64,000 bases of DNA, taken from NCBI RefSeq assembly GCF_000519325.1, contig NZ_KI912613.1, positions 278,864-342,863 of the forward strand, given 5' to 3'. Of the stretch, positions 1-64,000 are shown one piece after another. How positions within the stretch are numbered: position 1 is the first letter of the stretch; each line of letters starts with the position of its first letter. The position numbers and the translations under genes were made by a program. The DNA comes from Patulibacter minatonensis DSM 18081. GTDB lineage: Bacteria > Actinomycetota > Thermoleophilia > Solirubrobacterales > Solirubrobacteraceae. The notes beneath the pieces are model-generated. The model was not told where the DNA came from, made no database searches, and worked only from the letters and a program-made list of their open reading frames with translations.

Positions 1-180
1 CGCGGGGGCGCGGCGGGCGGGCGAGAGCGGGGCGCTCCAGGGCGTGGCGGGCGACGAGTGCGCGGGGCGCGACGGGCGCGCGGGGCTCTACGGGTGGTTC
101 GTGGGCGCGCCGCGCTCCGTCCGGTCGGGCGGCGTTGGGCGGGCGGCGGGCCGGAGCGGAAGGGGCGGGCCGACGGCCTG

Positions 181-525
181 CTCGTCGGGTCGTGTACCGC
201 TGAGGTACCGAACTCGACGAGGTGCGGCCGGCGACCGTCGCGCGGCCGACCGACGGCCTGCTCGTCGGATCGTGTACCGCCGAGGTACCGAACTCGACGA
301 GGAGCGGGCCGGCGACCGCCGCGCGGCCGGCCGACGGCCTGCTCGTCGGCCTGCGTACCGCTGAGGTACCGAACTCGACGTGGGGCAGGCCGGCGGGGGC
401 GCCGCGACGTGCGCGTCGGATCGTGTACCGCCGAGGTACCGAACTCGACGAGGTGCGACCGTCGCGCGGCCGGCCGACGGCCTGCTCGTCGGATCGTGTA
501 CCGCCGCGGTACACGAACCGACGAC
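181..525. repeat. Array of five 41-bp palindromes
   Basis: Five copies lie at 181-221, 261-301, 342-382, 412-452 and 485-525. Each has an inner dyad GTACC-N5-GGTAC and, six bases further out on both sides, an outer dyad CTCGTCG / CGACGAG. Copies 3 and 4 have one or two changes in the outer arms. Copy 5 is changed in the right flank, but there the inner dyad grows to a perfect GTGTACCGC-C-GCGGTACAC. Start-to-start spacing is 80, 81, 70 and 73 bp. The sequence between copies is also partly repeated (CGACGGCCTG before several copies). Both arms are conserved symmetrically, which suggests protein-binding sites or a structured array rather than chance. Confidence 0.8.
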
Positions 526-550
526 GGGCGGGCGGCGCTGCCACGGGCGC

Positions 551-710
551 GTCGCGTCCCGCGTGACGAACGACCATCGGCTCCGCGCCGTCCGGCGGTC
601 GGGTGCGGGTCGTCGCGCCCGGCGAGACGGGGGACCATCGACCTCCCGCCAAGCGAAGGCCGGGTGCGGTTCGTCGCCCCCGACGAGACGAACGACCGCC
701 GACCTCCCGC
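551..710. repeat. Three degenerate ~39-bp direct repeats, period ~61
   Basis: Copies at about 551-586, 611-649 and 672-710 share the pattern CGTCGC-CCCG-CGAGACG followed by GACC-TCGACCTCCCGC. Copies two and three also share the preceding GGGTGCGG. They directly follow the palindrome array. No gene or known element explains them. Confidence 0.6.
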
Positions 711-818
711 GCCCCATCTCCCTCCTCCCGCGCCCCGCGCCCCATCTCCGTCCTCCCGCGCCCCGCGCCCCATCTCCCGCCTGCCTCCTCCCACGCCCCG
801 CGCCCCGCGCCCTGCGCC
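703..818. repeat. CCCGCGCCCC low-complexity tandem tract
   Basis: Imperfect tandem repeats of a C-rich unit (CCTCCCGCGCCCC plus GCGCCCCATCT) fill this stretch; the strand is almost purine-free. It could be replication slippage or a polypyrimidine structure. Confidence 0.7.
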
Positions 819-1310
819 CTCGATGACCGGGCGCCTGTCCCTCTGGGGTCCCTTCGGGAGCCGGCCGCCCGTCACGCACCTGTCCGGTGCGAGCCGGTGC
901 GGCCCGCGCCCGCCGCCCCTCGCCCCACCGTCCGTCCGCCCCTCGCGCGGCCGAAAGGCCCGCGGAGACGGGGCGCGGCCGGTCCGTCCACCCCCGTGGA
1001 CCGTCCCGCGAGGTCCGATGTACGGTCCGTCCGTGGCCGTCTCATCGAGCGCGGACCATGGACGGATGGCATTCCGAATTGTCTTTTCGCAGGTCCTTGC
1101 AGGCGATCTCGGGCGGCCTGCGGCGTAGACGCGGCCACGGGGCGTCGTTCCGTCGGAGCAGTACGTCATGGTGTCCGTCCGTCGCCCTTGCGGACCAGTT
1201 CGCAAGGCCGGGGGAACCCCTTCGCCCGGATGGTCCGGCCGTGCTCTGCAGCGGTCTTCGCGTTCCGGGAACAGCACCAGTTCGGCAATCCCAGAGGAAC
1301 GTAGGCAGGC

Positions 1311-4199
1311 ATGGAACCGGCGAACCCGTCCATCATCAGCGACCGACGCGCAGACCAGGCGCTGACGGTCAGTCGTCGGTTCACCACCGCCGGTGTCCAC
1401 CCCTTCGACCAGGTCGAGTGGGAGCTCCGCGACGCCGTCATCGGCAACCCGGAGAAGCCGGCGTTCGTCCAGCGGAACGTCGAGTTCCCGACGTCGTGGT
1501 CGCAGAACGCGACCAACATCGTCACGCAGAAGTACTTCCGCGGCCAGGTCGACACGCCGGCGCGCGAGTCCTCGGTCCGCCAGATCGTCAGCCGCGTGGC
1601 CGGCACGATCGCCGACTGGGGCCGCTCCCTCGCGTACTTCGCGACGCAGGAGGACGGCGACGCCTTCGAGGCCGAGCTGACCTACATCCTGCTCAACCAG
1701 CTCGCGGCGTTCAACAGCCCCGTCTGGTTCAACGTCGGGTTCGAGGAGTCGCCGCAGTGCTCGGCGTGCTTCATCCTCTCCGTCGACGACTCGATGGACT
1801 CGATCCTCGACTGGAACACCAAGGAGGGCCGGATCTTCCGCGGCGGCTCCGGTTCCGGCATCAACCTGTCGAACATCCGCGGCTCGATGGAGCCGCTGTC
1901 CAAGGGCGGCACCGCCTCGGGCCCCGTCTCGTTCATGCGCGGCGCGGACTCCTGGGCCGGCACGATCAAGTCCGGCGGCAAGACCCGCCGCGCGGCGAAG
2001 ATGGTCGTCCTCGACGTCGACCACCCGGACATCCTCGAGTTCGTCCAGTGCAAGGCGAAGGAGGAGGACAAGGCCGAGGCCCTGGCCAAGGCCGGCTTCG
2101 ACATGTCGATCGACGGTGACGGCTTCACCTCGATCCAGTACCAGAACGCGAACAACTCGGTCCGCGTCTCCGACGACTTCATGCAGGCCGTCGTCGACGA
2201 CGCCGAGTGGCGGACGACGCCGCGCAACAAGGCGGCGCAGGACGTCGAGACGCCGAGCTTCCGCGCCCGGCAGCTGATGGACGAGATCGCGAAGGCCGCC
2301 TGGCGCTGCGCCGATCCGGGCATCCAGTACGACACGACGATCAACCGCTGGCACACGTCGCCGAACTCGGGGCGCATCAACGCGTCGAACCCGTGCTCGG
2401 AGTACATGCACGTCGACGACTCGGCCTGCAACCTCGCGTCGATCAACCTGATGAAGTTCCGTCGCCCCGACGGCACGTTCGACGTCCCGACGTTCGAGCA
2501 CACGGTCGACGTCCTCCTGCTCGCGCAGGAGATCATCGTCGGCCCGTCGAGCTACCCGACGGAGAAGATCGGCGAGAACGCCCGCCGCTTCCGCCAGCTC
2601 GGACTCGGCTACGCCAACCTCGGCGCGCTCCTGATGTCCAAGGGCATGCCGTACGACTCCGACCACGGCCGCGCCACCGCCGCCGCGATCACCGCCCTGA
2701 TGACGGGCCGCGCGTACCGCCGCTCCGCCGAGATCTCGGCCGCCATCGGCCCGTTCGAGGCGTACGAGGAGAACCGCGAGCCCCACAACGCGATCATGCG
2801 CATGCACCGCGACGCGTCGTACGAGATCGACGACGTCGACGCCGGCGACGTGCCGCTCCTGAAGGCCGCGCAGCGGTCCTGGGAGGAGGCCGTCGAGCTC
2901 GGTGAGCAGCACGGGTACCGCAACGCCCAGGCGACCGTCCTGGCACCGACCGGGACCATCTCGTTCCTGATGGACTGCGACACGACCGGCATCGAGCCGG
3001 ACTTCTCGCTCGTCAAGTACAAGGAGCTCGTCGGCGGCGGCTCCATGGTCATCGTCAACCGGACGGTGCCGCTGGCGCTGAAGGAGCTCGGCTACACGCC
3101 CGAGCAGGTCGACCAGATCATCGCCTTCACGAACGAGCACGGCTCGATCGTCGGCGCCCCGGGCCTCAAGGACGAGCACCTCTCGGTGTTCGACGTGGCG
3201 GTCGGCGAGCGCGCGATCACGCACATGGGCCACATCAAGATGATGGGCGCCACGCAGCCGTTCCTCTCGGGCGCGATCTCGAAGACGGTCAACATGCCGA
3301 AGACCGCGTCGGTCGAGGACATCGCCGAGGCGTACACCGAGGCCTGGCGCCTGGGCGTCAAGGCCCTGGCCATCTACCGCGACGGCAGCAAGACGGCGCA
3401 GGCCCTGCGCACCGACGCCCAGGACGACGAGGTCGTCGCCCAGGAGGAGGTCGACCAGATCGTCGCGAAGGCCGTCGGCAAGGCCGTGGCCGAGGCCGAG
3501 ACCCGCCTGCGCGCCGAGCTCGGCCCGCAGCGTCGTCGCATGCCGCGCGAGCGCCAGTCGATCACGCACAAGTTCTCGATCGGCGGCCACGAGGGCTACA
3601 TCACGGCCGGCAAGTACGAGGACGGCTCGGTCGGCGAGATCTTCCTGACCGACATCGGCAAGGAGGGCTCCGCCGTCCGCGGCATGATGAACTCCTTCGC
3701 CACCTCGGTGTCGATCGCGCTGCAGTACGGCGTGCCGCTCGAGACGCTGGTGCGCAAGTTCGCGTACATGCGCTTCGAGCCGGAGGGGATCACGACGAAT
3801 CCCGAGATCCCGTTCGCGAAGTCGATGCCGGACTACTTCATGCGCTGGCTCGCCAGCCGCTTCCTGGACGCCGACATCCAGGAGGAGCTCGGCATCCGGA
3901 CCGACGCCGTGCGCCACCGCCAGAACGCGCAGGACGTCGTCTCCGGCGGCGGCGACACCGCCCGCCCGAACTCCGGCGGCGCGGTCGTCGGCTCGGCCGG
4001 CACGGCCACCCCGCCCGCCGGCGCGGCACCGGCGCTGAACGCCTCGACGGACACCCCGCCGGTCGTCCCCGCCCGCGTCCAGGCCTCGGGCCCGGACATC
4101 GAGCTGGGCCCGGTCTGCGGCGACTGCGGCGGCATGATGCAGCGCACGGGCGCGTGCTACACGTGCTCCAGCTGCGGCAACAACACGGGCTGCGGCTGA
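1311..4199 (+). CDS. nrdJ: Vitamin B12-dependent (class II) ribonucleotide reductase
   Basis: Cytosolic enzyme that makes deoxyribonucleotides from ribonucleotides using adenosylcobalamin as radical source, so it works with or without oxygen. The 962 residues match the long NrdJ form. Visible landmarks are FNSPVWFNVG near residue 138, Cys150/Cys153 in SPQCSACFIL, NPCSE (Cys362, Glu364), a further Cys373, and the VLAPTGTISF / CDTTGIEPDFSLVKYK phosphate-binding segment near 545-580. The last ~25 residues form a Cys-rich tail (CGDCGG...CYTCSSCG) like the redox/zinc C-terminus of this family. An Ala/Pro-rich linker (about 880-925) separates the tail from the barrel. The ATG start is followed at once by the family N-terminus (ISDRRADQALTVSRRF). 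No class I subunit genes are in the window, so this may be the main dNTP source. A hairpin follows the stop codon. Confidence 0.97.
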   Translation: MEPANPSIISDRRADQALTVSRRFTTAGVHPFDQVEWELRDAVIGNPEKPAFVQRNVEFPTSWSQNATNIVTQKYFRGQVDTPARESSVRQIVSRVAGTIADWGRSLAYFATQEDGDAFEAELTYILLNQLAAFNSPVWFNVGFEESPQCSACFILSVDDSMDSILDWNTKEGRIFRGGSGSGINLSNIRGSMEPLSKGGTASGPVSFMRGADSWAGTIKSGGKTRRAAKMVVLDVDHPDILEFVQCKAKEEDKAEALAKAGFDMSIDGDGFTSIQYQNANNSVRVSDDFMQAVVDDAEWRTTPRNKAAQDVETPSFRARQLMDEIAKAAWRCADPGIQYDTTINRWHTSPNSGRINASNPCSEYMHVDDSACNLASINLMKFRRPDGTFDVPTFEHTVDVLLLAQEIIVGPSSYPTEKIGENARRFRQLGLGYANLGALLMSKGMPYDSDHGRATAAAITALMTGRAYRRSAEISAAIGPFEAYEENREPHNAIMRMHRDASYEIDDVDAGDVPLLKAAQRSWEEAVELGEQHGYRNAQATVLAPTGTISFLMDCDTTGIEPDFSLVKYKELVGGGSMVIVNRTVPLALKELGYTPEQVDQIIAFTNEHGSIVGAPGLKDEHLSVFDVAVGERAITHMGHIKMMGATQPFLSGAISKTVNMPKTASVEDIAEAYTEAWRLGVKALAIYRDGSKTAQALRTDAQDDEVVAQEEVDQIVAKAVGKAVAEAETRLRAELGPQRRRMPRERQSITHKFSIGGHEGYITAGKYEDGSVGEIFLTDIGKEGSAVRGMMNSFATSVSIALQYGVPLETLVRKFAYMRFEPEGITTNPEIPFAKSMPDYFMRWLASRFLDADIQEELGIRTDAVRHRQNAQDVVSGGGDTARPNSGGAVVGSAGTATPPAGAAPALNASTDTPPVVPARVQASGPDIELGPVCGDCGGMMQRTGACYTCSSCGNNTGCG

Positions 4200-4212
4200 G
4201 CGGCAGCCCCTT

Positions 4213-4242
4213 CCGGTGACGTCGCACACGCGGCGCCACCGG
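4213..4242 (+). terminator. Hairpin after nrdJ
   Basis: A 13-position stem (4213-4225 with 4230-4242; one A-C mismatch and one G-T pair) closes an ACAC loop 14 nt after the nrdJ stop. There is no T-tract. Confidence 0.6.
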
Positions 4243-4555
4243 GATCCGGTTGGCCCCGACGGCCGCCGACGCACCCGAACAGGACCGTGACGGGCGCCGC
4301 GAGGCGCCCGTCGTCATCGGCGCCCGTCGTCGGCCGTGCCCGTCATCGTCGGCGCCCGTCGTCGTCGGTACCCGTCGCGGGACTCCCGTCGCCGGCCGTC
4401 GCTCCTCGAGGAGGGCCTCCGGTGCGAAGGGGCCGAGCCAGCCGTCGAGCTCGAGGGCCAGGCCCACCGCGCCGACCACCGGCCCGCTCGCGACGATCGC
4501 CGCCGACGGCGCGTCGCCCACCGAGCATGCGTTCGGCGACGCACCCCCGGACGCC
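4243..4555. other. Gap with degenerate GTCGTC-type tandem repeats
   Basis: No clear gene. Between about 4311 and 4385 a short unit (GCCCGTCGTC plus ATCGGC or GTCGGTA) is repeated four to five times imperfectly. Frames read through it but give Arg/Ser/Pro-rich translations. It merges into the broken gene at 4556. Confidence 0.45.
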
Positions 4556-4818
4556 GTGCGGATCCGGGCGACGGTCGAGCTCGTCCTCGCGGACCTGCGA
4601 GACCTCGAGCGTCGGGGCGCCTCGGCGGCGGGCTCGACGACGACGTCGTCTCCAGGTTCCACGAGCAGGCGGACCGGCTCGAGGGGCTGACCCGGCCCAC
4701 GCTCGTCGGGGTGCGGGAGTCCGGCACCCTCGGGGAGCTGCTCGCCGCCCAGCAGCTCGTCCGGCTCGCGCTGCGGCTGACCATCCACATCACCGAGACC
4801 CTCGAGCGCGGGCGCTGA
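4556..4818 (+). pseudogene. Probable frameshifted remnant of a small gene
   Basis: Two protein-like segments sit in different frames. From a GTG at 4556 one frame reads an acidic/hydrophobic helix (ATVELVLADLRDLERRGA). Near 4620-4635 it degenerates, and the frame one base over continues as GLDDDVVSRFHEQADRLEG and on to a helical C-terminus (LLAAQQLVRLALRLTIHI) stopping at 4818. Codon-position G+C follows the protein-like frame on each side. The joined product would be about 87 residues, possibly starting further upstream. I do not recognise the family. A sequencing or assembly indel in the G/C run would give the same picture. Confidence 0.35.
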
Positions 4819-4848
4819 GCGGCCCGGGCAGACCGACCGGCGGACACG

Positions 4849-4879
4849 ACGACGGGCACCGCGTCGCGGTGCCCGTTGT
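4849..4879. terminator. Bidirectional hairpin terminator
   Basis: A long stem with core GGGCACCGC / GCGGTGCCC (4854-4862, 4866-4874) and loop GTC extends outward to about 14 pairs including one G-T. It lies between the end of the plus-strand remnant and the end of the minus-strand secreted-protein gene, so it can serve both directions. Confidence 0.75.
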
Positions 4880-4915
4880 GACCGGCGAGGAGGCGGGCGT
4901 CGCGCCCGCCGGACC

Positions 4916-5461
4916 TCAGTCGCCGTTCTGGAACGTGCCGCTGGTCGCCGAGAGCAGCGCGCCACCCTGCGGGAGGGCCGACGTGTCGCAGCCGATGGTC
5001 GGGACCATGCCGTCGAGCATCGGGACGAAGCCCATCTGCGTCTTGCCGTCCGCGCCCTTGTGGAGCGAGACGATCATCCCGGCGCCCACCTTGTCCAGCA
5101 CGCCGGACGTCGAGGTGTTGTCGAACTTGTAGTAGAAGCTCGTGTCGTTCCCGTGGGTCTCGAGGCACGAGATCGGGCCGGCGAGGCGGATCTTGCCGAC
5201 CTCGGGCGGGAGGCCCATCACCGCCACCGGAGCGCCCTCGGCGGTGAACGTGCCCGTGGCCTGCGTGGACTTCTGACCCGCGGCGCGCTGGGCGTCGTAG
5301 GTGACGTGGATGCCACCGGCCTGGAAGTCGCCGGACGAGCTCTGGGCACCCGACGTGTCGGCGGCGGCAGCGGTGGCGGCGGTGGCAGCGACGGCGGCCA
5401 CGGATGCGACGGCCACGGCGGCCATGCGGCGGCGGGTGCGCTTCATCGGACGTGCGGTCAT
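4916..5461 (-). CDS. Secreted protein of unknown function
   Basis: 181 residues. The N-terminus (MTARPMKRTRRR) is followed by an Ala/Val-rich hydrophobic stretch ending in Ala residues near position 37, a typical Sec or Tat-like signal peptide with probable cleavage before DTSGAQ. The mature part is rich in beta-formers and small residues, with two cysteines (ISCLETHG and IGCDTS) that could form a disulfide outside the cell. I do not recognise the family. The ATG at 5461 is chosen because GAGGAGAG lies about 7 nt upstream; an internal Met six residues later is possible. The gene is monocistronic, with a strong hairpin after its stop. Confidence 0.8.
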   Translation of the reverse strand: MTARPMKRTRRRMAAVAVASVAAVAATAATAAAADTSGAQSSSGDFQAGGIHVTYDAQRAAGQKSTQATGTFTAEGAPVAVMGLPPEVGKIRLAGPISCLETHGNDTSFYYKFDNTSTSGVLDKVGAGMIVSLHKGADGKTQMGFVPMLDGMVPTIGCDTSALPQGGALLSATSGTFQNGD

Positions 5462-5610
5462 GCGTCTCTCCTCGTCGTGACGGCCGGACGCCTCGGCGTC
5501 CGCTCTTGGGGGAAGGACCGTCACCCGTTGCATCGGGGGCGCCCCGTCCGCGGACGCGGATCCGGCCCGATTCACGACTCCCGGGGGAGGCCTTCCCACC
5601 CGATGGGGGA

Positions 5611-5633
5611 GTTCGCCGACCCGGTGTGGGTAA
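5611..5633 (+). promoter_or_regulatory. Possible SigB-type promoter (GTTC-N13-GGGTAA)
   Basis: GTTC at 5611-5614 and GGGTAA at 5628-5633 resemble the GTTT...GGGTAT pattern of SigB/SigF-type sigma factors, 40 nt before the gene at 5674. The spacer is on the short side. A SigB-type sigma gene is 1.6 kb away. Weak evidence. Confidence 0.25.
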
Positions 5634-5661
5634 CGCTGTTGCCGCCGAACGGGGGACCGAG

Positions 5662-5667
5662 TAGGGT
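5662..5667 (+). promoter_or_regulatory. -10 box TAGGGT, leaderless type
   Basis: TAGGGT ends 6 nt before the ATG at 5674, and no Shine-Dalgarno lies between. It fits a leaderless transcript. Confidence 0.5.
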
Positions 5668-5673
5668 GACGAT

Positions 5674-5883
5674 ATGGACGTCCCTGGAGCGCCCACACCC
5701 CTCCCGGTGCGTGAGCTGTCCCGGGAGATCACCGACCGCATCGTCGACCTCACGGGCCGGTGGATCGAGGGCCGTCCGCCGTCACGGGACGAGATCGACT
5801 CGGTGTCCGCCGCGATCGCGCGGCTGCACACGACCATCACCTTCTCGGCCCCCAGCACGACCGGCCGACAGCCGCATCGCTGA
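5674..5883 (+). CDS. Small conserved-looking hypothetical protein
   Basis: 69 residues, cytosolic, no signal or membrane segment. The middle (LSREITDRIVDLTGRWIEG and DEIDSVSAAIARLHTTITF) looks like two amphipathic helices, suggesting a small helical or oligomerising protein. No family recognised. The ATG at 5674 follows a -10-like TAGGGT by 6 nt, consistent with leaderless expression. The next gene on the same strand starts 41 nt after its stop, so the two could be cotranscribed. Confidence 0.55.
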   Translation: MDVPGAPTPLPVRELSREITDRIVDLTGRWIEGRPPSRDEIDSVSAAIARLHTTITFSAPSTTGRQPHR

Positions 5884-5924
5884 TACGCCCGCTGCAGGCA
5901 GCCGCAGCGGGTAGAAGTCCCCTG

Positions 5925-6284
5925 ATGGCCGAGCGCACGCAGCCCCGCATCCTGCAGAAGCTCGAGGCCCGCCGGGAGTCCTACAAGGAGAAGGGCCGCA
6001 TCTACCGCGCGGCCTGGGTGCTCGCGGGCGTGATCGTGGTGCTCGCGGGCATCGCGATGATCGTCTTCCCGGGTCCCGCCGTCGTCGTCATCCCGCTGGG
6101 CCTCGCGATGCTGTCGTTCGAGTTCGCGTGGGCGCAGCGGCTGCTCGACCGCGGCGTCGACGGCGGGCTCGAGGTCAAGGAGCGGATCGTCGCGGCCGAC
6201 CGGCGGTCGCAGGTGCTCGGCGGCATCGCGGTCCTCGCGGCGGTCGCCGCGGTGGTGGCGGTCGCCGTCGCCGTCCTGCTCTGA
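5925..6284 (+). CDS. PGPGW-family (TIGR02611-like) membrane protein
   Basis: 119 residues with a basic cytosolic N-terminus, a hydrophobic pair centred on FPGPAVVVIPLGLAMLSFEF (about residues 25-66), a loop (AQRLLDRGVDGGLEVKERI) and a strongly hydrophobic C-terminal segment (about 95-119). The FPGP turn between two membrane helices followed by a Phe/Glu/Trp stretch matches the small actinobacterial PGPGW proteins of unknown function; here the usual PGPGW reads PGPAV. ATG 5925 is chosen because the family begins shortly before the basic helix. A GGGTAG sequence lies 10-15 nt upstream and no good Shine-Dalgarno is present. Confidence 0.75.
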   Translation: MAERTQPRILQKLEARRESYKEKGRIYRAAWVLAGVIVVLAGIAMIVFPGPAVVVIPLGLAMLSFEFAWAQRLLDRGVDGGLEVKERIVAADRRSQVLGGIAVLAAVAAVVAVAVAVLL

Positions 6285-6447
6285 CCCGCGCCCGGACGCG
6301 GTCGTGCTTCGACCACCGGGGACGCACGAACGCCGACGGGGTGACCGGTCGCCCGGACGCGGTCGTGGTCCGGCCGCCGGGACGCGGACTCGCCGGGGCG
6401 CGGACTGCGACGACCTGGCCCACCACCCGGGCGCGGCCGGACCTGCG

Positions 6448-6852
6448 TCAGCCGCGGTCGCCCGACAGCCCGCCCGCGTCGGGCGGGACGTCCACCGCGT
6501 GGGCGCGGAGGGCCTCGATCGGCACGTCGTCGAGGACCCGCTCGTGGGTCGCGGCCAGCACGACCAGGGCCGCGGCACCGTCCTCGTGGGCGCGGAACCA
6601 GTTGCGCGCCGTCACGCACCAGCGGTCCCCCGGTTGGAGGCCCGGGAACAGGAACCGGGGCATCGGGGTCGTCAGGTCGTTGCCGATCGTTCGCTGGTGC
6701 TCCAGGAACTCCGCGGTGACGACGGCGCAGATCGTGTGCCGGCCCTGGTCCTGCGGGCCCGTGCGGCAGCAGCCGTCGCGGAAGAACCCGGTCAGCGGAT
6801 CGGTGCCGCACTCCTCGAGGGGACCGCCGAGGACGTTCTGCTCCGCATCCAC
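6448..6852 (-). CDS. DUF2237 family protein
   Basis: 134 residues, cytosolic. It closely follows the DUF2237 pattern: NVLGGPLEECGTDPLTGFFR, DGCCRTGPQDQGRHT, ICAVVTAEFLEHQRTIGNDL, FPGLQPGDRWC. The conserved cysteines (Cys15, the CC pair, Cys of ICAV, Cys of RWC) and the DG-CC and PGDRWC motifs are all present. The biochemical function of the family is not established. The length is normal, with a short divergent tail after residue 115. The start is a GTG just before DAEQNVLGG; a GATGCT hexamer 6 nt upstream could be a weak leaderless -10. Confidence 0.9.
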   Translation of the reverse strand: MDAEQNVLGGPLEECGTDPLTGFFRDGCCRTGPQDQGRHTICAVVTAEFLEHQRTIGNDLTTPMPRFLFPGLQPGDRWCVTARNWFRAHEDGAAALVVLAATHERVLDDVPIEALRAHAVDVPPDAGGLSGDRG

Positions 6853-7221
6853 CCGACGAGCATCGCACGGACGCCGTGTCGCGCCGCCCGCCGTCCGCCC
6901 CGGCCGGCCGGGTCATGGGGCCTGCCGCCCGTGCACCCCGCCGGTGGCGCGTCGCGCGTCCGTGCCGATCTGTGCCGATCCGCAGGGGCACCCGTGGCCG
7001 GGCCAGGACGTACCGGGTAGGATCGACCGAGGTCAGAAGGCGTGGCGCACCGGTTGCGACACCTGCTCGGCACCCGGGCAGGACGTCCGCGAAGGAGGCG
7101 CACGGGGCTCGCCCCGCGGCGGACGACACCACGACAGTGCCGACAGCGTCCCGGAGCCGCCCTCCGCGGCGAGCGAGGCGAAAACCGATCACGGCCGGGC
7201 GCGAGTCCGGGCGGAGGATCC
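6853..7221. other. Divergent intergenic region before the sigma gene
   Basis: 369 bp between the DUF2237 gene (minus) and the sigma gene (plus). It must hold both promoters. A 10-bp tandem repeat (GTGCCGATCT / GTGCCGATCC, 6962-6981) and a GGGTAG at 7015-7020 are visible. The sigma reading frame stays open through part of it, but its codons there are not protein-like. Confidence 0.4.
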
Positions 7222-7992
7222 GTGTCCGAGTCCTACGAGCAGCGCGACCTGCTCGACATCGCCCTCATACGGCTCTACCGCGCCACCGGCGATCCCCGAC
7301 GGCTCGACAAGCTCGTGCAGCGGTTCACGCCCCTGGTCCGGTCGGTCGTCCGGCAGTACACGGGCCGCGGCGAGTCGCTCGACGACCTCCACCAGGTCGG
7401 CATGCTCGCGCTGATGAAGGCGCTCGAGCGGTTCGACGCCTCCGGCGGCGGCAGCTTCGGGGCCTACGCCCGTCCGACGATCGCCGGCGAGATCAAGCGG
7501 CACTTCCGCGATCACACGTGGGCGGTCAAGGTGCCCCGGGCGATGCAGGAGCTGCAGGCCAAGGTCGCACGCGCGAAGACCGACGATCCGGCGGCCACGC
7601 ACGAGGACCTCGCCCGGCAGTTCGACGTGACGGTCGCGGAGGTGATGGACGCCGAAGTCGCCCACGACGCCTACCGGGCGAAGTCGCTGGACTTCTCGAC
7701 CCCCGGGGAGTCCGGTTCGTCGCCGCTGGACACGATGGGGTCGCGCGACCGCGGCTACGACGAGGTGGTCCTGCGTGACGAGATCGAGGACGCCCTCTCC
7801 GCCCTGGGGCCCCGGGACCGCGAGGTCGTCGAGCTGCGGTACTTCGACGAACGGCTCCAGCGCGAGATCGGGCAGGGGATCGGGGTCTCGCAGATGCAGG
7901 TCTCGAGGATCCTCAACCGCGCGATCGAGTCGATGCGCGACCACCTGGACCCGGACGACCGTCCGTCGGACCCTCCCCCGCTCGCGGCATGA
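7222..7992 (+). CDS. SigB/SigF-type RNA polymerase sigma factor
   Basis: 256-residue alternative sigma-70 factor with regions 2, 3 and 4. Region 2 contains RFTPLVRSVVRQYTGRGESL, DDLHQVGMLALMKALERFD and the -10-reading FGAYARPTIAGEIKRHFRD with WAVKVPR. Region 3 follows (EDLARQFDVTVAEVMDAE). Region 4 has LGPRDREVVELRYFDERLQREIG and the helix-turn-helix IGVSQMQVSRILNRAIESM. This is the stress/sporulation-type subfamily that reads GTTT...GGGTAT promoters. The GTG at 7222 follows a GGAGG by 4 nt. No anti-sigma kinase (RsbW) or antagonist (RsbV) gene is adjacent, so control would come from elsewhere or from the PAS protein encoded next. Confidence 0.9.
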   Translation: MSESYEQRDLLDIALIRLYRATGDPRRLDKLVQRFTPLVRSVVRQYTGRGESLDDLHQVGMLALMKALERFDASGGGSFGAYARPTIAGEIKRHFRDHTWAVKVPRAMQELQAKVARAKTDDPAATHEDLARQFDVTVAEVMDAEVAHDAYRAKSLDFSTPGESGSSPLDTMGSRDRGYDEVVLRDEIEDALSALGPRDREVVELRYFDERLQREIGQGIGVSQMQVSRILNRAIESMRDHLDPDDRPSDPPPLAA

Positions 7993-8089
7993 GGTGCGTG
8001 CGCCGACGAACCGGGGGTACAGGATCAGACGGGCACCTGCGACCTGCGCTCGCAGCGGGCACGCCCGGACCGCCCCGGAGGGAGATCGG

Positions 8090-8953
8090 ATGAAGGACGA
8101 CCACACCCCAGCGACCACCCTCCCGACGCTGCTCGCCGCGGTCGTCGGGGCGCTCGACGCGGTCGACGACCACGTCGTCGTCGTCGACGAGCGCGGTCGG
8201 GTCCTGCACGTCAACGTGGCGTGGCAGCGCTTCGCCCACGACAACGGCTGGGAGGGGAGCGACTGGATCGGGATGGACTACATCGCCGCCAGCACCGTCG
8301 CCGGGGCAGGGACGGAGGGTGATCCCATCAGCCAGGGAGTCCGCGAGGTCCTCGAGGGCCGCCGCGCGCGGTTCGGCGTGGAGTACGACTGCCACGCGCC
8401 CGACGAGCTGCGCTGGTTCAGCCTCCGGGTGACGAAGATCGACGTCCCGGGCGTGGGTGCCGTCATCACGCACACCGACATCACCCACCGGCGGATGGCC
8501 GAGCGCCGGCTCGAGCGTCTGGCCACCCGGGACGAGCTGACCGGGCTCGCCAATCGCCCGAGCCTCCAGGAGAGCGTCGCGGAGATGCTCCGCGAGGAAC
8601 GCGAGGTCGGCCTGATCGTCGTCACGCTCGAGGATCCGCGGGATCCCGGGCGGACGCTCGCCGACGACGTCGTCTCGCGTGCCGCGGCCCTGCTCAGCGA
8701 GCTCTTCCCCTCCCCCGCCATCACGGCACGCTACGGGCAGCACCAGCTCGTCGTCGCGATCGCCGGGATGCAGGCCCCGGCGCTCGAGGCGTCGCGTGAG
8801 ATCGTCGCCATCACCATGGACACGGGGATGAGCGCGATCGCCGGCTTGCGGACGGAGGTCGCGGTGCACACGGCGGTCGAGGACGCGGCGACTCCTGACG
8901 GACTCGATCGGCTCGTGGCGGCCGCCCGCGACGAGGGCCGCACCGCCGGCTGA
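8090..8953 (+). CDS. PAS domain protein with degenerate GGDEF domain
   Basis: 287 residues, no membrane segment. An N-terminal PAS domain (about 20-140; VDDHVVVVDERGRVLHVN, ending in ITHTDITHRR) is followed by a coiled linker and a GGDEF fold (about 148-285; LATRDELTGLANRPSL intact). At the catalytic loop near residues 216-224 the expected RYGGDEF reads RYGQHQL, so diguanylate cyclase activity is very unlikely. It may instead be a sensor or binding scaffold, perhaps for the sigma factor encoded 98 bp upstream. The ATG at 8090 has CCGGAGGGAGA upstream. No c-di-GMP output domain is seen. The PAS ligand is unknown. Confidence 0.85.
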   Translation: MKDDHTPATTLPTLLAAVVGALDAVDDHVVVVDERGRVLHVNVAWQRFAHDNGWEGSDWIGMDYIAASTVAGAGTEGDPISQGVREVLEGRRARFGVEYDCHAPDELRWFSLRVTKIDVPGVGAVITHTDITHRRMAERRLERLATRDELTGLANRPSLQESVAEMLREEREVGLIVVTLEDPRDPGRTLADDVVSRAAALLSELFPSPAITARYGQHQLVVAIAGMQAPALEASREIVAITMDTGMSAIAGLRTEVAVHTAVEDAATPDGLDRLVAAARDEGRTAG

Positions 8954-9016
8954 GCACCCCGCGGGCCCGGGACCCACCGGTTCCCGGTTGCTTCGGTCCG
9001 GGCGCTCCGTTAGAAC

Positions 9017-9038
9017 CCGGAGGGGACAACACCTCCGG
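9017..9038 (+). promoter_or_regulatory. Hairpin just upstream of a ribosome binding site
   Basis: CCGGAGG (9017-9023) and CCTCCGG (9032-9038) form a perfect 7-bp stem with an 8-nt loop, 11 nt before the AAGGAG of the next gene. The right arm could also pair with Shine-Dalgarno-like sequence. It could affect translation or mRNA stability. Confidence 0.4.
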
Positions 9039-9061
9039 AAGCCGTTCCAAGGAGTCCCACC

Positions 9062-9265
9062 GTGGCCGTCCACCTCACCCCCGAAGAGCTCGCCGACGCC
9101 GTCGGCGTCAAGCGGGTCGACATCATCGCGACCTGCATCCAGCTCGGCGTGCCCGTGTACCAGGGCCGCATCGACCGCACGCTGTTCCAAGCGGCGGTCG
9201 AGGGGAGCCGCGAGGACTTCGACGACGCGCTGAACGAGCACGACCCCGACTGGCAGCTGCACTAG
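9062..9265 (+). CDS. Small helix-turn-helix-like protein
   Basis: 67 residues. The sequence LTPEELADAVGVKRVDIIATCIQLGVPVYQGRIDRTLF reads like a compact winged helix-turn-helix or MerR/excisionase-like fold: helix, turn (AVGV), recognition helix, then a beta wing. The acidic C-terminus follows. I cannot assign a target. The GTG start is secure because AAGGAG ends 7 nt upstream, one of the best ribosome sites in the window. It is convergent with the next gene, and a hairpin lies between them. Confidence 0.7.
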   Translation: MAVHLTPEELADAVGVKRVDIIATCIQLGVPVYQGRIDRTLFQAAVEGSREDFDDALNEHDPDWQLH

Positions 9266-9289
9266 GCGCACGTCGGGCCCGCCGCCCGT

Positions 9290-9322
9290 CGGCGTGGGCG
9301 CGCTCGTCGGCGCGCCACGCCG
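9290..9322. terminator. Hairpin between convergent genes
   Basis: CGGCGTG-G-GCGCGC pairs with GCGCGCCACGCCG (13 pairs, one bulged G), loop TCGTCG. It lies between the stops at 9265 and 9343. Confidence 0.65.
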
Positions 9323-9342
9323 TCGCCGCCGCGGCGCTCCGC

Positions 9343-10110
9343 TCAGAACCCGCAGTCGCCCTCGCCGGAGTAGGCGACGGCGGCGCGGTGCAGCACCGAC
9401 GCGACGGTGTACGACGCGGTCAGCGTCGTCACGCGGCCGCACTCCCCCACGTCCTCGAAGGTCGGCCTGATCCGCATCGTGGCCTCCAACGCGCGGCCGG
9501 CGAGCGCGTCGAGCGGGCCCAGCGCGTCGACGATCGCGGCCCGGTGGTCGGCGAACCGCTGCGTGCCGTCCGACCCGTCGGCGTTCAGGCTGCGGGCGCT
9601 GTCGTCGATGCCGACGGCCGCCTGCACGACCGTGCCGTCGTCGGTGGCCCAGAGCGCGCCGCCCTGCCGCTGCACCACGAGCGCCCGCACCACGCCGTTG
9701 CGTCGCGCGCCGGCGGCGGAGGCCCGCGGGACGGCGGCGCGATCCTTGAGGAACGCGCGCTTGGTGCCGAGCTCGACGGCCCACACGCGGTCGATCGGCG
9801 CGCCCGCCTTCATGGTGTGGACCACGAACGCGGCGTACCGCCCGTCGAAGCGCACCAGCGACGGCTTCACGGGCCCGATGGTGCGGGTCAAGGAGCCGTT
9901 CAGCGTGCTGCACCCGCGCAGGAGGCCCGCCTTCGTCGAGAGGCGCGACACGACCTGGCCCTTCACGCGCTGCTGCGCCACCGTCCGGCCGGACCGGTCG
10001 CACGGGTTCACCGGCGTGACCGCCGAGGACGGGGCAGCGACCGCCAGGACGAGCGCGGCGGTGCCGGCCAAGCAGAGGAGCGGACGGGATGGACGTGGGC
10101 GTCGGGGCAT
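9343..10110 (-). CDS. Secreted protein of unknown function
   Basis: 255 residues. A clear signal peptide is present: basic MPRRPRPSRP, then hydrophobic LLCLAGTAALVLAVAAPSSA, likely cleaved before VTPVNP. The exported part has four cysteines (NPCDRSG, RGCSTL, GECGRV, GDCGF at the end) that probably form two disulfides, and alternating beta-type segments such as RYAAFVVHTMKAG and VWAVELGTKRAF. It resembles no family I can name. The ATG at 10110 is chosen because it opens the signal peptide. No partner gene is evident. Confidence 0.75.
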   Translation of the reverse strand: MPRRPRPSRPLLCLAGTAALVLAVAAPSSAVTPVNPCDRSGRTVAQQRVKGQVVSRLSTKAGLLRGCSTLNGSLTRTIGPVKPSLVRFDGRYAAFVVHTMKAGAPIDRVWAVELGTKRAFLKDRAAVPRASAAGARRNGVVRALVVQRQGGALWATDDGTVVQAAVGIDDSARSLNADGSDGTQRFADHRAAIVDALGPLDALAGRALEATMRIRPTFEDVGECGRVTTLTASYTVASVLHRAAVAYSGEGDCGF

Positions 10111-10210
10111 GGACGCACGCTCGCAGCACCCCGTGCCGGTGGCGTCGAGGACCCCACCCTGAACTTTCCGGCGCCGCCCGGTCGGTCGCTGTCCGGCGCC
10201 ACGCGGTCCG

Positions 10211-10260
10211 TCCAGGTTCCGTCGCCGCCCGGTCCTCCAGGTTCCGTCGCCGCCCGGTCC
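10211..10260. repeat. Perfect 25-bp tandem duplication
   Basis: The 25 bases 10211-10235 are repeated exactly at 10236-10260, just upstream of the gene at 10276. A diverged relative (TTCCGGCGCCGCCCGGTCGG) starts about 45 bp earlier. It looks like a recent slippage event. Confidence 0.9.
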
Positions 10261-10263
10261 GTC

Positions 10264-10269
10264 TACGCT
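10264..10269 (+). promoter_or_regulatory. -10 box TACGCT, leaderless type
   Basis: TACGCT ends 6 nt before the ATG at 10276. No Shine-Dalgarno follows it, so the transcript probably starts at or next to the start codon. The region that would carry the -35 lies in the 25-bp tandem duplication. Confidence 0.5.
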
Positions 10270-10275
10270 GCGCGC

Positions 10276-10650
10276 ATGGCTACGATCGACCTGAACGAGG
10301 TCCGGACGCTCTGCCTGGCGCTGCCGGAGGCCGAGGAGCGCGTCAGCCACGGCAACCCGGGGTTCTTCGCCGGGGCCAAGGGGAAGATGTTCGCCGCGCA
10401 CCTCGTCGACCACCACGGCGACGGCCGGATCGCCGTGTGGCTCGCGGCACCCGAGGGCGCGCAGGAGGCCCTCGTCGACGGCGACCCGGACCGCTACTTC
10501 CGGCCGCCGTACGTCGGCCATCGCGGCTGGATCGGCGTCCACCTCGACCGCGGCATCACCCGCGACGAGCTGCAGGAGCTGATCGCCGACGCCTACGTCA
10601 CGGTGGCGATCAAGCGGCTGGCGCGGCTGGTCGAGGGCGCCGACGCCTGA
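10276..10650 (+). CDS. MmcQ/YjbR family protein
   Basis: 124 residues, cytosolic. Typical MmcQ/YjbR (DUF419) features are visible: N-terminal helix LNEVRTLCLALPEAEERVSHGNPGFF, then KGKMFAAHLVDHHGDGRIAVWL, RYFRPPYVGHRGWIGVHLDR and the C-terminal helices RDELQELIADAYVTVAIKRL. The fold is a double-wing DNA-binding-like domain, but no specific biochemical role is established. Length is normal. The start ATG follows TACGCT by 6 nt, pointing to leaderless expression. Its upstream region carries a 25-bp tandem duplication. Confidence 0.9.
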   Translation: MATIDLNEVRTLCLALPEAEERVSHGNPGFFAGAKGKMFAAHLVDHHGDGRIAVWLAAPEGAQEALVDGDPDRYFRPPYVGHRGWIGVHLDRGITRDELQELIADAYVTVAIKRLARLVEGADA

Positions 10651-10716
10651 GACGACGCCGGACCTCGTGATCGAGGGCGACGCGCGGCCGGGACCGGCGT
10701 CCGCCGTCGGTCCGCG

Positions 10717-12126
10717 TCAGTAGGCCCGCGCGACCACGGCGACCAGGTCGTCGGCCCCCGGCTCCGGCAACCCGCCGTCGGCGGCGACGAGGCAGCGGAC
10801 GGTGACGCCCTGCTTGGCCAGGGCCTCCTCGCCCTCGACGCCGAGGATCGCCCACGGGATGCGCGCGAAGCCGGAGCCCGCGGCCTCGAGGGCCTCGTCG
10901 ACGGTGGCGACGTCGACGGTCCGCTCGGTGCGGCGGGTCAGGGCCTCGTCGTACAGGCGCTGGTGCTGGCCGTCGAGGACCTCGATCGTGCGGGCGACGA
11001 GCTCGGTCAGCGGGACCGGGCCCTTGCTGCGGTCGACGCGGTCGGCGATCGTGGCGACGCCGCCCTCGATGTCGCGCTTGCCGATCTCGATGCGGACCGG
11101 TGCGCCCTTGAGCTCCCAGTCCGTGGCGCGACGGCCGAAGCCGCGGTCGACGCGGTCGTCGAGCTCCACGCGGACGCCGCGGGCCAGCAGCTCCTGCACG
11201 GTGGCGCGGGCGGCCTCGGCGACCGGCTCGTCCTCGGCGAGCTGCATGACGACGACCTGGGTCGGCGCCAGGCGCGGCGACAGGCGGATGCCGTGGTCGT
11301 CGCCGTGGACCATGATCGCCGCGCCCAGCAGGCGGGTGGAGACGCCCCAGGACGTCTGCCACGGGTGCTGCATCTCGCCGTTCTGGTCCTGGAAGCGGAT
11401 GTCGAACGCCTTGGCGAAGTTCTGGGCGAGCTCGTGGCTCGTGCCCATCTGCAGCGCCTTGCCGTCGCCCATCATGCCCTCGACGGTCCAGGAGCGGATG
11501 GCGCCCGCGAAGCGCTCCTTGTCGGTCTTCAGGCCCGGGATGACCGGGATGCCCATGACGTCGACGATCACCTGGCGGTAGACGTCCTCGAGGATCCCGA
11601 CGGCGTACCCCTGCGCCTCGTCGGCGGTGGCGTGGGCGGTGTGGCCCTCCTGCCAGAGGAACTCGGTGGTCCGCAGGAACAGGCGCGGACGCAGCTCCCA
11701 CCGCACGACGTTGGACCAGTTGTTGATCCGGAGCGGCAGGTCCTTGTAGCTGTTGATCCACTTCGCGAAGTACGAGTTGATGATCGTCTCGCTCGTGGGG
11801 CGGATGACGGCGGGCTCCTCGAGCTCCTTGCCACCGCCCTGCGTGACGACCGCGAGCTCGGGGGCGAAGCCCTCGACGTGCTCGGCCTCCTTCTGGAGGT
11901 ACGACGCCGGGATCAGCAGCGGGAAGTACGCGTTCTGCGCGCCGGCGCCCTTGATCCGCCGGTCGACCTGGCCCTGGAGCTGCTCCCAGATGCCGTAGGC
12001 CCACGGGCGGATGACCATCGTGCCGCGGACGGGGCCGTTGTCGGCGAGCTCGGCCTTGCTGACGACGTCCTGGTACCACTTCGGGAAGTCGGTGGCCTGC
12101 GGGGTGAGGACGGGCGGCTTCGGCAC
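10717..12126 (-). CDS. proS: Prolyl-tRNA synthetase, archaeal/eukaryotic type
   Basis: 469 residues; charges tRNA-Pro with proline in the cytosol. It is the short form without the bacterial editing insertion. Class II motifs are visible: motif 2 in LFLRTTEFLWQEGHTAHA (about 150-168) and motif 3 in WGVSTRLLGAAIMVHGDDHG (about 261-280). An anticodon-binding domain follows (LAPTQVVVMQL), then the C-terminal domain ending in the conserved Tyr (VARAY). The start is a GTG (VPKPPVLTPQATDFPKWYQDVV). It lacks a Shine-Dalgarno but has TATCAT, close to a consensus -10, 7 nt upstream, so the mRNA is probably leaderless. Confidence 0.96.
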   Translation of the reverse strand: MPKPPVLTPQATDFPKWYQDVVSKAELADNGPVRGTMVIRPWAYGIWEQLQGQVDRRIKGAGAQNAYFPLLIPASYLQKEAEHVEGFAPELAVVTQGGGKELEEPAVIRPTSETIINSYFAKWINSYKDLPLRINNWSNVVRWELRPRLFLRTTEFLWQEGHTAHATADEAQGYAVGILEDVYRQVIVDVMGIPVIPGLKTDKERFAGAIRSWTVEGMMGDGKALQMGTSHELAQNFAKAFDIRFQDQNGEMQHPWQTSWGVSTRLLGAAIMVHGDDHGIRLSPRLAPTQVVVMQLAEDEPVAEAARATVQELLARGVRVELDDRVDRGFGRRATDWELKGAPVRIEIGKRDIEGGVATIADRVDRSKGPVPLTELVARTIEVLDGQHQRLYDEALTRRTERTVDVATVDEALEAAGSGFARIPWAILGVEGEEALAKQGVTVRCLVAADGGLPEPGADDLVAVVARAY

Positions 12127-12133
12127 GCGGGCG

Positions 12134-12139
12134 ATGATA
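12134..12139 (-). promoter_or_regulatory. -10 box TATCAT of proS, leaderless type
   Basis: On the minus strand TATCAT (one change from TATAAT) ends 7 nt before the proS GTG. It is the closest match to consensus among the leaderless-type boxes here. Confidence 0.55.
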
Positions 12140-12198
12140 CGGACGACGTCGCGGTCCGCCCGCCGCGGTGCCGCCGGGCGTCGGCCTCCGCCGGCCGT

Positions 12199-12630
12199 CT
12201 ACCGGTTGACGTGCGCGGTCAGGCCCACCTTCGCCTTCGCCCCGATCCGCTTCAGGCCGAGCGTCATCAGCGGGTCCAGGAGGCGCAGCGGGCCCTTCAG
12301 GAGGATCGTCGCGTCGTAGGTCACCTCGCAGCCGCCCGGCCGGGGCTCCACGGTGATCACGTCGATGGACACGAGCCACGCGTTGGTCCCGCGGAGCGTC
12401 ACGCGGTGCGGGTGGGAGATCCGCTCGATCACGTAGTCGATCCGGACGTCCGGGCCCGTCGTGTCCTGGATCACGCGGAACCGGCAGCCGGCCTCGCCGA
12501 TCGTGCCGCCGGTGTGCTCGCACGACGCGACACCGGGATCCCATTCCGCGACCGACCGGAAGTCGGCGAGATCCTCGAAGACCTCCCGCGCGGGGCGGTT
12601 GGAGGTGACGGTTCCGACGTACCGGGCCAT
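12199..12630 (-). CDS. SRPBCC (START/polyketide cyclase-like) protein
   Basis: 143 residues, cytosolic. It shows the SRPBCC pattern of a helix-grip ligand-binding fold: start MARYVGTVTSNRPAREVFEDLADFRSVAEWDPG, strands such as GCRFRVIQDTTGPDVRIDYVIER and TYDATILLKGPL, and a long C-terminal helix (LLDPLMTLGLKRIGAKAKVGL). Such proteins bind hydrophobic ligands or act as cyclases/dehydratases; no specific ligand can be read. The ATG at 12630 opens the canonical first strand. It lies 72 bp upstream of proS on the same strand, but proS appears to have its own promoter. Confidence 0.88.
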   Translation of the reverse strand: MARYVGTVTSNRPAREVFEDLADFRSVAEWDPGVASCEHTGGTIGEAGCRFRVIQDTTGPDVRIDYVIERISHPHRVTLRGTNAWLVSIDVITVEPRPGGCEVTYDATILLKGPLRLLDPLMTLGLKRIGAKAKVGLTAHVNR

Positions 12631-12701
12631 GCCGGGGGTACGCGGGGCCGGCGGACGACGGACGCGCCCGGGGCGTGACGTCGCTCCGGTCCGCGGCGTG
12701 G

Positions 12702-12923
12702 TCAGCCCGCCGGCGGCGCCGCCCCGTGCGGGGTGGGTCGCGGCGGGCCGAGCGGGCGGTTGCGGCGCGCGACCTCGAGCGCGCACGCCGCGCGGAAGGG
12801 CGCACCGTGCCCGCCGCCCGTCTCCGGCACCGGCCCGAGCGAGCCGAGGATGTCGAACAGGGACGGGGCCGGGCGCTCGGCCGGGGCGGTCTCGTGACGG
12901 AGGAAGCCGGGGAGCTGGGTCAT
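12702..12923 (-). CDS. Possible small hypothetical protein
   Basis: 73 residues from the ATG at 12923 (an ATG three codons upstream is an alternative). The first 45 residues (TQLPGFLRHETAPAERPAPSLFDILGSLGPVPETGG) look protein-like; the tail is Pro/Arg-rich. No family is recognised. It fills the gap between the SRPBCC gene and a divergent gene. The codon bias is acceptable but not decisive, and no clear ribosome site is present. Confidence 0.4.
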   Translation of the reverse strand: MTQLPGFLRHETAPAERPAPSLFDILGSLGPVPETGGGHGAPFRAACALEVARRNRPLGPPRPTPHGAAPPAG

Positions 12924-13144
12924 GCGGACCATCCTGCGCGGGGGCGCCCTCCCGCACCATGGGGATTCCCCCCAGTGCTTCCCCCAGGATCCCCGACGCG
13001 CACCCCGGAAAGGACCCCGCCCGGACGCTCGGGGACCGTCCGGCCGGCCGCCACCGCACGGAGGGTCGGTGCCTCCGCCGGGATCGGACCCGGTCGTCCC
13101 GGGGCCCGGGATCCGCGGCGCGCCCACGGCGATCGCCGTCCCTC

Positions 13145-13172
13145 GTTACCGCCGGTCGGCGCCGGGTAGCGT
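13145..13172 (+). promoter_or_regulatory. Promoter: GTTA-N15-GGGTAGCGT
   Basis: Two readings overlap. TAGCGT (13167-13172) ends 7 nt before the ATG at 13180, as in the leaderless group. GTTA (13145-13148) plus GGGTAG (13164-13169) with a 15-nt spacer also resembles a SigB/SigF-type promoter. Confidence 0.45.
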
Positions 13173-13179
13173 CGAGGGC

Positions 13180-13872
13180 ATGGACGTCGTCATCGTCGGA
13201 GGACACGGGCAGATCGCCCGCAAGCTCGGTGCGCTGCTCGCGCAGCGCGGGGACACCGCCCGTGGGGTGATCCGCAACCCGGCGCACGGCGACGAGCTGC
13301 GCGCCGACGGGATCGACCCGGTCGTCGTGGACCTCGAGGACGAGCACACCACCGGAGAGTCGCTGGCCGGGGCGTTCCGCGGCGCGAGCGCGGCGGTCTT
13401 CGCGGCCGGTTCGGGTCCGGGCCAGCCCGCGGAGCGCAAGTGGTCGGTCGACCACGGCGGCGTCGTCAAGACGATCGACGCGTGCCGCCATGCCGGCATC
13501 GACCGTCTCGTGATCGTGTCCGCGATCGGCATCGACGGCGACATCACGGGCGACGACGTCTACGCCGAGTACCAGCGCGCCAAGGCCCAGGCCGACGCGG
13601 ACGTGCGCGCCAGCGGGCTCCACTACACCATCGTGCGCCCCGCGATGCTCACGGACGAAGACCCGCACGGACGCGTCCACGCGGCGCGCCACGTCGAGCG
13701 CGGGCCGATTCCCCGGGCCGACGTCGCCGCGACCCTGCTGGCGGTCCTCGACGACCCGTCGACCGTCGGCCGCACCTTCGAGGTCGTGGGCGGGCCCGAC
13801 GAGATCGTCGCCGCGGTCGCGGGCCTGAACGCCCTGCCGGACACCGTCGACGCGGTCAGCAGCGAGGGCTGA
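13180..13872 (+). CDS. NAD(P)-binding NmrA/atypical SDR family protein
   Basis: 230 residues, cytosolic. The N-terminal Rossmann motif is MDVVIVGGHGQIARKLGALL (GGxGxxA), followed by RGVIRNPAHGDEL and VVVDLEDEHT. Further landmarks are VFAAGSGPG, IDACRHAGIDRLVIVSAIG and YAEYQRAKAQADADV, then LHYTIVRPAML, the usual signature of the NAD(P)H-binding/NmrA-type atypical SDRs. Lacking a classical YxxxK dyad, such proteins may be reductases/epimerases or redox sensors; the substrate is unknown. ATG 13180 is placed by the Rossmann motif. It is convergent with the cupredoxin gene across a hairpin. Confidence 0.88.
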   Translation: MDVVIVGGHGQIARKLGALLAQRGDTARGVIRNPAHGDELRADGIDPVVVDLEDEHTTGESLAGAFRGASAAVFAAGSGPGQPAERKWSVDHGGVVKTIDACRHAGIDRLVIVSAIGIDGDITGDDVYAEYQRAKAQADADVRASGLHYTIVRPAMLTDEDPHGRVHAARHVERGPIPRADVAATLLAVLDDPSTVGRTFEVVGGPDEIVAAVAGLNALPDTVDAVSSEG

Positions 13873-13887
13873 GGCCGCCGCTCCGGA

Positions 13888-13911
13888 CCCGGGCCGGAGG
13901 ACCGGCCCGGG
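13888..13911. terminator. Hairpin between convergent genes
   Basis: CCCGGGCCGG (13888-13897), loop AGGA, CCGGCCCGGG (13902-13911). Further pairing CCGCT / AGCGG outside a small bulge lengthens the stem. It sits between the stops at 13872 and 13919. Confidence 0.75.
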
Positions 13912-13918
13912 AGCGGCC

Positions 13919-14275
13919 CTACTTGACCTTCACCGTCATCGTCATGAAGGACTCGTGGATCGTGCAGACGATCTTGTAGGTCCCCTTCTTGCGGAAGGTC
14001 GTGGAGTAGGACCCCGACTGCATCAGCTTCGAGTGGACCTTCTTCACGTTCTTCGGGGCCTTGCGGACCGTCACGTCGTGCTGGGTCATCGTCCCGGACC
14101 AGACGAACTTGACCTTCGTGCCGGCCTTGACCGTGAGCGTGGTCGGGCTGAAGCGGTTGTCGACGACCCGGACGGTCTTCGTGCTCGCCGCCTCCGTGCC
14201 CGGGACGGCGAGGACGGCGACGGCCGCGACGGTGGTGAGGGTCGCGGCGGCGACGGTCAGGGTGCGGGTGCGCAT
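13919..14275 (-). CDS. Secreted cupredoxin-like copper protein
   Basis: 118 residues. A signal peptide (MRTRTLTVAAATLTTVAAVAVLAVPGTEA) is followed by a single beta-sandwich domain. Type I copper ligands can be placed: His66 in TMTQHDVTV, then Cys104, His107 and a Met (111 or 113) in VCTIHESFMTM, the normal H...C-H-M order of small blue copper proteins such as plastocyanin or amicyanin. It probably transfers electrons or binds copper outside the membrane; the partner is unknown. The mature part is very Lys-rich. The ATG at 14275 has GAAGGAG 5 nt upstream, a strong ribosome site. Confidence 0.85.
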   Translation of the reverse strand: MRTRTLTVAAATLTTVAAVAVLAVPGTEAASTKTVRVVDNRFSPTTLTVKAGTKVKFVWSGTMTQHDVTVRKAPKNVKKVHSKLMQSGSYSTTFRKKGTYKIVCTIHESFMTMTVKVK

Positions 14276-14394
14276 GGGGCTCCTTCGACGGACGGACCCG
14301 CGGCGGGTCGCCGTCGGTCCTGCATGGTGTACGCAACCGCACGGGCGGTGGACGCGTCAACGGGACCTTCGTCGCGGCGCGCCCGCGGCGCGCC

Positions 14395-14691
14395 CTACTC
14401 CTCGTCGTCGTCCAGCGGCTGCAGCTGCGCGAGGAGCTCCGGGAGCACGTCGAGGAAGATCTCGACCTGGTCCTCGGGGACCTCGATCTCGACGCCCTCG
14501 AAGTGCGAGTGGTCGCCGTGCTCCCGGATCCTCGGCGAGATCGTCGCGCCGGCGATCACGAAGAACGGGCTGTAGGAGAAGTACGGCAGGCCCTCGAACT
14601 CCTCGGGCTCGAGGCCGGTCTCCTCGAGGATCTTCAGGAAGCGATCCTCGAACGAGGCCCCCTCCAGCGTGATGGACGCCATCTGGGTCAT
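14395..14691 (-). CDS. Hypothetical acidic protein
   Basis: 98 residues. Mixed alpha/beta with an acidic C-terminus (LLAQLQPLDDDEE). Segments such as DRFLKILEETGLEPEEFEGLPYFSY, FFVIAGATISPRI and GVEIEVPEDQVEIFLDVLPELL are clearly protein-like. No membrane segment and no cysteine. I do not recognise the family. ATG 14691 (MTQMASITLEG) is used; the Met three codons later is equally possible. It is divergent from the gene at 14797. Confidence 0.65.
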   Translation of the reverse strand: MTQMASITLEGASFEDRFLKILEETGLEPEEFEGLPYFSYSPFFVIAGATISPRIREHGDHSHFEGVEIEVPEDQVEIFLDVLPELLAQLQPLDDDEE

Positions 14692-14796
14692 GCCGACAGT
14701 CTCGCAAGACCGGGGCCGGGCGGGCCGTGGCTGCCCGCAGGGCCCCCGCGACGGCCCGGCACCGGCGCCCGCCGCGACCCGTCATCCTCCGTGGCG

Positions 14797-15150
14797 ATGG
14801 ACCCCGACGATCTGCGCGCCGTCCTGGCCGCCCACCCCGCCGTCGCGATCCAGCCGTTCGGGACCCGCCGCGGCGTGCTATGCGTCCGCGCGTCGGACGC
14901 GGCGCGGCTGATCGCGGAGGCGGGCCACGACCTCACCGACGCCGAGATCGAGACTGCGATGTCGGTCCTCGGCGGGGAGCGCCTGCGCCTCGTCGACCCC
15001 GCCGCGCAGGAGGGCGTCCGGCCGCCCGGGCAGGCGAAGGGCGGGCGCGGCCGGGCGAAGCCGCCGAAGGCCCCGCGACGGACGCGCAAGGGCCCGCCGC
15101 TGCAGGACCTCGACGTCTACGAGCTGCCGGCGAAGGTCTTCGGGGGCTGA
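14797..15150 (+). CDS. Hypothetical protein with basic linker
   Basis: 117 residues. The first 70 (DDLRAVLAAHPAVAIQPFG, DAARLIAEAGHDLTDAEIETAMSVLGG) look like a compact helical domain. Residues 75-98 are a Lys/Arg/Pro/Gly-rich linker (AKGGRGRAKPPKAPRRTRKG). The end (LQDLDVYELPAKVFGG) looks like a short docking motif. The basic middle suggests nucleic-acid contact, which is inference only. The start is ATG 14797; a GTG two codons upstream is possible. Family not recognised. Confidence 0.6.
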   Translation: MDPDDLRAVLAAHPAVAIQPFGTRRGVLCVRASDAARLIAEAGHDLTDAEIETAMSVLGGERLRLVDPAAQEGVRPPGQAKGGRGRAKPPKAPRRTRKGPPLQDLDVYELPAKVFGG

Positions 15151-15274
15151 CCGACGACCATCGCCGCCGGCACACGCGGACGCGGCCACGTCCGACGCAC
15201 CCCGTGCGATGGTGTGGACCCGGAGTCCGCCTCGCGCCTCCGTGTCCCGCTGCCGTTCCCTCGAAGGAGTCCGC

Positions 15275-17485
15275 GTGCCCCTCATCGGCATGAGAGCCGT
15301 GAACGAGACGACCGACGCCGACGGCGTGTTCGTCCGACTGTCGTTGATGACCCTGCTGTTCGGGCCCAACGACGCCGGGAAATCGCGGCTGCTGCGCAGC
15401 TTCGGCGCGGGATTCCAACGGCCGTCCGAGACTCCTCGTCGGGCACGACTGGAGACGCTGTACGTCGAACTGACCTCGTCCCAGATCGAATCGCTGCAGC
15501 AACGCTGTCACGTCGACGCCGCCGAGGGACACCCCGTGACATCGGCGCTCCGTCTCGGCGGCAACGTCCTGGTGGAACCCGACACCGGACCACTCCGGTC
15601 GTTCAGCAGGCAGGGCCACGGCAGGCGCGGCGAGCTTGCGTGGGTCGGGTGGGCCCGCGAGGTCGGCGGGCTCCAGGATCGCGGGTGGGACGCCACGTTC
15701 GACGTCCTCTCGCAGTCGCGGACCGTCGCGCTCACCGCGGCGGAGTACTCCGAGGACGGTGACGACGAACCCATGCTCGGGGTCGACATCTCGTGGTGCC
15801 TCCCGGCCGACAGCGCGTTCGAGGTCCTCGCGCACGCGAACTCCGCGCTCCATGGCGACCGTCCCCTCGTGGACGGCGAGCCGGTCCCGATGTTGACCAT
15901 CAACCTCGAGCCCTTCACCCCGGACGGGCTCTTCGAGACGATCCGACTGCCGCAGAGCCTCGATGGGCAGATGCCGTGGAGCGACACCGCGAGGCAGGTC
16001 GACCGGCTCGCGGAGGCCATCGCGGACGCGACGATCTGGCGCCGGTTCTCCGACGACGCGGAGTACGAGGACGACGACGACGAATGGCGACGCGTCCGGG
16101 CCGTCTCGACTCCCGCCGCGCACGCCGTCGCGGGGGGTCTCATCGAATCAGCGCTCCCGTCCTTCGTCTCGGAGCGCTACCGCGTGGTGTCCGTCCCGGC
16201 CGGGGAGGACGCGTGGCATCTCGACCTGATGGATCGCGACAGCGGGCGGTCGTTCGCTTCCAAGGACGTCGCCGAGGGGTACCGCAACTGGGTCCGCCTC
16301 TCGACGGACGTCGCCTCGCGCCAGATGTGGAAGGTCGTCGAGCTCGCCGAGAGCGTGCGGGATGACCCGGACGAGCACGACGAAGGTGCGTGGTACCGCC
16401 GGATCGCGGCCTTGGCCGACTCCGACCCCGAGCGGTCCGTGGAGCACGTCACCGCGTTGACCGAGACGTGGGACGCGATCCGGGACGGCGACGGTGTCGG
16501 CCACGGGCCACTGAGCGACGAGCTCTCTCTCGGGGCCGTCCTCGGCGGGACGCGCCCTCTCGTCTATCTCCTGGACGAACCGGAGCGGAACCTCCATCCC
16601 CAGCTCCAGCGGGACGTCGCCGAGTGGCTGGGCCGGACCATCGCCGACCTCGGCGCGCAAGCGGTGCTCGCGACCCACTCGACGACGTTCCTCGAGCTCG
16701 ACCCGTCGATCGCCACGTTCAACCGCGTCTCGCGCCCGCGCGGCGAGCCGAGCCGCGTCACGTCGTTCGCCCCGACCTCGCTGTCGCGGTCGGACGACCT
16801 CGCACGAGAGATGGGGCTCACCCGGGGCGAGCTCCTGACGTTGCAGCGCGGCTTCATCCTGGTCGAGGGACCGACCGACGTCGCGTTCCTCCAGGGATAC
16901 GCCGGACCGCGGCTGCGCCGGCTCGGACTCGTCGTCGTGGCGATGCACGGCGGTGCGAAGGCGAAGCACGCACCGAACGCGCTGCTGCAGGGAGCGCTCG
17001 CGTTCACGGACGCACCGGTCGTGCTGCTGCTCGACGGGTTCGACACCGAGCTCCTGCAGGGCCGCGACGGATCGCGGGCCGCCGGCGTCGACGGCGGGGA
17101 TCAGCGGTCGCGGCCGGCAGAGCTGACGTGGGCGGAGCAGGCCCTGAGGACCGCACGCGAGGCCGGTGTCCGGCTCGAGGCCCGCGGGATCGGGGTGAAG
17201 GACATCTTCCACCTCACCGACGACGACACCGTTCGCGCGCTCCGGACCGGGAAGGCGACCGCGAGGACGAAGCGGTTCCCCGGGCACGAGGAGGCGATGC
17301 GACTGGCCGACGACCGCGGGGTGCCGTGGAAGGCGCTGTACCGGGACCGGTGGGGCATCGACACCTACGACGAAGCGATCTTCGAGCAGGCGGGGTTCGC
17401 GATGAGCAAGGGCGCCGACGCGGTACGACCCCTGGAGGACGTGATCGCGCACTTCACCGCCGCCGCGGCCCGCGGTCCGCGGTGA
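15275..17485 (+). CDS. AAA ATPase with C-terminal TOPRIM domain (OLD-like)
   Basis: 736 residues, cytosolic. An SMC/RecF-type ATPase leads: Walker A GPNDAGKS at residues 30-37, and Walker B LVYLLDEPERNLHPQLQ with the downstream VLATHSTTFLEL His-loop at about 427-470. A TOPRIM domain follows: Glu in FILVEGPTDVAFLQGY near 530 and the Asp pair in VVLLLDGFDTELL near 585, the metal-binding acidic residues of OLD-type nucleases. The middle (250-420) is poorly conserved. OLD proteins are ATP-driven nucleases, several of them anti-phage. GTG 15275 is fixed by AAGGAG 5-6 nt upstream. No partner gene (helicase, retron, toxin) is adjacent, so it would act alone. Confidence 0.88.
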   Translation: MPLIGMRAVNETTDADGVFVRLSLMTLLFGPNDAGKSRLLRSFGAGFQRPSETPRRARLETLYVELTSSQIESLQQRCHVDAAEGHPVTSALRLGGNVLVEPDTGPLRSFSRQGHGRRGELAWVGWAREVGGLQDRGWDATFDVLSQSRTVALTAAEYSEDGDDEPMLGVDISWCLPADSAFEVLAHANSALHGDRPLVDGEPVPMLTINLEPFTPDGLFETIRLPQSLDGQMPWSDTARQVDRLAEAIADATIWRRFSDDAEYEDDDDEWRRVRAVSTPAAHAVAGGLIESALPSFVSERYRVVSVPAGEDAWHLDLMDRDSGRSFASKDVAEGYRNWVRLSTDVASRQMWKVVELAESVRDDPDEHDEGAWYRRIAALADSDPERSVEHVTALTETWDAIRDGDGVGHGPLSDELSLGAVLGGTRPLVYLLDEPERNLHPQLQRDVAEWLGRTIADLGAQAVLATHSTTFLELDPSIATFNRVSRPRGEPSRVTSFAPTSLSRSDDLAREMGLTRGELLTLQRGFILVEGPTDVAFLQGYAGPRLRRLGLVVVAMHGGAKAKHAPNALLQGALAFTDAPVVLLLDGFDTELLQGRDGSRAAGVDGGDQRSRPAELTWAEQALRTAREAGVRLEARGIGVKDIFHLTDDDTVRALRTGKATARTKRFPGHEEAMRLADDRGVPWKALYRDRWGIDTYDEAIFEQAGFAMSKGADAVRPLEDVIAHFTAAAARGPR

Positions 17486-17505
17486 CGGTCCTGGACGTGA
17501 CCGTC
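17484..17505. terminator. Hairpin between convergent genes
   Basis: GACGGTC (17484-17490), 8-nt loop, GACCGTC (17499-17505). The left arm overlaps the stop codon of the ATPase gene; the hairpin lies before the convergent stop at 17520. Confidence 0.55.
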
Positions 17506-17519
17506 GTGCGGCGCGTGCT

Positions 17520-17900
17520 TCACCGCCGCAGCTTCGCGGCGTCCTCGATGCAGAGGACGCTCTCGGGCATCGCTGCCAGGCGGCGGGGTGCGATCGGCTC
17601 GCCGCACGCGTCGCAGCGCCCGTAGGTGCCCTCGTCGAGCTTCTCCAGCGCGCGGGCGACCCGGGCCTCCTCGTGCTCGAGCGATGCGCCGACGCCGACC
17701 TCGGTCAGGCGACCGACGGCCTCGATCGTGCCGTCGCCGATGCGCTTGCCGAACCCGAGGGCCGAGCCGCGCTCGGGCGCCTCCGCCATGGTCCCGATGC
17801 GCGAACGCAGCTCCTCGTCCCGTGCCTGCAGGGCACGCCGGATCGCGTCGAGGTCCGGGCCGGCGATCGGCGTGGCGGCAGCGGTGCGGCGGGGGACCAT
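17520..17900 (-). CDS. TraR/DksA-type zinc-finger protein with one Cys replaced
   Basis: 126 residues, cytosolic. An N-terminal helical region (DLDAIRRALQARDEELRSRIG ... EARVARALEKLDEGTYG) is followed by the DksA/TraR C4 finger. Cys96, Cys99 and Cys117 are present, but the fourth position is Asp120 (CIED rather than CxxC). Such proteins bind the RNA polymerase secondary channel or related partners and tune transcription under starvation. The Cys-to-Asp change may still bind zinc or make a metal-free finger. The ATG at 17900 has no Shine-Dalgarno. A GGGTAGCAA sequence lies 10-15 nt upstream, so expression may be leaderless. Confidence 0.88.
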   Translation of the reverse strand: MVPRRTAAATPIAGPDLDAIRRALQARDEELRSRIGTMAEAPERGSALGFGKRIGDGTIEAVGRLTEVGVGASLEHEEARVARALEKLDEGTYGRCDACGEPIAPRRLAAMPESVLCIEDAAKLRR

Positions 17901-17909
17901 CCAGGGTTG

Positions 17910-17934
17910 CTACCCGGCGACGCCACGACGACAC
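17910..17934 (-). promoter_or_regulatory. Promoter candidate GTGT-N15-GGGTAG
   Basis: On the minus strand GTGT (17934-17931), 15 nt, then GGGTAG (17915-17910), ending 9 nt before the ATG of the DksA-like gene. It resembles a SigB/SigF-type promoter; TAGCAA could also be a general -10. Confidence 0.35.
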
Positions 17935-18043
17935 CCGGCGGCGCGCACGGCGCGCCGTCGCCCCGGGTCCGGCGGCCACCTGTTCACGACGACACACCCG
18001 GGCGCCGGGGCCGACCGGGGAGCCGAGCGGCCGGGCGCCGGTC

Positions 18044-19294
18044 CTACGGGAACGCCTTGATCGGGCCCTCGACGCCCTGGACCGTGCGCTCCTGGCGCGG
18101 CGGCTCGGGCGGCGCGACGTACGGGCCGGGTTTCGGCGTCTCGCCGCCGCCCGGGAACGCGAGGCGCAGGATCGTGCGCTGCACCATCAGCCACTGCTGC
18201 CAGAACGGGCCCGTGTTGTACGGCAGCCCGTACTCCTCGCAGAGGGCCTTCACCTTCGGCGCGATCTCCTTGTAGCGGGAGCTCGGCATGTCCGGGAAGA
18301 GGTGGTGCTCGACCTGGTAGCTCAGGTTGCCGCTCATCAGGTGGAACGTGTCGTTCCCCTCGATGTTCGCGGCGCCCAGGAGCTGCCGGACGTACCAGCC
18401 GCCGCGGGTCTCGTCGGCGACCTCCTCCTCGGTGAACGTGTACGCCTGGTCCGGGAAGTGGCCGCAGAAGATGATCGCGTTGGACCAGATGTTGCGGACG
18501 ATGTTGGCGGTGAAGTTCGCCTTCAGCGTCTTCTTCCAGTGCTTGCCCGAGAGCGCCGGGAACAGCACGTAGTCCTTGAGCACCTGGCGGCCGGCCTTGC
18601 GGCCGATGCCCTTGAGGTCGGCCATGATGGCCTTCTTGGACTTCTTGCCCTTCTTGATGGCCTCGAGGTCCATGTCGTGGATCGCGACGCCCCACTCGAA
18701 GAAGAGCATCACGAGCACGTTGATGAACGGCTGGGCGAGGAACTCGGGCGACCACTTCTGCTTCGGGTCCACGCGCATGAACTCGTAGCCGACGTCCTTG
18801 TCGAGCCCGATGATGTTCGTGTACGTGTGGTGCACGTAGTTGTGGGAGTGCTTCCACGACGCGGCGGTCGAGGCGGTGTCCCAGTCCCACGTCGAGCTGT
18901 GGATCTGCGGGTCGTTCATCCAGTCCCACTGACCGTGCAGGACGTTGTGGCCGATCTCCATGTTCTCGAGGATCTTCGCCGTCGAGAGCCCCGCGGTCCC
19001 GAGCAGCCAGGCCGGCGGGTAGCGCGAGGCCATCAGCACGATCCGGGAGAGGGCGGTGAGTCGGCGATGGAACTCGATGATCGAGCGGATGTACTGCGCG
19101 TCGCGCTCGCCGAGGTCGGCCTTGACCTCGTCGTGGATCTTCTGGAACCGCTCGCCGATCTCCTCGATCTCCTCCGAGGACAGGCGGAACAGCGGGTTGA
19201 ACGCGTTCGGGTCCCCGTCGCGGCGGGACGCTCCGCCGTGGGAGCCGTCGTTCGTGCCGGGGATGGTGGCGGTGCTCGGTCCGGTGGGGGTCAT
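18044..19294 (-). CDS. Membrane fatty acid (acyl-CoA) desaturase
   Basis: 416 residues. Integral membrane di-iron desaturase with three His boxes: HNVLHGQWDW (about 116), HSHNYVHHTY (about 149) and QVEHHLFPDMP near 328. Hydrophobic segments around IVLMASRYPPAWLLGTAGL and FINVLVMLFFEWGVAI cross the membrane. It most resembles the mycobacterial DesA3/linoleoyl-CoA-desaturase-type enzymes that insert a double bond into stearoyl-CoA. Its electron donor is probably the reductase encoded just upstream in transcription order, 196 bp away on the same strand. The Pro-rich C-terminus is cytosolic. ATG 19294 gives a Gly/Ser-rich leader before the first conserved block. Confidence 0.93.
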   Translation of the reverse strand: MTPTGPSTATIPGTNDGSHGGASRRDGDPNAFNPLFRLSSEEIEEIGERFQKIHDEVKADLGERDAQYIRSIIEFHRRLTALSRIVLMASRYPPAWLLGTAGLSTAKILENMEIGHNVLHGQWDWMNDPQIHSSTWDWDTASTAASWKHSHNYVHHTYTNIIGLDKDVGYEFMRVDPKQKWSPEFLAQPFINVLVMLFFEWGVAIHDMDLEAIKKGKKSKKAIMADLKGIGRKAGRQVLKDYVLFPALSGKHWKKTLKANFTANIVRNIWSNAIIFCGHFPDQAYTFTEEEVADETRGGWYVRQLLGAANIEGNDTFHLMSGNLSYQVEHHLFPDMPSSRYKEIAPKVKALCEEYGLPYNTGPFWQQWLMVQRTILRLAFPGGGETPKPGPYVAPPEPPRQERTVQGVEGPIKAFP

Positions 19295-19340
19295 GCGTTC
19301 TGTCCTGTTCCTCGGGTGGCGTGGAGCCTGGAAGGGGAAG

Positions 19341-19354
19341 GGCCCCGCGGGGCC
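19341..19354. repeat. 14-bp perfect palindrome GGCCCCGCGGGGCC
   Basis: Lies in the gap between the reductase gene and the desaturase gene, flanked by direct repeats of CCTGGAAGG-like sequence. It may be an operator or a structural element. Confidence 0.4.
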
Positions 19355-19490
19355 TGGAAGGTGGGTGTCCCGCGATGACGGACCTGGGAGGCGCCGTCGC
19401 GGTCGGTCGGCCTGCGGGTGCCCGGAACCCCGTCGTCGTCCGATGCGGTCCGGATACGAGAGGTGGAGGGCGGGGCTCGCACCGTTGTTC

Positions 19491-20591
19491 TCAGAGCTCG
19501 ATGACGACGTGGCCCTCGGGGGCGTTGACGCAGGTGCGGACGGTCTCGCCCTGCTCGCCGTGGACCTCGCCGGAGCGCAGGTCGCGGACCTGCCCCTCGC
19601 GGAGCACGCCGACGCACGTGTGGCAGATGCCCATCCGGCAGCCGTAGGGCAGGGTGGCGCCGGCCTCCTCGCCGCCGACCAGGATGGAGATGCCCTGCTC
19701 GCAGGTCGCCTCCTTGTCGGTGACGACGAAGGAGACGGTGCCGCCGGAGCCGACCTCGGCGTCGCCGGTGCCGATGACCGGCTGGAAGCGCTCGGTCTGC
19801 AGCTGGTCGGCGATGCCCTCGGCCTCCCAGTGCTCGGTGAACGCGTCGATCATCTCGCGCGGGCCGGAGAGGCAGGCGGAGCGCTCGCGCCAGTCGGGGC
19901 AGAGGTCGTCGAGGTTCTCGGTGGTCAGCCGGCCGTCGTCGGCGCTGAGCTGCTCGTGGAGCTTGTAGCCATCGTTCTCGGCGGCGAGCTCGCGGAGCGG
20001 CGCGCCGAAGATGAAGCCCTCGGCGGTGCGGGTGCCGTGGAGGTGGACGACGTCGTCGAGGCGGCCGCGGCGCTGGAGCTCGCGGAGCATGCTCCAGATC
20101 GGCGTGATGCCGCTGCCGGCGCTGATCATCAGGAGCTTCTCGGGCAGCGGGTCCGGCAGCGCGAACTCGCCCTCGACGTTGCCGAGGAAGACGGACGTCC
20201 CGGGACCGCAGACCTCGGTGAACCAGGGCGACATCTTGCCGCCCTCGACGGTCTTGATGGTCACCGAGACGAGACCCCGGGGGTGGTCGGGGTCGGACGT
20301 CAGCGAGTACGCGCGCCAGTGGCGGATGCCGTCGATCTCGGCGCCGATGCGGAGGTACTGCCCGGGGCGGTGCCCGGGCCACGGGTGGTCGGGACGGACG
20401 ACGACCGTCGCGGCCTCGTCGGTCTCGGACTTCACGCGGAGCACGGTGCCCGTGGCCTCGCGCGTCGACCAACGGGGGTCGAGCAGCGCGAAGTAGTCGT
20501 CGGGCAGCAACGGCGTGGTCATCGCCCCAGCCGCCTGGAGGGCCTTCCGACGCCAGCGCGAGACCCGCGGAGCTGCTGCTTTCTCAACCAT
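19491..20591 (-). CDS. Flavin/2Fe-2S ferredoxin-type reductase for the desaturase
   Basis: 366 residues, cytosolic face. Order of domains: N-terminal region, FAD-binding beta barrel with RAYSLTSDPD (about 90-97), NAD(P)-binding domain with MISAGSGITPIWSML (about 155-170) and LSGPREMI, then a plant-type 2Fe-2S domain with CRMGICHTC and a distal Cys in VRTCVNAPEG. This layout (FAD, NAD(P), ferredoxin) matches the Rv3230c-type reductase that feeds electrons to DesA3. It lies directly upstream of the desaturase on the same strand. The ATG at 20591 opens a basic stretch (RVSRWRRKALQAAG). Two dyads upstream are probable operators. Confidence 0.93.
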   Translation of the reverse strand: MVEKAAAPRVSRWRRKALQAAGAMTTPLLPDDYFALLDPRWSTREATGTVLRVKSETDEAATVVVRPDHPWPGHRPGQYLRIGAEIDGIRHWRAYSLTSDPDHPRGLVSVTIKTVEGGKMSPWFTEVCGPGTSVFLGNVEGEFALPDPLPEKLLMISAGSGITPIWSMLRELQRRGRLDDVVHLHGTRTAEGFIFGAPLRELAAENDGYKLHEQLSADDGRLTTENLDDLCPDWRERSACLSGPREMIDAFTEHWEAEGIADQLQTERFQPVIGTGDAEVGSGGTVSFVVTDKEATCEQGISILVGGEEAGATLPYGCRMGICHTCVGVLREGQVRDLRSGEVHGEQGETVRTCVNAPEGHVVIEL

Positions 20592-20605
20592 GGTGTGACG
20601 ACCCT

Positions 20606-20658
20606 ACCCTCGGTCGGGACGCCCTACGCGCCCCGAGGGTCGAAACGTACGGGTTTCG
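20606..20658 (-). promoter_or_regulatory. Paired dyads upstream of the desaturase reductase
   Basis: Two adjacent inverted repeats: ACCCTCGG (20606-20613) with CCGAGGGT (20633-20640), and immediately next CGAAAC (20641-20646) with GTTTCG (20653-20658). They sit 15-67 bp before the reductase start. A fatty-acid-sensing repressor (TetR type, as in DesT systems) is a natural candidate, but no regulator is encoded next to it. Confidence 0.5.
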
Positions 20659-20805
20659 GTGCACAGTCGTCAAGTGAACTCGGATCCGCGTCCGGAACGC
20701 AACCGGTCCGCCACCCGGCCGACACCTCCTGACGGCCGCCGCGGGAACCTCCGGACGCCCGTGCCGGACGCATCGTCCGCGGCCCGCGAGCCTCCACCGC
20801 CGCCC

Positions 20806-21906
20806 TCAGACGCGCCGCGCGCGCTCGCAGCCGCGAACGTGCGCGAGCAGCTCGGGGGCGTCGCCGAGGTCCGCCCCGGCGCCGTCCCCGGCGACCTCGA
20901 GCTCGAGGACCCTCCCCTTCTTCCGCGCGCGCCAGAGCCCCGCGATCGCGCCGTCCCGCAGCACGACGCCGGGACGGCCGACGGCCGGGAAGAGCGCCTT
21001 GCGCTGCGCCGTGTCCGGCACCAGCGTCTCGCGGTCGGGCTGGGCGACGTACGGGTCGTGCCCGTGCAGCAGGTGGACGCCCGAGGCGGCGGGCGGGTCC
21101 GCGAGCCGGTCCTCGTCGGCGACGAGGATCCAGCGCTTCGCGCCCTCCAGGCGGACCGCGCGGAGCTCGTCCTCGATCCCTCGGAACAGCGTCTTCGCGT
21201 ACGCGGGGGACGTCTGCGCCCAGGACGCGAGCTGGCTGTGCGTCCCGGGGCCGTAGGTGCGGAGGAAGCGCCGGACGAGCTCGGCGCGTGCGGCGGGCAG
21301 GTCGGCCGCCGGCGTCGCGCCGTCCGCAGCGCCGTGGCCGGCGAGCGCCCAGACGGCCTTCTCCGGCATCTCGGTCACGCCGAGCGGGCCGAGGGCGCGC
21401 CAGATCGCGGGACGGACGTGGTGGCTCTGGCAGCCACGGCACCACGGCAGCAGGCTCTCGGGGAGCCGCTCGCGGAGCGCCTGGTGGAACGCGTCGCGGT
21501 CCAGCGGGCCGCCGGCCAGGCCGTCGCGGGCGGCGGTGGCGACGAGGTCCAGGGCCTCGGGGACCTCGTGGCCGGCGTCGGCGAGCCCCTTGGCCACGGC
21601 GGAGCCGATCAGTCCGCTGAGGTCCTCGTCCTCCTCGGGGACGAGCGCGGTCGTGAAGACCGCGAGGTCGGCACGCGGCACGACGTACGGCGAGCCGCGC
21701 ATCGCGTTGACGGTGACGAGGTCGTCCCACACGGGGGCGTCGTCCTCCACCGCCCCCGCCCGGGCGTGCAGCGCGACCCGCGCGTGGCCCGGCGGGAACT
21801 CCTGCAGGCCGCACGCGGCGACGGCGGTCAGCGGGTCGACCGGGGCGTCCAGGTGGTGCCCGGCGACACGGAACGCGAGCGCCTGCTCGCGGGAGACCTC
21901 GAGCAT
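20806..21906 (-). CDS. Winged-helix DNA-binding protein (AlkZ/YcaQ family)
   Basis: 366 residues, cytosolic. It fits the HTH_42 (AlkZ-like) family: N-terminus MLEVSREQALAFRVAGHHLD, central SGLIGSAVAKGLADAGHEV winged-helix-like block, YGPGTHSQLASWAQTSPAYAKTLF, then the family C-terminus DPYVAQPDRETLVPD ... LFPAVGRPGVVLRDGAIAGLWR. Known members are DNA glycosylases that unhook crosslinks or remove bulky alkyl adducts; I cannot confirm a catalytic Gln motif here. ATG 21906 starts 2 nt after the stop of the WYL regulator, with GAGGAGG inside that gene's last codons as ribosome site. The two are therefore translationally coupled. Confidence 0.85.
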   Translation of the reverse strand: MLEVSREQALAFRVAGHHLDAPVDPLTAVAACGLQEFPPGHARVALHARAGAVEDDAPVWDDLVTVNAMRGSPYVVPRADLAVFTTALVPEEDEDLSGLIGSAVAKGLADAGHEVPEALDLVATAARDGLAGGPLDRDAFHQALRERLPESLLPWCRGCQSHHVRPAIWRALGPLGVTEMPEKAVWALAGHGAADGATPAADLPAARAELVRRFLRTYGPGTHSQLASWAQTSPAYAKTLFRGIEDELRAVRLEGAKRWILVADEDRLADPPAASGVHLLHGHDPYVAQPDRETLVPDTAQRKALFPAVGRPGVVLRDGAIAGLWRARKKGRVLELEVAGDGAGADLGDAPELLAHVRGCERARRV

Positions 21907-21908
21907 GC

Positions 21909-22892
21909 TCACCCCTCCTCGCCGGGGGCCTCGTCGACGATGCCGGCGCGGGCGAACCGGGCGCCGAGCGTCCGGACCTCCTCCGCGAACTCGGGTGGCC
22001 CGAGGACCGTGAAGTCGACGCCGATCGACGCGACGTGCACCGCCAGGCCGCCCATCCAGCCGGCGCCGACCTCGAGCAGGCAGCAGTCCTCGTCGATCTC
22101 CGTGATCGTGCCGAACCAGGGCGGCACCTTGCCCTCGAGCGCCGACTTCGGCGCGTGCAGCCGGACGCGCGCCCGGTAGCGGCTGCGGGTGGCGGAGACC
22201 TGGCGCAGGACGTAGGCCGCGAGGTCGTGGTCGGGCGGGTCGCGTCGCGTGCACCGGCGTCCGAGGCTGAGCTTCGACGTGATCCGGTCGACGCGGAACG
22301 TGCGCCAGTCCTCCCGGGTCTGGTCCCACGCGACGAGGTACCAGCGCCCGTGCAGGTGGACCATCCGGTGGGGCTCGACGAGCCGGCGGCTCTTCGTGCC
22401 GTCGTGCGTGCCGTACCCGAAGCGCAGCTGGACGCGGTCGCGACAGGCACCCGCGATCGTCGACAGAGCCTCGGCGTCGACCTCCGGCCCGAAGCCCGGG
22501 ACCGGCACCGTGAACTGGTGCACCGCCCCGACCCGGCGGCGCAGCGCGGGCGGGAGCACCTGGTCGAGCTTCGCCAGCGCGCGCAGCGACGACTCCTCGA
22601 TCCCGCCGACGCTCGACCCGCTCGCGGCCGTCCGCAGGCCGACCGCCACGGCGACGGCCTCGTCGTCGTCGAGCAGGAGCGGCGGGAGCTCGCTGCCCGC
22701 GCCGAGCCGGTAGCCGCCCGCGACGCCGGGCGCCGCGTTGACCGGGTAGCCGAGCGAGCGCAGCTTGTCGACGTCGCGCCGGACGGTGCGCGGCGTGATC
22801 TCGAGCTCGTCGGCCAGCTGCGTGCCCGTCCAGTCGCGGTGCATCTGCAGCAGCGACAGCAGGCGGAGCAGCCGGGCCGAGGTCTCGAGCAT
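21909..22892 (-). CDS. WYL-domain transcriptional regulator (YafY type)
   Basis: 327 residues. N-terminal DeoR-like helix-turn-helix (LLSLLQMHRDWTGTQLADELEITPRTVRRDVDKLRSLGYPV, residues 10-52), a central WYL ligand-binding domain (VEPHRMVHLHGRWYLVAWDQTREDWRTFRVDRI, about 178-215) and the C-terminal WCX extension. WYL regulators sense nucleic acids or nucleotides and often control DNA repair or defence genes. It is first in a two-gene operon with the AlkZ-type protein, which fits a DNA-damage-responsive repair unit (inference). Start ATG 22892 is set by the HTH. No clear Shine-Dalgarno is visible. Confidence 0.92.
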   Translation of the reverse strand: MLETSARLLRLLSLLQMHRDWTGTQLADELEITPRTVRRDVDKLRSLGYPVNAAPGVAGGYRLGAGSELPPLLLDDDEAVAVAVGLRTAASGSSVGGIEESSLRALAKLDQVLPPALRRRVGAVHQFTVPVPGFGPEVDAEALSTIAGACRDRVQLRFGYGTHDGTKSRRLVEPHRMVHLHGRWYLVAWDQTREDWRTFRVDRITSKLSLGRRCTRRDPPDHDLAAYVLRQVSATRSRYRARVRLHAPKSALEGKVPPWFGTITEIDEDCCLLEVGAGWMGGLAVHVASIGVDFTVLGPPEFAEEVRTLGARFARAGIVDEAPGEEG

Positions 22893-23043
22893 GGGCGGAG
22901 TCTCGCGAGCAACGCGGACGGGATCGGTCCGCGATGAGCCGCGCGGCCGCCTGCGCGCCCGAGGGTCCGGCGACCGGCCGCCCGCCGTCGGTCGATCGCG
23001 TGAGACGACGTACGCCCGCGCCTCGGGCGCCCGCACCGCGTCG

Positions 23044-23049
23044 TACCCT
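23044..23049 (+). promoter_or_regulatory. -10 box TACCCT, leaderless type
   Basis: TACCCT ends 8 nt before the ATG at 23058 with no Shine-Dalgarno in between. Confidence 0.45.
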
Positions 23050-23057
23050 TCCCGGCG

Positions 23058-23789
23058 ATGGCGCTCGAGGACCTGGCCCCCTTCCCCACCGTCGGCCGCG
23101 TCCACGAGCTGGCGCAGCGGGTGGGGCCGGCGTCGACGACGATCGCCGGGCGGGCGCGCCTGGACGCGATCGCGGACTGGCTCCAGCAGGTCGCCTACGA
23201 CGACGTCGTGGCCGCGGGCATCGCGCAGGAGGTCGTCTGGGTGCTCCGGCGCAACCAGATCCGGGTGGAGCGGTTCCCGGTCTTCGGCGAGCTCCTGAGG
23301 ATGCGCACCGCGTGCAGCGGCCTCGGCCCCCTGGTCTCCGAGCGGCGGACGACGATCACGGGCGACGCCGGCGGGCGGATCGAGGCCGCGGCGATCTGGG
23401 TCCCGCTGCACCCCGGCACCCTGCTGCCGCACCGGTCGCCGGCGTTCCTCGAGGTCTTTGGCCCGTCCGCCGCGGGCCGACGGGTCCGCGCGCGGCTGCG
23501 GCACCCCGCACCGCCGGCCGACGCCCCCGCGGTCCCGTGGTCGTTCGTGTCCGCGGACCTCGACGTCGCCGGGCACGTGAACAACGCGGCGACCTGGCGC
23601 CCCCTGGAGGAGGAGCTCACCGCGCTCCCCGCCGACGCCCCGCTCGGCGTCGATCTCGAGCACCACGAGCCGGCGTTCGCGGGCCCGGTCCGGGTCGTCG
23701 CCGACGGCGTCTCGCGCTGGGTCACCACGGCGGACGGGCGGGCGCTGGTGTCGGCGGTCTTCGACCGGGAGCCGGGCGTCGACGCCTGA
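23058..23789 (+). CDS. Acyl-ACP thioesterase-like hotdog protein
   Basis: 243 residues, cytosolic. Two hotdog halves can be seen. The first ends in the strand-rich region RFPVFGELLRMRTACSGLGPLVSERRTTITG. The second begins with SFVSADLDVAGHVNNAATWRPLEEEL, where DxxxHVNN is the signature of 4-hydroxybenzoyl-CoA/acyl-ACP thioesterases (Asp, His and Asn near residues 173-179). It probably releases fatty acids from ACP or CoA. The lipid genes at 18-20 kb make this plausible, though it is separately transcribed. ATG 23058 follows TACCCT by 8 nt. Confidence 0.82.
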   Translation: MALEDLAPFPTVGRVHELAQRVGPASTTIAGRARLDAIADWLQQVAYDDVVAAGIAQEVVWVLRRNQIRVERFPVFGELLRMRTACSGLGPLVSERRTTITGDAGGRIEAAAIWVPLHPGTLLPHRSPAFLEVFGPSAAGRRVRARLRHPAPPADAPAVPWSFVSADLDVAGHVNNAATWRPLEEELTALPADAPLGVDLEHHEPAFAGPVRVVADGVSRWVTTADGRALVSAVFDREPGVDA

Positions 23790-23803
23790 CCGGAGGCCCG
23801 GTC

Positions 23804-23828
23804 ACAACCCGCCCGCGCTGCGCGTAGT
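23804..23828 (+). promoter_or_regulatory. Possible ECF-type promoter ACAACC-N13-CGTAGT
   Basis: An AAC-containing -35 and a CGT-containing -10, the core of ECF sigma promoters, lie just before the ECF sigma gene at 23835. Self-activation is typical for such operons. The AAC-to-CGT spacing (14 nt) is about two bases shorter than usual. Confidence 0.35.
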
Positions 23829-23834
23829 AGGTGC

Positions 23835-24407
23835 GTGTGGCGTGGAGACCAGGACCGCAGGTCCGACGAGGCGTTGCTCGCGGCGGCGGCCTCGGGCGAC
23901 GATCCCGACGCGTTCGGGGCGTTCTACCGCCGGCACGTGGAGGCGCTGCTGCGGTTCCTGCTGGCCCGCACGCGGAGACCGGAGATCGCGGCCGACGTGT
24001 GCGCCGAGACGTTCGCGCACGTGCTCGAGCGGCTCGACGCCTACGACCCGCGGCGCGGCGCCGCGCGGGGGTGGCTGTTCACGGTCTCCCGGAACCTCCT
24101 GATCGACGCCGCGCGCCGCGGGCAGGTCGAGGACCGTGCGCGCCGGCGGCTCGGGATCGAGCCGCGCGACCTCACGGACCGCGACCTCGCGACGATCGGC
24201 GGGCTGCTGGACGAGGGCGACGACGCCACGTCGCTGCTCGCCGACCTGCCGGCGGACCAGCGCGAGGCGCTGAAGGCCCGGATCGTCGAGGAGCGCGAGT
24301 ACCACGAGATCGCCGCGTCGCTGTCGGTGTCGGAGTCCGTGGTGCGCAAGCGCGTCAGCCGCGGGCTCTCGACGCTGCGCACCCAGCTCGGAGGAGGGAA
24401 CCGATGA
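23835..24407 (+). CDS. ECF-family RNA polymerase sigma factor
   Basis: 190 residues. Region 2: DDPDAFGAFYRRHVEALLRFLLARTRRPEIAADVCAETFAHVLERLDAYDPRRGAARGWLFTVSRNLLIDAARR (about 22-100). Region 4: LLADLPADQREALKARIVEEREYHEIAASLSVSESVVRKRVSRGLSTLRTQL, with the HTH at 160-180. No region 3, no C-terminal extension. The GTG at 23835 is used; the alternatives inside are later GTGs. It is the first of three overlapping genes (ATGA, then GTGA), so the next two are its likely anti-sigma and effector. A possible autoregulatory promoter lies directly upstream. Confidence 0.9.
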   Translation: MWRGDQDRRSDEALLAAAASGDDPDAFGAFYRRHVEALLRFLLARTRRPEIAADVCAETFAHVLERLDAYDPRRGAARGWLFTVSRNLLIDAARRGQVEDRARRRLGIEPRDLTDRDLATIGGLLDEGDDATSLLADLPADQREALKARIVEEREYHEIAASLSVSESVVRKRVSRGLSTLRTQLGGGNR

Positions 24408-25690
24408 CCGACTTCATCACCGGTCTGGAGCGCGACCTCGTCGCCGCGGCGGCCCGCCGGGCGGCCACGAACGGGCCGGCGCATGCCCCCGGGACAACGG
24501 GTGCTCCGGCGGGCGACGGCCGTCGGCGATCGTTCGGCCTGCCGCTGCGGACCGTGCTGGTGGCCCTCGTGATCGGCGGGACGACGGCCTCCGCGGGCGC
24601 GGCCGCCACGCTCGTCGCGCTCCGCGGCAGCGTCATCCCGGCGCCTTCGGCGGCCGACGTCCCCCGCGAGCAGACCCCCGTGCCCGACTCCGTGCGGGTG
24701 TCGGCGGTCCGGGCGCCCGACCCCGCGCCGGGCGTGCCGCCGTGGACCGTCCGCGTCGCCCGCAGCACCACCGGCTACGTCTGCAGCACGATCGGCCAGG
24801 TCTCGGGCGGGGTGTTCGGGCTCGTCGGCCTCGACGGCCGGTTCCGTCCCCTGGCGCCCGGCGTCACGAACTCGTGCGGCCAGGAGCAGCGGGACGCCGC
24901 GAGCCTGATCGGCGCACGGACCCTCGCCGCGCGCCGGGACGCCGACGCCCGGGTGGTCGTCAGCGGCGTGGCGGGCGACCGGCTCCGTCGGGTCGTCGTC
25001 AGCACCTCGCAGGGCAGGCGCACGGTCCCCCACGACGCGGGCGGCGCCTTCGTGACCGTCTACCGCGGGCATCCCGAGGACCTCGGCGCCGAGGCGACGC
25101 TGACCTTCGACGGCGGGCGGATCCAGCGGGTGCCGCTGGGGCGCGACCCGGCGGTCCTCCTCGACCCGCTCGGCGGGCCGGCCTGGCGGGCGCAGGCCGG
25201 GTCGACGGACGACGACGAGCGCAACTGCGTGTCGTTCGGCACCGTGCGTCGCGTGCCGGGCGGCCCGCAGAGCCCGCCCGCGTGCGGGCTGCTGGGTCCG
25301 GCGGGCGACCCGACGGCCCCGAGCACCGGCGTGTTCTTCGCGGTCCGGCGGCTGTCGGCGATCACGGTCCGACGCTCCCCGGAGCGCCGGCGGTTCACCG
25401 GCGACTGGCGTGGCGACCCGCCCCGCACCGCGGTGTGGGGCGGGATGGGCCGCGACGTCCGCTCGGTGGCGGTCCTCGGCGTGCCGGGGCGCTCCGCGCC
25501 GGTGCAGATCGTCCGGCCGCGCTCCGGCAGCGCGTTCCTCGGCGTCTTCCCGCCGACGGTCCGCCCGTCGAGCCTGCGCGTCCGCGTGACGCTGCGGGAC
25601 GGCACCGTCCGCACGTACCGGGGCGACACGAACCTCGTCGACCACCGCGTCCCGGTCCGACGCACCACGACTCCCGGAGGACGCCCGTGA
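24404..25690 (+). CDS. Single-pass membrane protein, putative anti-sigma factor
   Basis: 428 residues. A short cytosolic N-terminus (DFITGLERDLVAAAARRAA, helical and basic) is followed by one membrane helix (about 49-72) and a large outside domain. The outside part carries two related blocks. One begins APDPAPGVPPWTVRVARSTTGYVC and runs to VTNSC; the other begins DPLGGPAWRAQAGSTDDDERNCVS. The same DPxGGxPW...C pattern occurs twice in the next gene's product. The position right after an ECF sigma gene with a 4-bp ATGA overlap, and the one-helix topology, suggest an anti-sigma/sensor, though no ZAS zinc motif is seen. Family not recognised. Confidence 0.75.
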   Translation: MTDFITGLERDLVAAAARRAATNGPAHAPGTTGAPAGDGRRRSFGLPLRTVLVALVIGGTTASAGAAATLVALRGSVIPAPSAADVPREQTPVPDSVRVSAVRAPDPAPGVPPWTVRVARSTTGYVCSTIGQVSGGVFGLVGLDGRFRPLAPGVTNSCGQEQRDAASLIGARTLAARRDADARVVVSGVAGDRLRRVVVSTSQGRRTVPHDAGGAFVTVYRGHPEDLGAEATLTFDGGRIQRVPLGRDPAVLLDPLGGPAWRAQAGSTDDDERNCVSFGTVRRVPGGPQSPPACGLLGPAGDPTAPSTGVFFAVRRLSAITVRRSPERRRFTGDWRGDPPRTAVWGGMGRDVRSVAVLGVPGRSAPVQIVRPRSGSAFLGVFPPTVRPSSLRVRVTLRDGTVRTYRGDTNLVDHRVPVRRTTTPGGRP

Positions 25691-26973
25691 GCCCCCTCGT
25701 CCGACGCGTGGGCCTGCTCGCGCTCCTCCTCGGCGTCCTCGGCGGTGCCGTCGCCGCCGCGGCGATCCCCGGCGAGCGGACGGCGGCCGCGACGTCCGGG
25801 CGGGCGGGCGCGGGGCGCGAGATCCGGGTCGCCGCTGCCCGGCCACAACGGCACGGCTCGGCGGTCGTCGGCCTGCGCCGCACGGGACGCTTCGCGACCG
25901 CCGCCCGCGTCGACGATCCGGCGGGTGGCGCCCCGTGGGTCCTCCGCACGTTCCTCGCCGAGCGCTTCACCACGGTCCGGAGCGGCACGCACGTGGTCGG
26001 TCGCAACCGGTGCTTCCAGCTCGGCCGGCTCCACCGCGGGCGCTTCGGCTGGATCGACGGGCACGACGTCTTCCGGCCCGTGACCGCCGGATACCGCGGC
26101 GCGCCGATCGACTGCGGGTCCCGGCTCCCCGACCTCCACCGGGAGCCCGCGGTCCAGGCGTTCCACCCGCTGCGGACCGCGGCGGGGACGCAGCCGTCGC
26201 GGACGGGGACGGTGGTGTGGGGATCGGTCGGCGTCGACGGGCGCGCGCTCGACCTGCGGCTCGACGGGGAGTCGGTCCGGACGACGCGCGGCCGGTACGG
26301 CGGCCTGCTCTCCGTCCGCACGGACGACCCGGACGCCGCCACCCTGACCGGCAGCGTCCGGTACCCGACGGGTGGCCCCGTCCCGATCGGCGGTGGGCCC
26401 CGGCTGCCGGACCGCTTCCTCCGGGGGCTGAAGGCCCAGCCGGACCCCGACGCGGCGACGTTCGTCGCCGCCCGCGCCGCCGACCCCAACGGGGGCCTGC
26501 CCTTCGGTCTCGCCGCACGGCCGGCGACGGGCGGCGGCCACTGCGTCGCGTCCCAGCCCGGGCGGATCGTGCAGGACCGTGTCGGTCGGATCGACTTCGA
26601 GCTGGGGACCTTCACCGAGCAGCGGATCGGCCGCGAGAGCTGTCAGAGCATCGGCTACGTCGGACGGACCCACCCGATCGGCATCGGGTACGGCGGCGCC
26701 GACGAGGGCGGCGAGCCGTCGGCCGACCCCGCGCCCGGGCGCGTCGCCCGCCGCACGCTCCCCGGGATGGAGTACTTCGCCGGACAGCTGGCGCCGGACG
26801 TCCGGTCGTTGACCCTGAGCTCCCCCCGCGACGTCCGCACGCTGCTGCCGTCCTCGCCGGCGCACGCGTACCTCGTCGTCTACGACGGGACCATCGACAG
26901 CGGCACGATGCGGTTCTCGGCGCGGATGGCGGACGGCAGCTCGCACGAGGAGTCGGCGCCGCTCGGGTTCTGA
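25687..26973 (+). CDS. Secreted protein related to the preceding sensor domain
   Basis: 428 residues. A signal peptide (VRRVGLLALLLGVLGGAVAAAAIPGERTAAA) is followed by an exported region with two repeats of a DPxGGxPW block: VDDPAGGAPWVLRTF...NRCFQLG...IDCG (about 77-145) and ADPNGGLPFGLAARPATGGGHCVAS...IGRESC (about 262-320). These match the outside domain of the membrane protein encoded just upstream, so the two are paralogues or share a duplicated module. Six or so cysteines suggest disulfides. The GTG overlaps the previous stop by four bases (GTGA). It may be the ligand, competitor or processed partner of the sensor (inference). Confidence 0.8.
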   Translation: MSPLVRRVGLLALLLGVLGGAVAAAAIPGERTAAATSGRAGAGREIRVAAARPQRHGSAVVGLRRTGRFATAARVDDPAGGAPWVLRTFLAERFTTVRSGTHVVGRNRCFQLGRLHRGRFGWIDGHDVFRPVTAGYRGAPIDCGSRLPDLHREPAVQAFHPLRTAAGTQPSRTGTVVWGSVGVDGRALDLRLDGESVRTTRGRYGGLLSVRTDDPDAATLTGSVRYPTGGPVPIGGGPRLPDRFLRGLKAQPDPDAATFVAARAADPNGGLPFGLAARPATGGGHCVASQPGRIVQDRVGRIDFELGTFTEQRIGRESCQSIGYVGRTHPIGIGYGGADEGGEPSADPAPGRVARRTLPGMEYFAGQLAPDVRSLTLSSPRDVRTLLPSSPAHAYLVVYDGTIDSGTMRFSARMADGSSHEESAPLGF

Positions 26974-27006
26974 CCCGTCCCCACCGGGCCGACGTCGGCC
27001 GCCCCG

Positions 27007-27012
27007 TATGGT
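27007..27012 (+). promoter_or_regulatory. -10 box TATGGT, leaderless type
   Basis: TATGGT ends 7 nt before the ATG at 27020. The intervening CGGAGCG contains only a weak, too-close GGAG. Confidence 0.5.
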
Positions 27013-27019
27013 CGGAGCG

Positions 27020-27670
27020 ATGAAGGTCGAGATCTGGTCGGACGTCGCCTGCCCGTTCTGCTATATCGGGAAGCGGTCGTTCGAGGACGCCCTGGAGCGG
27101 TTCGAGCACGCGGACGACGTCGAGGTCACCTGGCGGAGCTTCCAGCTCGACCCGACGATGCCGCCGTCCGTCGAGGGCGGCCTCGACGCGCTGCTCGCGA
27201 AGAAGTACGGCAAGACGCCGGAGGAGGCCCGCGCGATGAACCAGCGGGTGGTCGAGATGGCCGCCGGCGTCGGGCTCGAGTATCGCCTGGACCGCGCGCA
27301 GCCGGGCAACACCCTGGACGCGCACCGGCTGCTGCACCTCGCCCGGGACCGCGGCGTGGGCGACGCCGTCAAGGAGCGCCTGCTTCGCGGCTACTTCGTA
27401 GAGGGCGAGCTGCTCTCCGACCACCCGACGCTCGTGCGGCTGGGCGCCGAGGCGGGGCTCGACGCCGACGAGGCCGAGCGCGTGCTCGCGGGCGACGCCT
27501 ACGCGACGACGGTGCAGGCCGAGGCGGCGGAGGCCCAGCAGCTCGGGCTGAACGGCGTGCCGGCCTTCGTGCTGGACCGCCGGCTCCTGGTCTCCGGCGC
27601 GCAGCCGCCCGAATCGCTCCTCGGCGCGCTGCAGCAGGCCTGGGAGGGCCGCGAGGTCGCGGCGGGCTGA
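27020..27670 (+). CDS. DsbA-family oxidoreductase (FrnE-like)
   Basis: 216 residues, no signal peptide, so cytosolic. Thioredoxin fold with an inserted helical domain. Active site CPFC at Cys11-Cys14 in SDVACPFCYIGK, cis-Pro loop in GLNGVPAFVLDRRLLVSGAQP near 174-190. These match the FrnE/2-hydroxychromene-2-carboxylate-isomerase-like DsbA branch, thought to act in thiol-disulfide exchange or glutathione/mycothiol-linked isomerisation. The start is ATG 27020 because the family begins MKVEIWSD. An in-frame ATG four codons earlier overlaps the -10 box and is unlikely. Confidence 0.93.
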   Translation: MKVEIWSDVACPFCYIGKRSFEDALERFEHADDVEVTWRSFQLDPTMPPSVEGGLDALLAKKYGKTPEEARAMNQRVVEMAAGVGLEYRLDRAQPGNTLDAHRLLHLARDRGVGDAVKERLLRGYFVEGELLSDHPTLVRLGAEAGLDADEAERVLAGDAYATTVQAEAAEAQQLGLNGVPAFVLDRRLLVSGAQPPESLLGALQQAWEGREVAAG

Positions 27671-27686
27671 CGGCGCCCGCGGTCGG

Positions 27687-28583
27687 TCACCGCGGCAGCG
27701 GCGGGGCGTCCAGGTAGCGGGCGCTCCGGCGGGCGTACGCCCTGGGCCGCTCCGCGTGGAGGCGCAGGCCGTGGGCGCGCGCGACGACGAGCAGCTCCGC
27801 GCGGCGCGCCTCCACGACGGGCAGCAGGGCGTCGGTGTCGCCGGCGACGTGCGCCACCGGGCCCGACGGGTCCCGCAACGCGACGTCGAGCGCGTCGAGG
27901 TCGTGGTCGGCGCCCAGCACCTTGGACAGCGCCCGGGCCTCCTCGGCCTGGGCGCCCAGCACCGTCGGCCAGACCGGCGACAGCAGCGCCTGCTGGTACC
28001 AGAGGTCCTTCACCCGCTTGCGCCAGTCGTGGAGGCGTTCGGCCGTCGGGTCCTCGTCGGCGGCGGCGAACGCGGCGTACCCGCGGGCGTAGGTTCGCGC
28101 GAGGCCCGCGGCCAGGGCGGTGCGGCCGTCGACGTCGAGCGCGCCGTCGGCGACGCGCGAGCGGATCTCCGCCACCGCCCGGACGGCGCCGTCGAGATCG
28201 TCGCCGCCGCCCGACGGGGCGTCGGCGACCAGCGCCTCGCGGAGCCGGTCGAGCGTCGCGGCGGGCACGTGGCCCGCGGCGGGGTCGCGCAGCGCGTCGA
28301 CGGTCTCGACGAGCGCGTCCGCCTCGCGCCGCCCGCCGAGCGACCGCGAGACGCTGCGCAGCGCGTCGGCCTCCTCGCGGTAGCGCGCCTTCGGCAGCCC
28401 CGGCTTCAGCAGCCGGACGAGCGACCGCGTCTTCTTCAGGTCCTTGCGGGCCTCGTGCACGGCGGTCGCGACGTCGTCCGAGCGCTCCCCGGAGAGCTCG
28501 CCCATCACCCGGTCGAGGCGCTCGAGCGCCACGGCGCGGACGGCCTCGGGGACGGGCGGGCGAAGGTCGATCCTGAAGCTCAT
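27687..28583 (-). CDS. CHAD domain protein
   Basis: 298 residues, cytosolic, almost entirely helical and rich in Arg, Ala and His. The CHAD signature is visible: VHEARKDLKKTRSLVRLLKPGL (about 43-64), YREEADALRSVSRSLGGRREADAL (about 68-91), ERLHDWRKRVKDLWYQQALLSPVW (about 180-203) and EARALSKVLGADHDLDALDVAL (about 213-234). CHAD domains bind polyphosphate through the conserved basic and His residues and locate to polyphosphate granules. There is no CYTH domain fused or adjacent. ATG 28583 has GGAG 4-5 nt upstream. It is convergent with the DsbA-like gene with only 16 bp between stops. Confidence 0.92.
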   Translation of the reverse strand: MSFRIDLRPPVPEAVRAVALERLDRVMGELSGERSDDVATAVHEARKDLKKTRSLVRLLKPGLPKARYREEADALRSVSRSLGGRREADALVETVDALRDPAAGHVPAATLDRLREALVADAPSGGGDDLDGAVRAVAEIRSRVADGALDVDGRTALAAGLARTYARGYAAFAAADEDPTAERLHDWRKRVKDLWYQQALLSPVWPTVLGAQAEEARALSKVLGADHDLDALDVALRDPSGPVAHVAGDTDALLPVVEARRAELLVVARAHGLRLHAERPRAYARRSARYLDAPPLPR

Positions 28584-28760
28584 GGGGTCTCCGGCGGCGG
28601 GATGCGTCGCCGCTACCCGGCGGACGGCCCCCGCAGCCGCCCGGATCCCGGGCGACGCAGGCCGGGCGGGACCGCCGCACGTGTCGCGATCCCGCCGCTC
28701 GAGACCGCCGGGCGGCCACGCCCGCCCCGACGACCGCTGGTGCGCCCGCGGCCCCGCGGG

Positions 28761-28766
28761 TACGGT
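28761..28766 (+). promoter_or_regulatory. -10 box TACGGT, leaderless type
   Basis: TACGGT ends 6 nt before the ATG at 28773; no Shine-Dalgarno is present. Confidence 0.5.
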
Positions 28767-28772
28767 GCCGAC

Positions 28773-29042
28773 ATGGCCAAGGTCAAGCTCCACCGGTGCA
28801 GCTACACGTTCCTGCACGTCAACCTCGACGCGTGCTGGGTCGTCCAGAAGGAGCTCGACGCCCAGGGCATCGACTACGAGATCGTCAAGCACGGCTTCGG
28901 CAAGGGCAAGCGCCCGAAGGTCGAGGAGCTGAGCGGCCAGAGCAAGCTGCCGGTCCTCGAGCTGGCCGACGGCGAGGTCTACCGCGCCGAGTCCAAGGAC
29001 ATGGCCGCGCGGGTCCGCGAGGGGAACCTGCCGACGGGGTGA
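28773..29042 (+). CDS. Small glutaredoxin/GST N-terminal-like protein
   Basis: 89 residues: a single thioredoxin-like beta-alpha-beta domain. VKLHRCSYTFLHVNLDACWVVQKELDAQGIDYEIVKHGFGKGKR gives the first strand, helix and second strand. SKLPVLELADGEVYRAESKDMAARV gives the cis-Pro loop and the strand-turn-helix that binds glutathione in GST N-domains. The CxxC of glutaredoxins is absent; a single Cys (residue 9) sits near the usual active-site position, and another (Cys21) lies in the first helix. Function unknown, possibly thiol binding. Start ATG 28773, leaderless type. Confidence 0.8.
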   Translation: MAKVKLHRCSYTFLHVNLDACWVVQKELDAQGIDYEIVKHGFGKGKRPKVEELSGQSKLPVLELADGEVYRAESKDMAARVREGNLPTG

Positions 29043-29116
29043 GCGTCGCGGCAGCCCCGGCCGGGTAGCGCTCGAGGGACCCCCACCCCGGCCACGCGCC
29101 GGGAGTCTGGAACCCC

Positions 29117-29923
29117 TTGAGCACCACCGCCTCCGCCGACACCCTGCCGTTCAAGCGCTCCGGCGCCGGCTCGCCGCTCCTGGCCATCCACGGTCTGGGC
29201 GGCGACCGCGACTCGTTCGACGCGATCCTCCCGGGCCTGACCGCCGAGCGCGACGTCATCAGCCCGGACCTGCCCGGGCACGGGGCCGCTCCCGAGCTCG
29301 TGGGCGACGTGACCATCGTCGCGATCGCCGACCGGCTCGAGGCGTTCATCGACGCCCACGGGCTCGACGGCGTCGATGTCGTCGGTTCGTCCCTCGGGGC
29401 CCGGCTCGCCCTCGAGCTCGCGCGGCGCAAGAAGGTCGGGACCACGGTCGCGCTCGACCCCGGCGGGTTCTGGAGCACCCGCGAGCGCAAGACGTTCGGC
29501 GTCTCCGTCGCCGCGTCGTACAAGCTCGTGATGGGGCTCCAGAAGGCGCTGCCCGTCCTGACCGGCAACCCGGTCACCCGGACGGCCCTGCTCGCGCAGT
29601 TCTCGGCGCGGCCGTGGGCGCTGCCCCAGGACCTCGTCCTGCAGGAGCTCCGGGCGTTCGCGGCCGCCCCCGGCTTCTCGAAGACGCTCGACGCGCTCTG
29701 GCACGGCCCGCTGCAGCAGGGGCTCGCGGCCGGCGAGGCCCGGGGGCCGATCCACCTCGTCTGGGGCCGTCAGGACCGCGTCACGTTCACGAGCCAGGCC
29801 CCGCGCGCGCAGCAGGCGTTCCCCGACGCCGACCTCACGTGGATCGAGAAGTGCGGCCACTTCCCGCACTGGGACCAGCCGGAGCAGACCATCCGGCTGA
29901 TCCTGGACCGCACCGGGGCGTAG
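29117..29923 (+). CDS. Alpha/beta-hydrolase
   Basis: 268 residues, cytosolic. Oxyanion-loop motif LAIHGLGGDRDSF near 23, nucleophile elbow DVVGSSLGARLAL (Ser near 95), acid in VWGRQDRVTF (Asp near 220) and catalytic His in IEKCGHFPHWDQPE (near 248): a complete Ser-Asp-His triad. The cap is helical (LVMGLQKALPVLTG, LVLQELRAFAAAPG). The substrate is not readable; esterase, lipase or haloalkane-like chemistry is possible. The start is a TTG (STTASADTLPFKR); a GGGAG lies about 12 nt upstream, rather far. No later start fits before the first strand. Confidence 0.88.
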   Translation: MSTTASADTLPFKRSGAGSPLLAIHGLGGDRDSFDAILPGLTAERDVISPDLPGHGAAPELVGDVTIVAIADRLEAFIDAHGLDGVDVVGSSLGARLALELARRKKVGTTVALDPGGFWSTRERKTFGVSVAASYKLVMGLQKALPVLTGNPVTRTALLAQFSARPWALPQDLVLQELRAFAAAPGFSKTLDALWHGPLQQGLAAGEARGPIHLVWGRQDRVTFTSQAPRAQQAFPDADLTWIEKCGHFPHWDQPEQTIRLILDRTGA

Positions 29924-29950
29924 GACGGCCACCGCCTCGGCCACCGGCAG

Positions 29951-29967
29951 GCCGGACGGCGTCCGGC
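29951..29967. terminator. Hairpin between convergent genes
   Basis: GCCGGAC (29951-29957), loop GGC, GTCCGGC (29961-29967), between the hydrolase stop and the acyltransferase stop. Confidence 0.55.
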
Positions 29968-29979
29968 GGGCCGCGGGGT

Positions 29980-30750
29980 TCAGCCCGTCGCGGTCTCGAG
30001 GTCCTCGTCGGTCGCGGGCGCGCCCTCGACGCGGGTCTTCCCGGCCTCCTCGGCGGCGCGCTCCTCCTGCGCCCGGCGGTACTTCGCCGCGGTCTTCCTG
30101 CGCCCCGGGATCGCGATCGGCGCCCGCTCGCGGATCTCCTCCACGACGCGGACCATGAACGCGCCGGGCTCCTCGCCCGCGGCGAGCTGCCCGTCGCGGG
30201 GCGGGAAGAACTCGACCCGGATGGTCGGCCGCAGCGGGAACCGGACGAGGTCGACCGTCCCGGTGACGCTCACGCTGACGACCGTCGCGGCGGGCACGGC
30301 CTGCGCCAGCCGCCCGGCCCCGCTGCGGGGACGCAGGTAGGCGCCGCGGGAGATCGTGCCCTCGGGGAAGACGCCGATGCAGGCGCCCGACGCGAGCTCG
30401 GTGATCGCGGTGTCGAGCGCGTGGGCGTCGCCCTGGCCGCGCCGGACGGGGATCTGGCCCATGCCGTTCATCACGAACGCCAGCGGCTTCGTCTTCCACA
30501 GCGTCGACTTCGCCAGCGCGCGGATCTGGCGGCGGGACTCGCCGGCCTTGCCGATCGCGACCGGGTCCCAGTTGCTGTCGTGGTTGCCGATGAGGAGGAC
30601 GGGCCCCTCGAGCGGCAGGTGCTCGGTCCCCGCGACCTCGAGGCGCCCCCAGTGCTTCACGACGCCGCCGGCGATCGCCATCACCAGCGCGTACATCGGG
30701 GTCATCCGCTCGGTGCGGGTCGCGGTCGGCGGGACGTCGGCAGCAGCCAC
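29980..30750 (-). CDS. 1-acylglycerol-3-phosphate acyltransferase-like protein
   Basis: 256 residues. PlsC-type acyltransferase: block I NHDSNWDP (His-x4-Asp near 56-61), block III FPEGTISRG near 128 and VPAATVVSVSV as block IV. An N-terminal hydrophobic stretch (MYALVMAIAGGVVKHWG) likely contacts the membrane. It would acylate a (lyso)phospholipid precursor at the inner membrane face. The C-terminus is a charged Lys/Glu-rich tail (about 210-256). The GTG at 30750 is used; an ATG at 30705 is a reasonable alternative because it starts right before the hydrophobic stretch. Neither has a clear ribosome site. Confidence 0.88.
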   Translation of the reverse strand: MAAADVPPTATRTERMTPMYALVMAIAGGVVKHWGRLEVAGTEHLPLEGPVLLIGNHDSNWDPVAIGKAGESRRQIRALAKSTLWKTKPLAFVMNGMGQIPVRRGQGDAHALDTAITELASGACIGVFPEGTISRGAYLRPRSGAGRLAQAVPAATVVSVSVTGTVDLVRFPLRPTIRVEFFPPRDGQLAAGEEPGAFMVRVVEEIRERAPIAIPGRRKTAAKYRRAQEERAAEEAGKTRVEGAPATDEDLETATG

Positions 30751-30844
30751 GGGGCCATCATCGCAGCGGTGGGCGGCCCGGGTGGCGGGCGCGTGTCCCG
30801 ACCGCCCGCGAGGTGCACGCGGTCGTCGCGCTCCGACTGCTCGT

Positions 30845-30896
30845 GAGGTGAACGGTGTTGCGGCGTCTCGACCTCCGAGAGGTGAACGGTGTTGCG
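30845..30896. repeat. Two perfect 18-bp direct repeats, 34 bp apart
   Basis: GAGGTGAACGGTGTTGCG occurs at 30845-30862 and 30879-30896, followed in both by GCGTCTC-like sequence. A degenerate third copy starts near 30810. They end 46 bp before a consensus promoter, a natural place for activator binding sites. Confidence 0.8.
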
Positions 30897-30942
30897 TCTC
30901 CGCGACCGTCGGTTTCCGACATGTGACCTAGGTGATACCCCC

Positions 30943-30971
30943 TTGACACGAATGGCGCGAGTGGTCAGATT
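30943..30971 (+). promoter_or_regulatory. Promoter TTGACA-N17-CAGATT
   Basis: A perfect -35 hexamer (30943-30948), an ideal 17-bp spacer and CAGATT (30966-30971) lie about 75 bp before the GTG at 31046. It is the best sigma-70-type match on the plus strand in this window. Confidence 0.75.
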
Positions 30972-31045
30972 GGGCGCCTTCGAGGCCTTACCGCGTCCCC
31001 GGCGGTGTGCGCAACGACCATCAACGCGTATACGAGGGAGCACCA

Positions 31046-34000
31046 GTGAGGACATCAGGACGGCGCGCGACAGGCGTGCTGGCCGCGGCGGCGTGCGTGG
31101 GCACGTTCGCCGCAGCCACCCCCGCGCAGGCCGGGCTGCTCGGGAATCTCGGAGGGCTCGTCGGCGGCGTGCTGCAGCCGACGACCCCGAAGGCCCCGAC
31201 GACCGCGACCGGCACCACGCCGACCGGCGGCGCGACCACCGCGGCCGCGACGCCCGCCGCGAACCCGCTGGCCCCGGTCCTCGGGCTGCTCGGCGGCCAG
31301 AACGGCGTCGGCACCGTCGTGCAGGGACTCCTCTGCCAGCCGCTGACCGCGGTGTCGGGCGTCGTCAAGAACCCCGTGACGGGCGGCCTCTCGCCGATCA
31401 CGGACGGCCTGACGACCCTGGCGTGCAACGCGAGCATCCTCGACTACCGCTTCCAGACGCGGTTCAAGCGGGCCGACGGGACGATCGTCACCCGCACCCA
31501 GGTCGCACAGCTCGGCGTCCCCACCGCCCTGAACGTCGACGACGACGCGCAGGCCGACCTCGTCGGCACCATCACGCTCGTCGGCCAGAACGCCGTCGGC
31601 CTGAAGGTGGAGCGCGCGCCCGGCGAGACGTCGCAGCTCCCGGTGCAGGTCGAGGCGATCGTCGGCGACCCCGGCGCGACCGTCCTCGGCGGCCGCCGCA
31701 TCAACGTCGGCTACGACAGCCGCGACGACCGCGCGCCGTCGTCCTTCACGATCTCCACTCCCGCGGACACCCTCCTGAAGCCCGGCCCGAGCGTGACCGC
31801 GACGGTCACGCAGAGCGGCCGCGGCGAGCGCGTCGCGATCCTCGCCGGCGTCTTCGACGGCACGCCCGACGCCCGGACGAACGCCACGCAGGCCCGGCTC
31901 GACTACCGCCAGGCCCCCGACGCGGCGACGTTCACCGCGAACCTCTCCGGCGCGACCGCGGTGACGGCCACGACGAACCGCCCCGGCGGGCTCCTGACCG
32001 CCGCGGTCACCACGCCCGACCTGAGCGCGGACGTCGCGCTGCGCGCCGTCCCCGCGAAGCTCGACCTGGCGTTCCAGCAGGACGCCGGCCGCATCGCGTA
32101 CGACGGGAACGGCAGCTCGATCGGCCGGCTGACCGCCGACCTCCGCTCGAAGAAGCCGCTGATCGGCGACGCCGACCGCCTCCGCGCCGACCTCCTCGGC
32201 ATGCCTGTGAAGGGCTCGCTCGGCCTGCGGGCACCGGAGACGAACCGCGACGCGTTCGGCCTGACGGCCGACGGCGAGATCGACCGCATCGAGGTCCAGG
32301 CCACCGGCGGGACCGCCGACTTCCCGGCCGTGCCCGGCGCCGACGACGACGACGGCGCCTTCCTCGACACGACCGGCGGCACGTTCCGCCTGGCGGCGCG
32401 GGTCTTCAAGCTGCGGTCCGTCTCCGTCGCCCCGAACCCGGCGGCGATCGAGATCCGGACCGGCGCGGTCCACCCCTTCCGCGTCGACGCCACCGTGCCC
32501 GGGAAGGGCTCCGGTGCCGCGCCGTCGCACCTGGCGCTCGCGATCCAGGACCTGCCCGAGAGCCTGAAGCTCGGTGTGCAGGACGGCCAGGACGGCGCCC
32601 GCCTGACCTACGAGGCCAGCGCCCCGATCGACCGCATCGACGTCGCCGCCGACGGCCTCGCGCTCGTCGACGGCGCCGACCGCGTGAAGCTGTCGCTGGA
32701 CGGGATCTCCGGGAACGGCGCCCTGGCGCTCCGGACGCCCTCGACCGATGACGGCCGCCTGGGCCTCGTCGCCGACGGCGTGAAGATCGATCGCATCGAC
32801 GTGGCCGCCACGAAGGGCGACCGGCCGTTCCCGGAGGTCCCGGGCGACGGCACCGACGCCGGTGCGTTCGTCGACACCACCGACGGCCTCCGCCTGGCGG
32901 CCCGCATCTACGCGCTGGAGTCGATCACGGTCGGCACCGACCCCGTGTCGCTCTCCCTGCGGACGGGCGTCGTCCGGCCGTTCCTCGTGGACGCGACCGT
33001 GCCCGGCAGGAGCTCGGGCGCCGCGCCGGTCCACGTGACCGCCGCGATCCGCGACCTGCCGAAGGCGCTCACGATCGGCCTGGAGGACGGCCCCGACGGC
33101 ACGCGGCTCCGGTACGCCGCCGACAGCCCGATCGACACGATCGACGTCGCCGGCTCGGGCATCCCGCTCGTCGACGGCGCCGACCGGCTGCACGTCCGGC
33201 TCACCGGCGTCTCCGGCGACGGCTCCATCGCGGTCAGCGGCGGGGACGACGACGGTGCGCTCGGCCTGACGGCCGAAGGCGTCGCCGTGCAGAAGCTCGA
33301 GATCGAGGCCACCGACGCGGGCTCCGACTTCCCGCAGGTGCCCGGTTCCGGCGACGACGCCGGCGCGTTCCTCGACACCACCGGCGGGCACTTCCGGCTC
33401 GCCGCCCGGGTGTTCGAGCTGCGGTCGATCACGGTGGACCCGGATCCGGTCACGCTCGAGGCCACGACCGGCGTGTCGAAGCCGTTCCGCGTCGACGCGA
33501 CGTTGCCGCCCGGCGAGGGCGCCACGACGCCGATCCACGTGACGGCCGCGATCGAGGACCTGCCGACGGCGTTCAAGCTGGCGCTCCAGGACGACGGCGC
33601 CGGCGGCACGAAGCTCGCCTACGACGCCAACGCCCGCGTGGCGCGGCTGAGCCTCGGCGCCGACGGCGTGCCGCTGCTCGACGGGGCGGACTCGATCTCC
33701 GCCGCGATCCGCGACGTGCCGAGGTCGTTCGCGCTCGGGCTGCCGAAGCAGGACGGCCCGACCGCCCGACCGCTCGCCGAGCTGTCGATCGGCGACGGCG
33801 AGGCCGCGATCGGTGAGCTCCGGCTCGCCGCGGGCTCCACGCCGCTGCCGGTGACCGGCCTGAAGGAGGACGGCTCGAACGACGACGCCGTCGAGGACCT
33901 GTTCCAGTACGAGAGCGGGTCGGCCGACCAGGTGGGCGTCGCCGTCCGCCTGACCGGCCTGAAGTCGCTGAGCCTCGGGCTCGACCCGATCGCGATCACG

Positions 34001-34828
34001 CTCGGGCAGGACGAGACGCGCAGCAAGCCGATCCGCCTGCAGGCGTCGACCCCGAACGACAGCGGCCCGGCGTCGCAGATCACCGGCCGGTTCTCGAAGA
34101 CGTCCGCGTCGACGAGCGTGCAGGCGATCCTCGCCGACGGCCAGCCGACGCGGCTGGTCTTCGGGAACGCGGCGAACCTCGCGCGGCTGGAGCTGAACGC
34201 CACGAACCTCGGGTCGATCCCGAAGCTCGACCTGGCGCTCGACAACGTCCCGCGGACGCTGAACGTCTGCGTCGACTCCGCGGGCGGCTGCCGGCGCGAC
34301 AACCCCAACCTGCTCTCGGGCGGGGGCGCGGCGGGCAAGAACCGGCCGTACGTCGCGAAGACGTCGATCGACCTGGACGACGCGGGCACGCTCGCGGCCG
34401 GCCAGTTCACGACGCTGAACGCGTCGCTGCCGGTCGGCTCGGACAACGTGTCGGTGTCGAACCTGCGGTTCCGGAACCTGCAGCTCGACCTGGGCGACGG
34501 GCCGACGTTCAGCTACCTGACGCAGAGCATCCCGCGGCTCTACGCGTTCTTCGACTCGCGGAACCAGCCGTTCTCGATCGGGGAGATCAAGTTCCCGCCG
34601 ACGATCGAGTCGTTCAAGATCGGCACCCCGGCGAGCCCCGCGACGGCGAACAACCGCATCGTGTGGCTGAAGGGCACCAAGGGGCTCTTCGGTGCGCAGC
34701 TCGACAACGTCTCGGCGGGCCAGCTGGCCTGCGGCGGCGCCCGGACGATGTCGATCAAGGTCATCGGGTTGAACATCAACCTGCTGAACTTCCTCGGCAC
34801 GCAGATCCTGCCGGTCTGCTCGAGCTGA
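31046..34828 (+). CDS. Giant secreted protein with four ~168-residue repeats
   Basis: 1260 residues. Signal peptide VRTSGRRATGVLAAAACVGTFAAATPAQA, then GLLGNLGGLVGGVL and a Thr/Ala/Pro-rich stretch. Residues about 100-420 are a mixed beta region. Four diverged repeats follow, starting near 427, 594, 762 and 935. Each opens with a VPG-like turn, acidic residues and GAFLDTTGG, then RLAARVF, SI or SV, DP and the core FRVDATVPG / DLP / VDGAD. There is no LPXTG, no C-terminal membrane helix and few Cys, so it is released or held non-covalently. Family not recognised; it looks like a surface or matrix beta-repeat protein. The GTG is fixed by GAGGGAG 5 nt upstream. Confidence 0.88.
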   Translation: MRTSGRRATGVLAAAACVGTFAAATPAQAGLLGNLGGLVGGVLQPTTPKAPTTATGTTPTGGATTAAATPAANPLAPVLGLLGGQNGVGTVVQGLLCQPLTAVSGVVKNPVTGGLSPITDGLTTLACNASILDYRFQTRFKRADGTIVTRTQVAQLGVPTALNVDDDAQADLVGTITLVGQNAVGLKVERAPGETSQLPVQVEAIVGDPGATVLGGRRINVGYDSRDDRAPSSFTISTPADTLLKPGPSVTATVTQSGRGERVAILAGVFDGTPDARTNATQARLDYRQAPDAATFTANLSGATAVTATTNRPGGLLTAAVTTPDLSADVALRAVPAKLDLAFQQDAGRIAYDGNGSSIGRLTADLRSKKPLIGDADRLRADLLGMPVKGSLGLRAPETNRDAFGLTADGEIDRIEVQATGGTADFPAVPGADDDDGAFLDTTGGTFRLAARVFKLRSVSVAPNPAAIEIRTGAVHPFRVDATVPGKGSGAAPSHLALAIQDLPESLKLGVQDGQDGARLTYEASAPIDRIDVAADGLALVDGADRVKLSLDGISGNGALALRTPSTDDGRLGLVADGVKIDRIDVAATKGDRPFPEVPGDGTDAGAFVDTTDGLRLAARIYALESITVGTDPVSLSLRTGVVRPFLVDATVPGRSSGAAPVHVTAAIRDLPKALTIGLEDGPDGTRLRYAADSPIDTIDVAGSGIPLVDGADRLHVRLTGVSGDGSIAVSGGDDDGALGLTAEGVAVQKLEIEATDAGSDFPQVPGSGDDAGAFLDTTGGHFRLAARVFELRSITVDPDPVTLEATTGVSKPFRVDATLPPGEGATTPIHVTAAIEDLPTAFKLALQDDGAGGTKLAYDANARVARLSLGADGVPLLDGADSISAAIRDVPRSFALGLPKQDGPTARPLAELSIGDGEAAIGELRLAAGSTPLPVTGLKEDGSNDDAVEDLFQYESGSADQVGVAVRLTGLKSLSLGLDPIAITLGQDETRSKPIRLQASTPNDSGPASQITGRFSKTSASTSVQAILADGQPTRLVFGNAANLARLELNATNLGSIPKLDLALDNVPRTLNVCVDSAGGCRRDNPNLLSGGGAAGKNRPYVAKTSIDLDDAGTLAAGQFTTLNASLPVGSDNVSVSNLRFRNLQLDLGDGPTFSYLTQSIPRLYAFFDSRNQPFSIGEIKFPPTIESFKIGTPASPATANNRIVWLKGTKGLFGAQLDNVSAGQLACGGARTMSIKVIGLNINLLNFLGTQILPVCSS

Positions 34829-34934
34829 CCGGCGGTCGCGCGCCGGTCCGGTGATCCCGGTCCGGCGCGCGGCGACGGCACGACGGACGCGGTCGGGCGG
34901 GCGACGCCACCCGACCGGAGATCCGCAGGAACGA

Positions 34935-34960
34935 CGACGGCCCGCTCGCGCGGGCCGTCG
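34935..34960. terminator. Strong hairpin between convergent genes
   Basis: CGACGGCCCGC, loop TCGC, GCGGGCCGTCG: 11 perfect pairs, followed on the plus strand by GTGTTCCC. It ends both the giant-protein and MFS transcripts. Confidence 0.8.
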
Positions 34961-35059
34961 GTGTTCCCGGGTGGCGCCGGTCGCCGGCGCCCGCGGGTCG
35001 GTCCGGGGCCCCGGCCGGCCGCGTCCTGTCGGACGGGCCGGACCGGGTGGCCCCGGGGG

Positions 35060-36562
35060 TCAGTGGGCCATCGCGGGCGCGCCGCCCGGCTCGCCCTCCG
35101 GCTGGACCTGGGCGCCCGGGCGCAGGATCGTCCCGGCCACGACCGCGCCGACGGCGAGGATCCCCGACGCGATCCAGAAGGCCGTCACGTAGCCGTGCAT
35201 CGACGACTCCAGGACGAGCTGCTGCCCCTGGAACCGGCCGGCGTTGTCGGCCGCGAACCCCGACGCCGCACTGGCGAAGAGCGTGGACAGGAGCGCGGTG
35301 CCGATCGAGCCGCCGACCTGCTGCGTCGTGTTCACCATCGCCGAGCCGACGCCGGCGTCGCGCGGCTCGATGCCGAGCGTCGCGGTGGCCATCGCGGCCG
35401 AGAACACGAGGCCCATGCCGAGGCCCATGACGATCAGGCCCGGCAGCACCCCGGTCGCGTAGCCGGAGCTCGTCTCCAGCTGGGCGAAGATCGCCATCGC
35501 GATCGCCGCGAGCGCCATGCCGCCGGCGATCAGCGGGCGCGGCCCGAACCGCGGCAGGAGCCTCGTGCTCGCCACCGCGATGACGCCCATGATCGAGAAG
35601 TTCATCGGCAGGAACGCCAGCCCGGTCTCGACCGGACGCATCTCCAGCGTGCGCTGCATGTAGTACGTCAGGAACAGGAAGACGCCGAACATGCCGGTCG
35701 ACACGATGCCGATGGCCAGGTACGAGCCGCCGCGGTTGCGGTCCAGCACGACGCGGAGCGGCAGCAGCGGCTCCTTCACGCGCAGCTGGATCGCGACGAA
35801 CGCGGCCAGGAGCACCACGGAGGCGGCGAGCATGATGATCGTCAGCGGGGCGCCCCAGCCGTTGGTCTCGGCGTTCGAGAAGCCGTAGACGAGGGCGAAC
35901 AGGCCACCGGTGACCGCGACCGTGCCGGGGACGTCCAGACGCGGACGCCGACCGGTGCCGTGCTGCGTGTTGGAGTGCAGGACGGTGAACGCGCCGATGG
36001 CCGCGGGGATCGCGAAGGCGAGGTTCACGTAGAGGCACCAGCGCCACGACAGGTACTCGGTGAGGACGCCGCCGAGCAGCAGCCCGACGCCGCCGCCGAC
36101 GCCGGCGAGCGCGCCGAAGACGCCGAACGCCTTGTTGCGCTCCAGCGGGTCGGTGAACGTCGTGGTGAGGATCGAGAGCGCGGCCGGCGCGAGCAGCGCG
36201 CCGAAGACGCCCTGCAGCGCACGGGCGACGACGAGGACGCCGAAGCTGCCGGCGGCACCGCCGACGGCGGAGGCCGCGGCGAAGCCGAGCAGGCCGATGA
36301 TGAAGACGTGCTTGCGGCCGATGAGGTCGCCGATCTTGCCGCCGAGCAGCAGCAGCGAGCCGAACGCCAGCGCGTAGGCCGTGATGACCCACTGGCGGTT
36401 GTCGTCGGAGAAGCCGAGGTCGCCCTGCGCCGACGGGAGCGCGATGTTCACGATCGTCGCGTCGAGGATGACCATCAGCTGCGCGATGCCGAGGATCCCG
36501 AGGATCAGCCAGCGCCGCTCGTGGTGTGGATCGACCGTGGTCTCGGTCGGGGAGGAAGACAT
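35060..36562 (-). CDS. MFS drug exporter, DHA2 (EmrB/QacA) type
   Basis: 500 residues, integral membrane protein with about 14 predicted helices. Helix 1 LGILGIAQLMVILDATIVNIALP carries the D1-like acidic motif of DHA2 pumps. The inter-helix motif A is GGKIGDLIGRKHV (about 75-87). Motif C-like Gly-rich GVFGALAGVGGGVGLLLGGVL follows in helix 5. The long C-terminal half has NTTQQVGGSIGTALLSTLF. It should export cationic or amphiphilic compounds by proton antiport. It is divergently transcribed from a TetR gene with a 38-bp palindrome between them, so it is probably repressed by that protein. Start ATG 36562, with a GAAGGAC ribosome-site-like sequence upstream. Confidence 0.93.
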   Translation of the reverse strand: MSSSPTETTVDPHHERRWLILGILGIAQLMVILDATIVNIALPSAQGDLGFSDDNRQWVITAYALAFGSLLLLGGKIGDLIGRKHVFIIGLLGFAAASAVGGAAGSFGVLVVARALQGVFGALLAPAALSILTTTFTDPLERNKAFGVFGALAGVGGGVGLLLGGVLTEYLSWRWCLYVNLAFAIPAAIGAFTVLHSNTQHGTGRRPRLDVPGTVAVTGGLFALVYGFSNAETNGWGAPLTIIMLAASVVLLAAFVAIQLRVKEPLLPLRVVLDRNRGGSYLAIGIVSTGMFGVFLFLTYYMQRTLEMRPVETGLAFLPMNFSIMGVIAVASTRLLPRFGPRPLIAGGMALAAIAMAIFAQLETSSGYATGVLPGLIVMGLGMGLVFSAAMATATLGIEPRDAGVGSAMVNTTQQVGGSIGTALLSTLFASAASGFAADNAGRFQGQQLVLESSMHGYVTAFWIASGILAVGAVVAGTILRPGAQVQPEGEPGGAPAMAH

Positions 36563-36658
36563 GCGAGGTCCTTCGGACGGATGCGGTGCCGGGCGGATCG
36601 GTGCCCCGAGGGTCGGGAGCGCCTCCCACCCGGCGTTCCGGAGCACCGTAGCACGAAA

Positions 36659-36696
36659 GCGGAGGCGTGTCCTCCATATGGAGTGTGACCCTCCGC
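36659..36696. promoter_or_regulatory. 38-bp palindromic operator between MFS and tetR-type genes
   Basis: A perfect 12-bp core CTCCATATGGAG (36672-36683) and outer arms GCGGAGG (36659-36665) / CCTCCGC (36690-36696) share one exact centre. Length and placement fit binding of one or two TetR dimers that would block both divergent promoters. Confidence 0.75.
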
Positions 36697-36711
36697 ATAG
36701 TGATCGTGGGC

Positions 36712-36717
36712 TAGCCT
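36712..36717 (+). promoter_or_regulatory. -10 box TAGCCT, leaderless type
   Basis: TAGCCT ends 7 nt before the TetR-type ATG; the palindromic operator covers where the -35 would be. Confidence 0.5.
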
Positions 36718-36724
36718 GTCCCTC

Positions 36725-37402
36725 ATGGAGACGACCGCCGACGACCCGGCCGCCCGCCCGCTGCGCCGTGACGCCGAGCGCAACCGGCGTCGCATCCTCG
36801 ACGCCGCCGCCGAGGTCTTCGCGGATCGGGGCCTGGGCGCGAGCCTCGACGAGATCGCCCAGCACGCCGAGGTCGGCGTGGGGACGGTCTACCGGCGCTT
36901 CCCGAACAAGGAGACGCTGATCGACGCGCTGTTCGACGACCAGCTCGACGGCATCGTCGCGATCGCCGAGGAGGGGCTCGCGATCGACGACCCCTGGGGC
37001 GGGCTCGAGCACTTCGTCCGCAGCGCGACCGAGCGTCAGGCCGCCAACCGCGGGCTGAAGGAGCTCCTGCTCGGCGCGCGGATGGGCACCTCGACCGGGT
37101 GCGCGATGGCCGGGCGCGAGCGGATCGAGCCGCTCGTCCGGCGCCTCGTCGAGCGGGCCCAGGCCGACGGCAGCCTGCGACCGGACGTCGTCACGACCGA
37201 CATGCCGCTGATCCAGCTGATGGTCGGTGCCCTCGTCGACTACACCCGGGACGTCGACCCCGACGTGTGGCAGCGCCTCTTCACCGTCGTGCTCGACGGC
37301 CTCCGGGCGCAGCCGGGCGCCCGCACGCCGATCACCGCCACGCCGCTGGACGACGACGGCCTCACCGCCGCGATGACCGGCTGGCGCCCGCCGCGCGGCT
37401 GA
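36725..37402 (+). CDS. TetR-family repressor
   Basis: 225 residues. N-terminal HTH: RRRILDAAAEVFADRGLGASLDEIAQHAEVGVGTVYRRFPNKETLIDALFDDQL (about 21-75), with recognition helix VGVGTVYRRF. The C-terminal ligand-binding part is all-helical (LEHFVRSATERQAANRGLKELL, LIQLMVGALVDYTRDV, LFTVVLDGLRAQPG). It is divergent from the DHA2 exporter; the palindrome in the shared promoter is the obvious operator, so it likely represses both genes until a toxic compound binds. Start ATG 36725; the -10 box TAGCCT is 7 nt upstream with no Shine-Dalgarno. Confidence 0.93.
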   Translation: METTADDPAARPLRRDAERNRRRILDAAAEVFADRGLGASLDEIAQHAEVGVGTVYRRFPNKETLIDALFDDQLDGIVAIAEEGLAIDDPWGGLEHFVRSATERQAANRGLKELLLGARMGTSTGCAMAGRERIEPLVRRLVERAQADGSLRPDVVTTDMPLIQLMVGALVDYTRDVDPDVWQRLFTVVLDGLRAQPGARTPITATPLDDDGLTAAMTGWRPPRG

Positions 37403-37414
37403 CGCCGGCCGCCC

Positions 37415-37999
37415 TCAGCGTCGCGATCGCCAGACGCGGAACGCGTCGACCTGGATCTGCCGCTGCTTCAGGCTGCCGCGGAAGACCGGGCCGGCCCCGG
37501 TGACGTACTCGCCCTTCACGGGGTCCCGGGCCGGGCGCAGCGACGCCCGGACGTCGAAGACCGTGATGCCCGGCAGCGTGACGTCGCCGCCGATCGCGAC
37601 GACGTGCAGGTCGCCGTCCCCGTCGGGGTCGTAGGACTGGATCGACAACACCCGGCCCCGGACGGCCCGACAGCCCATCGGGGACCTGGTGGCCGTGGGG
37701 CACGTCGCGTCCCAGCCGCGGGGCGGCGGGGCGACGTCGTCGGTCGTGGCGCCCGGGACCGACCGGGTCGTCGTCGGGGCGCCGGCCGAGGTCGCGGTCG
37801 ACGGTCTCGTGGCGGGATCCTCGGCCGTCGTCCCGGGCCGCCCGGCCGTCGTCGCGGGCCCCGCGCCGGCGGTCGCGGTGGCGCCCGGCCGCGCGGCGCC
37901 CTCCGCGCCGGTCGGCGTCCCGGCGTCGTCGCCGCACCCGGCGACCGCTGCCCCGAGCAGGGCGACGGCGACGACGGCGGCCGTGGTCGGGCGGGGCAC
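37415..37999 (-). CDS. Putative lipoprotein
   Basis: 194 residues. The N-terminus MPRPTTAAVVAVALLGAAVAGC has a hydrophobic core and a lipobox-like AVAGC at Cys22, so export and lipid attachment are likely. A 70-residue Ala/Gly/Thr/Pro linker follows. The last 100 residues form a compact beta domain (VRGRVLSIQSYDPDGDGDLHVVAIGGDVTLPGITVFDVRA) with one possible Cys pair (ATCPTA, MGCRAV). No family recognised. The start is a GTG giving the signal sequence; no strong ribosome site is seen. It is convergent with the TetR-type gene, 12 bp between stops. Confidence 0.75.
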   Translation of the reverse strand: MPRPTTAAVVAVALLGAAVAGCGDDAGTPTGAEGAARPGATATAGAGPATTAGRPGTTAEDPATRPSTATSAGAPTTTRSVPGATTDDVAPPPRGWDATCPTATRSPMGCRAVRGRVLSIQSYDPDGDGDLHVVAIGGDVTLPGITVFDVRASLRPARDPVKGEYVTGAGPVFRGSLKQRQIQVDAFRVWRSRR

Positions 38000-38051
38000 A
38001 CCGGGATCGTGCCGGAACGCCGCCGGTGGTGCGGACGGCGGCCTCCCCCGG

Positions 38052-38098
38052 GGCCGCTCGGGGAATGCGCACCGATCCTGCACATTCCCCGAGCGGCC
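38052..38098 (-). terminator. 16-bp perfect inverted repeat (terminator-like)
   Basis: GGCCGCTCGGGGAATG (38052-38067) and CATTCCCCGAGCGGCC (38083-38098) with a 15-nt loop. On the minus strand it follows the stop of the gene at 38167 and precedes the lipoprotein gene. It is among the longest perfect stems in the window. Confidence 0.7.
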
Positions 38099-38166
38099 GC
38101 GCGGCCGGCCGCCCGGGTGGTGGCGGGGGCGTCACGTCGACGTCCCCGTCCGCGGGTGTGCGTGGC

Positions 38167-38436
38167 TCACCGGGCGAGCCCCGCCCGGTGCGGCGTGCCG
38201 CCGGTGGTCCGCGCGATCCGCAGGACGTCGCCGCCGGCCGGGCGGCAGACGCGGACGACGTACGTGTCGGCGCGCAGGACCCGCGGCAGGCGGACCTCCC
38301 GCCGGACGCGGTGGGAGCACGCGGCACGCCGCGTGACGCGGATGCGGAGGACCGGGCGGTCCGGTCCGGCGTCGCCGCCGGCCGGCGCCGCGTGCGGCTG
38401 CGTCGTCTGGGTGGGCCAGGTCGTCGTCCCGAACAT
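38167..38436 (-). CDS. Small hypothetical protein
   Basis: 89 residues from ATG 38436 (MFGTTTWPTQTTQPHAA). The second half (RPVLRIRVTRRAACSHRVRREVRLPRVLRADTYVVRVCRPAGGDVLRIARTTGG) has regular alternating hydrophobic residues and two cysteines, like a small beta-sandwich fragment. There is no signal peptide. Codon bias is fair. A GAAGCT hexamer 6 nt upstream is a weak -10. A strong hairpin after the stop supports a real transcript. Family not recognised. Confidence 0.45.
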   Translation of the reverse strand: MFGTTTWPTQTTQPHAAPAGGDAGPDRPVLRIRVTRRAACSHRVRREVRLPRVLRADTYVVRVCRPAGGDVLRIARTTGGTPHRAGLAR

Positions 38437-38560
38437 GGGTGCAGCTTCGCCCCGGCCGGTGGGAGCCACCCGAGGCCCCGCTGGGAGGATCCTGAGCGCG
38501 CCGAGCGGCAAGGCGCCACGTCTGCGCCCGCCGGAGCGCCCCGACCGCCATCATCCAGGG

Positions 38561-39496
38561 ATGGCCACCCCGCCCCTCGTGCCCGGCGACGTCGTCCGCC
38601 GGTCGATCGAGCTCCTCCGCACGCAGTTCGTGCTGCTCTATCCCGTGGCGCTCGTCTTCGGGCTCGTGCAGGCGATGGTCTCCTACGCGCTGATCGACAC
38701 GGGGGCGGCGGCGCTCGCCCTGGCGGTGTCGATCGTCCTCAACACGCTGATGCTCGGCGTCGTCGTCGCGGCGGTCCACGACGCCGAGACCGGGACGGCG
38801 CCCGCGGAGCCGACTCCCGGCCCGCTCTTCCGGCGGATCGCGCCGCTCGCGGACAAGCTGCTGCTGGTGCTGCTGATCACGTTCATCGGCACGATCGGTG
38901 GTCTGTTCCTGCTGATCGTCCCCGGCCTGTTCCTGATGACGATCTGGGCCGTCGCGGCACCGGTGGTCGTCGTCGAGCGGACCGGGGCGCTCGCCGCGCT
39001 CACCCGCAGCCGCGACCTCGTCGCCCCGCTCTGGCGGCCGGTGCTCGTCACGCTGCTCCTGATGGTGCTGCTCCTGCTGCCCGGGGCGTTCGTCACCCTG
39101 GGGGCGCTCCAGCTCGGGGAGGTCGGCGGGTCCTTCGTGCAGGTCCTGTTCGGCGCCTTCGTCACGGTGCTCGGCGGCATCGTCGCCACGGTGCTCTACC
39201 TGGGCCTGGTCGCCGCCGAGGCCGGGGCCGCCGCGAGGCGGGCGGAGCCGGTCGCCCAGGACGCCGACGCGTGGACGGGCCCGGTCCGCCCGGAGGCCCG
39301 GGCGGACGACGACCCCGTGTCGGTGTGGGGCGGCGGGTCGCGGACCGGTGGGACGTCCGCCGACGCACCCGCGTCGGGCGATGACGGCGGGCGCGGGGAC
39401 GCCGACGGACCCGGCACCGGGCCGGCCGACGACAGGCCGACCGGCGGTGAGCGGCCCGACGCGGGGTCGCGGTCGTCCGACCGCGACCCCGCGTAG
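38561..39496 (+). CDS. Polytopic membrane protein, YciC/DUF975-like
   Basis: 311 residues. Five or six hydrophobic segments (about 22-44, 48-72, 96-118, 121-140, 160-182, 190-216). The pattern LLIVPGLFLMTIWAVAAPVVVVERTGALAALTRSRDLVAPLWR is typical of the YciC/DUF975 and glycerophosphodiesterase membrane-domain proteins: a PG turn, then pVvvEr..g..aAl.RSr.Lv. The C-terminal 85 residues are acidic, Gly/Asp/Pro-rich and probably disordered in the cytosol. Function unknown. The ATG at 38561 has CATCAT 6 nt upstream, another leaderless-like arrangement. It is convergent with the aldo-keto reductase with 1 nt between stops. Confidence 0.82.
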   Translation: MATPPLVPGDVVRRSIELLRTQFVLLYPVALVFGLVQAMVSYALIDTGAAALALAVSIVLNTLMLGVVVAAVHDAETGTAPAEPTPGPLFRRIAPLADKLLLVLLITFIGTIGGLFLLIVPGLFLMTIWAVAAPVVVVERTGALAALTRSRDLVAPLWRPVLVTLLLMVLLLLPGAFVTLGALQLGEVGGSFVQVLFGAFVTVLGGIVATVLYLGLVAAEAGAAARRAEPVAQDADAWTGPVRPEARADDDPVSVWGGGSRTGGTSADAPASGDDGGRGDADGPGTGPADDRPTGGERPDAGSRSSDRDPA

Positions 39497-39497
39497 C

Positions 39498-40481
39498 TCA
39501 GCGGTCGATCGAGGACATGTCGGGGTAGCGGTCCCCGGCCGCGGCACCCGTGTCGTCGAGGAGGCGCAGGTCGTCCTCGGAGAGCGCGATGTCGACGGCG
39601 CCGGCGTTGTCCTCGAGGTACGTGCGGCGCTTCGTGCCGGGGATCGGCACCACGTCGTCGCCCTGGGCGAGGACCCAGGCGAGCGCGACCTGCGCGGCGG
39701 TGGCGTCGTGCTCGCCGGCCAGCCGGTCGACGGCCTCGACGATCGCGATGTTCTGCTCGAGGTTGTCCCCCTGCAGGCGCGGCTGATGACGGCGGAAGTC
39801 GCCGTCCTCCAGGTCGTCGAGCGTGCGGATCTTCCCGGTCAGGAACCCGCGGCCCAGCGGGCTGTAGGGGACGAAGCCGATGCCGAGCTCCCGCAGCAGC
39901 GGCAGGATCTCGGCCTCGGGGCCGCGCTCCCAGATCGAGTACTCGGTCTGCAGCGCGGAGATCGGGTGGACCGCGTGCGCGCGGCGGATCGTGTCCGGCG
40001 CGGCCTCGGACAGCCCGAGGTACCGCACCTTGCCGGCCTGGACGAGCTCGGCCATCGCGCCGACGGTCTCCTCGATCGGCACGGTCTGGTCGACGCGGTG
40101 CTGGTAGTAGAGGTCGATGTGGTCGAGCCCCAGCCGCTGCAGCGAGGCGTCGCAGGCGGAGCGCACGTACTCGGGCGACCCGTCGATGCCGCGGAAGCCC
40201 TTGTCCTCCGGGTCGCGGACGTTGCCGAACTTCGTGGCGAGGACGACCTGATCCCGGCGGTCGGCGATCGCGCGGCCGACGAGCTCCTCGTTGACGAACG
40301 GGCCGTACATGTCGGCGGTGTCCAGGAAGGTCACCCCGAGCTCGAGCGACCGGTGGATCGTGGCGATCGACTCGGTGTCGTCGGTCGCGCCGTAGAACTC
40401 CGACATGCCCATGCAGCCGAGGCCGAGGCGGGAGACGCGGAGACCCTGGTCTCCGAGGGCGGTGGTGGTGATGCTGGTCAC
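39498..40481 (-). CDS. Aldo-keto reductase
   Basis: 327 residues, cytosolic (beta/alpha)8 barrel using NADPH. Landmarks: [13 protein letters not shown], catalytic Asp and Tyr in [22 protein letters not shown] (Tyr near 59), Lys in VVLATKFGN (near 84), His in [10 protein letters not shown] (near 128), and the cofactor tail [15 protein letters not shown]. It matches the AKR13/YakC-like group that reduces aldehydes and ketones. It starts at a GTG overlapping the stop of the MerR-type gene by four bases (GTGA), so it is the target gene of that operon, probably induced by an electrophile or drug. Confidence 0.95.
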
Positions 40482-40942
40482 GGGGTGACGCTCCTCTCGG
40501 GCGCGCCCTCGCGGGCACGCTCGCGGTAGATGCCGATCTTGTGCTCGATGGCCTCGAGGTTGCGCCGCGTCTCGTCGAGCTGGCCGAGCACGCGTTCGCG
40601 GTGCTCCTCCAACAGCTGCAGCCGGGCGGGCTCGGTGTGCTCGCCGGCCCGGACGAGCGCGGCGTACTCCCGCACCGACCGGATCGGCATGCCGGTGCCG
40701 CGCAGCTTCGTGACGAGGCGGATCCAGCCGAGGTCGACGTCGCTGTAGCGCCGGTGGCTGGACGACGCCCGGTCGACGGGCTGCAGCAGGAGCCCCTCGC
40801 GCTCGTAGTAGCGCAGGGCGTCCGGCGTCAGCCCGGTCTCCCGGGCGGCGTCGGCGATCGAGTGCCCGCCGGCGCCGGCGATCGCGGGACGTCCGAGGAC
40901 GCCGTCCTGCGTGTCGGCGGTGGTGGTCGGTGCGGTGGCCAT
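40478..40942 (-). CDS. MerR-family activator of the aldo-keto reductase operon
   Basis: 154 residues. Mer[65 protein letters not shown] (about 27-86), then a coiled-coil dimerisation helix ([37 protein letters not shown]). No metal-binding cysteines are present, so it belongs to the drug/redox-type (MerR without Cys) branch. A 25-residue extra N-terminus precedes the HTH; the true start could be later, near GGHSIADA. It is transcribed from a classic 19-bp-spacer promoter that contains its own operator, so it regulates itself and the downstream reductase. Confidence 0.93.
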
Positions 40943-40950
40943 CTCGACCT

Positions 40951-40981
40951 ACGGTAGGACCTGGAGCGCACTCCAGGTCAA
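40951..40981 (-). promoter_or_regulatory. MerR-type promoter, TTGACC-N19-TACCGT with 22-bp dyad
   Basis: On the minus strand TTGACC (40981-40976), a 19-bp spacer and TACCGT (40956-40951). The spacer carries a perfect dyad GACCTGGAG-N4-CTCCAGGTC (40958-40979). Over-long 19-bp spacing with an operator inside is the hallmark of promoters activated by MerR-family DNA distortion. Confidence 0.88.
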
Positions 40982-40985
40982 GGGC

Positions 40986-41435
40986 TCAGGACTTCAGCGT
41001 CGCCTTCAGCGAGATCTCGGCGTTGCCGCGCAGGACGTTCGAGACGGGGCAGGCCTGCTCCGCGTCGGCGGCGAGCTTCGCGAACTGGTCCTGATCGAGG
41101 CCGGGGACGTCGCCGACGACCGTGAGCTCGCTCTTCGTGATCGCGAAGCCCTCGCCGGCCTTGTCGAGGACGACGCGGACGTCGACGTCGAGCTTCGTCG
41201 GCGGCGTGTCGTTCTGCGACAGGACGTTGGAGAACGCCATCGCGTAGCACGTGGAGTGCGCCGCGGCGATGAGCTCCTCCGGGTTCGTCTGGGTCTTGTC
41301 CTCCTGGTCCGTCCGCTTCGTGAGGCTGACGGGGAACGGCCCACCGGCCTGGGAGCTGACGAACGTGGTGCTGCCGGACCCCTCGGCGGCGGTCCCCTGC
41401 CACTCGGTGCTGGCCTTGCGGAATGCGACGGGCAT
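40986..41435 (-). CDS. OsmC-family peroxiredoxin
   Basis: 149 residues, cytosolic, dimer in the family. The redox cysteines are both present: Cys63 in AAAHSTCYAMAFS and Cys129 in EQACPVSNVLRG. The N-terminus VAFRKASTEWQGTAAEGSG and TNPEELIAAAHSTC are typical. It reduces organic hydroperoxides. It probably belongs with the other oxidant-defence genes here (SOD, EgtB/EgtD, DsbA-like). ATG 41435 has GAGGAG 4 nt upstream. It ends next to, but in the same direction as, the MerR operon, so it could read into that promoter region. Confidence 0.95.
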   Translation of the reverse strand: MPVAFRKASTEWQGTAAEGSGSTTFVSSQAGGPFPVSLTKRTDQEDKTQTNPEELIAAAHSTCYAMAFSNVLSQNDTPPTKLDVDVRVVLDKAGEGFAITKSELTVVGDVPGLDQDQFAKLAADAEQACPVSNVLRGNAEISLKATLKS

Positions 41436-41564
41436 GCTGCTCCTCTGATTGGTTGCGCGAGGAACGAGTACCCCGCGCCCGGGGCGTCATGCGCGGGCCG
41501 CCCGGGGGCCGGACAGGGCACCCGGCGCGTGCGGGTCAGAGAGCGGGGGAGCGCCCGGCGCGGA

Positions 41565-41882
41565 TCAGAGCGCCGCGCGGGGGTGCTTCGCGGTGGCCGC
41601 CCAGACGATCGCGCCGACGACGAGGCTCACGAGGACCACGGCGGGCCAGGAGTCGATCGCTTTGCCGAGCGGGTGCGACAGCCCGAAGGCGAGGAGGTAG
41701 ACGGCCACGAGGCCGAGCGCGACCGGCAGTCCGCGGGTCCGGCGCCACTCGAGCCCGCACCAGAGCGCGGCGAGGAACAGCACGATGCCGCCGAGCGGGC
41801 GCACGCCCGTGACGTCGGCGACACCGAAGCCGACGATCAGCGACAGCGGGGCGATCAGCCAGGTGGGGTGCGCTCGCGGCAT
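41565..41882 (-). CDS. Small three-to-four-helix membrane protein
   Basis: 105 residues, mostly hydrophobic: WLIAPLSLIVGFGVADV, LGGIVLFLAALWCGLEW, GLPVALGLVAVYLLAFGL and WPAVVLVSLVVGAIVWAAT are four predicted helices. No family motif is visible and no function can be given. The ATG at 41882 follows TACCCT by 6 nt (leaderless type). It is monocistronic with OsmC about 130 bp downstream. Confidence 0.75.
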   Translation of the reverse strand: MPRAHPTWLIAPLSLIVGFGVADVTGVRPLGGIVLFLAALWCGLEWRRTRGLPVALGLVAVYLLAFGLSHPLGKAIDSWPAVVLVSLVVGAIVWAATAKHPRAAL

Positions 41883-41888
41883 CGGGCC

Positions 41889-41894
41889 AGGGTA
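41889..41894 (-). promoter_or_regulatory. -10 box TACCCT, leaderless type
   Basis: On the minus strand TACCCT ends 6 nt before the ATG at 41882. No Shine-Dalgarno is present. Confidence 0.45.
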
Positions 41895-42065
41895 GCTCCG
41901 CCGGGCCCGTCGGCGCCGCGCCCCGCCCGGGCGTGCGTGCCGGTCGTCACTCCCGGTGTCCAAGACCGCCTCGCTCCGTTCGGGACCGTCGTCAGAGGCC
42001 CCGCCGCGGGGCCTGTCGCATCATGCAGGTGGGTCATGCGCCGGTGGCGCACCCTCTCTCCTCAG

Positions 42066-42095
42066 GGGCCTCGGCGATCTCGGTCGCCGGGGCCC
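42066..42095 (-). terminator. Hairpin after the MBL gene
   Basis: GGGCCTCGGCGA (42066-42077) pairs with TCGCCGGGGCCC (42084-42095), 12 pairs with one G-T, 6-nt loop. A smaller hairpin (TGCGCC-GGT-GGCGCA, 42037-42051) follows in the direction of transcription. Confidence 0.6.
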
Positions 42096-42128
42096 TGCTC
42101 CTTCCCGGGACGCCCCGCCCGCGGCGTC

Positions 42129-42920
42129 TCAGCCGGCGGCGTCCGCCGCGTGCTCCAGCCGCGCCCGCAGGTCCGTGCCGCGCAGCGGACCCAGGTGCCC
42201 CGGCACCACGACCAGCGGGTCGAGCGCGGCCAGCGCGCGGAGGCTCGCGCGGGCGAGGCCCGTGTCCTGGTTGTACGCGGGCAGCGGGAGCGCGGGCTCC
42301 TGCGGGCGGCCCCACATGTCGGTCATGTAGAAGGCGTCGGAGACGAGCGCCAGGCGGTCGCGCTCTCGCCACAGGCCGATCTGGCCGGGCGCGTGGCCGG
42401 GCAGGTCGATCACCCGGAAGCCGGCGATCTCGTCCCCGGCGGCCACGGTCCCGTCGATGGTCACCGGTCCGCCGTCCCACACGTGGTGCATCACCGCGTG
42501 GAAGCGCCGGACCGCGGGCGGCAGGAGCTCCGGGCGCCAGTAGTCGCGGCCGCCGGAACCCTCGGCCTGCGCGACGGCGTCGGCGTGGCAGAGCACCGGG
42601 ATCGGCCGTTCGCCGCCGGCCGCGCGGATCGCTGGGGCGCCGCCGCGGTGGTCGGTATCGCCGTGCCCGAGCACCACCCGCGAGATCCCGCCCCGTGCCC
42701 GTCCGGCCGCGAGGATCGCCGCCGCCATGCCGGCCTCCCCGGAGTCGAGGACGACGACGCCCGGGCCGCCGGGATCGTCGATCAGGACGACGTTCATCGT
42801 CCGCGTCAGCCCGCCGCGGAGGAGCTCGACCCCGTCGGCGACGGGCTCGGGCGCGGAGGTCAGCAGGCCGTGGAGCAGCCGCCGCGGGTCGCGGCGACGG
42901 ACCCGCGGGCGGCCCGGCAC
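42129..42920 (-). CDS. MBL-fold metallohydrolase
   Basis: 263 residues. Metallo-beta-lactamase fold: VVLIDDPGGPGVVVLDSGEAG, metal-binding HGDTDHRGG (the usual HxHxDH region with Gly in the second His place), LPGHAPGQIGLW, and LVSDAFYM as the metal Asp, then VVPGHLGPL. The first His position is degenerate (GHGDTDH), still giving several ligands. Hydrolysis of a thioester or lactone is typical. It starts at a GTG 2 nt after the thiolase stop, so it is translationally coupled to that gene. Inference: it could clear a side product or hydrolyse an acyl-CoA. Confidence 0.82.
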   Translation of the reverse strand: MPGRPRVRRRDPRRLLHGLLTSAPEPVADGVELLRGGLTRTMNVVLIDDPGGPGVVVLDSGEAGMAAAILAAGRARGGISRVVLGHGDTDHRGGAPAIRAAGGERPIPVLCHADAVAQAEGSGGRDYWRPELLPPAVRRFHAVMHHVWDGGPVTIDGTVAAGDEIAGFRVIDLPGHAPGQIGLWRERDRLALVSDAFYMTDMWGRPQEPALPLPAYNQDTGLARASLRALAALDPLVVVPGHLGPLRGTDLRARLEHAADAAG

Positions 42921-42922
42921 GG

Positions 42923-44074
42923 TCAGATCCGCTCGATCAGGGCGGCCATGCCGAGGCCGCCGGCGACGCACATCGACTCGATGCCGTACCGGGCGTTCTT
43001 GGCCTCCAGGCCGTTGATCAGCGTCGTCATGATGCGAGCGCCCGTCATCCCGAACGGATGCCCCAGCGCGATCGCGCCGCCGAACGGGTTCAGCTGCTCG
43101 GGGTCGATGCCGAGCTCGTCCATGCACGGCACGATCTGCGCCGCGAACGCCTCGTTGATCTCGACGATGTCGATGTCCTCGATCTTCATGCCCGTCGCCG
43201 CCAGCAGCTTCTGGATCGCCGGGATCGGGCCGACGCCCATGATCTCCGGACGCAGGGCGGCGACCGACGTCGCGATGATCCGCGCGCGGGGCGTGAGGCC
43301 GAGCTTCTCGGCCTTCTCGGCGCTCATGATCAGCGTCGCCGCCGCGCCGTCGTTCAGCGGACACGCGTTGCCGGCGGTGACCGTGCCGTTCTCGGGGTCG
43401 AAGACGGGCTTCAGGCCCGCCAGCTTCTCGACCGTCGTCCCCGGGCGGGGGCCGTCGTCCTGCGAGACGACGGTGCCGTCGGCGAGCGTGAACGGGACGA
43501 TCTCCTTGTCGAAGTGCCCCGAGTCGCGCGCGGCGACGGCGCGCTGCTGACTCTTGGCGGCCCACGCGTCCTGGGCCTCGCGGGAGACCTTCCACTGCTT
43601 CGCGACGTTCTCGGCCGTCAGGCCCATCGGGATGTAGACGTCGCAGAGCGCGCCGTCGGAGCCGTTCAGCTTCGGGTTGAGCTCCCACGGCGACCCCGAG
43701 CCGTAGCGGGAGACGGCCTCGACGCCGGCGGCGATGAACTGCTCGCCCTCCCCCGCCTTGATCGCGTGGAACGCGGTGCGGATCGTGTGCAGCGACGACG
43801 CGCAGAAGCGGTTGCTCGTCACCCCGGGGACCTCGAACGGCAGGCCCGCCAGGAGGGACGCGGTGCGCGCGATGTTCGAGCTGTGCTCGCCGTCGCCGTT
43901 GGCGGCGCCCATGAGGACGTCGACGGTCTCGGCGAAGTCGACCCCCGGGTTGCGCTCGATGAGCGCGCGGATCGGGGCGGCGGCCAGGTCGTCGGCACGG
44001 ACGTCCTTCAGCGACCCCTTCACGGCACGCCCGATGGGGGTGCGGACGGCGTCGACGATCACGGCTTCGGGCAC
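42923..44074 (-). CDS. Acetyl-CoA acyltransferase (thiolase)
   Basis: 383 residues, cytosolic. All thiolase motifs are present: nucleophile Cys91 in TSNRFCASSLHTI, NEAFAAQ near 326, His in GGAIALGHPFGMTGARI (near 341) and the second Cys in MCVAGGLGMAALIERI (near 371). It cleaves 3-ketoacyl-CoA at the end of beta-oxidation. Whether it also runs as a condensing enzyme is unclear. It starts at GTG 44074 with GAGGAG 5-6 nt upstream. It is followed by an MBL hydrolase in the same operon. The fadB partner is not in the window. Confidence 0.95.
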   Translation of the reverse strand: MPEAVIVDAVRTPIGRAVKGSLKDVRADDLAAAPIRALIERNPGVDFAETVDVLMGAANGDGEHSSNIARTASLLAGLPFEVPGVTSNRFCASSLHTIRTAFHAIKAGEGEQFIAAGVEAVSRYGSGSPWELNPKLNGSDGALCDVYIPMGLTAENVAKQWKVSREAQDAWAAKSQQRAVAARDSGHFDKEIVPFTLADGTVVSQDDGPRPGTTVEKLAGLKPVFDPENGTVTAGNACPLNDGAAATLIMSAEKAEKLGLTPRARIIATSVAALRPEIMGVGPIPAIQKLLAATGMKIEDIDIVEINEAFAAQIVPCMDELGIDPEQLNPFGGAIALGHPFGMTGARIMTTLINGLEAKNARYGIESMCVAGGLGMAALIERI

Positions 44075-44164
44075 GGCGGGACTCCTCGGAGAGACGGCTC
44101 CGGGCGAGCCTACCGGCCCGCGCTCCCCGACTCCTACCGGCGGTAGATCCGTGCCGTCCGGCCG

Positions 44165-44608
44165 CTAGGCCCGTGCGTCGCGCAGGACGATCGGACCGGG
44201 GCCCGCGGCGGCCGCGCGGTCGTCGGGGTTCGCCAGCGCGCAGCGGTCCAGGGACAGGCAGCCGCACCCGATGCAGTCGGTCATCGCGGACTTCAGGCGC
44301 TCGAGCTGGGCGATCTCCTCGTCGACCCGGGTGCGCCAGCGGGCCGACAGGGTCGACCAGTCCGCGCGGGTCGGGGTGCGGTCGCCGGGGAGCGACGCGA
44401 GGGTCTCCTCGATCTCGCGCAGGGTCAGGCCGACGCGCTGCGCGAAGACGATGAACGCCAGCCGCCGCAGCACGCTGCGCGGGTAGCGCCGGTGGCCGGA
44501 GCCCGCCCGGTCGGACGCGATGAGCCCGCGGGTCTCGTAGTACCGGAGCGCCGTCGCGGCGATGCCGGAGCGCTCCGCGACCTCGCCGATGGTCAGCTGC
44601 CGGGACAT
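44165..44608 (-). CDS. soxR: Redox-sensing MerR-type activator SoxR
   Basis: 147 residues. HTH LTIGEVAERSGIAATALRYYETRGLIASDRAGSGHRRY (5-42), dimerisation helix, then the [2Fe-2S] cluster cysteines Cys112, Cys115, Cys117 and Cys123 in the exact SoxR spacing CIGCGCLSLDRC. Redox-active compounds oxidise the cluster and activate transcription. It lies downstream of sod on the same strand, beyond a terminator hairpin. A MerR-type promoter with a 19-bp spacer and dyad lies before sod, so sod is the probable target here. The end (residues 130-147) is Ala-rich. Start ATG 44608. Confidence 0.95.
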   Translation of the reverse strand: MSRQLTIGEVAERSGIAATALRYYETRGLIASDRAGSGHRRYPRSVLRRLAFIVFAQRVGLTLREIEETLASLPGDRTPTRADWSTLSARWRTRVDEEIAQLERLKSAMTDCIGCGCLSLDRCALANPDDRAAAAGPGPIVLRDARA

Positions 44609-44620
44609 CGTGGCTCCCGT

Positions 44621-44654
44621 GCCGCGCAGGGACGCGCCCGCGTCCCTGCGCGGC
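44621..44654 (-). terminator. Strong hairpin after sod
   Basis: GCCGCGCAGGGACGC (44621-44635), loop GCCC, GCGTCCCTGCGCGGC (44640-44654): 15 perfect pairs between sod and soxR. It should end most sod transcripts before soxR. Confidence 0.85.
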
Positions 44655-44663
44655 GGAGGGTCC

Positions 44664-45263
44664 TCAGGCGGCGAAGCGCTCGGCGACCTTGTTCCAGTCG
44701 ACGACGTTCCAGAAGGCCTCGAGGTAGGCGGGGCGCTTGTTCTGGTAGGTCAGGTAGTAGGCGTGCTCCCACACGTCGTTGCCCAGGAGCGGGGTCTTGC
44801 CCTCGGCCAGCGGGGTGTCCTGGTTGGGGGTCGAGATGACCTCCAGGCCGGAGTCGCCCTTCACGAGCCACACCCAGCCGGACCCGAACCTGGCGACGCC
44901 GGCGTCCTGGAACTGCGTCTTGAACGCGTCGAACGAGCCGAACGCGGAGTCGATCGCGGCGGCGAGGTCCCCGGACGGGGTCTGGACGCCGTCGCCCTGC
45001 AGGGCCTCCCAGAAGAGGGAGTGGTTGTAGTGGCCGCCGCCGTTGTTGCGGACGGGGCCCTGCTTGTCGGCCGGCAGCGCGCCGAGGTTCGCGACGATCT
45101 CCTCGATCGACTTGTCCGCGAACTCGGTGCCCTCCAGCGCGGCGTTGGCCTTGTCGACGTACGCCTGGTGGTGCTTGTCGTGATGGATCTCCATCGTCTT
45201 CGCGTCGATGTGGGGCTCGAGCGCGTCGAACGCGAAGGGCAGCGGGGGAACGGAGAACGCCAT
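44664..45263 (-). CDS. sodA: Superoxide dismutase (Fe/Mn family)
   Basis: 199 residues, cytosolic (no signal peptide). The four metal ligands are in place: His27 in [13 protein letters not shown], His in [11 protein letters not shown] (near 82), and the Asp-His pair in DVWEHAYYL (near 163-167). Tyr35 and Trp of the second shell are present too. Whether the metal is Fe or Mn cannot be told by eye. It converts superoxide to oxygen and hydrogen peroxide. The promoter at 45398-45428 has a SoxR/MerR architecture. The 5' leader would be about 125-130 nt. ATG 45263 has GAGG upstream. Confidence 0.97.
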
Positions 45264-45397
45264 GGGAGTACCTCGTGGGTCGTGGTGGTCTTGCCGACGC
45301 CTACCCGCGGTCGCCGGGGGCGATGCGGTGGGCGGACCGTCCGGTCTCGCCGCTGCCCGGGTCGCCCCGCGGATGCAGCTCGATCGAACTCGAACCC

Positions 45398-45428
45398 AGT
45401 ATGCAACTTCGACCTAGGTCGAGGTCAA
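45398..45428 (-). promoter_or_regulatory. SoxR-like promoter of sod: TTGACC-N19-CATACT
   Basis: On the minus strand TTGACC (45428-45423), 19 bp, CATACT (45403-45398). The spacer contains the perfect palindrome TCGACCTAGGTCGA (45409-45422), extending with one mismatch to 20 bp. A 19-bp spacer with a centred dyad marks a MerR-family target. The SoxR gene is the only redox MerR gene in the window and lies 0.7 kb downstream. Confidence 0.85.
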
Positions 45429-45504
45429 GGTTTCGTGTCCGGGACCGACGATCAGGGGGCGGCCGGTCGCCGCCGGGCGACGGTCCGGTCGCACGCCGGC
45501 TCGT

Positions 45505-46362
45505 TCAGACCGCCGTCCTCTCGGCCGCGGCCTCGCGCTCGCTGCGGGCGATGCTGTTCAGGAGGCGGATCGCGCCCTTGCGGGCCTCGCGCCGGAAGAG
45601 CGGCGGGACGAAGCGCTTGACCGCGTAGGCCACGACGCCCTCGCGGTCGGTGAGGATCAGGAAGCGCCCCTTGGCGACGGCGTCCTGGATCCGCCCGGCG
45701 ATCACGTCCGCGGGGACGGAGCTCTGGGTCACGAGCTTCTCCATCGTGCGGCGGACCGCCTCGTCGGGCGTACGGAACGAGCCCGCCAGGCCGGTGCGGA
45801 AGAACGTCGGGCAGACGACGGAGGTCGTGATACCGGCCGGCTCGAGCTCGCTGCGCAGGGTCTCCGACAGCGAGACCACGCCGGCCTTGACCACGTTGTA
45901 GGACGCCATCACCGGCGGGTTCAGGAGCCCGGCGGCCGACGCGATGTTCACGAGGTGCCCGGAGCCCTGCTCCCGGAACAGCGGCACGAACGTGCGGCAG
46001 CCGCGGACGACGCCCATGAGGTTGATCTGGAGGATCCAGTCCCAGTCCTCGACCGGCAGGTGCTCGAAGCGCCCGCCCGTCGCCACGCCGGCGTTGTTGA
46101 CGAGGACGTCGAGCCCGCCCCAGGTGCGCCGCACCCAGGCCTCCGCGGCGCCCCAGTCGTCGTCGGAGCGGACGTCGAGGACGAGCGTCGACAGGCGGTC
46201 CGCCGCCCCGCCGGCCGCCGTGATCCCCGCGACGGCGCGGTCGAGCGCGTCCTGGTCGAGATCGGTGAGGAGGACGCGCCAGCCGTCGCGGGCGTAGCGC
46301 GTCGCGAGGGCCAGGCCGAGGCCGGACGCCGCGCCGGTGATGAGGATCCGCTGCTCGGTCAT
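45505..46362 (-). CDS. Short-chain dehydrogenase/reductase
   Basis: 285 residues. Classical SDR: cofactor motif ILITGAASGLGLALA (TGxxxGxG, 7-20), NNAG near 90, catalytic Ser in NIASAAGLLN (near 140) and YNVVKAG (YxxxK, near 155-159). An Asp after strand 2 (LLTDLDQDAL) favours NAD over NADP. The C-terminus (AYAVKRFVPPLFRREARKGAIRLLNSIAR) is longer and more basic than usual and may touch the membrane. The substrate is unknown. ATG 46362 opens the motif. The stop of the methyltransferase lies 29 bp upstream on the same strand, so they could form an operon. Confidence 0.92.
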   Translation of the reverse strand: MTEQRILITGAASGLGLALATRYARDGWRVLLTDLDQDALDRAVAGITAAGGAADRLSTLVLDVRSDDDWGAAEAWVRRTWGGLDVLVNNAGVATGGRFEHLPVEDWDWILQINLMGVVRGCRTFVPLFREQGSGHLVNIASAAGLLNPPVMASYNVVKAGVVSLSETLRSELEPAGITTSVVCPTFFRTGLAGSFRTPDEAVRRTMEKLVTQSSVPADVIAGRIQDAVAKGRFLILTDREGVVAYAVKRFVPPLFRREARKGAIRLLNSIARSEREAAAERTAV

Positions 46363-46391
46363 GTCGGGCCGATGCTCCCAGACCGCGGGCC

Positions 46392-47396
46392 TCAGCCGGG
46401 CTTGACGCAGTACAGCGTGAGGTTCGCGTCGCCGCGGATCGCGTGGAGCCACCAGAACCGCGCGGCGCGGCGGGCACGGAGGAGGTGCGCACCGCCCGGC
46501 CCGTCGCGGAGGGCCCGCTTGGCCTTCCCGAAGCGGGTGGTCGGGACGAACGTGCGGTCGAACGGCTCGTCGAGCATCGCGCGGAGCTTCGGGACCTCGA
46601 CCGCGAAGCCGGCGGAACGGGTCGCCCGGACGTACTGGTGCATGAGGTAGACGTGCTCGTTGCCCTCGAACTCCGCGACCTCCTCGCCGTGGTCGAGCTT
46701 CGGGCGGAGGGGGAACCGCAGCGGCTCGTTGACGATCGTCAGCCGGCCGCCGGGCCTCAGGATCCGGAACAGCTCGCGCAGCGTGCGGTCGAGGTTCTCG
46801 CGGTCGTTGTGGTGCAGGACCTCGCAGCAGAAGACGTGGTCGAACGAGGCGTCGGCCAGGGCGGGGGCGTACATCGGGGAGAGCAGGCGCTCGAAGTGGA
46901 TCCCGTGGCCCTCGAAGTGGATGTCGCCGGCGCCGAGGCCCTGGAGGTCGTTGTCGGCGATGTCGAGCGCGACGACCTCGAGCCCCTCGCGGGCGAAGCG
47001 GCTGCTGGCCCAGCAGGTGTTGGACCCGACGTCGAGGATCCGCTGCCCGGGCTCCAGCGGGACGTCGGCGAGCATCCGCTGCATCGCGGCGGCCTGGGCG
47101 TTCCAGTAGCCGAGGTCGACGTCGGGCAGCGCGAGGATCCGCTCGGCGTCCCAGCCGTCCGCGCGCATGACGTCCGCGAACCGGGCGAGGCCGTCGGCCT
47201 CGCGCTCGACGAACGCCGGCGGATCGGTGAGGAGGTCGACGATCCCGCCGCGGAACGGGCGCTCGAGCGCGCAGGTCGCGCAGCGCAGGGTGCCTTCGCG
47301 GACCTCGCGTTCGTCCTCCTCGACGACCTCGAGCCGCAGCGATCGCTCGGACAGGCAGGAGGGGCAACGGAGGATCTCGAGGAAGGACTCACGCAC
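46392..47396 (-). CDS. Methyltransferase with N-terminal zinc ribbon
   Basis: 334 residues, cytosolic. A Trm112-like four-Cys ribbon (LRCPSCLSE near 11 and LRCATCALE near 38) precedes a class I SAM-dependent methyltransferase: motif I RILDVGSNTCWASSRFA (near 121), motif II VVALDIADND, post-motif IFRILRPGGRLTIVNEP. The target is unknown; small-molecule or lipid methylation is as likely as RNA. The start is a GTG (VRESFLEILRCPSC). TAGCGT lies 8 nt upstream, indicating leaderless expression. A nearby gene on the same strand is an SDR, and the divergent neighbour is egtB. Confidence 0.85.
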   Translation of the reverse strand: MRESFLEILRCPSCLSERSLRLEVVEEDEREVREGTLRCATCALERPFRGGIVDLLTDPPAFVEREADGLARFADVMRADGWDAERILALPDVDLGYWNAQAAAMQRMLADVPLEPGQRILDVGSNTCWASSRFAREGLEVVALDIADNDLQGLGAGDIHFEGHGIHFERLLSPMYAPALADASFDHVFCCEVLHHNDRENLDRTLRELFRILRPGGRLTIVNEPLRFPLRPKLDHGEEVAEFEGNEHVYLMHQYVRATRSAGFAVEVPKLRAMLDEPFDRTFVPTTRFGKAKRALRDGPGGAHLLRARRAARFWWLHAIRGDANLTLYCVKPG

Positions 47397-47404
47397 GCCC
47401 CGGG

Positions 47405-47410
47405 ACGCTA
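47405..47410 (-). promoter_or_regulatory. -10 box TAGCGT, leaderless type
   Basis: On the minus strand TAGCGT ends 8 nt before the GTG of the methyltransferase gene. Confidence 0.45.
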
Positions 47411-47581
47411 TCGGCCGCCGGGTCGGTCCTGTGCCGGTGCGGGCGCCGGCGCCGGCGTCCTCCGCGGAGGGGGCGACGGACGGCCCGGGAGGCGCGCACC
47501 CAACCCGCCCTGCCGACCCATCCCGGACCCGTTTTCGCCGGATTTCACCCCGCGGCCAAGCGCGATGTGACGACGCTGTGT

Positions 47582-47604
47582 CCGCGGTCCGAACCTGACC
47601 GCGG
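47582..47604. repeat. Inverted repeat CCGCGGTC-N7-GACCGCGG
   Basis: Perfect 8-bp arms, 7-nt centre, immediately upstream of the egtB promoter candidate. It may be a regulator binding site. Confidence 0.45.
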
Positions 47605-47607
47605 GCC

Positions 47608-47633
47608 GTGTGACGATGATGGTGCACGGGTAG
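47608..47633 (+). promoter_or_regulatory. Promoter candidate GTGT-N16-GGGTAG before egtB
   Basis: SigB/SigF-like pattern 150 nt upstream of egtB. Stress control of ergothioneine synthesis would make sense with the SigB-type factor at 7222, but the match is partial. Confidence 0.35.
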
Positions 47634-47782
47634 ATGCCCGCGCAACCGGTGCTCGCCCGGGCGCGTAACGATCAGCAGGTCGTCGCGGACGGTCGAGGAC
47701 CACCACCCTGACCACGGACGGTCAAGCGCCCCTGCGCGGCGTGCCGGTCGTCCTGGTCGACCCCAGACCCCGGAGCCCCTCC

Positions 47783-49186
47783 GTGAGCACTGCCCAGGCC
47801 CTGCCCGCAGACGATCCCGACGACCACGCCGGCGGCCCGCCCGCGGGCGGCGTCCGTCGCCTCCCCACCCCCGCCGAGGCGCTCCGCGCGCCGCTCCCGG
47901 CGTCCCCGGTCGACGCCCTGCGCGCCGTCCGGGAGCGCACCCGGATCCTCGTCGACGGCCTGACGCGCGAGGAGCTCGAGGAGCAGCTCGACCCGCTGAT
48001 GAGCCCGCTGGTCTGGGACCTGGCGCACATCGCCGCCTACGAGGACCTCTGGCTCGTGCACCGCCACGGCGACCGGCCGCTGCTGCACCCCGAGCTCGCC
48101 GACCTCTACGACGCGTTCGAGACGCCGCGACAGGCGCGCGGCGACCTCGAGCTGCTCGACGTCCCGCAGGCCTGGGACTACCTCGACGACGTGCGCGCCC
48201 GGGTCCTCGAGGTCGCGGAGGAGCGCGGCGTCGACGACGAGCTGTTCGAGATGGTGCTGCAGCACGAGATGCAGCACACCGAGACGATGCTCCAGACGAT
48301 GCGCCTCGGCGGCCTGACGTCGTGGCTCGGCGGGCTGCCGGGCGGCACCGGTACGTCGACGAGCACGACCGGCGAGGCCGCGCTGCACGCCGGCGCGGGT
48401 CAGGGCGGCCCGGCGGCCGGCTCGGACGCGCCGTCGACCGCCATGCGGCCGATCTCCGCCGCGGCCCGGTCCCGCGCCGAGGTCCTCGGGGGCACGCTCC
48501 TGCGGGTCCCGGGCGGCGACACGCAGGTCGGCGCCGCCCCGGACGTCTTCTCCTACGACAACGAGCGCCCGCGCCACGCCCGGACCGTCGCGGCGTTCCG
48601 GATCGCCCCGCGGCCGGTCACCGTCTCGCAGTGGGACGCGTTCGTCGCCGACGGCGGCACCCGCGACCAGCGCTTCTGGAGCGACGCCGGCTGGGCGTGG
48701 CGCGCCGGCGGCGCCGGCAGCGGCGTGGGCGACGCGACGGGCGACGGTGCCACCGGCGGGAATCCGGCCGCGGGCGCCCGAGGCGCCGAGGCCTCGGTCG
48801 CGTCGGTGGCGGACGACGTCGTCTGCCACCTGAACGCCTTCCAGGCCGAGGCCTTCGCCGCCTGGGCCGGCCTGCGACTCCCGACCGAGGCCGAGTGGGA
48901 GCACGCCGCGGCCGCCGGGATCCTGCAGGACGTCGGCGTCGTCTGGGAGTGGACGTCGACCACGTTCCACGGCTACCCGGGCTTCCGGCCGCACCCGTAC
49001 AAGGAGTACTCCGAGGTCTTCTTCGACCGCGGGTACCGCGCCCTCCGCGGCGGCTCCTTCGCCGCCCACCCCCGCGTCGCCACCACCACGTTCCGCAACT
49101 GGGACCTGCCCGAGCGCCGCCAGATCTTCGCGGGCGTCCGGCTCGCCGCCGACGTCGCACCGACCGGCCGGGAGGCCTCCGCATGA
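47783..49186 (+). CDS. egtB: Ergothioneine synthase EgtB (hercynine sulfoxide lyase/synthase)
   Basis: 467 residues, cytosolic. Iron enzyme that joins gamma-glutamylcysteine (or cysteine) to hercynine as a sulfoxide in ergothioneine synthesis. N-terminal DinB-like domain with three His ligands: His82 in DLAHIAAYED and His161/His165 in LQHEMQHTETML. C-terminal FGE-sulfatase domain: NAFQAEAFAAWAGLRLPTEAEWEHAA and VWEWTSTTFHGYPGF, ending VLRGGSF-like ALRGGSFAAHPRVATTTFRNW. Between AEWEHAA and VWEWT there are only about a dozen residues, fewer than I expect for EgtB. A Gly/Ala/Thr-rich insertion sits near 200-230. GTG 47783 is chosen for GGAG 7 nt upstream. It overlaps egtD by ATGA. Confidence 0.9.
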   Translation: MSTAQALPADDPDDHAGGPPAGGVRRLPTPAEALRAPLPASPVDALRAVRERTRILVDGLTREELEEQLDPLMSPLVWDLAHIAAYEDLWLVHRHGDRPLLHPELADLYDAFETPRQARGDLELLDVPQAWDYLDDVRARVLEVAEERGVDDELFEMVLQHEMQHTETMLQTMRLGGLTSWLGGLPGGTGTSTSTTGEAALHAGAGQGGPAAGSDAPSTAMRPISAAARSRAEVLGGTLLRVPGGDTQVGAAPDVFSYDNERPRHARTVAAFRIAPRPVTVSQWDAFVADGGTRDQRFWSDAGWAWRAGGAGSGVGDATGDGATGGNPAAGARGAEASVASVADDVVCHLNAFQAEAFAAWAGLRLPTEAEWEHAAAAGILQDVGVVWEWTSTTFHGYPGFRPHPYKEYSEVFFDRGYRALRGGSFAAHPRVATTTFRNWDLPERRQIFAGVRLAADVAPTGREASA

Positions 49187-50175
49187 GCACCACCGACCAG
49201 TCCCCCGCCGAGCTCGTCCAGGTCACGGTCGCCGACGCCGACCCGGCGCCGCGCACGCTCGCCCACGACGTCCACGACGGGCTGACGCAGCCGTTCAAGC
49301 AGCTGCCGCCGAAGCACCTCTACGACGACCACGGGTCCGAGCTCTTCCACGCGATCTGCGACCTGCCCGAGTACTACCCGACGCGCACCGAGCGGGCGAT
49401 CCTCGTCGAGCGGGCCGAGGAGCTCGCGCAGCGCACCGGCGCGGTCGACCTCGTCGAGCTCGGCTCCGGCTACGCGACGAAGACGGGCGTGCTGCTCGAG
49501 GCGCTGAAGGCCCACGGCACGCTGCAGCGCTTCGTCCCCCTCGACGTCTCCGCGCCCACCGTCCACCACTGCGCGAACGAGGCCGCCCGCGACTTCGGGG
49601 TCCCCGTCCACGGCATCGTCGGCGACTTCGAGCGGGACCTCGGCCTGATCCCCGGCCCGATCGGCCCGCGGATCGTCGCGATCCTCGGCGGCACGCTCGG
49701 CAACCTCCAGGCCGGCTCGCGCCGCCACTTCCTGAGCCGCCTGCGCGGCCTGCTCGACGAGGACTCCCGCCTCGTGATCGGGATCGACCTCGTGAAGGAC
49801 CCCGCGGTCATCGAGCTCGCCTACAACGACGCCGCCGGCGTCACGAGCGCGTTCAACCGCAACGTCCTGACCGTGATCAACCGCGAGCTCGGCGGGGACT
49901 TCCCGGTCGACGAGTACGAGCACGTCGCGTTCTTCGACCACGAGAACGAGTGGATCGACATCCGCCTGCGCGCCGTCCGCGACCACGTCGTCCGGATCGA
50001 CGCGCTGGACCTCACCGTCGAGTTCGCGGCCCGTGAGGAGCTCCGGACCGAGATCTCCTCGAAGTTCACCCGCGAGCGGATCGCCGCGGACCTCGCGGCC
50101 GCGGGGCTGGAGCTGGAGGACCTCCTCACCGACGCGGACGGGCTCTTCGGCCTGGCGCTCGCGAAGGTGGCCTGA
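49183..50175 (+). CDS. egtD: L-histidine N-alpha-methyltransferase EgtD
   Basis: 330 residues, cytosolic. It trimethylates histidine to hercynine, the first step of ergothioneine synthesis. Typical motifs: PKHLYDDHGSELFHAICDLPEYYPTRTE (about 41-68), SAM motif VDLVELGSGYATKTGVLL (about 88-105), IVAILGGTLGNLQ (about 165), YNDAAGVTSAFNRNVL (about 207) and the C-terminal EISSKFTRERI. The ATG lies inside the last codons of egtB (ATGA overlap), and GGAGG is 8-12 nt upstream. egtA, egtC and egtE are not adjacent, so this is a two-gene (fungal- or cyanobacterial-like) arrangement, and the sulfur donor and lyase must be supplied elsewhere or bypassed. Confidence 0.95.
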   Translation: MSTTDQSPAELVQVTVADADPAPRTLAHDVHDGLTQPFKQLPPKHLYDDHGSELFHAICDLPEYYPTRTERAILVERAEELAQRTGAVDLVELGSGYATKTGVLLEALKAHGTLQRFVPLDVSAPTVHHCANEAARDFGVPVHGIVGDFERDLGLIPGPIGPRIVAILGGTLGNLQAGSRRHFLSRLRGLLDEDSRLVIGIDLVKDPAVIELAYNDAAGVTSAFNRNVLTVINRELGGDFPVDEYEHVAFFDHENEWIDIRLRAVRDHVVRIDALDLTVEFAAREELRTEISSKFTRERIAADLAAAGLELEDLLTDADGLFGLALAKVA

Positions 50176-50184
50176 GCCCCCGGC

Positions 50185-51033
50185 CTACGGATCGACCGCG
50201 TCGGGCTCCGCCCTGGTGCCCGGCGTCGAGCGCTGGCCCGGCGTCGTCGACGGCGCCGTCTCGGTGGTCGGCGTGGTCGTGGGGGTCGTCACCGTCTCGG
50301 TGACGGTGGGCGGGGCCTCCTCCGTCACCGTCGTCGTCGGCGTCGTCCCGGTGGTCGCCGTCTCGGTCGGCTGGGTCACGGTCGTGACGGCGTCCGTCGG
50401 CACCTGCTGGATCACCGTCGTGGTGGTCGCGGGCGTCGCCTGCTTCTTCGAGGGCGTGTTCCCGCCGCGGAAGATGGTGGTGCTGCTCTTGCCGGCGATG
50501 ACCTCCGGCACGGTGATCAGCACCGCGGCGACGACGAAGCCGAGGATGCCCGTGATCGCCGCGATCTGCCAGCGACGGCGGTTGCGCTGCCGGACGGCGT
50601 GGACCGTGACCGGATCGACGCCCGTCGCCCCCGGACCCTGCGGGCCGAGCGCCGGCGTCACCTGCGTCGGCTGCTCGGATCCCGGCAGGCGGTGCACGCG
50701 GGTCGGGTCCTCGTCGGGGGCCGACAGGTCGTAGCGCGGGTCGCCCGCGAGCGGCCGACGGGTCAGGGGGAGCGCGGCGGGCAGCGCGGAGGTCACGACG
50801 TCGGTCGGCTTGGCGAGGGCCTCGCGGAAGAGCGCGACCGCGACGGGCGTGAACGCCGCCGACGCGAGGGTCCCGGGCGCCCACACCTTCGAACAGATGA
50901 ACGCGGCCAGCGCGGACGCCGCCGCGGTGATGATCAGCGTCTTGAGGTCGAGACCGCCGGCCGCCGCGGGAGCGGGCTGGGGCGGGTTCGCGACCGGCTG
51001 GACGCGGGTGGGCTGGTCGTGCGGAGAGGCCAT
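50185..51033 (-). CDS. Two-helix membrane protein with Thr/Pro-rich tail
   Basis: 282 residues. Cytosolic Pro/Ala-rich start, hydrophobic segment [37 protein letters not shown] (about 33-68), a long middle, second membrane helix [25 protein letters not shown] (about 157-180) and a C-terminal Thr/Pro/Glu/Val-rich tail (about 200-282), which looks like a low-complexity exported stalk. No family recognised; the segment before helix 2 ([15 protein letters not shown]) is strongly basic, so the N-terminal loop should be cytosolic. ATG 51033. Convergent with egtD. Confidence 0.75.
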
Positions 51034-51176
51034 GGGGGAGGTGCGAGGGGCGCGGCCTGCGCCCCTGCGTTGGTTCTAGCGCACCGCGCCCGGACGTGGA
51101 GCGATCGATCTCACGGGGACGGCTCAGCCTCCTCGGACACGGGCGATCCGCCGCCGCCGCGCGCCCGGGGGCCCGC

Positions 51177-51182
51177 TACGTT
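51177..51182 (+). promoter_or_regulatory. -10 box TACGTT of thiM, leaderless type
   Basis: TACGTT ends 6 nt before the thiM ATG; no Shine-Dalgarno follows. Confidence 0.5.
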
Positions 51183-51188
51183 GACGCG

Positions 51189-51983
51189 ATGACCGACCCG
51201 TCGAGCACCCGTTCCTGGCCGCACCCGGACGTCGTCTCCGACCTCACGGCCCTGCGCTCGGCGTCGCCGCTGACCCATTGCATCACGAACGTCGTCGTCT
51301 CGAACGTCACCGCCAACGTCCTGCTCGCGACGGGCGCCTCCCCCGCGATGGTCCACGCCCCCGAGGAGGCCGCTGACCTGGCGCGGATCGCCGGTGGGTT
51401 GCTGGTCAACCTGGGGACGGTCACCGCGGAGCAGGGCCGCGCCGCGCACGTCGCGGTGGCCGCGGCGAACGAGGCCGGGGTGCCCTGGGTGCTCGATCCC
51501 GTCGCCGTCGGCCCGCTGCCGATGCGCACGGCGCTGGCGCACGAGCTGCTCGCGCTCCGGCCGGCCGTCATCCGCGGCAACGCGTCCGAGGTCCTCGCGC
51601 TCGCCGGCGGCGCGGGCGGTCGCGGCGTCGACGCGACCACGGGCCCGGAGGCCGCGATCGGGGCCGCCGAGGAGCTCGCCCGCACGACCGGCGCGGTGGT
51701 CGCGATCAGCGGACCGGTCGACCACGTCGTGTCCGGCGACGGGATCCTCCGGGTGCCGGGCGGCGACGAGCTCCTCACCCGCGTGACCGGTGCCGGGTGC
51801 GCCCTCGGGGCCCTGGTCGCGGCGTTCCTGGCGGTCGCGCCCGACCCGGTCCGCGCCGCGACGGCCGCCCACGCCGTCCTGGCCGTCGCCGCGGAGCGGG
51901 CGTCGAGCGCCTCGCGCGGTCCCGGATCGTTCGCCGTCGGGCTGCTGGACGAGCTCTCCCGCCTCGAGACCCACGGGCACTGA
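51189..51983 (+). CDS. thiM: Hydroxyethylthiazole kinase
   Basis: 264 residues, cytosolic. Phosphorylates 4-methyl-5-(2-hydroxyethyl)thiazole for thiamine salvage. Family motifs: [33 protein letters not shown] (about 28-60), [27 protein letters not shown] (about 97-113), [14 protein letters not shown] and [18 protein letters not shown] (about 199-216, with the catalytic Cys region). Length is normal. No TPP riboswitch is visible in the short upstream gap, and thiE/thiD are not neighbours, so it is a stand-alone salvage gene. Leaderless start: TACGTT 6 nt before the ATG. Confidence 0.95.
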
Positions 51984-52031
51984 GCGCCGGACCGCGCCGC
52001 GCGGCGCGGCGGATCCTGTGAAGGTCCAGGG

Positions 52032-52283
52032 ATGACCGACGGACAGATCGTGGCGCTCCTGCAGGGCCTCGCCGAAGCAGAGACGCACCCGATCCCGACC
52101 CCCGAGAAGTGCGAGCGCCTCCGCCGCGACAGCGTGCTGCCCAAGCAGCAGGCCGAGGTCGACGACTTCGTGACGCGCAAGGGCGGCAGCGTCGAGACCG
52201 CCTCGACGCCCGGCTACAAGGGCGGTCCGGCGACCGACGTCGAGTACTACATCATCCCCACGAAGGCGATCTTCCGCACCTGA
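52032..52283 (+). CDS. Small hypothetical protein
   Basis: 83 residues, cytosolic. IVALLQGLAEAETHPIPTPEKCERLRRDSVLPKQQAEVDDFVTRKGGSVETA and GPATDVEYYIIPTKAIFRT look protein-like (helix, coil, terminal strand). No known motif. ATG at 52032, AGGTCCAGGG nearby upstream. It follows thiM by 48 bp on the same strand and might be cotranscribed. Confidence 0.55.
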   Translation: MTDGQIVALLQGLAEAETHPIPTPEKCERLRRDSVLPKQQAEVDDFVTRKGGSVETASTPGYKGGPATDVEYYIIPTKAIFRT

Positions 52284-52467
52284 CGCGGGCGGGCCACGCC
52301 CGCCTCCCGCGCGCTGACCTCGGCTCGTGGCACTCCGGTCGACGGCGTCCACACCCCGTCGCCCCCCGCGCGACGGGTCGGTCGGTTGGGACCGGCGTCG
52401 AATCCGCCGGGGCGATTCCTCGCCCGGCGGTCAGCCGGGACGCCGCCGCCGCGCTCGACACTGACGC

Positions 52468-52911
52468 ATGCCCGTCGTCACCACCCGCCTCGCCCTCGTC
52501 CGCACCGCCCGCTGGCGCCCCGAGTACGAGCTGCGCGAGGGTGGCCGACCACTGGGCCGCCTGCTCTGGGGCGGCACGACGCCGGGCGTGGCCGAGGCCA
52601 CGGTCGGCGACCGCGTCTGGACCCTGCGGCCCGGCATCGGCTGCGCCGCCGTCGACGCGACCGCGGCGGACGGCCGGATCGGCGCGAGCCTGAGGGACGG
52701 CGCGATCACCCTGGGCGACGATCCCCGCCCCGCGGTGGTCTGGCGCCGCAACCGCACGAAGGGCACCTGCGCGGAGCTCGAGGCCCCGGGGTGCACCGCC
52801 ACGATGCGCGTCCGCCGGCGCACCGTCCCGGGCTTCGACGTCGCGATCGACGGCGACCTCGTGGAGCGGGAGCTGCTCCTCCTCCTGGCGGGATACGACC
52901 TGCTGCGCTGA
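52468..52911 (+). CDS. Hypothetical beta-rich protein
   Basis: 147 residues. Alternating strands: RWRPEYELREGGRPLGRLLWGG, AEATVGDRVWTLRPG, DGAITLGDDPRPAVVWRRN, then TMRVRRRTVPGFDVAIDGDLVERELLLLLAGYDLLR. The repeated short strands and the closing hydrophobic helix recall Tubby-C-like or scramblase-like folds. I am not certain of this. No signal or membrane segment. Convergent with the sensor kinase gene. ATG 52468 chosen as the first Met of the block. Confidence 0.65.
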   Translation: MPVVTTRLALVRTARWRPEYELREGGRPLGRLLWGGTTPGVAEATVGDRVWTLRPGIGCAAVDATAADGRIGASLRDGAITLGDDPRPAVVWRRNRTKGTCAELEAPGCTATMRVRRRTVPGFDVAIDGDLVERELLLLLAGYDLLR

Positions 52912-52922
52912 GGGAGGACGTA

Positions 52923-52953
52923 CGGGCCCCGGGTCCGTGCCGCCCGGGGCCCG
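52923..52953. terminator. Hairpin between convergent genes
   Basis: CGGGCCCCGGG, 9-nt loop, CCCGGGGCCCG: 11 perfect pairs between the stops at 52911 and 52961. Confidence 0.8.
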
Positions 52954-52960
52954 GTCCGCG

Positions 52961-54547
52961 TCAGTCGCGCAGCAGCGGGAGGCGGACGACGAACGACGCG
53001 CCGCCGTCCGCGGCGTTCGCCGCGCGGACCTCGCCGTCGTGGGCGTCCACGATCGCCGCGACGATCGCCAGGCCCAGGCCGGCGCCGCTCTTGCCGCGCG
53101 TCCGGCCGCCCTCCGCCCGCCAGAAGCGGCCGAAGATCGCCTGCGGGTCCTCCGACGGGAGGCCCTGGCCGTGGTCGCGGACCTCGATCTCCACGTGCGT
53201 CGCGTCGGTCGTCGTCGTCACCTCCACCGGCGTCCCGCCCGGCGTGTGGACGAGCGCGTTGCGGACGAGGTTCGTCAGCACCTGACGGAGCTGGCCGTCG
53301 TCCCCCCGGACCACCGCCTCCCCCGCCCCGGCGGTCGTGATCGGCCGGGCCGGGTCGATCGCCCGGGCGTCCTCGGCGGCGTCCTCCGCGATCAGCGCCA
53401 CGTCGACCGGCGCGTGCGCCTTCTCCGGCGCCTCGTCCAGGCGCGCGAGCACGAGCAGGTCCTCGACGAGCACGCCCATCCGCGCGGCCTCGTCCTCGAT
53501 CCTCCCCATCGCCTTCTTCAGGTCTTCGGGATCCTTGACCGCACCGACGCGGAAGAGCTCGGCGTAGCCGCGGATCGACGCCAGCGGCGTGCGGAGCTCG
53601 TGGGAGGCGTCCGACAGGAACTGCCGCAGCCGGCCCTCGCTGGCCTCGCGCTCGGCGAACGCGGACTCCAGGCGCCCGAGCATGCCGTTCAGCGCGAGGC
53701 CCAGGCGCCCGACCTCGGTCTTGTGGTTCGCGTCCTGGACGCGGTGGTCGAGATCGCCGGCGGCGATCACGCCCGCCGTGGTGGCCATGCGGTCGAGGGG
53801 CCGCAGTCCGATCCGGACGAGCACCCACGAGAGGCCGGTCAGGAGCGCCAGGGCGATCGCGATGACGATCGCCTCGGTGCGGAGCAGGCGGTCGAGGGTG
53901 TCGTCGACGTCGGTCAGCGGGACGGCGACGACGACGAAGCCGTCGGCCAGGGCGGCACGGACGGCGGAGGTGCCGCCGGCGGAGGTGCTCGTCTGCAGGC
54001 CGGTCGATCCGCCGGCGGCGCCGCGGCCCGACGGGTTCCCGGGCCCGCCGGGAGAGCCGGGCCGGTCGCGGGCGACCGTCCGGACGCGGTAGCGCACGCC
54101 GTCGTCGCCCTTCGAGCTCGCGGTGAACGTGCGCCCGGCGCTCAGGGTCCTCGGGAGGACCGGTGCGGCGAGGTAGGCGGCACCCAGCGACGGCCGCGAC
54201 CGCGCGACCTTGCCGACCTTCTCCCCCGTCGCCGAGCGCAGTTCCCCGTACGCGCCGGGGACGAGATCGTTGCCGTCGTCGCCGCCCCCGCCCGGGCCGG
54301 GTCCGGCGGCGCCGGGGCCGCCGACCGGCGGGGCGCCCGGAGGACGGTTCGCCCCGCCCGTCCGGCCCAGGGCGTCGTTCTGGACCGCCAGGCGGCGGCC
54401 GACGCCCTGCTCGGCCGCGCGCAGCTGGCCGTCGACCTGGTCGAGCAGCGCGCCGCGCTGGCTCGTGTACGTGACGGCGGCCAGCGCGATCATCGCCCCC
54501 GCCGTGAGGACGAAGACGAGCGCGATCAGCCGGACGCGGAGCGTCAC
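52961..54547 (-). CDS. Sensor histidine kinase
   Basis: 528 residues, inner membrane. Membrane helix 1 (about 6-28, LIALVFVLTAGAMIALAAVTY), an extracytoplasmic sensor region of about 195 residues with a Gly/Pro-rich middle, membrane helix 2 (IVIAIALALLTGLSWVLV, about 227-245), HAMP (RPLDRMATTAGVIAAGDLDHRV), H-box DASHELRTPL with phospho-His near 316, then N (LTNLVRNALVH), D/F and G boxes (VRDHGQGLP, GAGLGLAIVAAIV). It pairs with the response regulator just upstream (4 nt between stop and start). Overall resembles the TcrY/PrrB group. The signal is unknown. GTG 54547. Confidence 0.95.
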   Translation of the reverse strand: MTLRVRLIALVFVLTAGAMIALAAVTYTSQRGALLDQVDGQLRAAEQGVGRRLAVQNDALGRTGGANRPPGAPPVGGPGAAGPGPGGGGDDGNDLVPGAYGELRSATGEKVGKVARSRPSLGAAYLAAPVLPRTLSAGRTFTASSKGDDGVRYRVRTVARDRPGSPGGPGNPSGRGAAGGSTGLQTSTSAGGTSAVRAALADGFVVVAVPLTDVDDTLDRLLRTEAIVIAIALALLTGLSWVLVRIGLRPLDRMATTAGVIAAGDLDHRVQDANHKTEVGRLGLALNGMLGRLESAFAEREASEGRLRQFLSDASHELRTPLASIRGYAELFRVGAVKDPEDLKKAMGRIEDEAARMGVLVEDLLVLARLDEAPEKAHAPVDVALIAEDAAEDARAIDPARPITTAGAGEAVVRGDDGQLRQVLTNLVRNALVHTPGGTPVEVTTTTDATHVEIEVRDHGQGLPSEDPQAIFGRFWRAEGGRTRGKSGAGLGLAIVAAIVDAHDGEVRAANAADGGASFVVRLPLLRD

Positions 54548-54551
54548 GGGC

Positions 54552-55268
54552 TCAGCGCCTCGGGGCGCGCAGCGCGTAGCCGACGCCGCGGGCGGTGTGG
54601 ATCAGCGACGGCAGCTCCTCGCCGCCGGCGCCGTCGAGTTTCTTGCGCAAGTAGCTGACGTACGTCTCGAGCACCCGGGCGTCGCCGCCGAAGTCGTAGT
54701 CCCACACGTGGTCGAGGATCTGCGCGCGGGTCAGCACGCGGCGTGGGTTGCGCAGGAAGTAGCGCAGCAGCCGGAACTCGGTGTCCGTCAGGTCGATCAG
54801 GTGCCCGCCGCGCGTGACCTCGCGGGTGTCCTCGTCCATCTCGAGGTCCTCGAACCGGAGCGTCGAGGACTCCTCGGTCGCCTGGCCGGTGCGGCGCAGG
54901 ATCACGCGGATGCGGGCGACGAGCTCCTCGAGCGAGAACGGCTTCGTCACGTAGTCGTCGCCGCCGGACGTCAGGCCGCGGAGCTTGTCCTCGGTCGCGT
55001 CCCGGGCGGTGAGGAAGACGATCGGCACGTGGCTGCGCTGCGCCCCGAGCCGGTCGGCGACGTCGAAGCCCGTCATGTCGGGCAGCATCACGTCGAGGAT
55101 CATGATCTGCGGGCGGAACGCCTCGACCTGGGTCAGCGCCTCGTCGCCCGTCCCGGCCGTGGCGACCTCGAAGCCCTGGAAGCGCAGGGCCATCGAGACG
55201 ACGTCGACGATGTTCGGCTCGTCGTCGACCACCAGCACGCGGTGGGCAGGGGCGTCCTGGGTGCTCAT
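54552..55268 (-). CDS. OmpR-family response regulator
   Basis: 238 residues. Receiver domain with acidic pair Asp15/Asp16, phosphoacceptor Asp59 in IMILDVMLPDMTGF, and Lys in YVTKPFSLEELVARI (near 109). The C-terminal winged helix (about 135-235) has DLTDTEFRLLRYFLRNPRRVLTRAQILDHVWDYDFGGDARVLETYVSYLRKKLD. It binds DNA tandem half-sites when phosphorylated, and its kinase is encoded directly downstream. ATG 55268; GATGCT lies 6 nt upstream, like other leaderless starts here. It is divergent from a small membrane protein gene that could be an output. Confidence 0.95.
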   Translation of the reverse strand: MSTQDAPAHRVLVVDDEPNIVDVVSMALRFQGFEVATAGTGDEALTQVEAFRPQIMILDVMLPDMTGFDVADRLGAQRSHVPIVFLTARDATEDKLRGLTSGGDDYVTKPFSLEELVARIRVILRRTGQATEESSTLRFEDLEMDEDTREVTRGGHLIDLTDTEFRLLRYFLRNPRRVLTRAQILDHVWDYDFGGDARVLETYVSYLRKKLDGAGGEELPSLIHTARGVGYALRAPRR

Positions 55269-55342
55269 GGGCGCAGCATCGCAGCCGTTCCTGGGGGAAT
55301 GCTGGGGACGTCCTGTGAGCGGAGGCGTGCCAGAATCCGGGC

Positions 55343-55627
55343 GTGGCCTCCCCCGTCCAGCGCGCCCTGTCCTTCTTCGGGCTCGACAGGACCGATCCCG
55401 AGGCCCACGACCCGCGCCACGACCGGTCCCTCCTGCAGGTCCTGCTCGGCAACCTCCTCTTCGGCGTCGTCGCGGCGGTGGTGAGCAAGCTGCTGGGCAG
55501 CGACGCGGTCGAGGCCGTGATGTTCGGCGTGATCATCTACGTCGTCTTCCTCTGGTTCGACCTCCAGGCGCGGCGGAAGCGGCGGGAGGCCGACGCCGGC
55601 GGACGCGGAGCGGGACGGCGGCGGTAG
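55343..55627 (+). CDS. Small membrane protein
   Basis: 94 residues. Cytosolic start (PVQRALSFFGLDRTDPEAHDPRHDRSL), two hydrophobic segments (LLQVLLGNLLFGVVAAVVSKLLG and AVMFGVIIYVVFLWFDLQ), then a strongly basic tail (ARRKRREADAGGRGAGRRR). It is divergent from the OmpR-type response regulator; by position it may be a target or sensor partner (inference). GTG 55343 with CAGAAT 6 nt upstream. Family not recognised. Its stop is 1 nt from the convergent stop of the ACT protein. Confidence 0.7.
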   Translation: MASPVQRALSFFGLDRTDPEAHDPRHDRSLLQVLLGNLLFGVVAAVVSKLLGSDAVEAVMFGVIIYVVFLWFDLQARRKRREADAGGRGAGRRR

Positions 55628-55628
55628 C

Positions 55629-55994
55629 TCAGCGCCGGACCTCGTGGCCCGCGTCCGCGAGGAGCCCGGCCGCCTCGTCGACCCGACCGGCGGGGACGAG
55701 GACGAGGTCGGCGTCGAAGGTCGACGTCACGAAGACGGGGACGCCCGCCTCGCCGAGCGGGCGGATCACCGCCAGCAGCATCCCGGGGAGGTCGAGGTCG
55801 TGCCCGGCCTCGCCGTGGAACGCACGCCACGGCTCGTCCGCCGGCTCGCCCGCCCGTACGCGCCGGACGACGGTGACGCCGTCCGGTGCCCGGACGACGG
55901 CGACCCAGTCGTCGCCCGCGGGCGGCGCCGCGGTCCCGCGCTCGACGACGAGGACGTCGTCGAGCAGGCGGAGCGGCTGGACCGGCGGCGGCAT
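55629..55994 (-). CDS. ACT domain protein (ACT_7/CASTOR-like)
   Basis: 121 residues, cytosolic. Two halves: RLLDDVLVVERG...WVAVVRAPDGVTVV as a first ACT-like strand set, then LLAVIRPLGEAGVPVFVTSTFDADLVLVPAGRVDEAAGLLADAGHEV as the typical ACT_7 half with the STFDTDxVLV-like core. Such proteins bind amino acids as homo-oligomers or sensors. No catalytic domain is attached. ATG 55994 has TACGCT 6 nt upstream and is leaderless type. The next gene upstream on the same strand is the large glycosyltransferase, separated by a terminator hairpin. Confidence 0.85.
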   Translation of the reverse strand: MPPPVQPLRLLDDVLVVERGTAAPPAGDDWVAVVRAPDGVTVVRRVRAGEPADEPWRAFHGEAGHDLDLPGMLLAVIRPLGEAGVPVFVTSTFDADLVLVPAGRVDEAAGLLADAGHEVRR

Positions 55995-56000
55995 CCGGCA

Positions 56001-56006
56001 AGCGTA
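56001..56006 (-). promoter_or_regulatory. -10 box TACGCT, leaderless type
   Basis: On the minus strand TACGCT ends 6 nt before the ATG at 55994, and no ribosome site intervenes. Confidence 0.5.
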
Positions 56007-56015
56007 CGGCCGGAC

Positions 56016-56055
56016 GCACCGGTGTCCCGGCAGCGGGTCGCCGGGACACCGGTGC
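56016..56055 (-). terminator. Strong hairpin after the glycosyltransferase
   Basis: A 16-bp perfect stem (core CACCGGTGTCCCGGC, 56017-56031, with its complement 56040-56054), 8-nt loop. It lies just after the glycosyltransferase stop on the minus strand and just before the ACT gene promoter. Confidence 0.8.
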
Positions 56056-56078
56056 CGCGGGCGGACGGCGTCCTCGGC

Positions 56079-58421
56079 CTAGGAGGTGCTGACCGCGTAG
56101 AGCGTGCCGCCGCTGACCGTGACCCCCGTGACGGCCTTGCCGTGCTGCTGCACCCACGTGGTCAGGTCGCTGGACCCGCCGCCGCCCGGGCCGCCGCGCC
56201 CGCCGCCGCTGGAGACGAGGACGTACTTCAGCTCGCCGGACCGCACCATCTGCGCGAGCTGGGCGACCGTCGGGCTGTTGTCGCTGCCGCTGAAGCCGCC
56301 GATCGTCACGACCGGCTTCCCCGTCTCGATGATCACGTCGGCCGTGGTCTGCGAGCCGCTGGCGGCGAACAGGTACTTCGCGGAGCCCTGGTGGGCCTCG
56401 AGGTAGCTGACGACCTCGTCGCTGACGGAGCCGCCGCCCATGCCGCCCCCGCCGCCGCCGGGCCCACCCTGGCCGGCCGCGGCGGACGCGGACCCGGTGC
56501 CGCCCGACGTCGTCGTGCCGGGCGGCAGCGCCGTGGACGACCCGTTGCCGGAGGCGGCCGAGCCGGAGCCCGCGGTGCCCGACGGGGCCGCCCCGCCGGT
56601 CGGCGCACCCGAGGGCGGGGCGCCCTGCGTGCCGGAGGGCGGGGTGCCCATCCGGCCGCCGGGCCCGCCCTGACCGCCGCCGCGCATGCCGCCGGGACCG
56701 CCCATGCCGCCCTGCGACGCGCTCGCCGGGCCGGCGAGGACGTTGTTGCCGTTCAGGGACCGGCCGGCGCTCGCGACCGCGTAGGACGCGGGGCCGACCG
56801 CGACGGCGAGGACGCCGGTGACCGCGGCGACGACCGCGAGCCGGCGCATCGCCGTCCCGGGCCGGCGCAGGCCGACCGACGCGAGGACGGCGAGGCCCGC
56901 GAGCACCGGCACCGCCACGCGGAGCCAGGGCTGGAAGTCGGCGGCGCGGCCGAGGAGCTCGACGGACAGCCACGCGGTGCCCGCGACGCCGACCGCCAGG
57001 GCGACGTGCGCGACGACGGACGTGCGGGCCGCGCGGAACAGGAGCACGAGGCCGACGGCGGAGAGCCCGGCGATCGCCGGGGCCATCGCGCTCGTGTAGT
57101 ACGGGTGGAAGATGCCCTTCGCCGTCGAGAAGACGAGCGCGTGGACGAGCATCCAGACGCCGAGCAGCACGATCACGGCGCGGACCTTGTCCGTGCGGGG
57201 CGCCCGGCGGGTCAGCCAGAGCGCGGCGACGAGCGACAGCGCGGAGAGCGGCAGCAGCCAGGCGATCTGGGCGCCGACCTGCTCGTTGAACATGCGCCAG
57301 ATGCCGGCGGTGCCGCCGAACGTCGGGCCACCGCCACCGCCGCCCATGCCGCCCTCGTTCCCGGTGATCCGGCCGAGTCCGTTGTAGCCGAGGATGAGGT
57401 TCCAGGCGGAGCCGTCGTCGGACCCACCGATGTAGGGCTTCGAGCCGGGCCACAGCGAGACCGCCGTCGGCCAGGCGGCCGAGACGACCGCCATGACGAC
57501 GCCGGCGATCGCGAGCTGCCGGATCCGCGTGAGGAGCTTCGGCGGGCCGGCGAGCAGGTAGACCGCGCCCAGTGCCGGGACGATCATCCAGCCCTGCAGC
57601 ATCTTCGTCATGAAGGCCAGGCCGACGAACACGCCCGCCCAGACCAGCCACGTCGTCCTGCCGCCCTCGACGGCGCGCATCGTGGCGTACGCCGACGCGA
57701 CGAGCAGGAGGATGAGCAGCGCATCCGGGTTGTTGACGCGGCCGATCGCGACCGTGATCGGCGTGATCGCCAGCAGCGCCGCGGCGAGCAGGCCGGCGGC
57801 GGCCGCGGCGGAGCTGCCGAGCCGGTCCTGCAGCGCGCGGCGGACCGTGGCGTGGAGGAGCCCGACCGCGGCGACCGTGCAGAGCGCCTGCGGCAGCAGC
57901 ATGGTGAAGCTGCCGAAGCCGAGCACGCGGGTCGAGAGGCCCATGAGCCAGATCGAGAGCGGCGGCTTGTCGACCGTGATGAACGAGCCGGGGTCGAGCG
58001 ACCCGAAGAACAGCGCCTTCCACGACACCGACGCCGACTTCACCGCTGCGGCGTAGTACGTGTTCGAGTAGCCGTTCCCGGAGAGGTTCCAGAGCAGCAG
58101 GAGCGCGGCGCCGGCCAGGACGGCGAGCAGCGTCGGACGGATCCACGCCGGATCGCCCTCGCGGCCGCGGACGAGGGTCTGCAGGCGGCCGCGACCGGAT
58201 GCGTCGTCGCCCAGAGCCGCCGGACCGCCGCCACGGGTCGTGGTCGCGTCCGGCGCGGGGGCGTCGACGGGCCGTCCCGGCGGAGGCGTCGCTCCGGCGG
58301 GGTCGTCGGCGGTCCGGGGCGGGGTCGCGACGGCGAAGCGCCGCTGGCCGCCGAGCGGCGTGGTGCGCGGTCGGCGCGGACGGCCGCGACCGGGAAGGAC
58401 GGAATCGAACATGCGCGCCAC
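56079..58421 (-). CDS. GT-C membrane glycosyltransferase (GT39/ArnT-like)
   Basis: 780 residues. A Pro/Arg-rich cytosolic start (about 1-90) precedes 11-12 membrane helices (about 95-500). The catalytic exoplasmic loop between helix 1 and 2 has SFITVDKPPLSIWLMG; the acidic Asp before KPP is the family catalytic mark. VNNPDALLILLLVASAYATMRAVEGG is a second conserved piece. After the last helix comes an exported Gly/Met/Pro/Ser/Thr-rich region (about 530-660), then a mixed alpha/beta domain (about 665-780) ending SGGTLYAVSTS. It should use a polyprenyl-phosphate sugar to glycosylate an envelope target. GTG 58421 is assumed; ATG 58412 is an alternative. Confidence 0.88.
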   Translation of the reverse strand: MARMFDSVLPGRGRPRRPRTTPLGGQRRFAVATPPRTADDPAGATPPPGRPVDAPAPDATTTRGGGPAALGDDASGRGRLQTLVRGREGDPAWIRPTLLAVLAGAALLLLWNLSGNGYSNTYYAAAVKSASVSWKALFFGSLDPGSFITVDKPPLSIWLMGLSTRVLGFGSFTMLLPQALCTVAAVGLLHATVRRALQDRLGSSAAAAAGLLAAALLAITPITVAIGRVNNPDALLILLLVASAYATMRAVEGGRTTWLVWAGVFVGLAFMTKMLQGWMIVPALGAVYLLAGPPKLLTRIRQLAIAGVVMAVVSAAWPTAVSLWPGSKPYIGGSDDGSAWNLILGYNGLGRITGNEGGMGGGGGGPTFGGTAGIWRMFNEQVGAQIAWLLPLSALSLVAALWLTRRAPRTDKVRAVIVLLGVWMLVHALVFSTAKGIFHPYYTSAMAPAIAGLSAVGLVLLFRAARTSVVAHVALAVGVAGTAWLSVELLGRAADFQPWLRVAVPVLAGLAVLASVGLRRPGTAMRRLAVVAAVTGVLAVAVGPASYAVASAGRSLNGNNVLAGPASASQGGMGGPGGMRGGGQGGPGGRMGTPPSGTQGAPPSGAPTGGAAPSGTAGSGSAASGNGSSTALPPGTTTSGGTGSASAAAGQGGPGGGGGGMGGGSVSDEVVSYLEAHQGSAKYLFAASGSQTTADVIIETGKPVVTIGGFSGSDNSPTVAQLAQMVRSGELKYVLVSSGGGRGGPGGGGSSDLTTWVQQHGKAVTGVTVSGGTLYAVSTS

Positions 58422-58489
58422 GATCGAGGACCGCCGTGGGCGGCCCGTGAGCGTTCGCTGGGAAGGCGCTGGGAGCGCCGGGACCGCGG

Positions 58490-59491
58490 TCAGCGCTTGG
58501 TGATCACGACCGGGGTGCCGGGCCGCACGAGGTGCGCCAGGTGGCGGGCCGCGGAGTTGTCCAGGCGGATGCAGCCGTGCGAGCGGGCGGTGCCCAGCGG
58601 ATCACCGAGCGCCGCGGGACCGCGGCCGTGCAGCGCGATCGTGCCCGGGCCCCCGCCGTAGTCGTCGAGCACCTTCGACCGGGCGGTCAGGTGCATGGCC
58701 AGGGGCCCGATGAACCCGGTGGGGTCGCGCTGGCGCTGGATCTCGTAGATCGCGAACCGGCCCGTCGGCGTGGGCGTCGCCTTCGCCCCGACGACCGCCC
58801 GGAACCGCGAGACGACGCGGCGTCCGCGCAGCAGCTCGACCCGCCGGGCGTTCAGGTGGACCCGGATGATGTACGCGTTGGTGCGGACGATCGCGGCGCT
58901 GGAGAGGATCCAGCCGGTCCGGCCGTTCGGCCGGCCGGGCAAGAGCACCCGCAGCCACTCGCGCCCCGTGTCGTCGATGCGGCGCTCGAGCACGAGCAGC
59001 CGGACCGAGTTGCGGATGTGGGTCGTCAGCGGGCGCAGCGAGGTCCGGATCCCCGAGCTCAGCCGCGGCGCGAACCGCACGCGGGTGGTCCGGGTCAGCT
59101 GCGCGTTGCGGGACGGCCTGGTGGAGTCCGACCACGCCCACGGCCCGTCGCCGGGGAAGGCCGGGTTCCGGACGGGCGCGGCGGCGCCGGGGGTGGGTGG
59201 GGCCGGGGTCGTCGTCGTGGCGGACGACGGTGCGGTCGTGACCGTCCTGATCGACGGGGTCCGCGACGTCGTCGTGCTCGACAGGGTCGCCGTCGTCGTG
59301 GCCGGTCCGCGACCGGCCGGCGCCCCGGCGACGGCCGTGGCCGCCGTCCCGACGACCATCGCGCCGCCGGTCAGCGCGATCAGGGCCGGACCCGACCCCG
59401 GAACGCGGCGACGCCGGGGACGCGGTGCGTTCCCCGGCGTCGCCGGCCGTTCGCGGGCCCCTCGCGGGGCCCGAGGAGCGGAGTCGGTCAC
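58490..59491 (-). CDS. L,D-transpeptidase (YkuD) with SH3-like domain
   Basis: 333 residues. Cytosolic Arg-rich start, one membrane/signal helix (PALIALTGGAMVVGTAATAVAG, about 35-57), a Thr/Ser/Pro stalk, an SH3-like repeat (VRLLVLERRIDDTGREWLRVLLPGRPNGRTGWI, about 165-200) and a C-terminal YkuD domain: TPTPTGRFAIYEIQR, GPLAMHL, IALHGRGP and the catalytic SHGCIRLDN with Cys near 309. It makes 3-3 peptide crosslinks in peptidoglycan or links proteins to it. GTG 59491 overlaps the stop of the giant DUF11 gene by four bases (GTGA): strong evidence of translational coupling. Confidence 0.93.
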   Translation of the reverse strand: MTDSAPRAPRGARERPATPGNAPRPRRRRVPGSGPALIALTGGAMVVGTAATAVAGAPAGRGPATTTATLSSTTTSRTPSIRTVTTAPSSATTTTPAPPTPGAAAPVRNPAFPGDGPWAWSDSTRPSRNAQLTRTTRVRFAPRLSSGIRTSLRPLTTHIRNSVRLLVLERRIDDTGREWLRVLLPGRPNGRTGWILSSAAIVRTNAYIIRVHLNARRVELLRGRRVVSRFRAVVGAKATPTPTGRFAIYEIQRQRDPTGFIGPLAMHLTARSKVLDDYGGGPGTIALHGRGPAALGDPLGTARSHGCIRLDNSAARHLAHLVRPGTPVVITKR

Positions 59492-62400
59492 CCGGTCACG
59501 CCGCCGTTGCCGGAGGTGCCGGGGCCCGGGAGGACCCGCACGGAGCGGGTGGCCTTCTTGCTCAGCTCGTTCGGGGCGATGACCCGCACCGAGTTCTTGA
59601 GCGTCTTGGACTTCGTGGCCCGCTCGGCGCGGACGGTCACCGTGAACGTCCGCGTCCTGCCGGCACCGAGGGAGCCGATCGTGACGCACGCCTTGCGGCC
59701 CGTGACCTTCAGCGGCGAGGCCTTCTCGAAGACGAGGCCGCGCGGGAGGGTGTCGCAGACGGACACCTTCTTGACGGTCTTCTTCGTGAAGTTCTTCACC
59801 CGGATCGTGAAGTTCACGCGGGAGCCGCCGCGCACCGACGTGGCGGACGCGGTCTTCTTCACCGTCAGCGACGAGGCGAGGCGGCGCACCGAGGTGTCCG
59901 CGACGTCCGACTCGGCCGGGACCGCCGGGCTGCCCGTCGCGACCGCGGTGGCGGCGTTGTCGAACTTGCCGGGCGTCGTGACCCGCAGGGCGACGGTCAC
60001 CTGCGCCGTCGCACCGGGCGCCAGATCACCGAGGTCGCAGGTGATCGGGGCCTTGGCGGAGCACGTGCCGACCATCGGCTTGACGGACACGAGCGTGGCG
60101 GCGCGGGACGGGACGTCCGTGACGCGGACGGCCCTCGCGACGCCTTGGCCCTTGTTCGTGACCGTGATCCGGTAGGTGAGGATCCGGTTCACCTCGACCG
60201 TCTTGTTGATCAGCACCTTGTCGATCGTCAGGTCGGCCTGCGGCTCGGCGGCCGGCGGGTTCGCCGGTGCCGGGTCGATCGCCAGCGGCGTCTCCGCGGA
60301 GGTGTTGTCGGCCGGATTGGCGTCGGGATCGCTCGCCGCCTGGACCGATGCGGTGTTGACGACCGTCCGGACCTGGTCGGCCCGGACCCGCAGCAGGATC
60401 TGGGCGCGCCCACCCGAGGCCACCGTTCCGAGGGCGCAGCGCACCGTGCGGCCGGAGACCGAGCAGTCGCCCTGGGTCGTCGTGGCCTGCAGGAGCGTGA
60501 CGCCCTCCGGCAGCGTGTCCGAGACGACCGTGCCGTTCGCCTCGTTGGGTCCGCGGTTGACGACGTCCAGGGTGTAGATCGCCTCACCGCCGACGGGCAC
60601 CCGGCCCGGCGTCACCGACTTCGTGATGCCGAGGTCGATGAGACGGCCGATCGTGGTCGACGCGGTGGCGTTGTTGTTCCCCGGCGCCGGGTCGGGCGTC
60701 GCGGACGAGATCGTCGCCGGGTCGGCCAGGGTCGTCCCTGCAGCGGCGGGGTCGACGACGCCGGTGAAGACCAGCGGGATCGAGGCTCCGTCGGCGAGCG
60801 TCGGACGCGCGCAGGTGATGAACTGCCCCGCGCGGGTGCAGTCCGCGGCCCCGGTCGTGATCTGCACGTTCGAGACGTTGTCCGGGATCCGGACGGTGAA
60901 CGTCGGCGAGGTCGCCGGGCTCGGACCGTTGTTCCTGCCCGTCACCGTCCAGGTGACCGTCTCCCCGACGGACGCGCTGGCCGGCGCCGTGTTCGTGACC
61001 TGGAGGTCGGCGCTCGGCGCGACCGTGACGTCCGCCGTCTTCGGCGGGTCGTTCTTGTTGATGTCGACCGCGACGGGATCCGTCGTCGTGGAGACGACGC
61101 TGTTCCTGATCGTCGTCCCGGCCGCCGCGTTCGTCGGGCGGACGGTGATGGTCCGGGTCTCCGACGCGCCCGAGGCGAGGGCACCGATGTTGCAGGTGAC
61201 CGTGCCGGCGACGTTGGAGCAACCCGCGCCCGCGCCGACGAACGTGGTGTTCGTCGGGAGGGTGTCGACCAGCTGCACGCCGGTGGCGTCGTTCGGCCCG
61301 TCGTTGCGGATCGTCACGTCGAACGTCGTCGCCTGGTTCGGCGCGACCGTCGTGTCACGCGCGGTCTTCGACAGGACCAGCTTGTAGCGGCGGCCGATCG
61401 GGGTCTGCACGATGGCGGTGTTGTTGCCGAGGTTCGGGTCGGCCGTGGCCGACGAGATCGTCGCCATCGCCGTCGCGGTCTTGCCCGCCAGCGGCTCCTG
61501 GACGACGCCGCGGATCGCGGCGATGTCCGTCTGCGCGTTCGCGAACGGGCCGGTGACGGTGCAGGTCACGACCTGGCCGCTGACCGAGCAGTTCGGTGCG
61601 GTCGTCGTGATGTTCCCGATGCCCGCGGGCAGCGTGATCGAGTAGGTCGTGCCGATCGCCGGGTCCGGGCCGTTGTTGCGGGCCGTCAGGGTCCAGGTGA
61701 TCGGGTCACCGACGTTCGCCGAGGCGACGTCGGGCACGTTCGTGATCGCGAGGTCGGCCGCGGCGACGAGCGGGAGGCGCGCCGTCGAGCTGTTGTTGCC
61801 CTGGAACGGGTCGTCCGTGTCGCTCGTGACCGTCGCGGTGTTCACCGCGGTGCCCGACGAACCGGCGGCGACCTTGACGACGAAGGTCCGGGTCGCGTTG
61901 CCGCCGGCGGCGATGGTGCCCATCGGGCAGCTCACCGTCTGGCCGACGTTGGTGCAGCCGTCGGTGCTGCTGTCGAAGGTCAGCGACGCCGGGAGGATGT
62001 CCGTGGCGCGGGCGTTGACCGCGGCGCTCGGGCCGGCGTTGTCGGCCCGCAGCGTGACGGTGGCCGTCCCGCCGACGCCGACCGCGGCGTTCGTCGAGAA
62101 GGACTTCGCGATGCCGAGGTCGGCGACGGCGCCGATGGTGGTGACCGCCGTCGCGGTGTTGTTCGCCGTGTTCGGATCGGCGGTCGTCGAGTCGGCGGAC
62201 GCCGTGTTCGTGACCAGGCCACCGGCCGCGGAGGTGCCGGTGATGGTGACCGTCGCCGTCGCGCCCGAGGCGAGGGACGCGCCGGTGCAGGCCACGCGGG
62301 CGGTGGTCGTGTCGCAGGTCAGACTCCCGGCACCCGACGCCGCCACGTTCGTGACGTTGAAGTTCGCCGGGACCGGATCGATCAAGGTGATGTTCTGCGC

Positions 62401-64000
62401 GGTGTCCGGGCCGTTGTTCTTCAGCGTGAGCGTGAAGTCGTACGGCGTGCCGGCAGCCGGGGAGGCCGCCGGGGCGACCTTCGTGAGGACCAGGTCGGCG
62501 CTCGGCGCGACGACGAGCTGGGACGACGACGTGTTGTTCGCCGCGTTCGGGTCCGTCACCGGGCTGGAGACGGTGGCCGTGTTGGTGACGGTGCGGGGTG
62601 CGCCCGAGACGGTCGCGGTGACCGTGACCGTCGCGCCCTCGCCGCTCGGGATCGTCCCGAAGGTGCAGGTGATCGCGTTCGTGCACGTGCCGCGCGTGGA
62701 CGTGACGTTCGTGACCGTCAGGCCGGCCGGGACGGTGTCCTGGAGCGTCGCGGCGGTCGCTGCCGACGGGCCGTCGTTGCGGACGTCCATCGTCCACGTC
62801 ACGGTGCCGCCGGCGGTCGCCGTGGCCTGCCCGAACTTCTTGACGACGTCGAGGTCGGCGCGGTTCGTGCCGGTGCCCGTCGCGGTGCCGGTGTTGTTCG
62901 TCGTGTTGCTGTCGTTCCCGCCGGCCACGGTCGTCGTGTTCTGGACGGTGCCGGGCAGGTTGTCGGCCGCGGTGACGTCGACGATGATCGGCGGGTAGCC
63001 GGCCCCGGCCGCCAGCGCGTCGGAACGGGTGCAGGTGATGGTCGTGCCCGCGACGTTGCAGGTCCACCCGTTGCCGCTGGCGCCCTGGATGCTCTGGAAC
63101 GCCGCCGGGTCCACCACGTCGGTCACGGTGACCGCCGGGGGGCTGCTCGAGGGGGCGCCGCCGGAGTTCGTGACGTTCAGCGAGAAGCGGACGGGCTGGC
63201 CGGCCGTGATCGCGCCGGACGTGACCGTCTTGGAGATCTGGAGGTCGGGGGCGCGGACGAGCGTCGAGGCGATGGGCGTCGGGACGTCGGTGAATCCGAC
63301 GCCGCTGGTCGCGGCGCGGTAGCCGGCCTGCGCCTGGTTGTCGATGCGGGTGTTGTCGCCCACCCCGGCGTTCACCGTGACGTCGAAGGTCATCGTCGCC
63401 GTCTGGCCGACGGCGATCGTCCCGCCGGTCGTGCCGTTGCCGCCCGTGCCGGGCCGGAAGCGGACGGTGCGGTTCGCGGCGTCGTACTCGCCCGCGTCGG
63501 CGTCCGCCGCGTTCGTGATGGTCTGGGTCGCGCCCGGGCTCGTGATCCGCAGTGATCCGTCGACCAGCGTCGTGTTGCCCGGGAGCGGATCGTCGACGCG
63601 CATGCCGGCGGCGGCGTCGCCGCCCGTGTTCTCGTACGAGACCGTGTAGCGGAGCGTGTCGCCGGGCCGCGTGGCGCCGGTCGAGCGCGTGAGGTTCTGG
63701 ACGGTCTTCCGCGGCGTGAACTTCGGCGCGTAGAGCTCCGTCGCGAGAGTCACGACGTGGGGGGCGAAGACGTCCTGCGTCGTGCCGAGCTTGATCGACG
63801 CGCTGGTGGCGCTGTTCCCGAGCCGGCCGGTGGCGTCGAAGATGTCGGCGTCGTAGCCGAAGGTGTTGACGTAGTCCGGGGTCATGCCGCTGCGCCGGAC
63901 GCCGAGCGTGGTCTGCGTGCTGTTGAAGAAGTTGGTCGCCGGGTTCGCCGCGTCCGTGAGGTTCTGCCCGTTGAGCTGCGCGTAGTCGCCCTGGATGCCG
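59488..64000 (-). CDS. Giant DUF11-repeat surface protein (5' end beyond window)
   Basis: About 1500 residues are visible; the N-terminus lies outside the window because the frame stays open to base 64000 (NLTDAANPATNFFNSTQTTLGVRRSG is still in frame before the first Met at 63885). It carries about eleven tandem DUF11 (TIGR01451) Ig-like repeats of 110-125 residues. Their openings include ADLDVVKKFGQATATAGGTV, ADLVLTKVAPAASPAAGTPY, ADLGIAKSFSTNAAVGVGGT and ADLQVTNTAPASASVGETVT; each has NxGPS/D in the second strand. The last repeat differs, basic-rich (SSLTVKKTASATSVRGGSRV, AGRTRTFTVTV), and ends with LPGPGTSGNGGVTG. There is no LPXTG or membrane anchor. It probably builds a long adhesive rod outside the cell. 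Coupled to an L,D-transpeptidase gene. Confidence 0.92.
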   Translation of the reverse strand, partial: GIQGDYAQLNGQNLTDAANPATNFFNSTQTTLGVRRSGMTPDYVNTFGYDADIFDATGRLGNSATSASIKLGTTQDVFAPHVVTLATELYAPKFTPRKTVQNLTRSTGATRPGDTLRYTVSYENTGGDAAAGMRVDDPLPGNTTLVDGSLRITSPGATQTITNAADADAGEYDAANRTVRFRPGTGGNGTTGGTIAVGQTATMTFDVTVNAGVGDNTRIDNQAQAGYRAATSGVGFTDVPTPIASTLVRAPDLQISKTVTSGAITAGQPVRFSLNVTNSGGAPSSSPPAVTVTDVVDPAAFQSIQGASGNGWTCNVAGTTITCTRSDALAAGAGYPPIIVDVTAADNLPGTVQNTTTVAGGNDSNTTNNTGTATGTGTNRADLDVVKKFGQATATAGGTVTWTMDVRNDGPSAATAATLQDTVPAGLTVTNVTSTRGTCTNAITCTFGTIPSGEGATVTVTATVSGAPRTVTNTATVSSPVTDPNAANNTSSSQLVVAPSADLVLTKVAPAASPAAGTPYDFTLTLKNNGPDTAQNITLIDPVPANFNVTNVAASGAGSLTCDTTTARVACTGASLASGATATVTITGTSAAGGLVTNTASADSTTADPNTANNTATAVTTIGAVADLGIAKSFSTNAAVGVGGTATVTLRADNAGPSAAVNARATDILPASLTFDSSTDGCTNVGQTVSCPMGTIAAGGNATRTFVVKVAAGSSGTAVNTATVTSDTDDPFQGNNSSTARLPLVAAADLAITNVPDVASANVGDPITWTLTARNNGPDPAIGTTYSITLPAGIGNITTTAPNCSVSGQVVTCTVTGPFANAQTDIAAIRGVVQEPLAGKTATAMATISSATADPNLGNNTAIVQTPIGRRYKLVLSKTARDTTVAPNQATTFDVTIRNDGPNDATGVQLVDTLPTNTTFVGAGAGCSNVAGTVTCNIGALASGASETRTITVRPTNAAAGTTIRNSVVSTTTDPVAVDINKNDPPKTADVTVAPSADLQVTNTAPASASVGETVTWTVTGRNNGPSPATSPTFTVRIPDNVSNVQITTGAADCTRAGQFITCARPTLADGASIPLVFTGVVDPAAAGTTLADPATISSATPDPAPGNNNATASTTIGRLIDLGITKSVTPGRVPVGGEAIYTLDVVNRGPNEANGTVVSDTLPEGVTLLQATTTQGDCSVSGRTVRCALGTVASGGRAQILLRVRADQVRTVVNTASVQAASDPDANPADNTSAETPLAIDPAPANPPAAEPQADLTIDKVLINKTVEVNRILTYRITVTNKGQGVARAVRVTDVPSRAATLVSVKPMVGTCSAKAPITCDLGDLAPGATAQVTVALRVTTPGKFDNAATAVATGSPAVPAESDVADTSVRRLASSLTVKKTASATSVRGGSRVNFTIRVKNFTKKTVKKVSVCDTLPRGLVFEKASPLKVTGRKACVTIGSLGAGRTRTFTVTVRAERATKSKTLKNSVRVIAPNELSKKATRSVRVLPGPGTSGNGGVTG

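What the first reader, a model, noticed from the sequence alone, without database searches (positions are those of the whole stretch)
181..525. Five 41-bp palindromes with nested inner and outer arms
Each unit has two nested dyads on one centre (GTACC/GGTAC and CTCGTCG/CGACGAG). Copies 1 and 2 keep both intact, and the outer pair is degraded in copies 3 to 5. Spacing is 70-81 bp. Random G+C-rich DNA would not keep two-level symmetry in five tandem copies. Possible roles: regulator cluster, partition or replication-related sites, a nucleoid-protein array, or a decaying mobile-element end.
Basis: seen in the sequence. Interest (0 to 1): 0.62.

Follow-up and report, generated by a model that had tools for sequence, protein, structure and literature searches.

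The report
Dispersed palindromes paired with homing-like nuclease
The five palindromes are local copies of a short repeat scattered through a Patulibacter genome, and repeats of this sort each come with their own homing-endonuclease-like gene that they flank, an apparently undescribed kind of gene-plus-repeat system found across the Actinomycetota.

Summary
The palindromes are real: five exact matches to GTCG-N6-GTACC-N5-GGTAC-N6-CGAC, none expected by chance. They are not unique to this locus. The host genome (genus Patulibacter) carries about 45 copies at about 22 intergenic places, mostly just after stop codons, single or in tandem with quantised spacing (69-73 or 80-82 bp). Of eight congeners, only one other, not a close sister, has them. 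A distant actinomycete MAG has a related set.

The key finding lies outside the window. In all three genomes the element flanks, on both sides, a gene for an AbiEi-type DNA-binding module fused to an EDxHD (I-Bth0305I/Vsr-type) endonuclease. Paralogues in Patulibacter and other genera are flanked by their own, different palindromes: 5/27 and 10/65 genes, against 0/349 random genes, 0/76 genes in long intergenic settings and 0/328 mismatched flank pairs. A second array in the window (550-710) is the repeat type flanking another such gene.

Best reading: a REP-like, probably selfish repeat with a dedicated nuclease, organised like REP-RAYT 'REPtrons' but with an unrelated enzyme. Linkage, type specificity, dispersal and predicted fold are shown. 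Binding, cutting and spreading are inferred. No earlier description was found in the open-access library searched.

The parts
178..224 (+). type A palindrome, copy 1 (core 184-218)
258..304 (+). type A palindrome, copy 2 (core 264-298)
339..385 (+). type A palindrome, copy 3 (core 345-379)
409..455 (+). type A palindrome, copy 4 (core 415-449)
482..528 (+). type A palindrome, copy 5 (core 488-522), most symmetrical
550..710 (.). type B array: three copies of a different repeat, 61-bp period; homologous repeats flank on both sides another nuclease of the same family at genome position 782 kb
1..973 (.). part inside the window of the intergenic block (starts about 141 bp before the window) that is far longer here than in congeners: 1116 bp against 158, 346 and 371 bp in G007, G003 and G001, none of which has type A there
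1311..4199 (+). neighbouring gene, class II (B12-dependent) ribonucleotide reductase; not part of the system

Best explanation
The five palindromes are copies of a REP-like non-autonomous repeat (type A) with a dedicated enzyme: the product of a gene at 974185-975159 of the same chromosome, which carries two type A copies upstream and one 24 bp after its stop codon. SHOWN: repeat, dispersal, two-sided flanking in three genomes, one repeat type per gene, the same arrangement for paralogues across the phylum, absence from orthologous sites in relatives, and a confident predicted structure (AbiEi wHTH and C-terminal antitoxin fold plus an EDxHD/Vsr-type nuclease domain with conserved E, D, H, D). 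INFERRED: two protein monomers bind the two arms through their AbiEi modules, as AbiEi binds two 23-bp inverted repeats 3 bp apart; the paired nuclease domains cut at or next to the palindrome; repair copies the repeat, or the whole repeat-gene-repeat unit, into the break, giving tandem arrays with spacing set by DNA helical turns and dispersed copies in tolerated places behind genes.
For: Dispersed copies: about 45 in G000, 26 at up to 1 mismatch in G004, 17 at up to 2 mismatches in MAG LC3_1. Type A on both sides of the nuclease gene in G000 and G004 at non-syntenic loci, then found in LC3_1 at the only examined place with two elements about 1 kb apart. Phyletic match: close homologues (59-61% identity) only in the two element-bearing congeners; G004 is not the nearest relative of G000 by RNR identity. 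Generality: paralogues flanked by their own palindromes, 5/27 Patulibacter (discovery loci left out) and 10/65 from other genera at E<=1e-5, against 0/349 random genes, 0/328 cross-locus pairs and 0/76 genes with long intergenic flanks. Those repeats are also dispersed in G004, G005 and G230. Tandem repeats near nuclease genes 34/194 flanks against 15/698, periods mostly 58-63, 70-72 and 82-83 bp. Fold: AbiEi 6y8q Z 13.4, I-Bth0305I 3r3p Z 12.8, Vsr 1cw0 Z 11.1; active-site residues conserved. Missing at orthologous sites.
Against: No binding, cleavage or movement was observed. Most nuclease genes (about 80-85%) show no strong two-sided repeat by this test. One close G004 homologue (C131) is flanked by another repeat type, not type A. 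The LC3_1 gene is frameshifted and not specially close to the Patulibacter clade. No target-site duplication or precise insertion boundary was found; the empty-site comparisons rest on diverged intergenic DNA. Random-gene controls come from Patulibacter only, and gene calls are from a home-made caller.
Confidence: 0.68

Rival explanations
1. Operator and regulon: the palindromes are binding sites of an AbiEi-like transcription factor that autoregulates and controls scattered genes; the nuclease domain is incidental.
For: AbiEi proteins bind inverted repeats in their own promoters (PMC7319586); copies lie upstream of the gene; half-sites are nearly invariant without compensatory changes; helical spacing of arrays suits protein binding.
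Against: Copies also lie after the gene; genome-wide they sit 3' of genes, only 1 of 21 clusters between divergent genes; repeat content is patchy even between close species; the active-site residues are kept in 31-34 of 34 proteins.
Confidence: 0.12
2. RNA-level role: stem-loops after stop codons that terminate transcription or protect mRNA 3' ends.
For: Strong predicted hairpins (z -4.6 to -8.0); median distance to a gene 3' end about 48 bp.
Against: No covariation beyond shuffles; both orientations relative to genes; only about 22 loci in 5.5 Mb; spacing quantised in DNA helical turns; does not explain flanking of one gene family. A secondary effect is possible.
Confidence: 0.06
3. Ordinary REP/MITE moved by an HUH (RAYT) or other classical transposase, with the nuclease gene a passenger that settles in repeat-rich intergenic DNA.
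For: REPs with RAYTs are the known precedent (PMC3733652, PMC6006769); nuclease genes might accumulate in safe intergenic sites.
Against: No Y1 transposase (PF01797) in G000; each nuclease has its own repeat type (0/328 cross matches); genes with long intergenic flanks show 0/76. Other transposase families were not searched for.
Confidence: 0.1
4. Defence or addiction module: the nuclease is a toxin-like or restriction-like protein and genomic palindromes are self-recognition or titration sites.
For: The AbiEi half matches AbiEi models of PADLOC; Vsr/MTES_1575 domains occur in conflict systems (PMC3710099).
Against: No AbiEii toxin gene next to the G000 or G004 genes; no defence-island context seen in these loci; dispersed tandem arrays are not expected.
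Confidence: 0.04

Closest known systems
REP elements with RAYT/TnpA-REP (REPtrons), REPINs/BIMEs
   Same: Short extragenic palindromes, dispersed and in arrays, biased to gene 3' ends; one enzyme gene per repeat type, flanked by its repeats; several types per genome; patchy distribution.
   Different: Enzyme is an AbiEi-EDxHD endonuclease, not an HUH tyrosine transposase (none of family PF01797 in G000); no unpaired GTAG foot; larger 47-51 bp palindrome; tandem head-to-tail arrays with about 60/71/82 bp period.
EDxHD homing endonucleases (I-Bth0305I)
   Same: Catalytic domain fold over 96 of 97 residues and conserved acidic/His residues; I-Bth0305I dimerises on a target of nearly 60 bp (PMC3943268).
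   Different: DNA-binding part is AbiEi-like; the gene sits between copies of a repeat in intergenic DNA, not in an intron; many genomic copies of the presumed target.
AbiEi antitoxins of type IV AbiE systems
   Same: Two-domain fold (residues 21-214), wHTH; operators of two 23-bp inverted repeats 3 bp apart resemble the 47-51 bp element with 5-nt centre (PMC7319586).
   Different: Fused nuclease domain; no AbiEii toxin gene beside it in the two loci examined.
CGTC-tagged REPs
   Same: Dispersed palindromes for which no dedicated transposase is known (PMC3733652).
   Different: Reported from five phyla that do not include Actinomycetota; no unpaired CGTC foot here; no nuclease link described.

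Membership tests
REP/RAYT REPtron | short dispersed extragenic palindromes in many copies | tested here: met
REP/RAYT REPtron | cognate enzyme gene flanked by its repeats, one gene per type | tested here: met
REP/RAYT REPtron | HUH Y1 tyrosine transposase | tested here: not met
   no PF01797 match in G000; the linked protein is AbiEi plus Vsr-like
REP/RAYT REPtron | unpaired GTAG or CGTC tetranucleotide foot | tested here: not met
   both ends lie within the paired arms GTCG/CGAC; no GTAG
EDxHD homing endonuclease | Vsr-like catalytic fold with E, D, H, D residues | tested here: met
EDxHD homing endonuclease | cleaves an allele lacking its gene and is copied into it | not testable with these tools
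   needs biochemistry and crosses
AbiE type IV toxin-antitoxin | AbiEi fold | tested here: met
   6y8q Z 13.4; PF13338
AbiE type IV toxin-antitoxin | adjacent AbiEii (DUF1814) toxin gene | tested here: not met
   neighbours in G000 are ABM/cupin and ABC-2 permease, in G004 phosphoribosyltransferase and YkuD
structured RNA (riboswitch, terminator) | Rfam family match, covariation | tested here: not met
   no Rfam match in the window; no covariation above shuffles
nrdJ regulatory site | conserved upstream of orthologous nrdJ | tested here: not met
   absent upstream of nrdJ in six congeners

The most novel reading that the evidence does not exclude
A new class of bacterial mobile repeat system, spread over the phylum Actinomycetota: AbiEi-type DNA-binding proteins fused to EDxHD homing-type nucleases spread their own 40-50 bp palindromes (and the repeat-gene-repeat unit) by double-strand cutting and repair, with tandem unit length set in steps of one DNA helical turn.
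Probability: 0.5. Interest if true: 0.88.

Novelty: categorically new. Interest (0 to 1): 0.8.

Why it matters
REP-type palindromes have one known class of dedicated enzyme, the HUH RAYTs, and the CGTC-tagged REPs are reported to have none (PMC3733652). A second, unrelated enzyme class with one repeat type per gene would explain where palindromic repeats of high-GC Actinomycetota come from, give a function to a large set of orphan 'AbiEi/DUF559' genes (32 of 149 sampled genomes carry the family), and make the spread of such repeats testable with one protein and one 50-bp DNA. Each gene comes with its predicted target, so the system could also supply many new natural protein-target pairs of a homing-type nuclease.

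Tried and rejected
Rfam on the window and on LC3_1 loci: no usable match. tRNA scan: none. RAYT/Y1 transposase in G000: none. Covariation for an RNA hairpin: none above shuffles. Integron attC and CRISPR readings were considered because of the about 70-bp period with differing spacers; both were dropped because copies are scattered at 3' ends and attC core motifs are lacking (judged by eye, cas and integrase genes not searched). Regulation of nrdJ: rejected by the relatives. Sister-species explanation of the shared element and gene: rejected by nrdJ identities (G007 96%, G001 92%, G004 87%). Single hits in Streptomyces and Tsukamurella look like chance. Rubrobacter LC3_4 has two LC3_1-type copies on one contig without a nuclease between, possibly a mis-binned contig. 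PADLOC hits to AbiEi were not taken as evidence of a defence system. In one search flank coordinates were wrong for a few contig-end loci; one search repeats the test with tblastn coordinates and is the one to quote.

Full report
OBSERVATION. The window is G000:C1:278864-342863 of a 5.52-Mb single-contig genome. Its genus contains the MAG Patulibacter sp. NTP18 (= G004), so the host is a Patulibacter (Thermoleophilia). Five 47-bp units with two concentric dyads lie at 178-528; all fit GTCG-N6-GTACC-N5-GGTAC-N6-CGAC exactly, and Markov-model replicates of the window give no match within 2 mismatches. The four half-sites are centred about 10 bp apart. Both dyads are intact in every copy; only the outermost three base pairs decay.

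DISPERSAL. A covariance model from 30 copies finds about 45 copies in the genome at about 22 loci, singly or in tandem arrays of 2-6. Spacings are almost always 69-73 bp, or 80-82 bp, although spacer sequences differ between arrays. In G004 spacings are 60 and 70-73 bp. Copies are intergenic and mostly behind stop codons: of 21 clusters 8 lie between convergent genes, 12 between tandem and 1 between divergent genes, while long intergenic regions in the same loci are 18, 51 and 27. Of 146 genomes of the family, three match at up to 1 mismatch: G000 (38 places), G004 (26) and a lone, unrelated-looking hit in G056. By nrdJ identity G000 is nearer to G007, G003, G001 and G005, which lack it, than to G004. 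A scan of 84,980 species genomes gives multi-copy sets only in NTP18 and in the MAG 'Actinomycetota bacterium LC3_1', where the form is cgttcttt-GTCGCGTTCCGTACC-N5-GGTACGGAACGCGAC-aaagaacg; records near the host may have been left out of that scan.

EMPTY SITES. Between the upstream gene and nrdJ, G000 has 1116 bp, G007 158 bp, G003 346 bp and G001 371 bp; the six congener nrdJ loci fetched contain no type A copy. The single element at 586 kb is missing behind the orthologous gene in G005, and the G004 nuclease unit is missing between the orthologous pyrE-like and L,D-transpeptidase genes of G005. So the arrays are lineage-specific additions (or were lost several times); they are not conserved control sites of nrdJ.

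THE LINKED GENE. In G000 two copies precede and one follows a gene at 974 kb. Its closest homologue in G004 (61%), at a non-syntenic locus, is flanked in the same way. Homologues at 59% identity or more occur only in the two genomes that carry the element. As an independent check, LC3_1 was then searched: the one examined place with two elements about 1 kb apart has a homologue (frameshifted) exactly between them.

GENERALITY. Other members of this protein family in Patulibacter proved to be flanked on both sides by other palindromes, for example GCTTGTCGAGTTCGTTCCGATAATCGACGCGAACTCGACGAGC around G004 C131. Testing 500-bp upstream against downstream flanks at E<=1e-5 gave 0/349 for random Patulibacter genes, 0/76 for genes with at least 120 bp of intergenic DNA on both sides, 0/328 for upstream and downstream flanks of different nuclease genes of one genome, 5/27 for Patulibacter nuclease genes with the discovery loci left out, and 10/65 for nuclease genes of other actinobacterial genera (Fisher 1e-6 and 5e-9 against random genes, 9e-4 and 3e-4 against the 76). 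One search, with slightly different windows, gave 15/66. Many of the repeats are near-perfect hairpins, e.g. L297, L276, L320, L270, L288. They are also dispersed: L168 type in G004, L170, L177, L182 and L187 types in samples of G005, L320 type in a sample of G230. The gene family occurs in 32 of 149 sampled Actinomycetota genomes.

SECOND ARRAY IN THE WINDOW. Positions 550-710 hold three copies of a different repeat with 61-bp period. Homologous 61-bp repeats flank the G000 nuclease at 782 kb on both sides. Weak type A-like copies at 367 and 1754 kb resemble instead the repeat behind the nuclease gene at 2780 kb, which has an in-frame stop. The window's intergenic region therefore holds two nuclease-linked repeat types side by side.

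SPACING. Tandem repeats occur in 34 of 194 flanks of nuclease genes against 15 of 698 control flanks (p 2e-13). Periods cluster at 58-63, 70-72 and 82-83 bp although the sequences are unrelated. Steps of about 10.5-11 bp suggest constraint by helical phase, i.e. by a bound protein, or a copying mechanism that counts turns. Some arrays are recent duplications, so counts are not fully independent, and part of the control repeats fall near the same periods.

PROTEIN. Pfam finds AbiEi_4 and, in members, AbiEi_1, DUF559 and MTES_1575. The AlphaFold2 model (pLDDT 89.6) matches AbiEi 6y8q over residues 21-214 (Z 13.4) and the EDxHD homing endonuclease I-Bth0305I 3r3p over 221-321 (Z 12.8, rmsd 2.2, 96 aligned), then Vsr 1cw0 (Z 11.1). 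E224, D251, E262, H269 and D278 are conserved in 31-34 of 34 proteins. AbiEi binds, as two monomers, two 23-bp inverted repeats 3 bp apart and bends DNA (PMC7319586); I-Bth0305I dimerises on a target of nearly 60 bp (PMC3943268). A 47-51 bp palindrome with a 5-nt centre is what a fusion of these two would be expected to see. This is inference.

MECHANISM. Most likely the repeats are propagated by their nuclease: binding through the AbiEi part, cutting by the EDxHD part, repair that copies repeat or unit. In particular, cutting a lone palindrome and repairing it from a repeat-gene-repeat copy would insert the gene between two palindromes, which is the arrangement seen. Tandem growth and preference for 3' regions would follow from repair and from selection against harmful sites. 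Neither binding, cutting nor movement was observed.

COMPARISON. The organisation equals that of REPtrons (one RAYT per REP type, flanked by its REPs; PMC3733652, PMC6006769), but the HUH transposase is absent and the enzyme is of another superfamily; so it is not a REPtron, though it may work like one at the population level. CGTC REPs are described as lacking a dedicated transposase. Nine literature searches found no report of palindromes tied to AbiEi/DUF559/Vsr-like nucleases; subscription papers and preprints are mostly outside that library, so prior description cannot be excluded.

Noticed in passing
window 693-818: G+C-rich near-tandem repeats of about 28 bp (CCTCCTCCCGCGCCCCGCGCCCCATCT) follow the type B array; origin unknown.
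   Followed up: no
window 1311-4199: Class II B12-dependent ribonucleotide reductase; no cobalamin riboswitch or other Rfam match upstream at gathering thresholds.
   Followed up: partly
G000:C1 2779750-2780463 (L189) and L203 3806-4574 (LC3_1): Nuclease-family genes with an in-frame stop or a frameshift, as expected if many are decaying selfish genes.
   Followed up: partly
L165 2407-2453; L188 1303-1345: Very long, nearly perfect palindromes (22- and 20-bp arms) on one side of nuclease genes in G001 and G002; no second copy found on the other side.
   Followed up: partly
L246 656-1058, L237 17197-17788 (G005): Large tandem arrays (59-bp period) of the repeat that flanks the G005 nuclease at C4:205 kb.
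   Followed up: partly
L149 3957-5219, L146 3990-5303, L051 99653-100897: Other genes (LigD-like polymerase domain, M20-type peptidase, alpha/beta hydrolase, named from sequence by eye) also lie between type A copies; probably chance, but a cassette-like role was not excluded.
   Followed up: no
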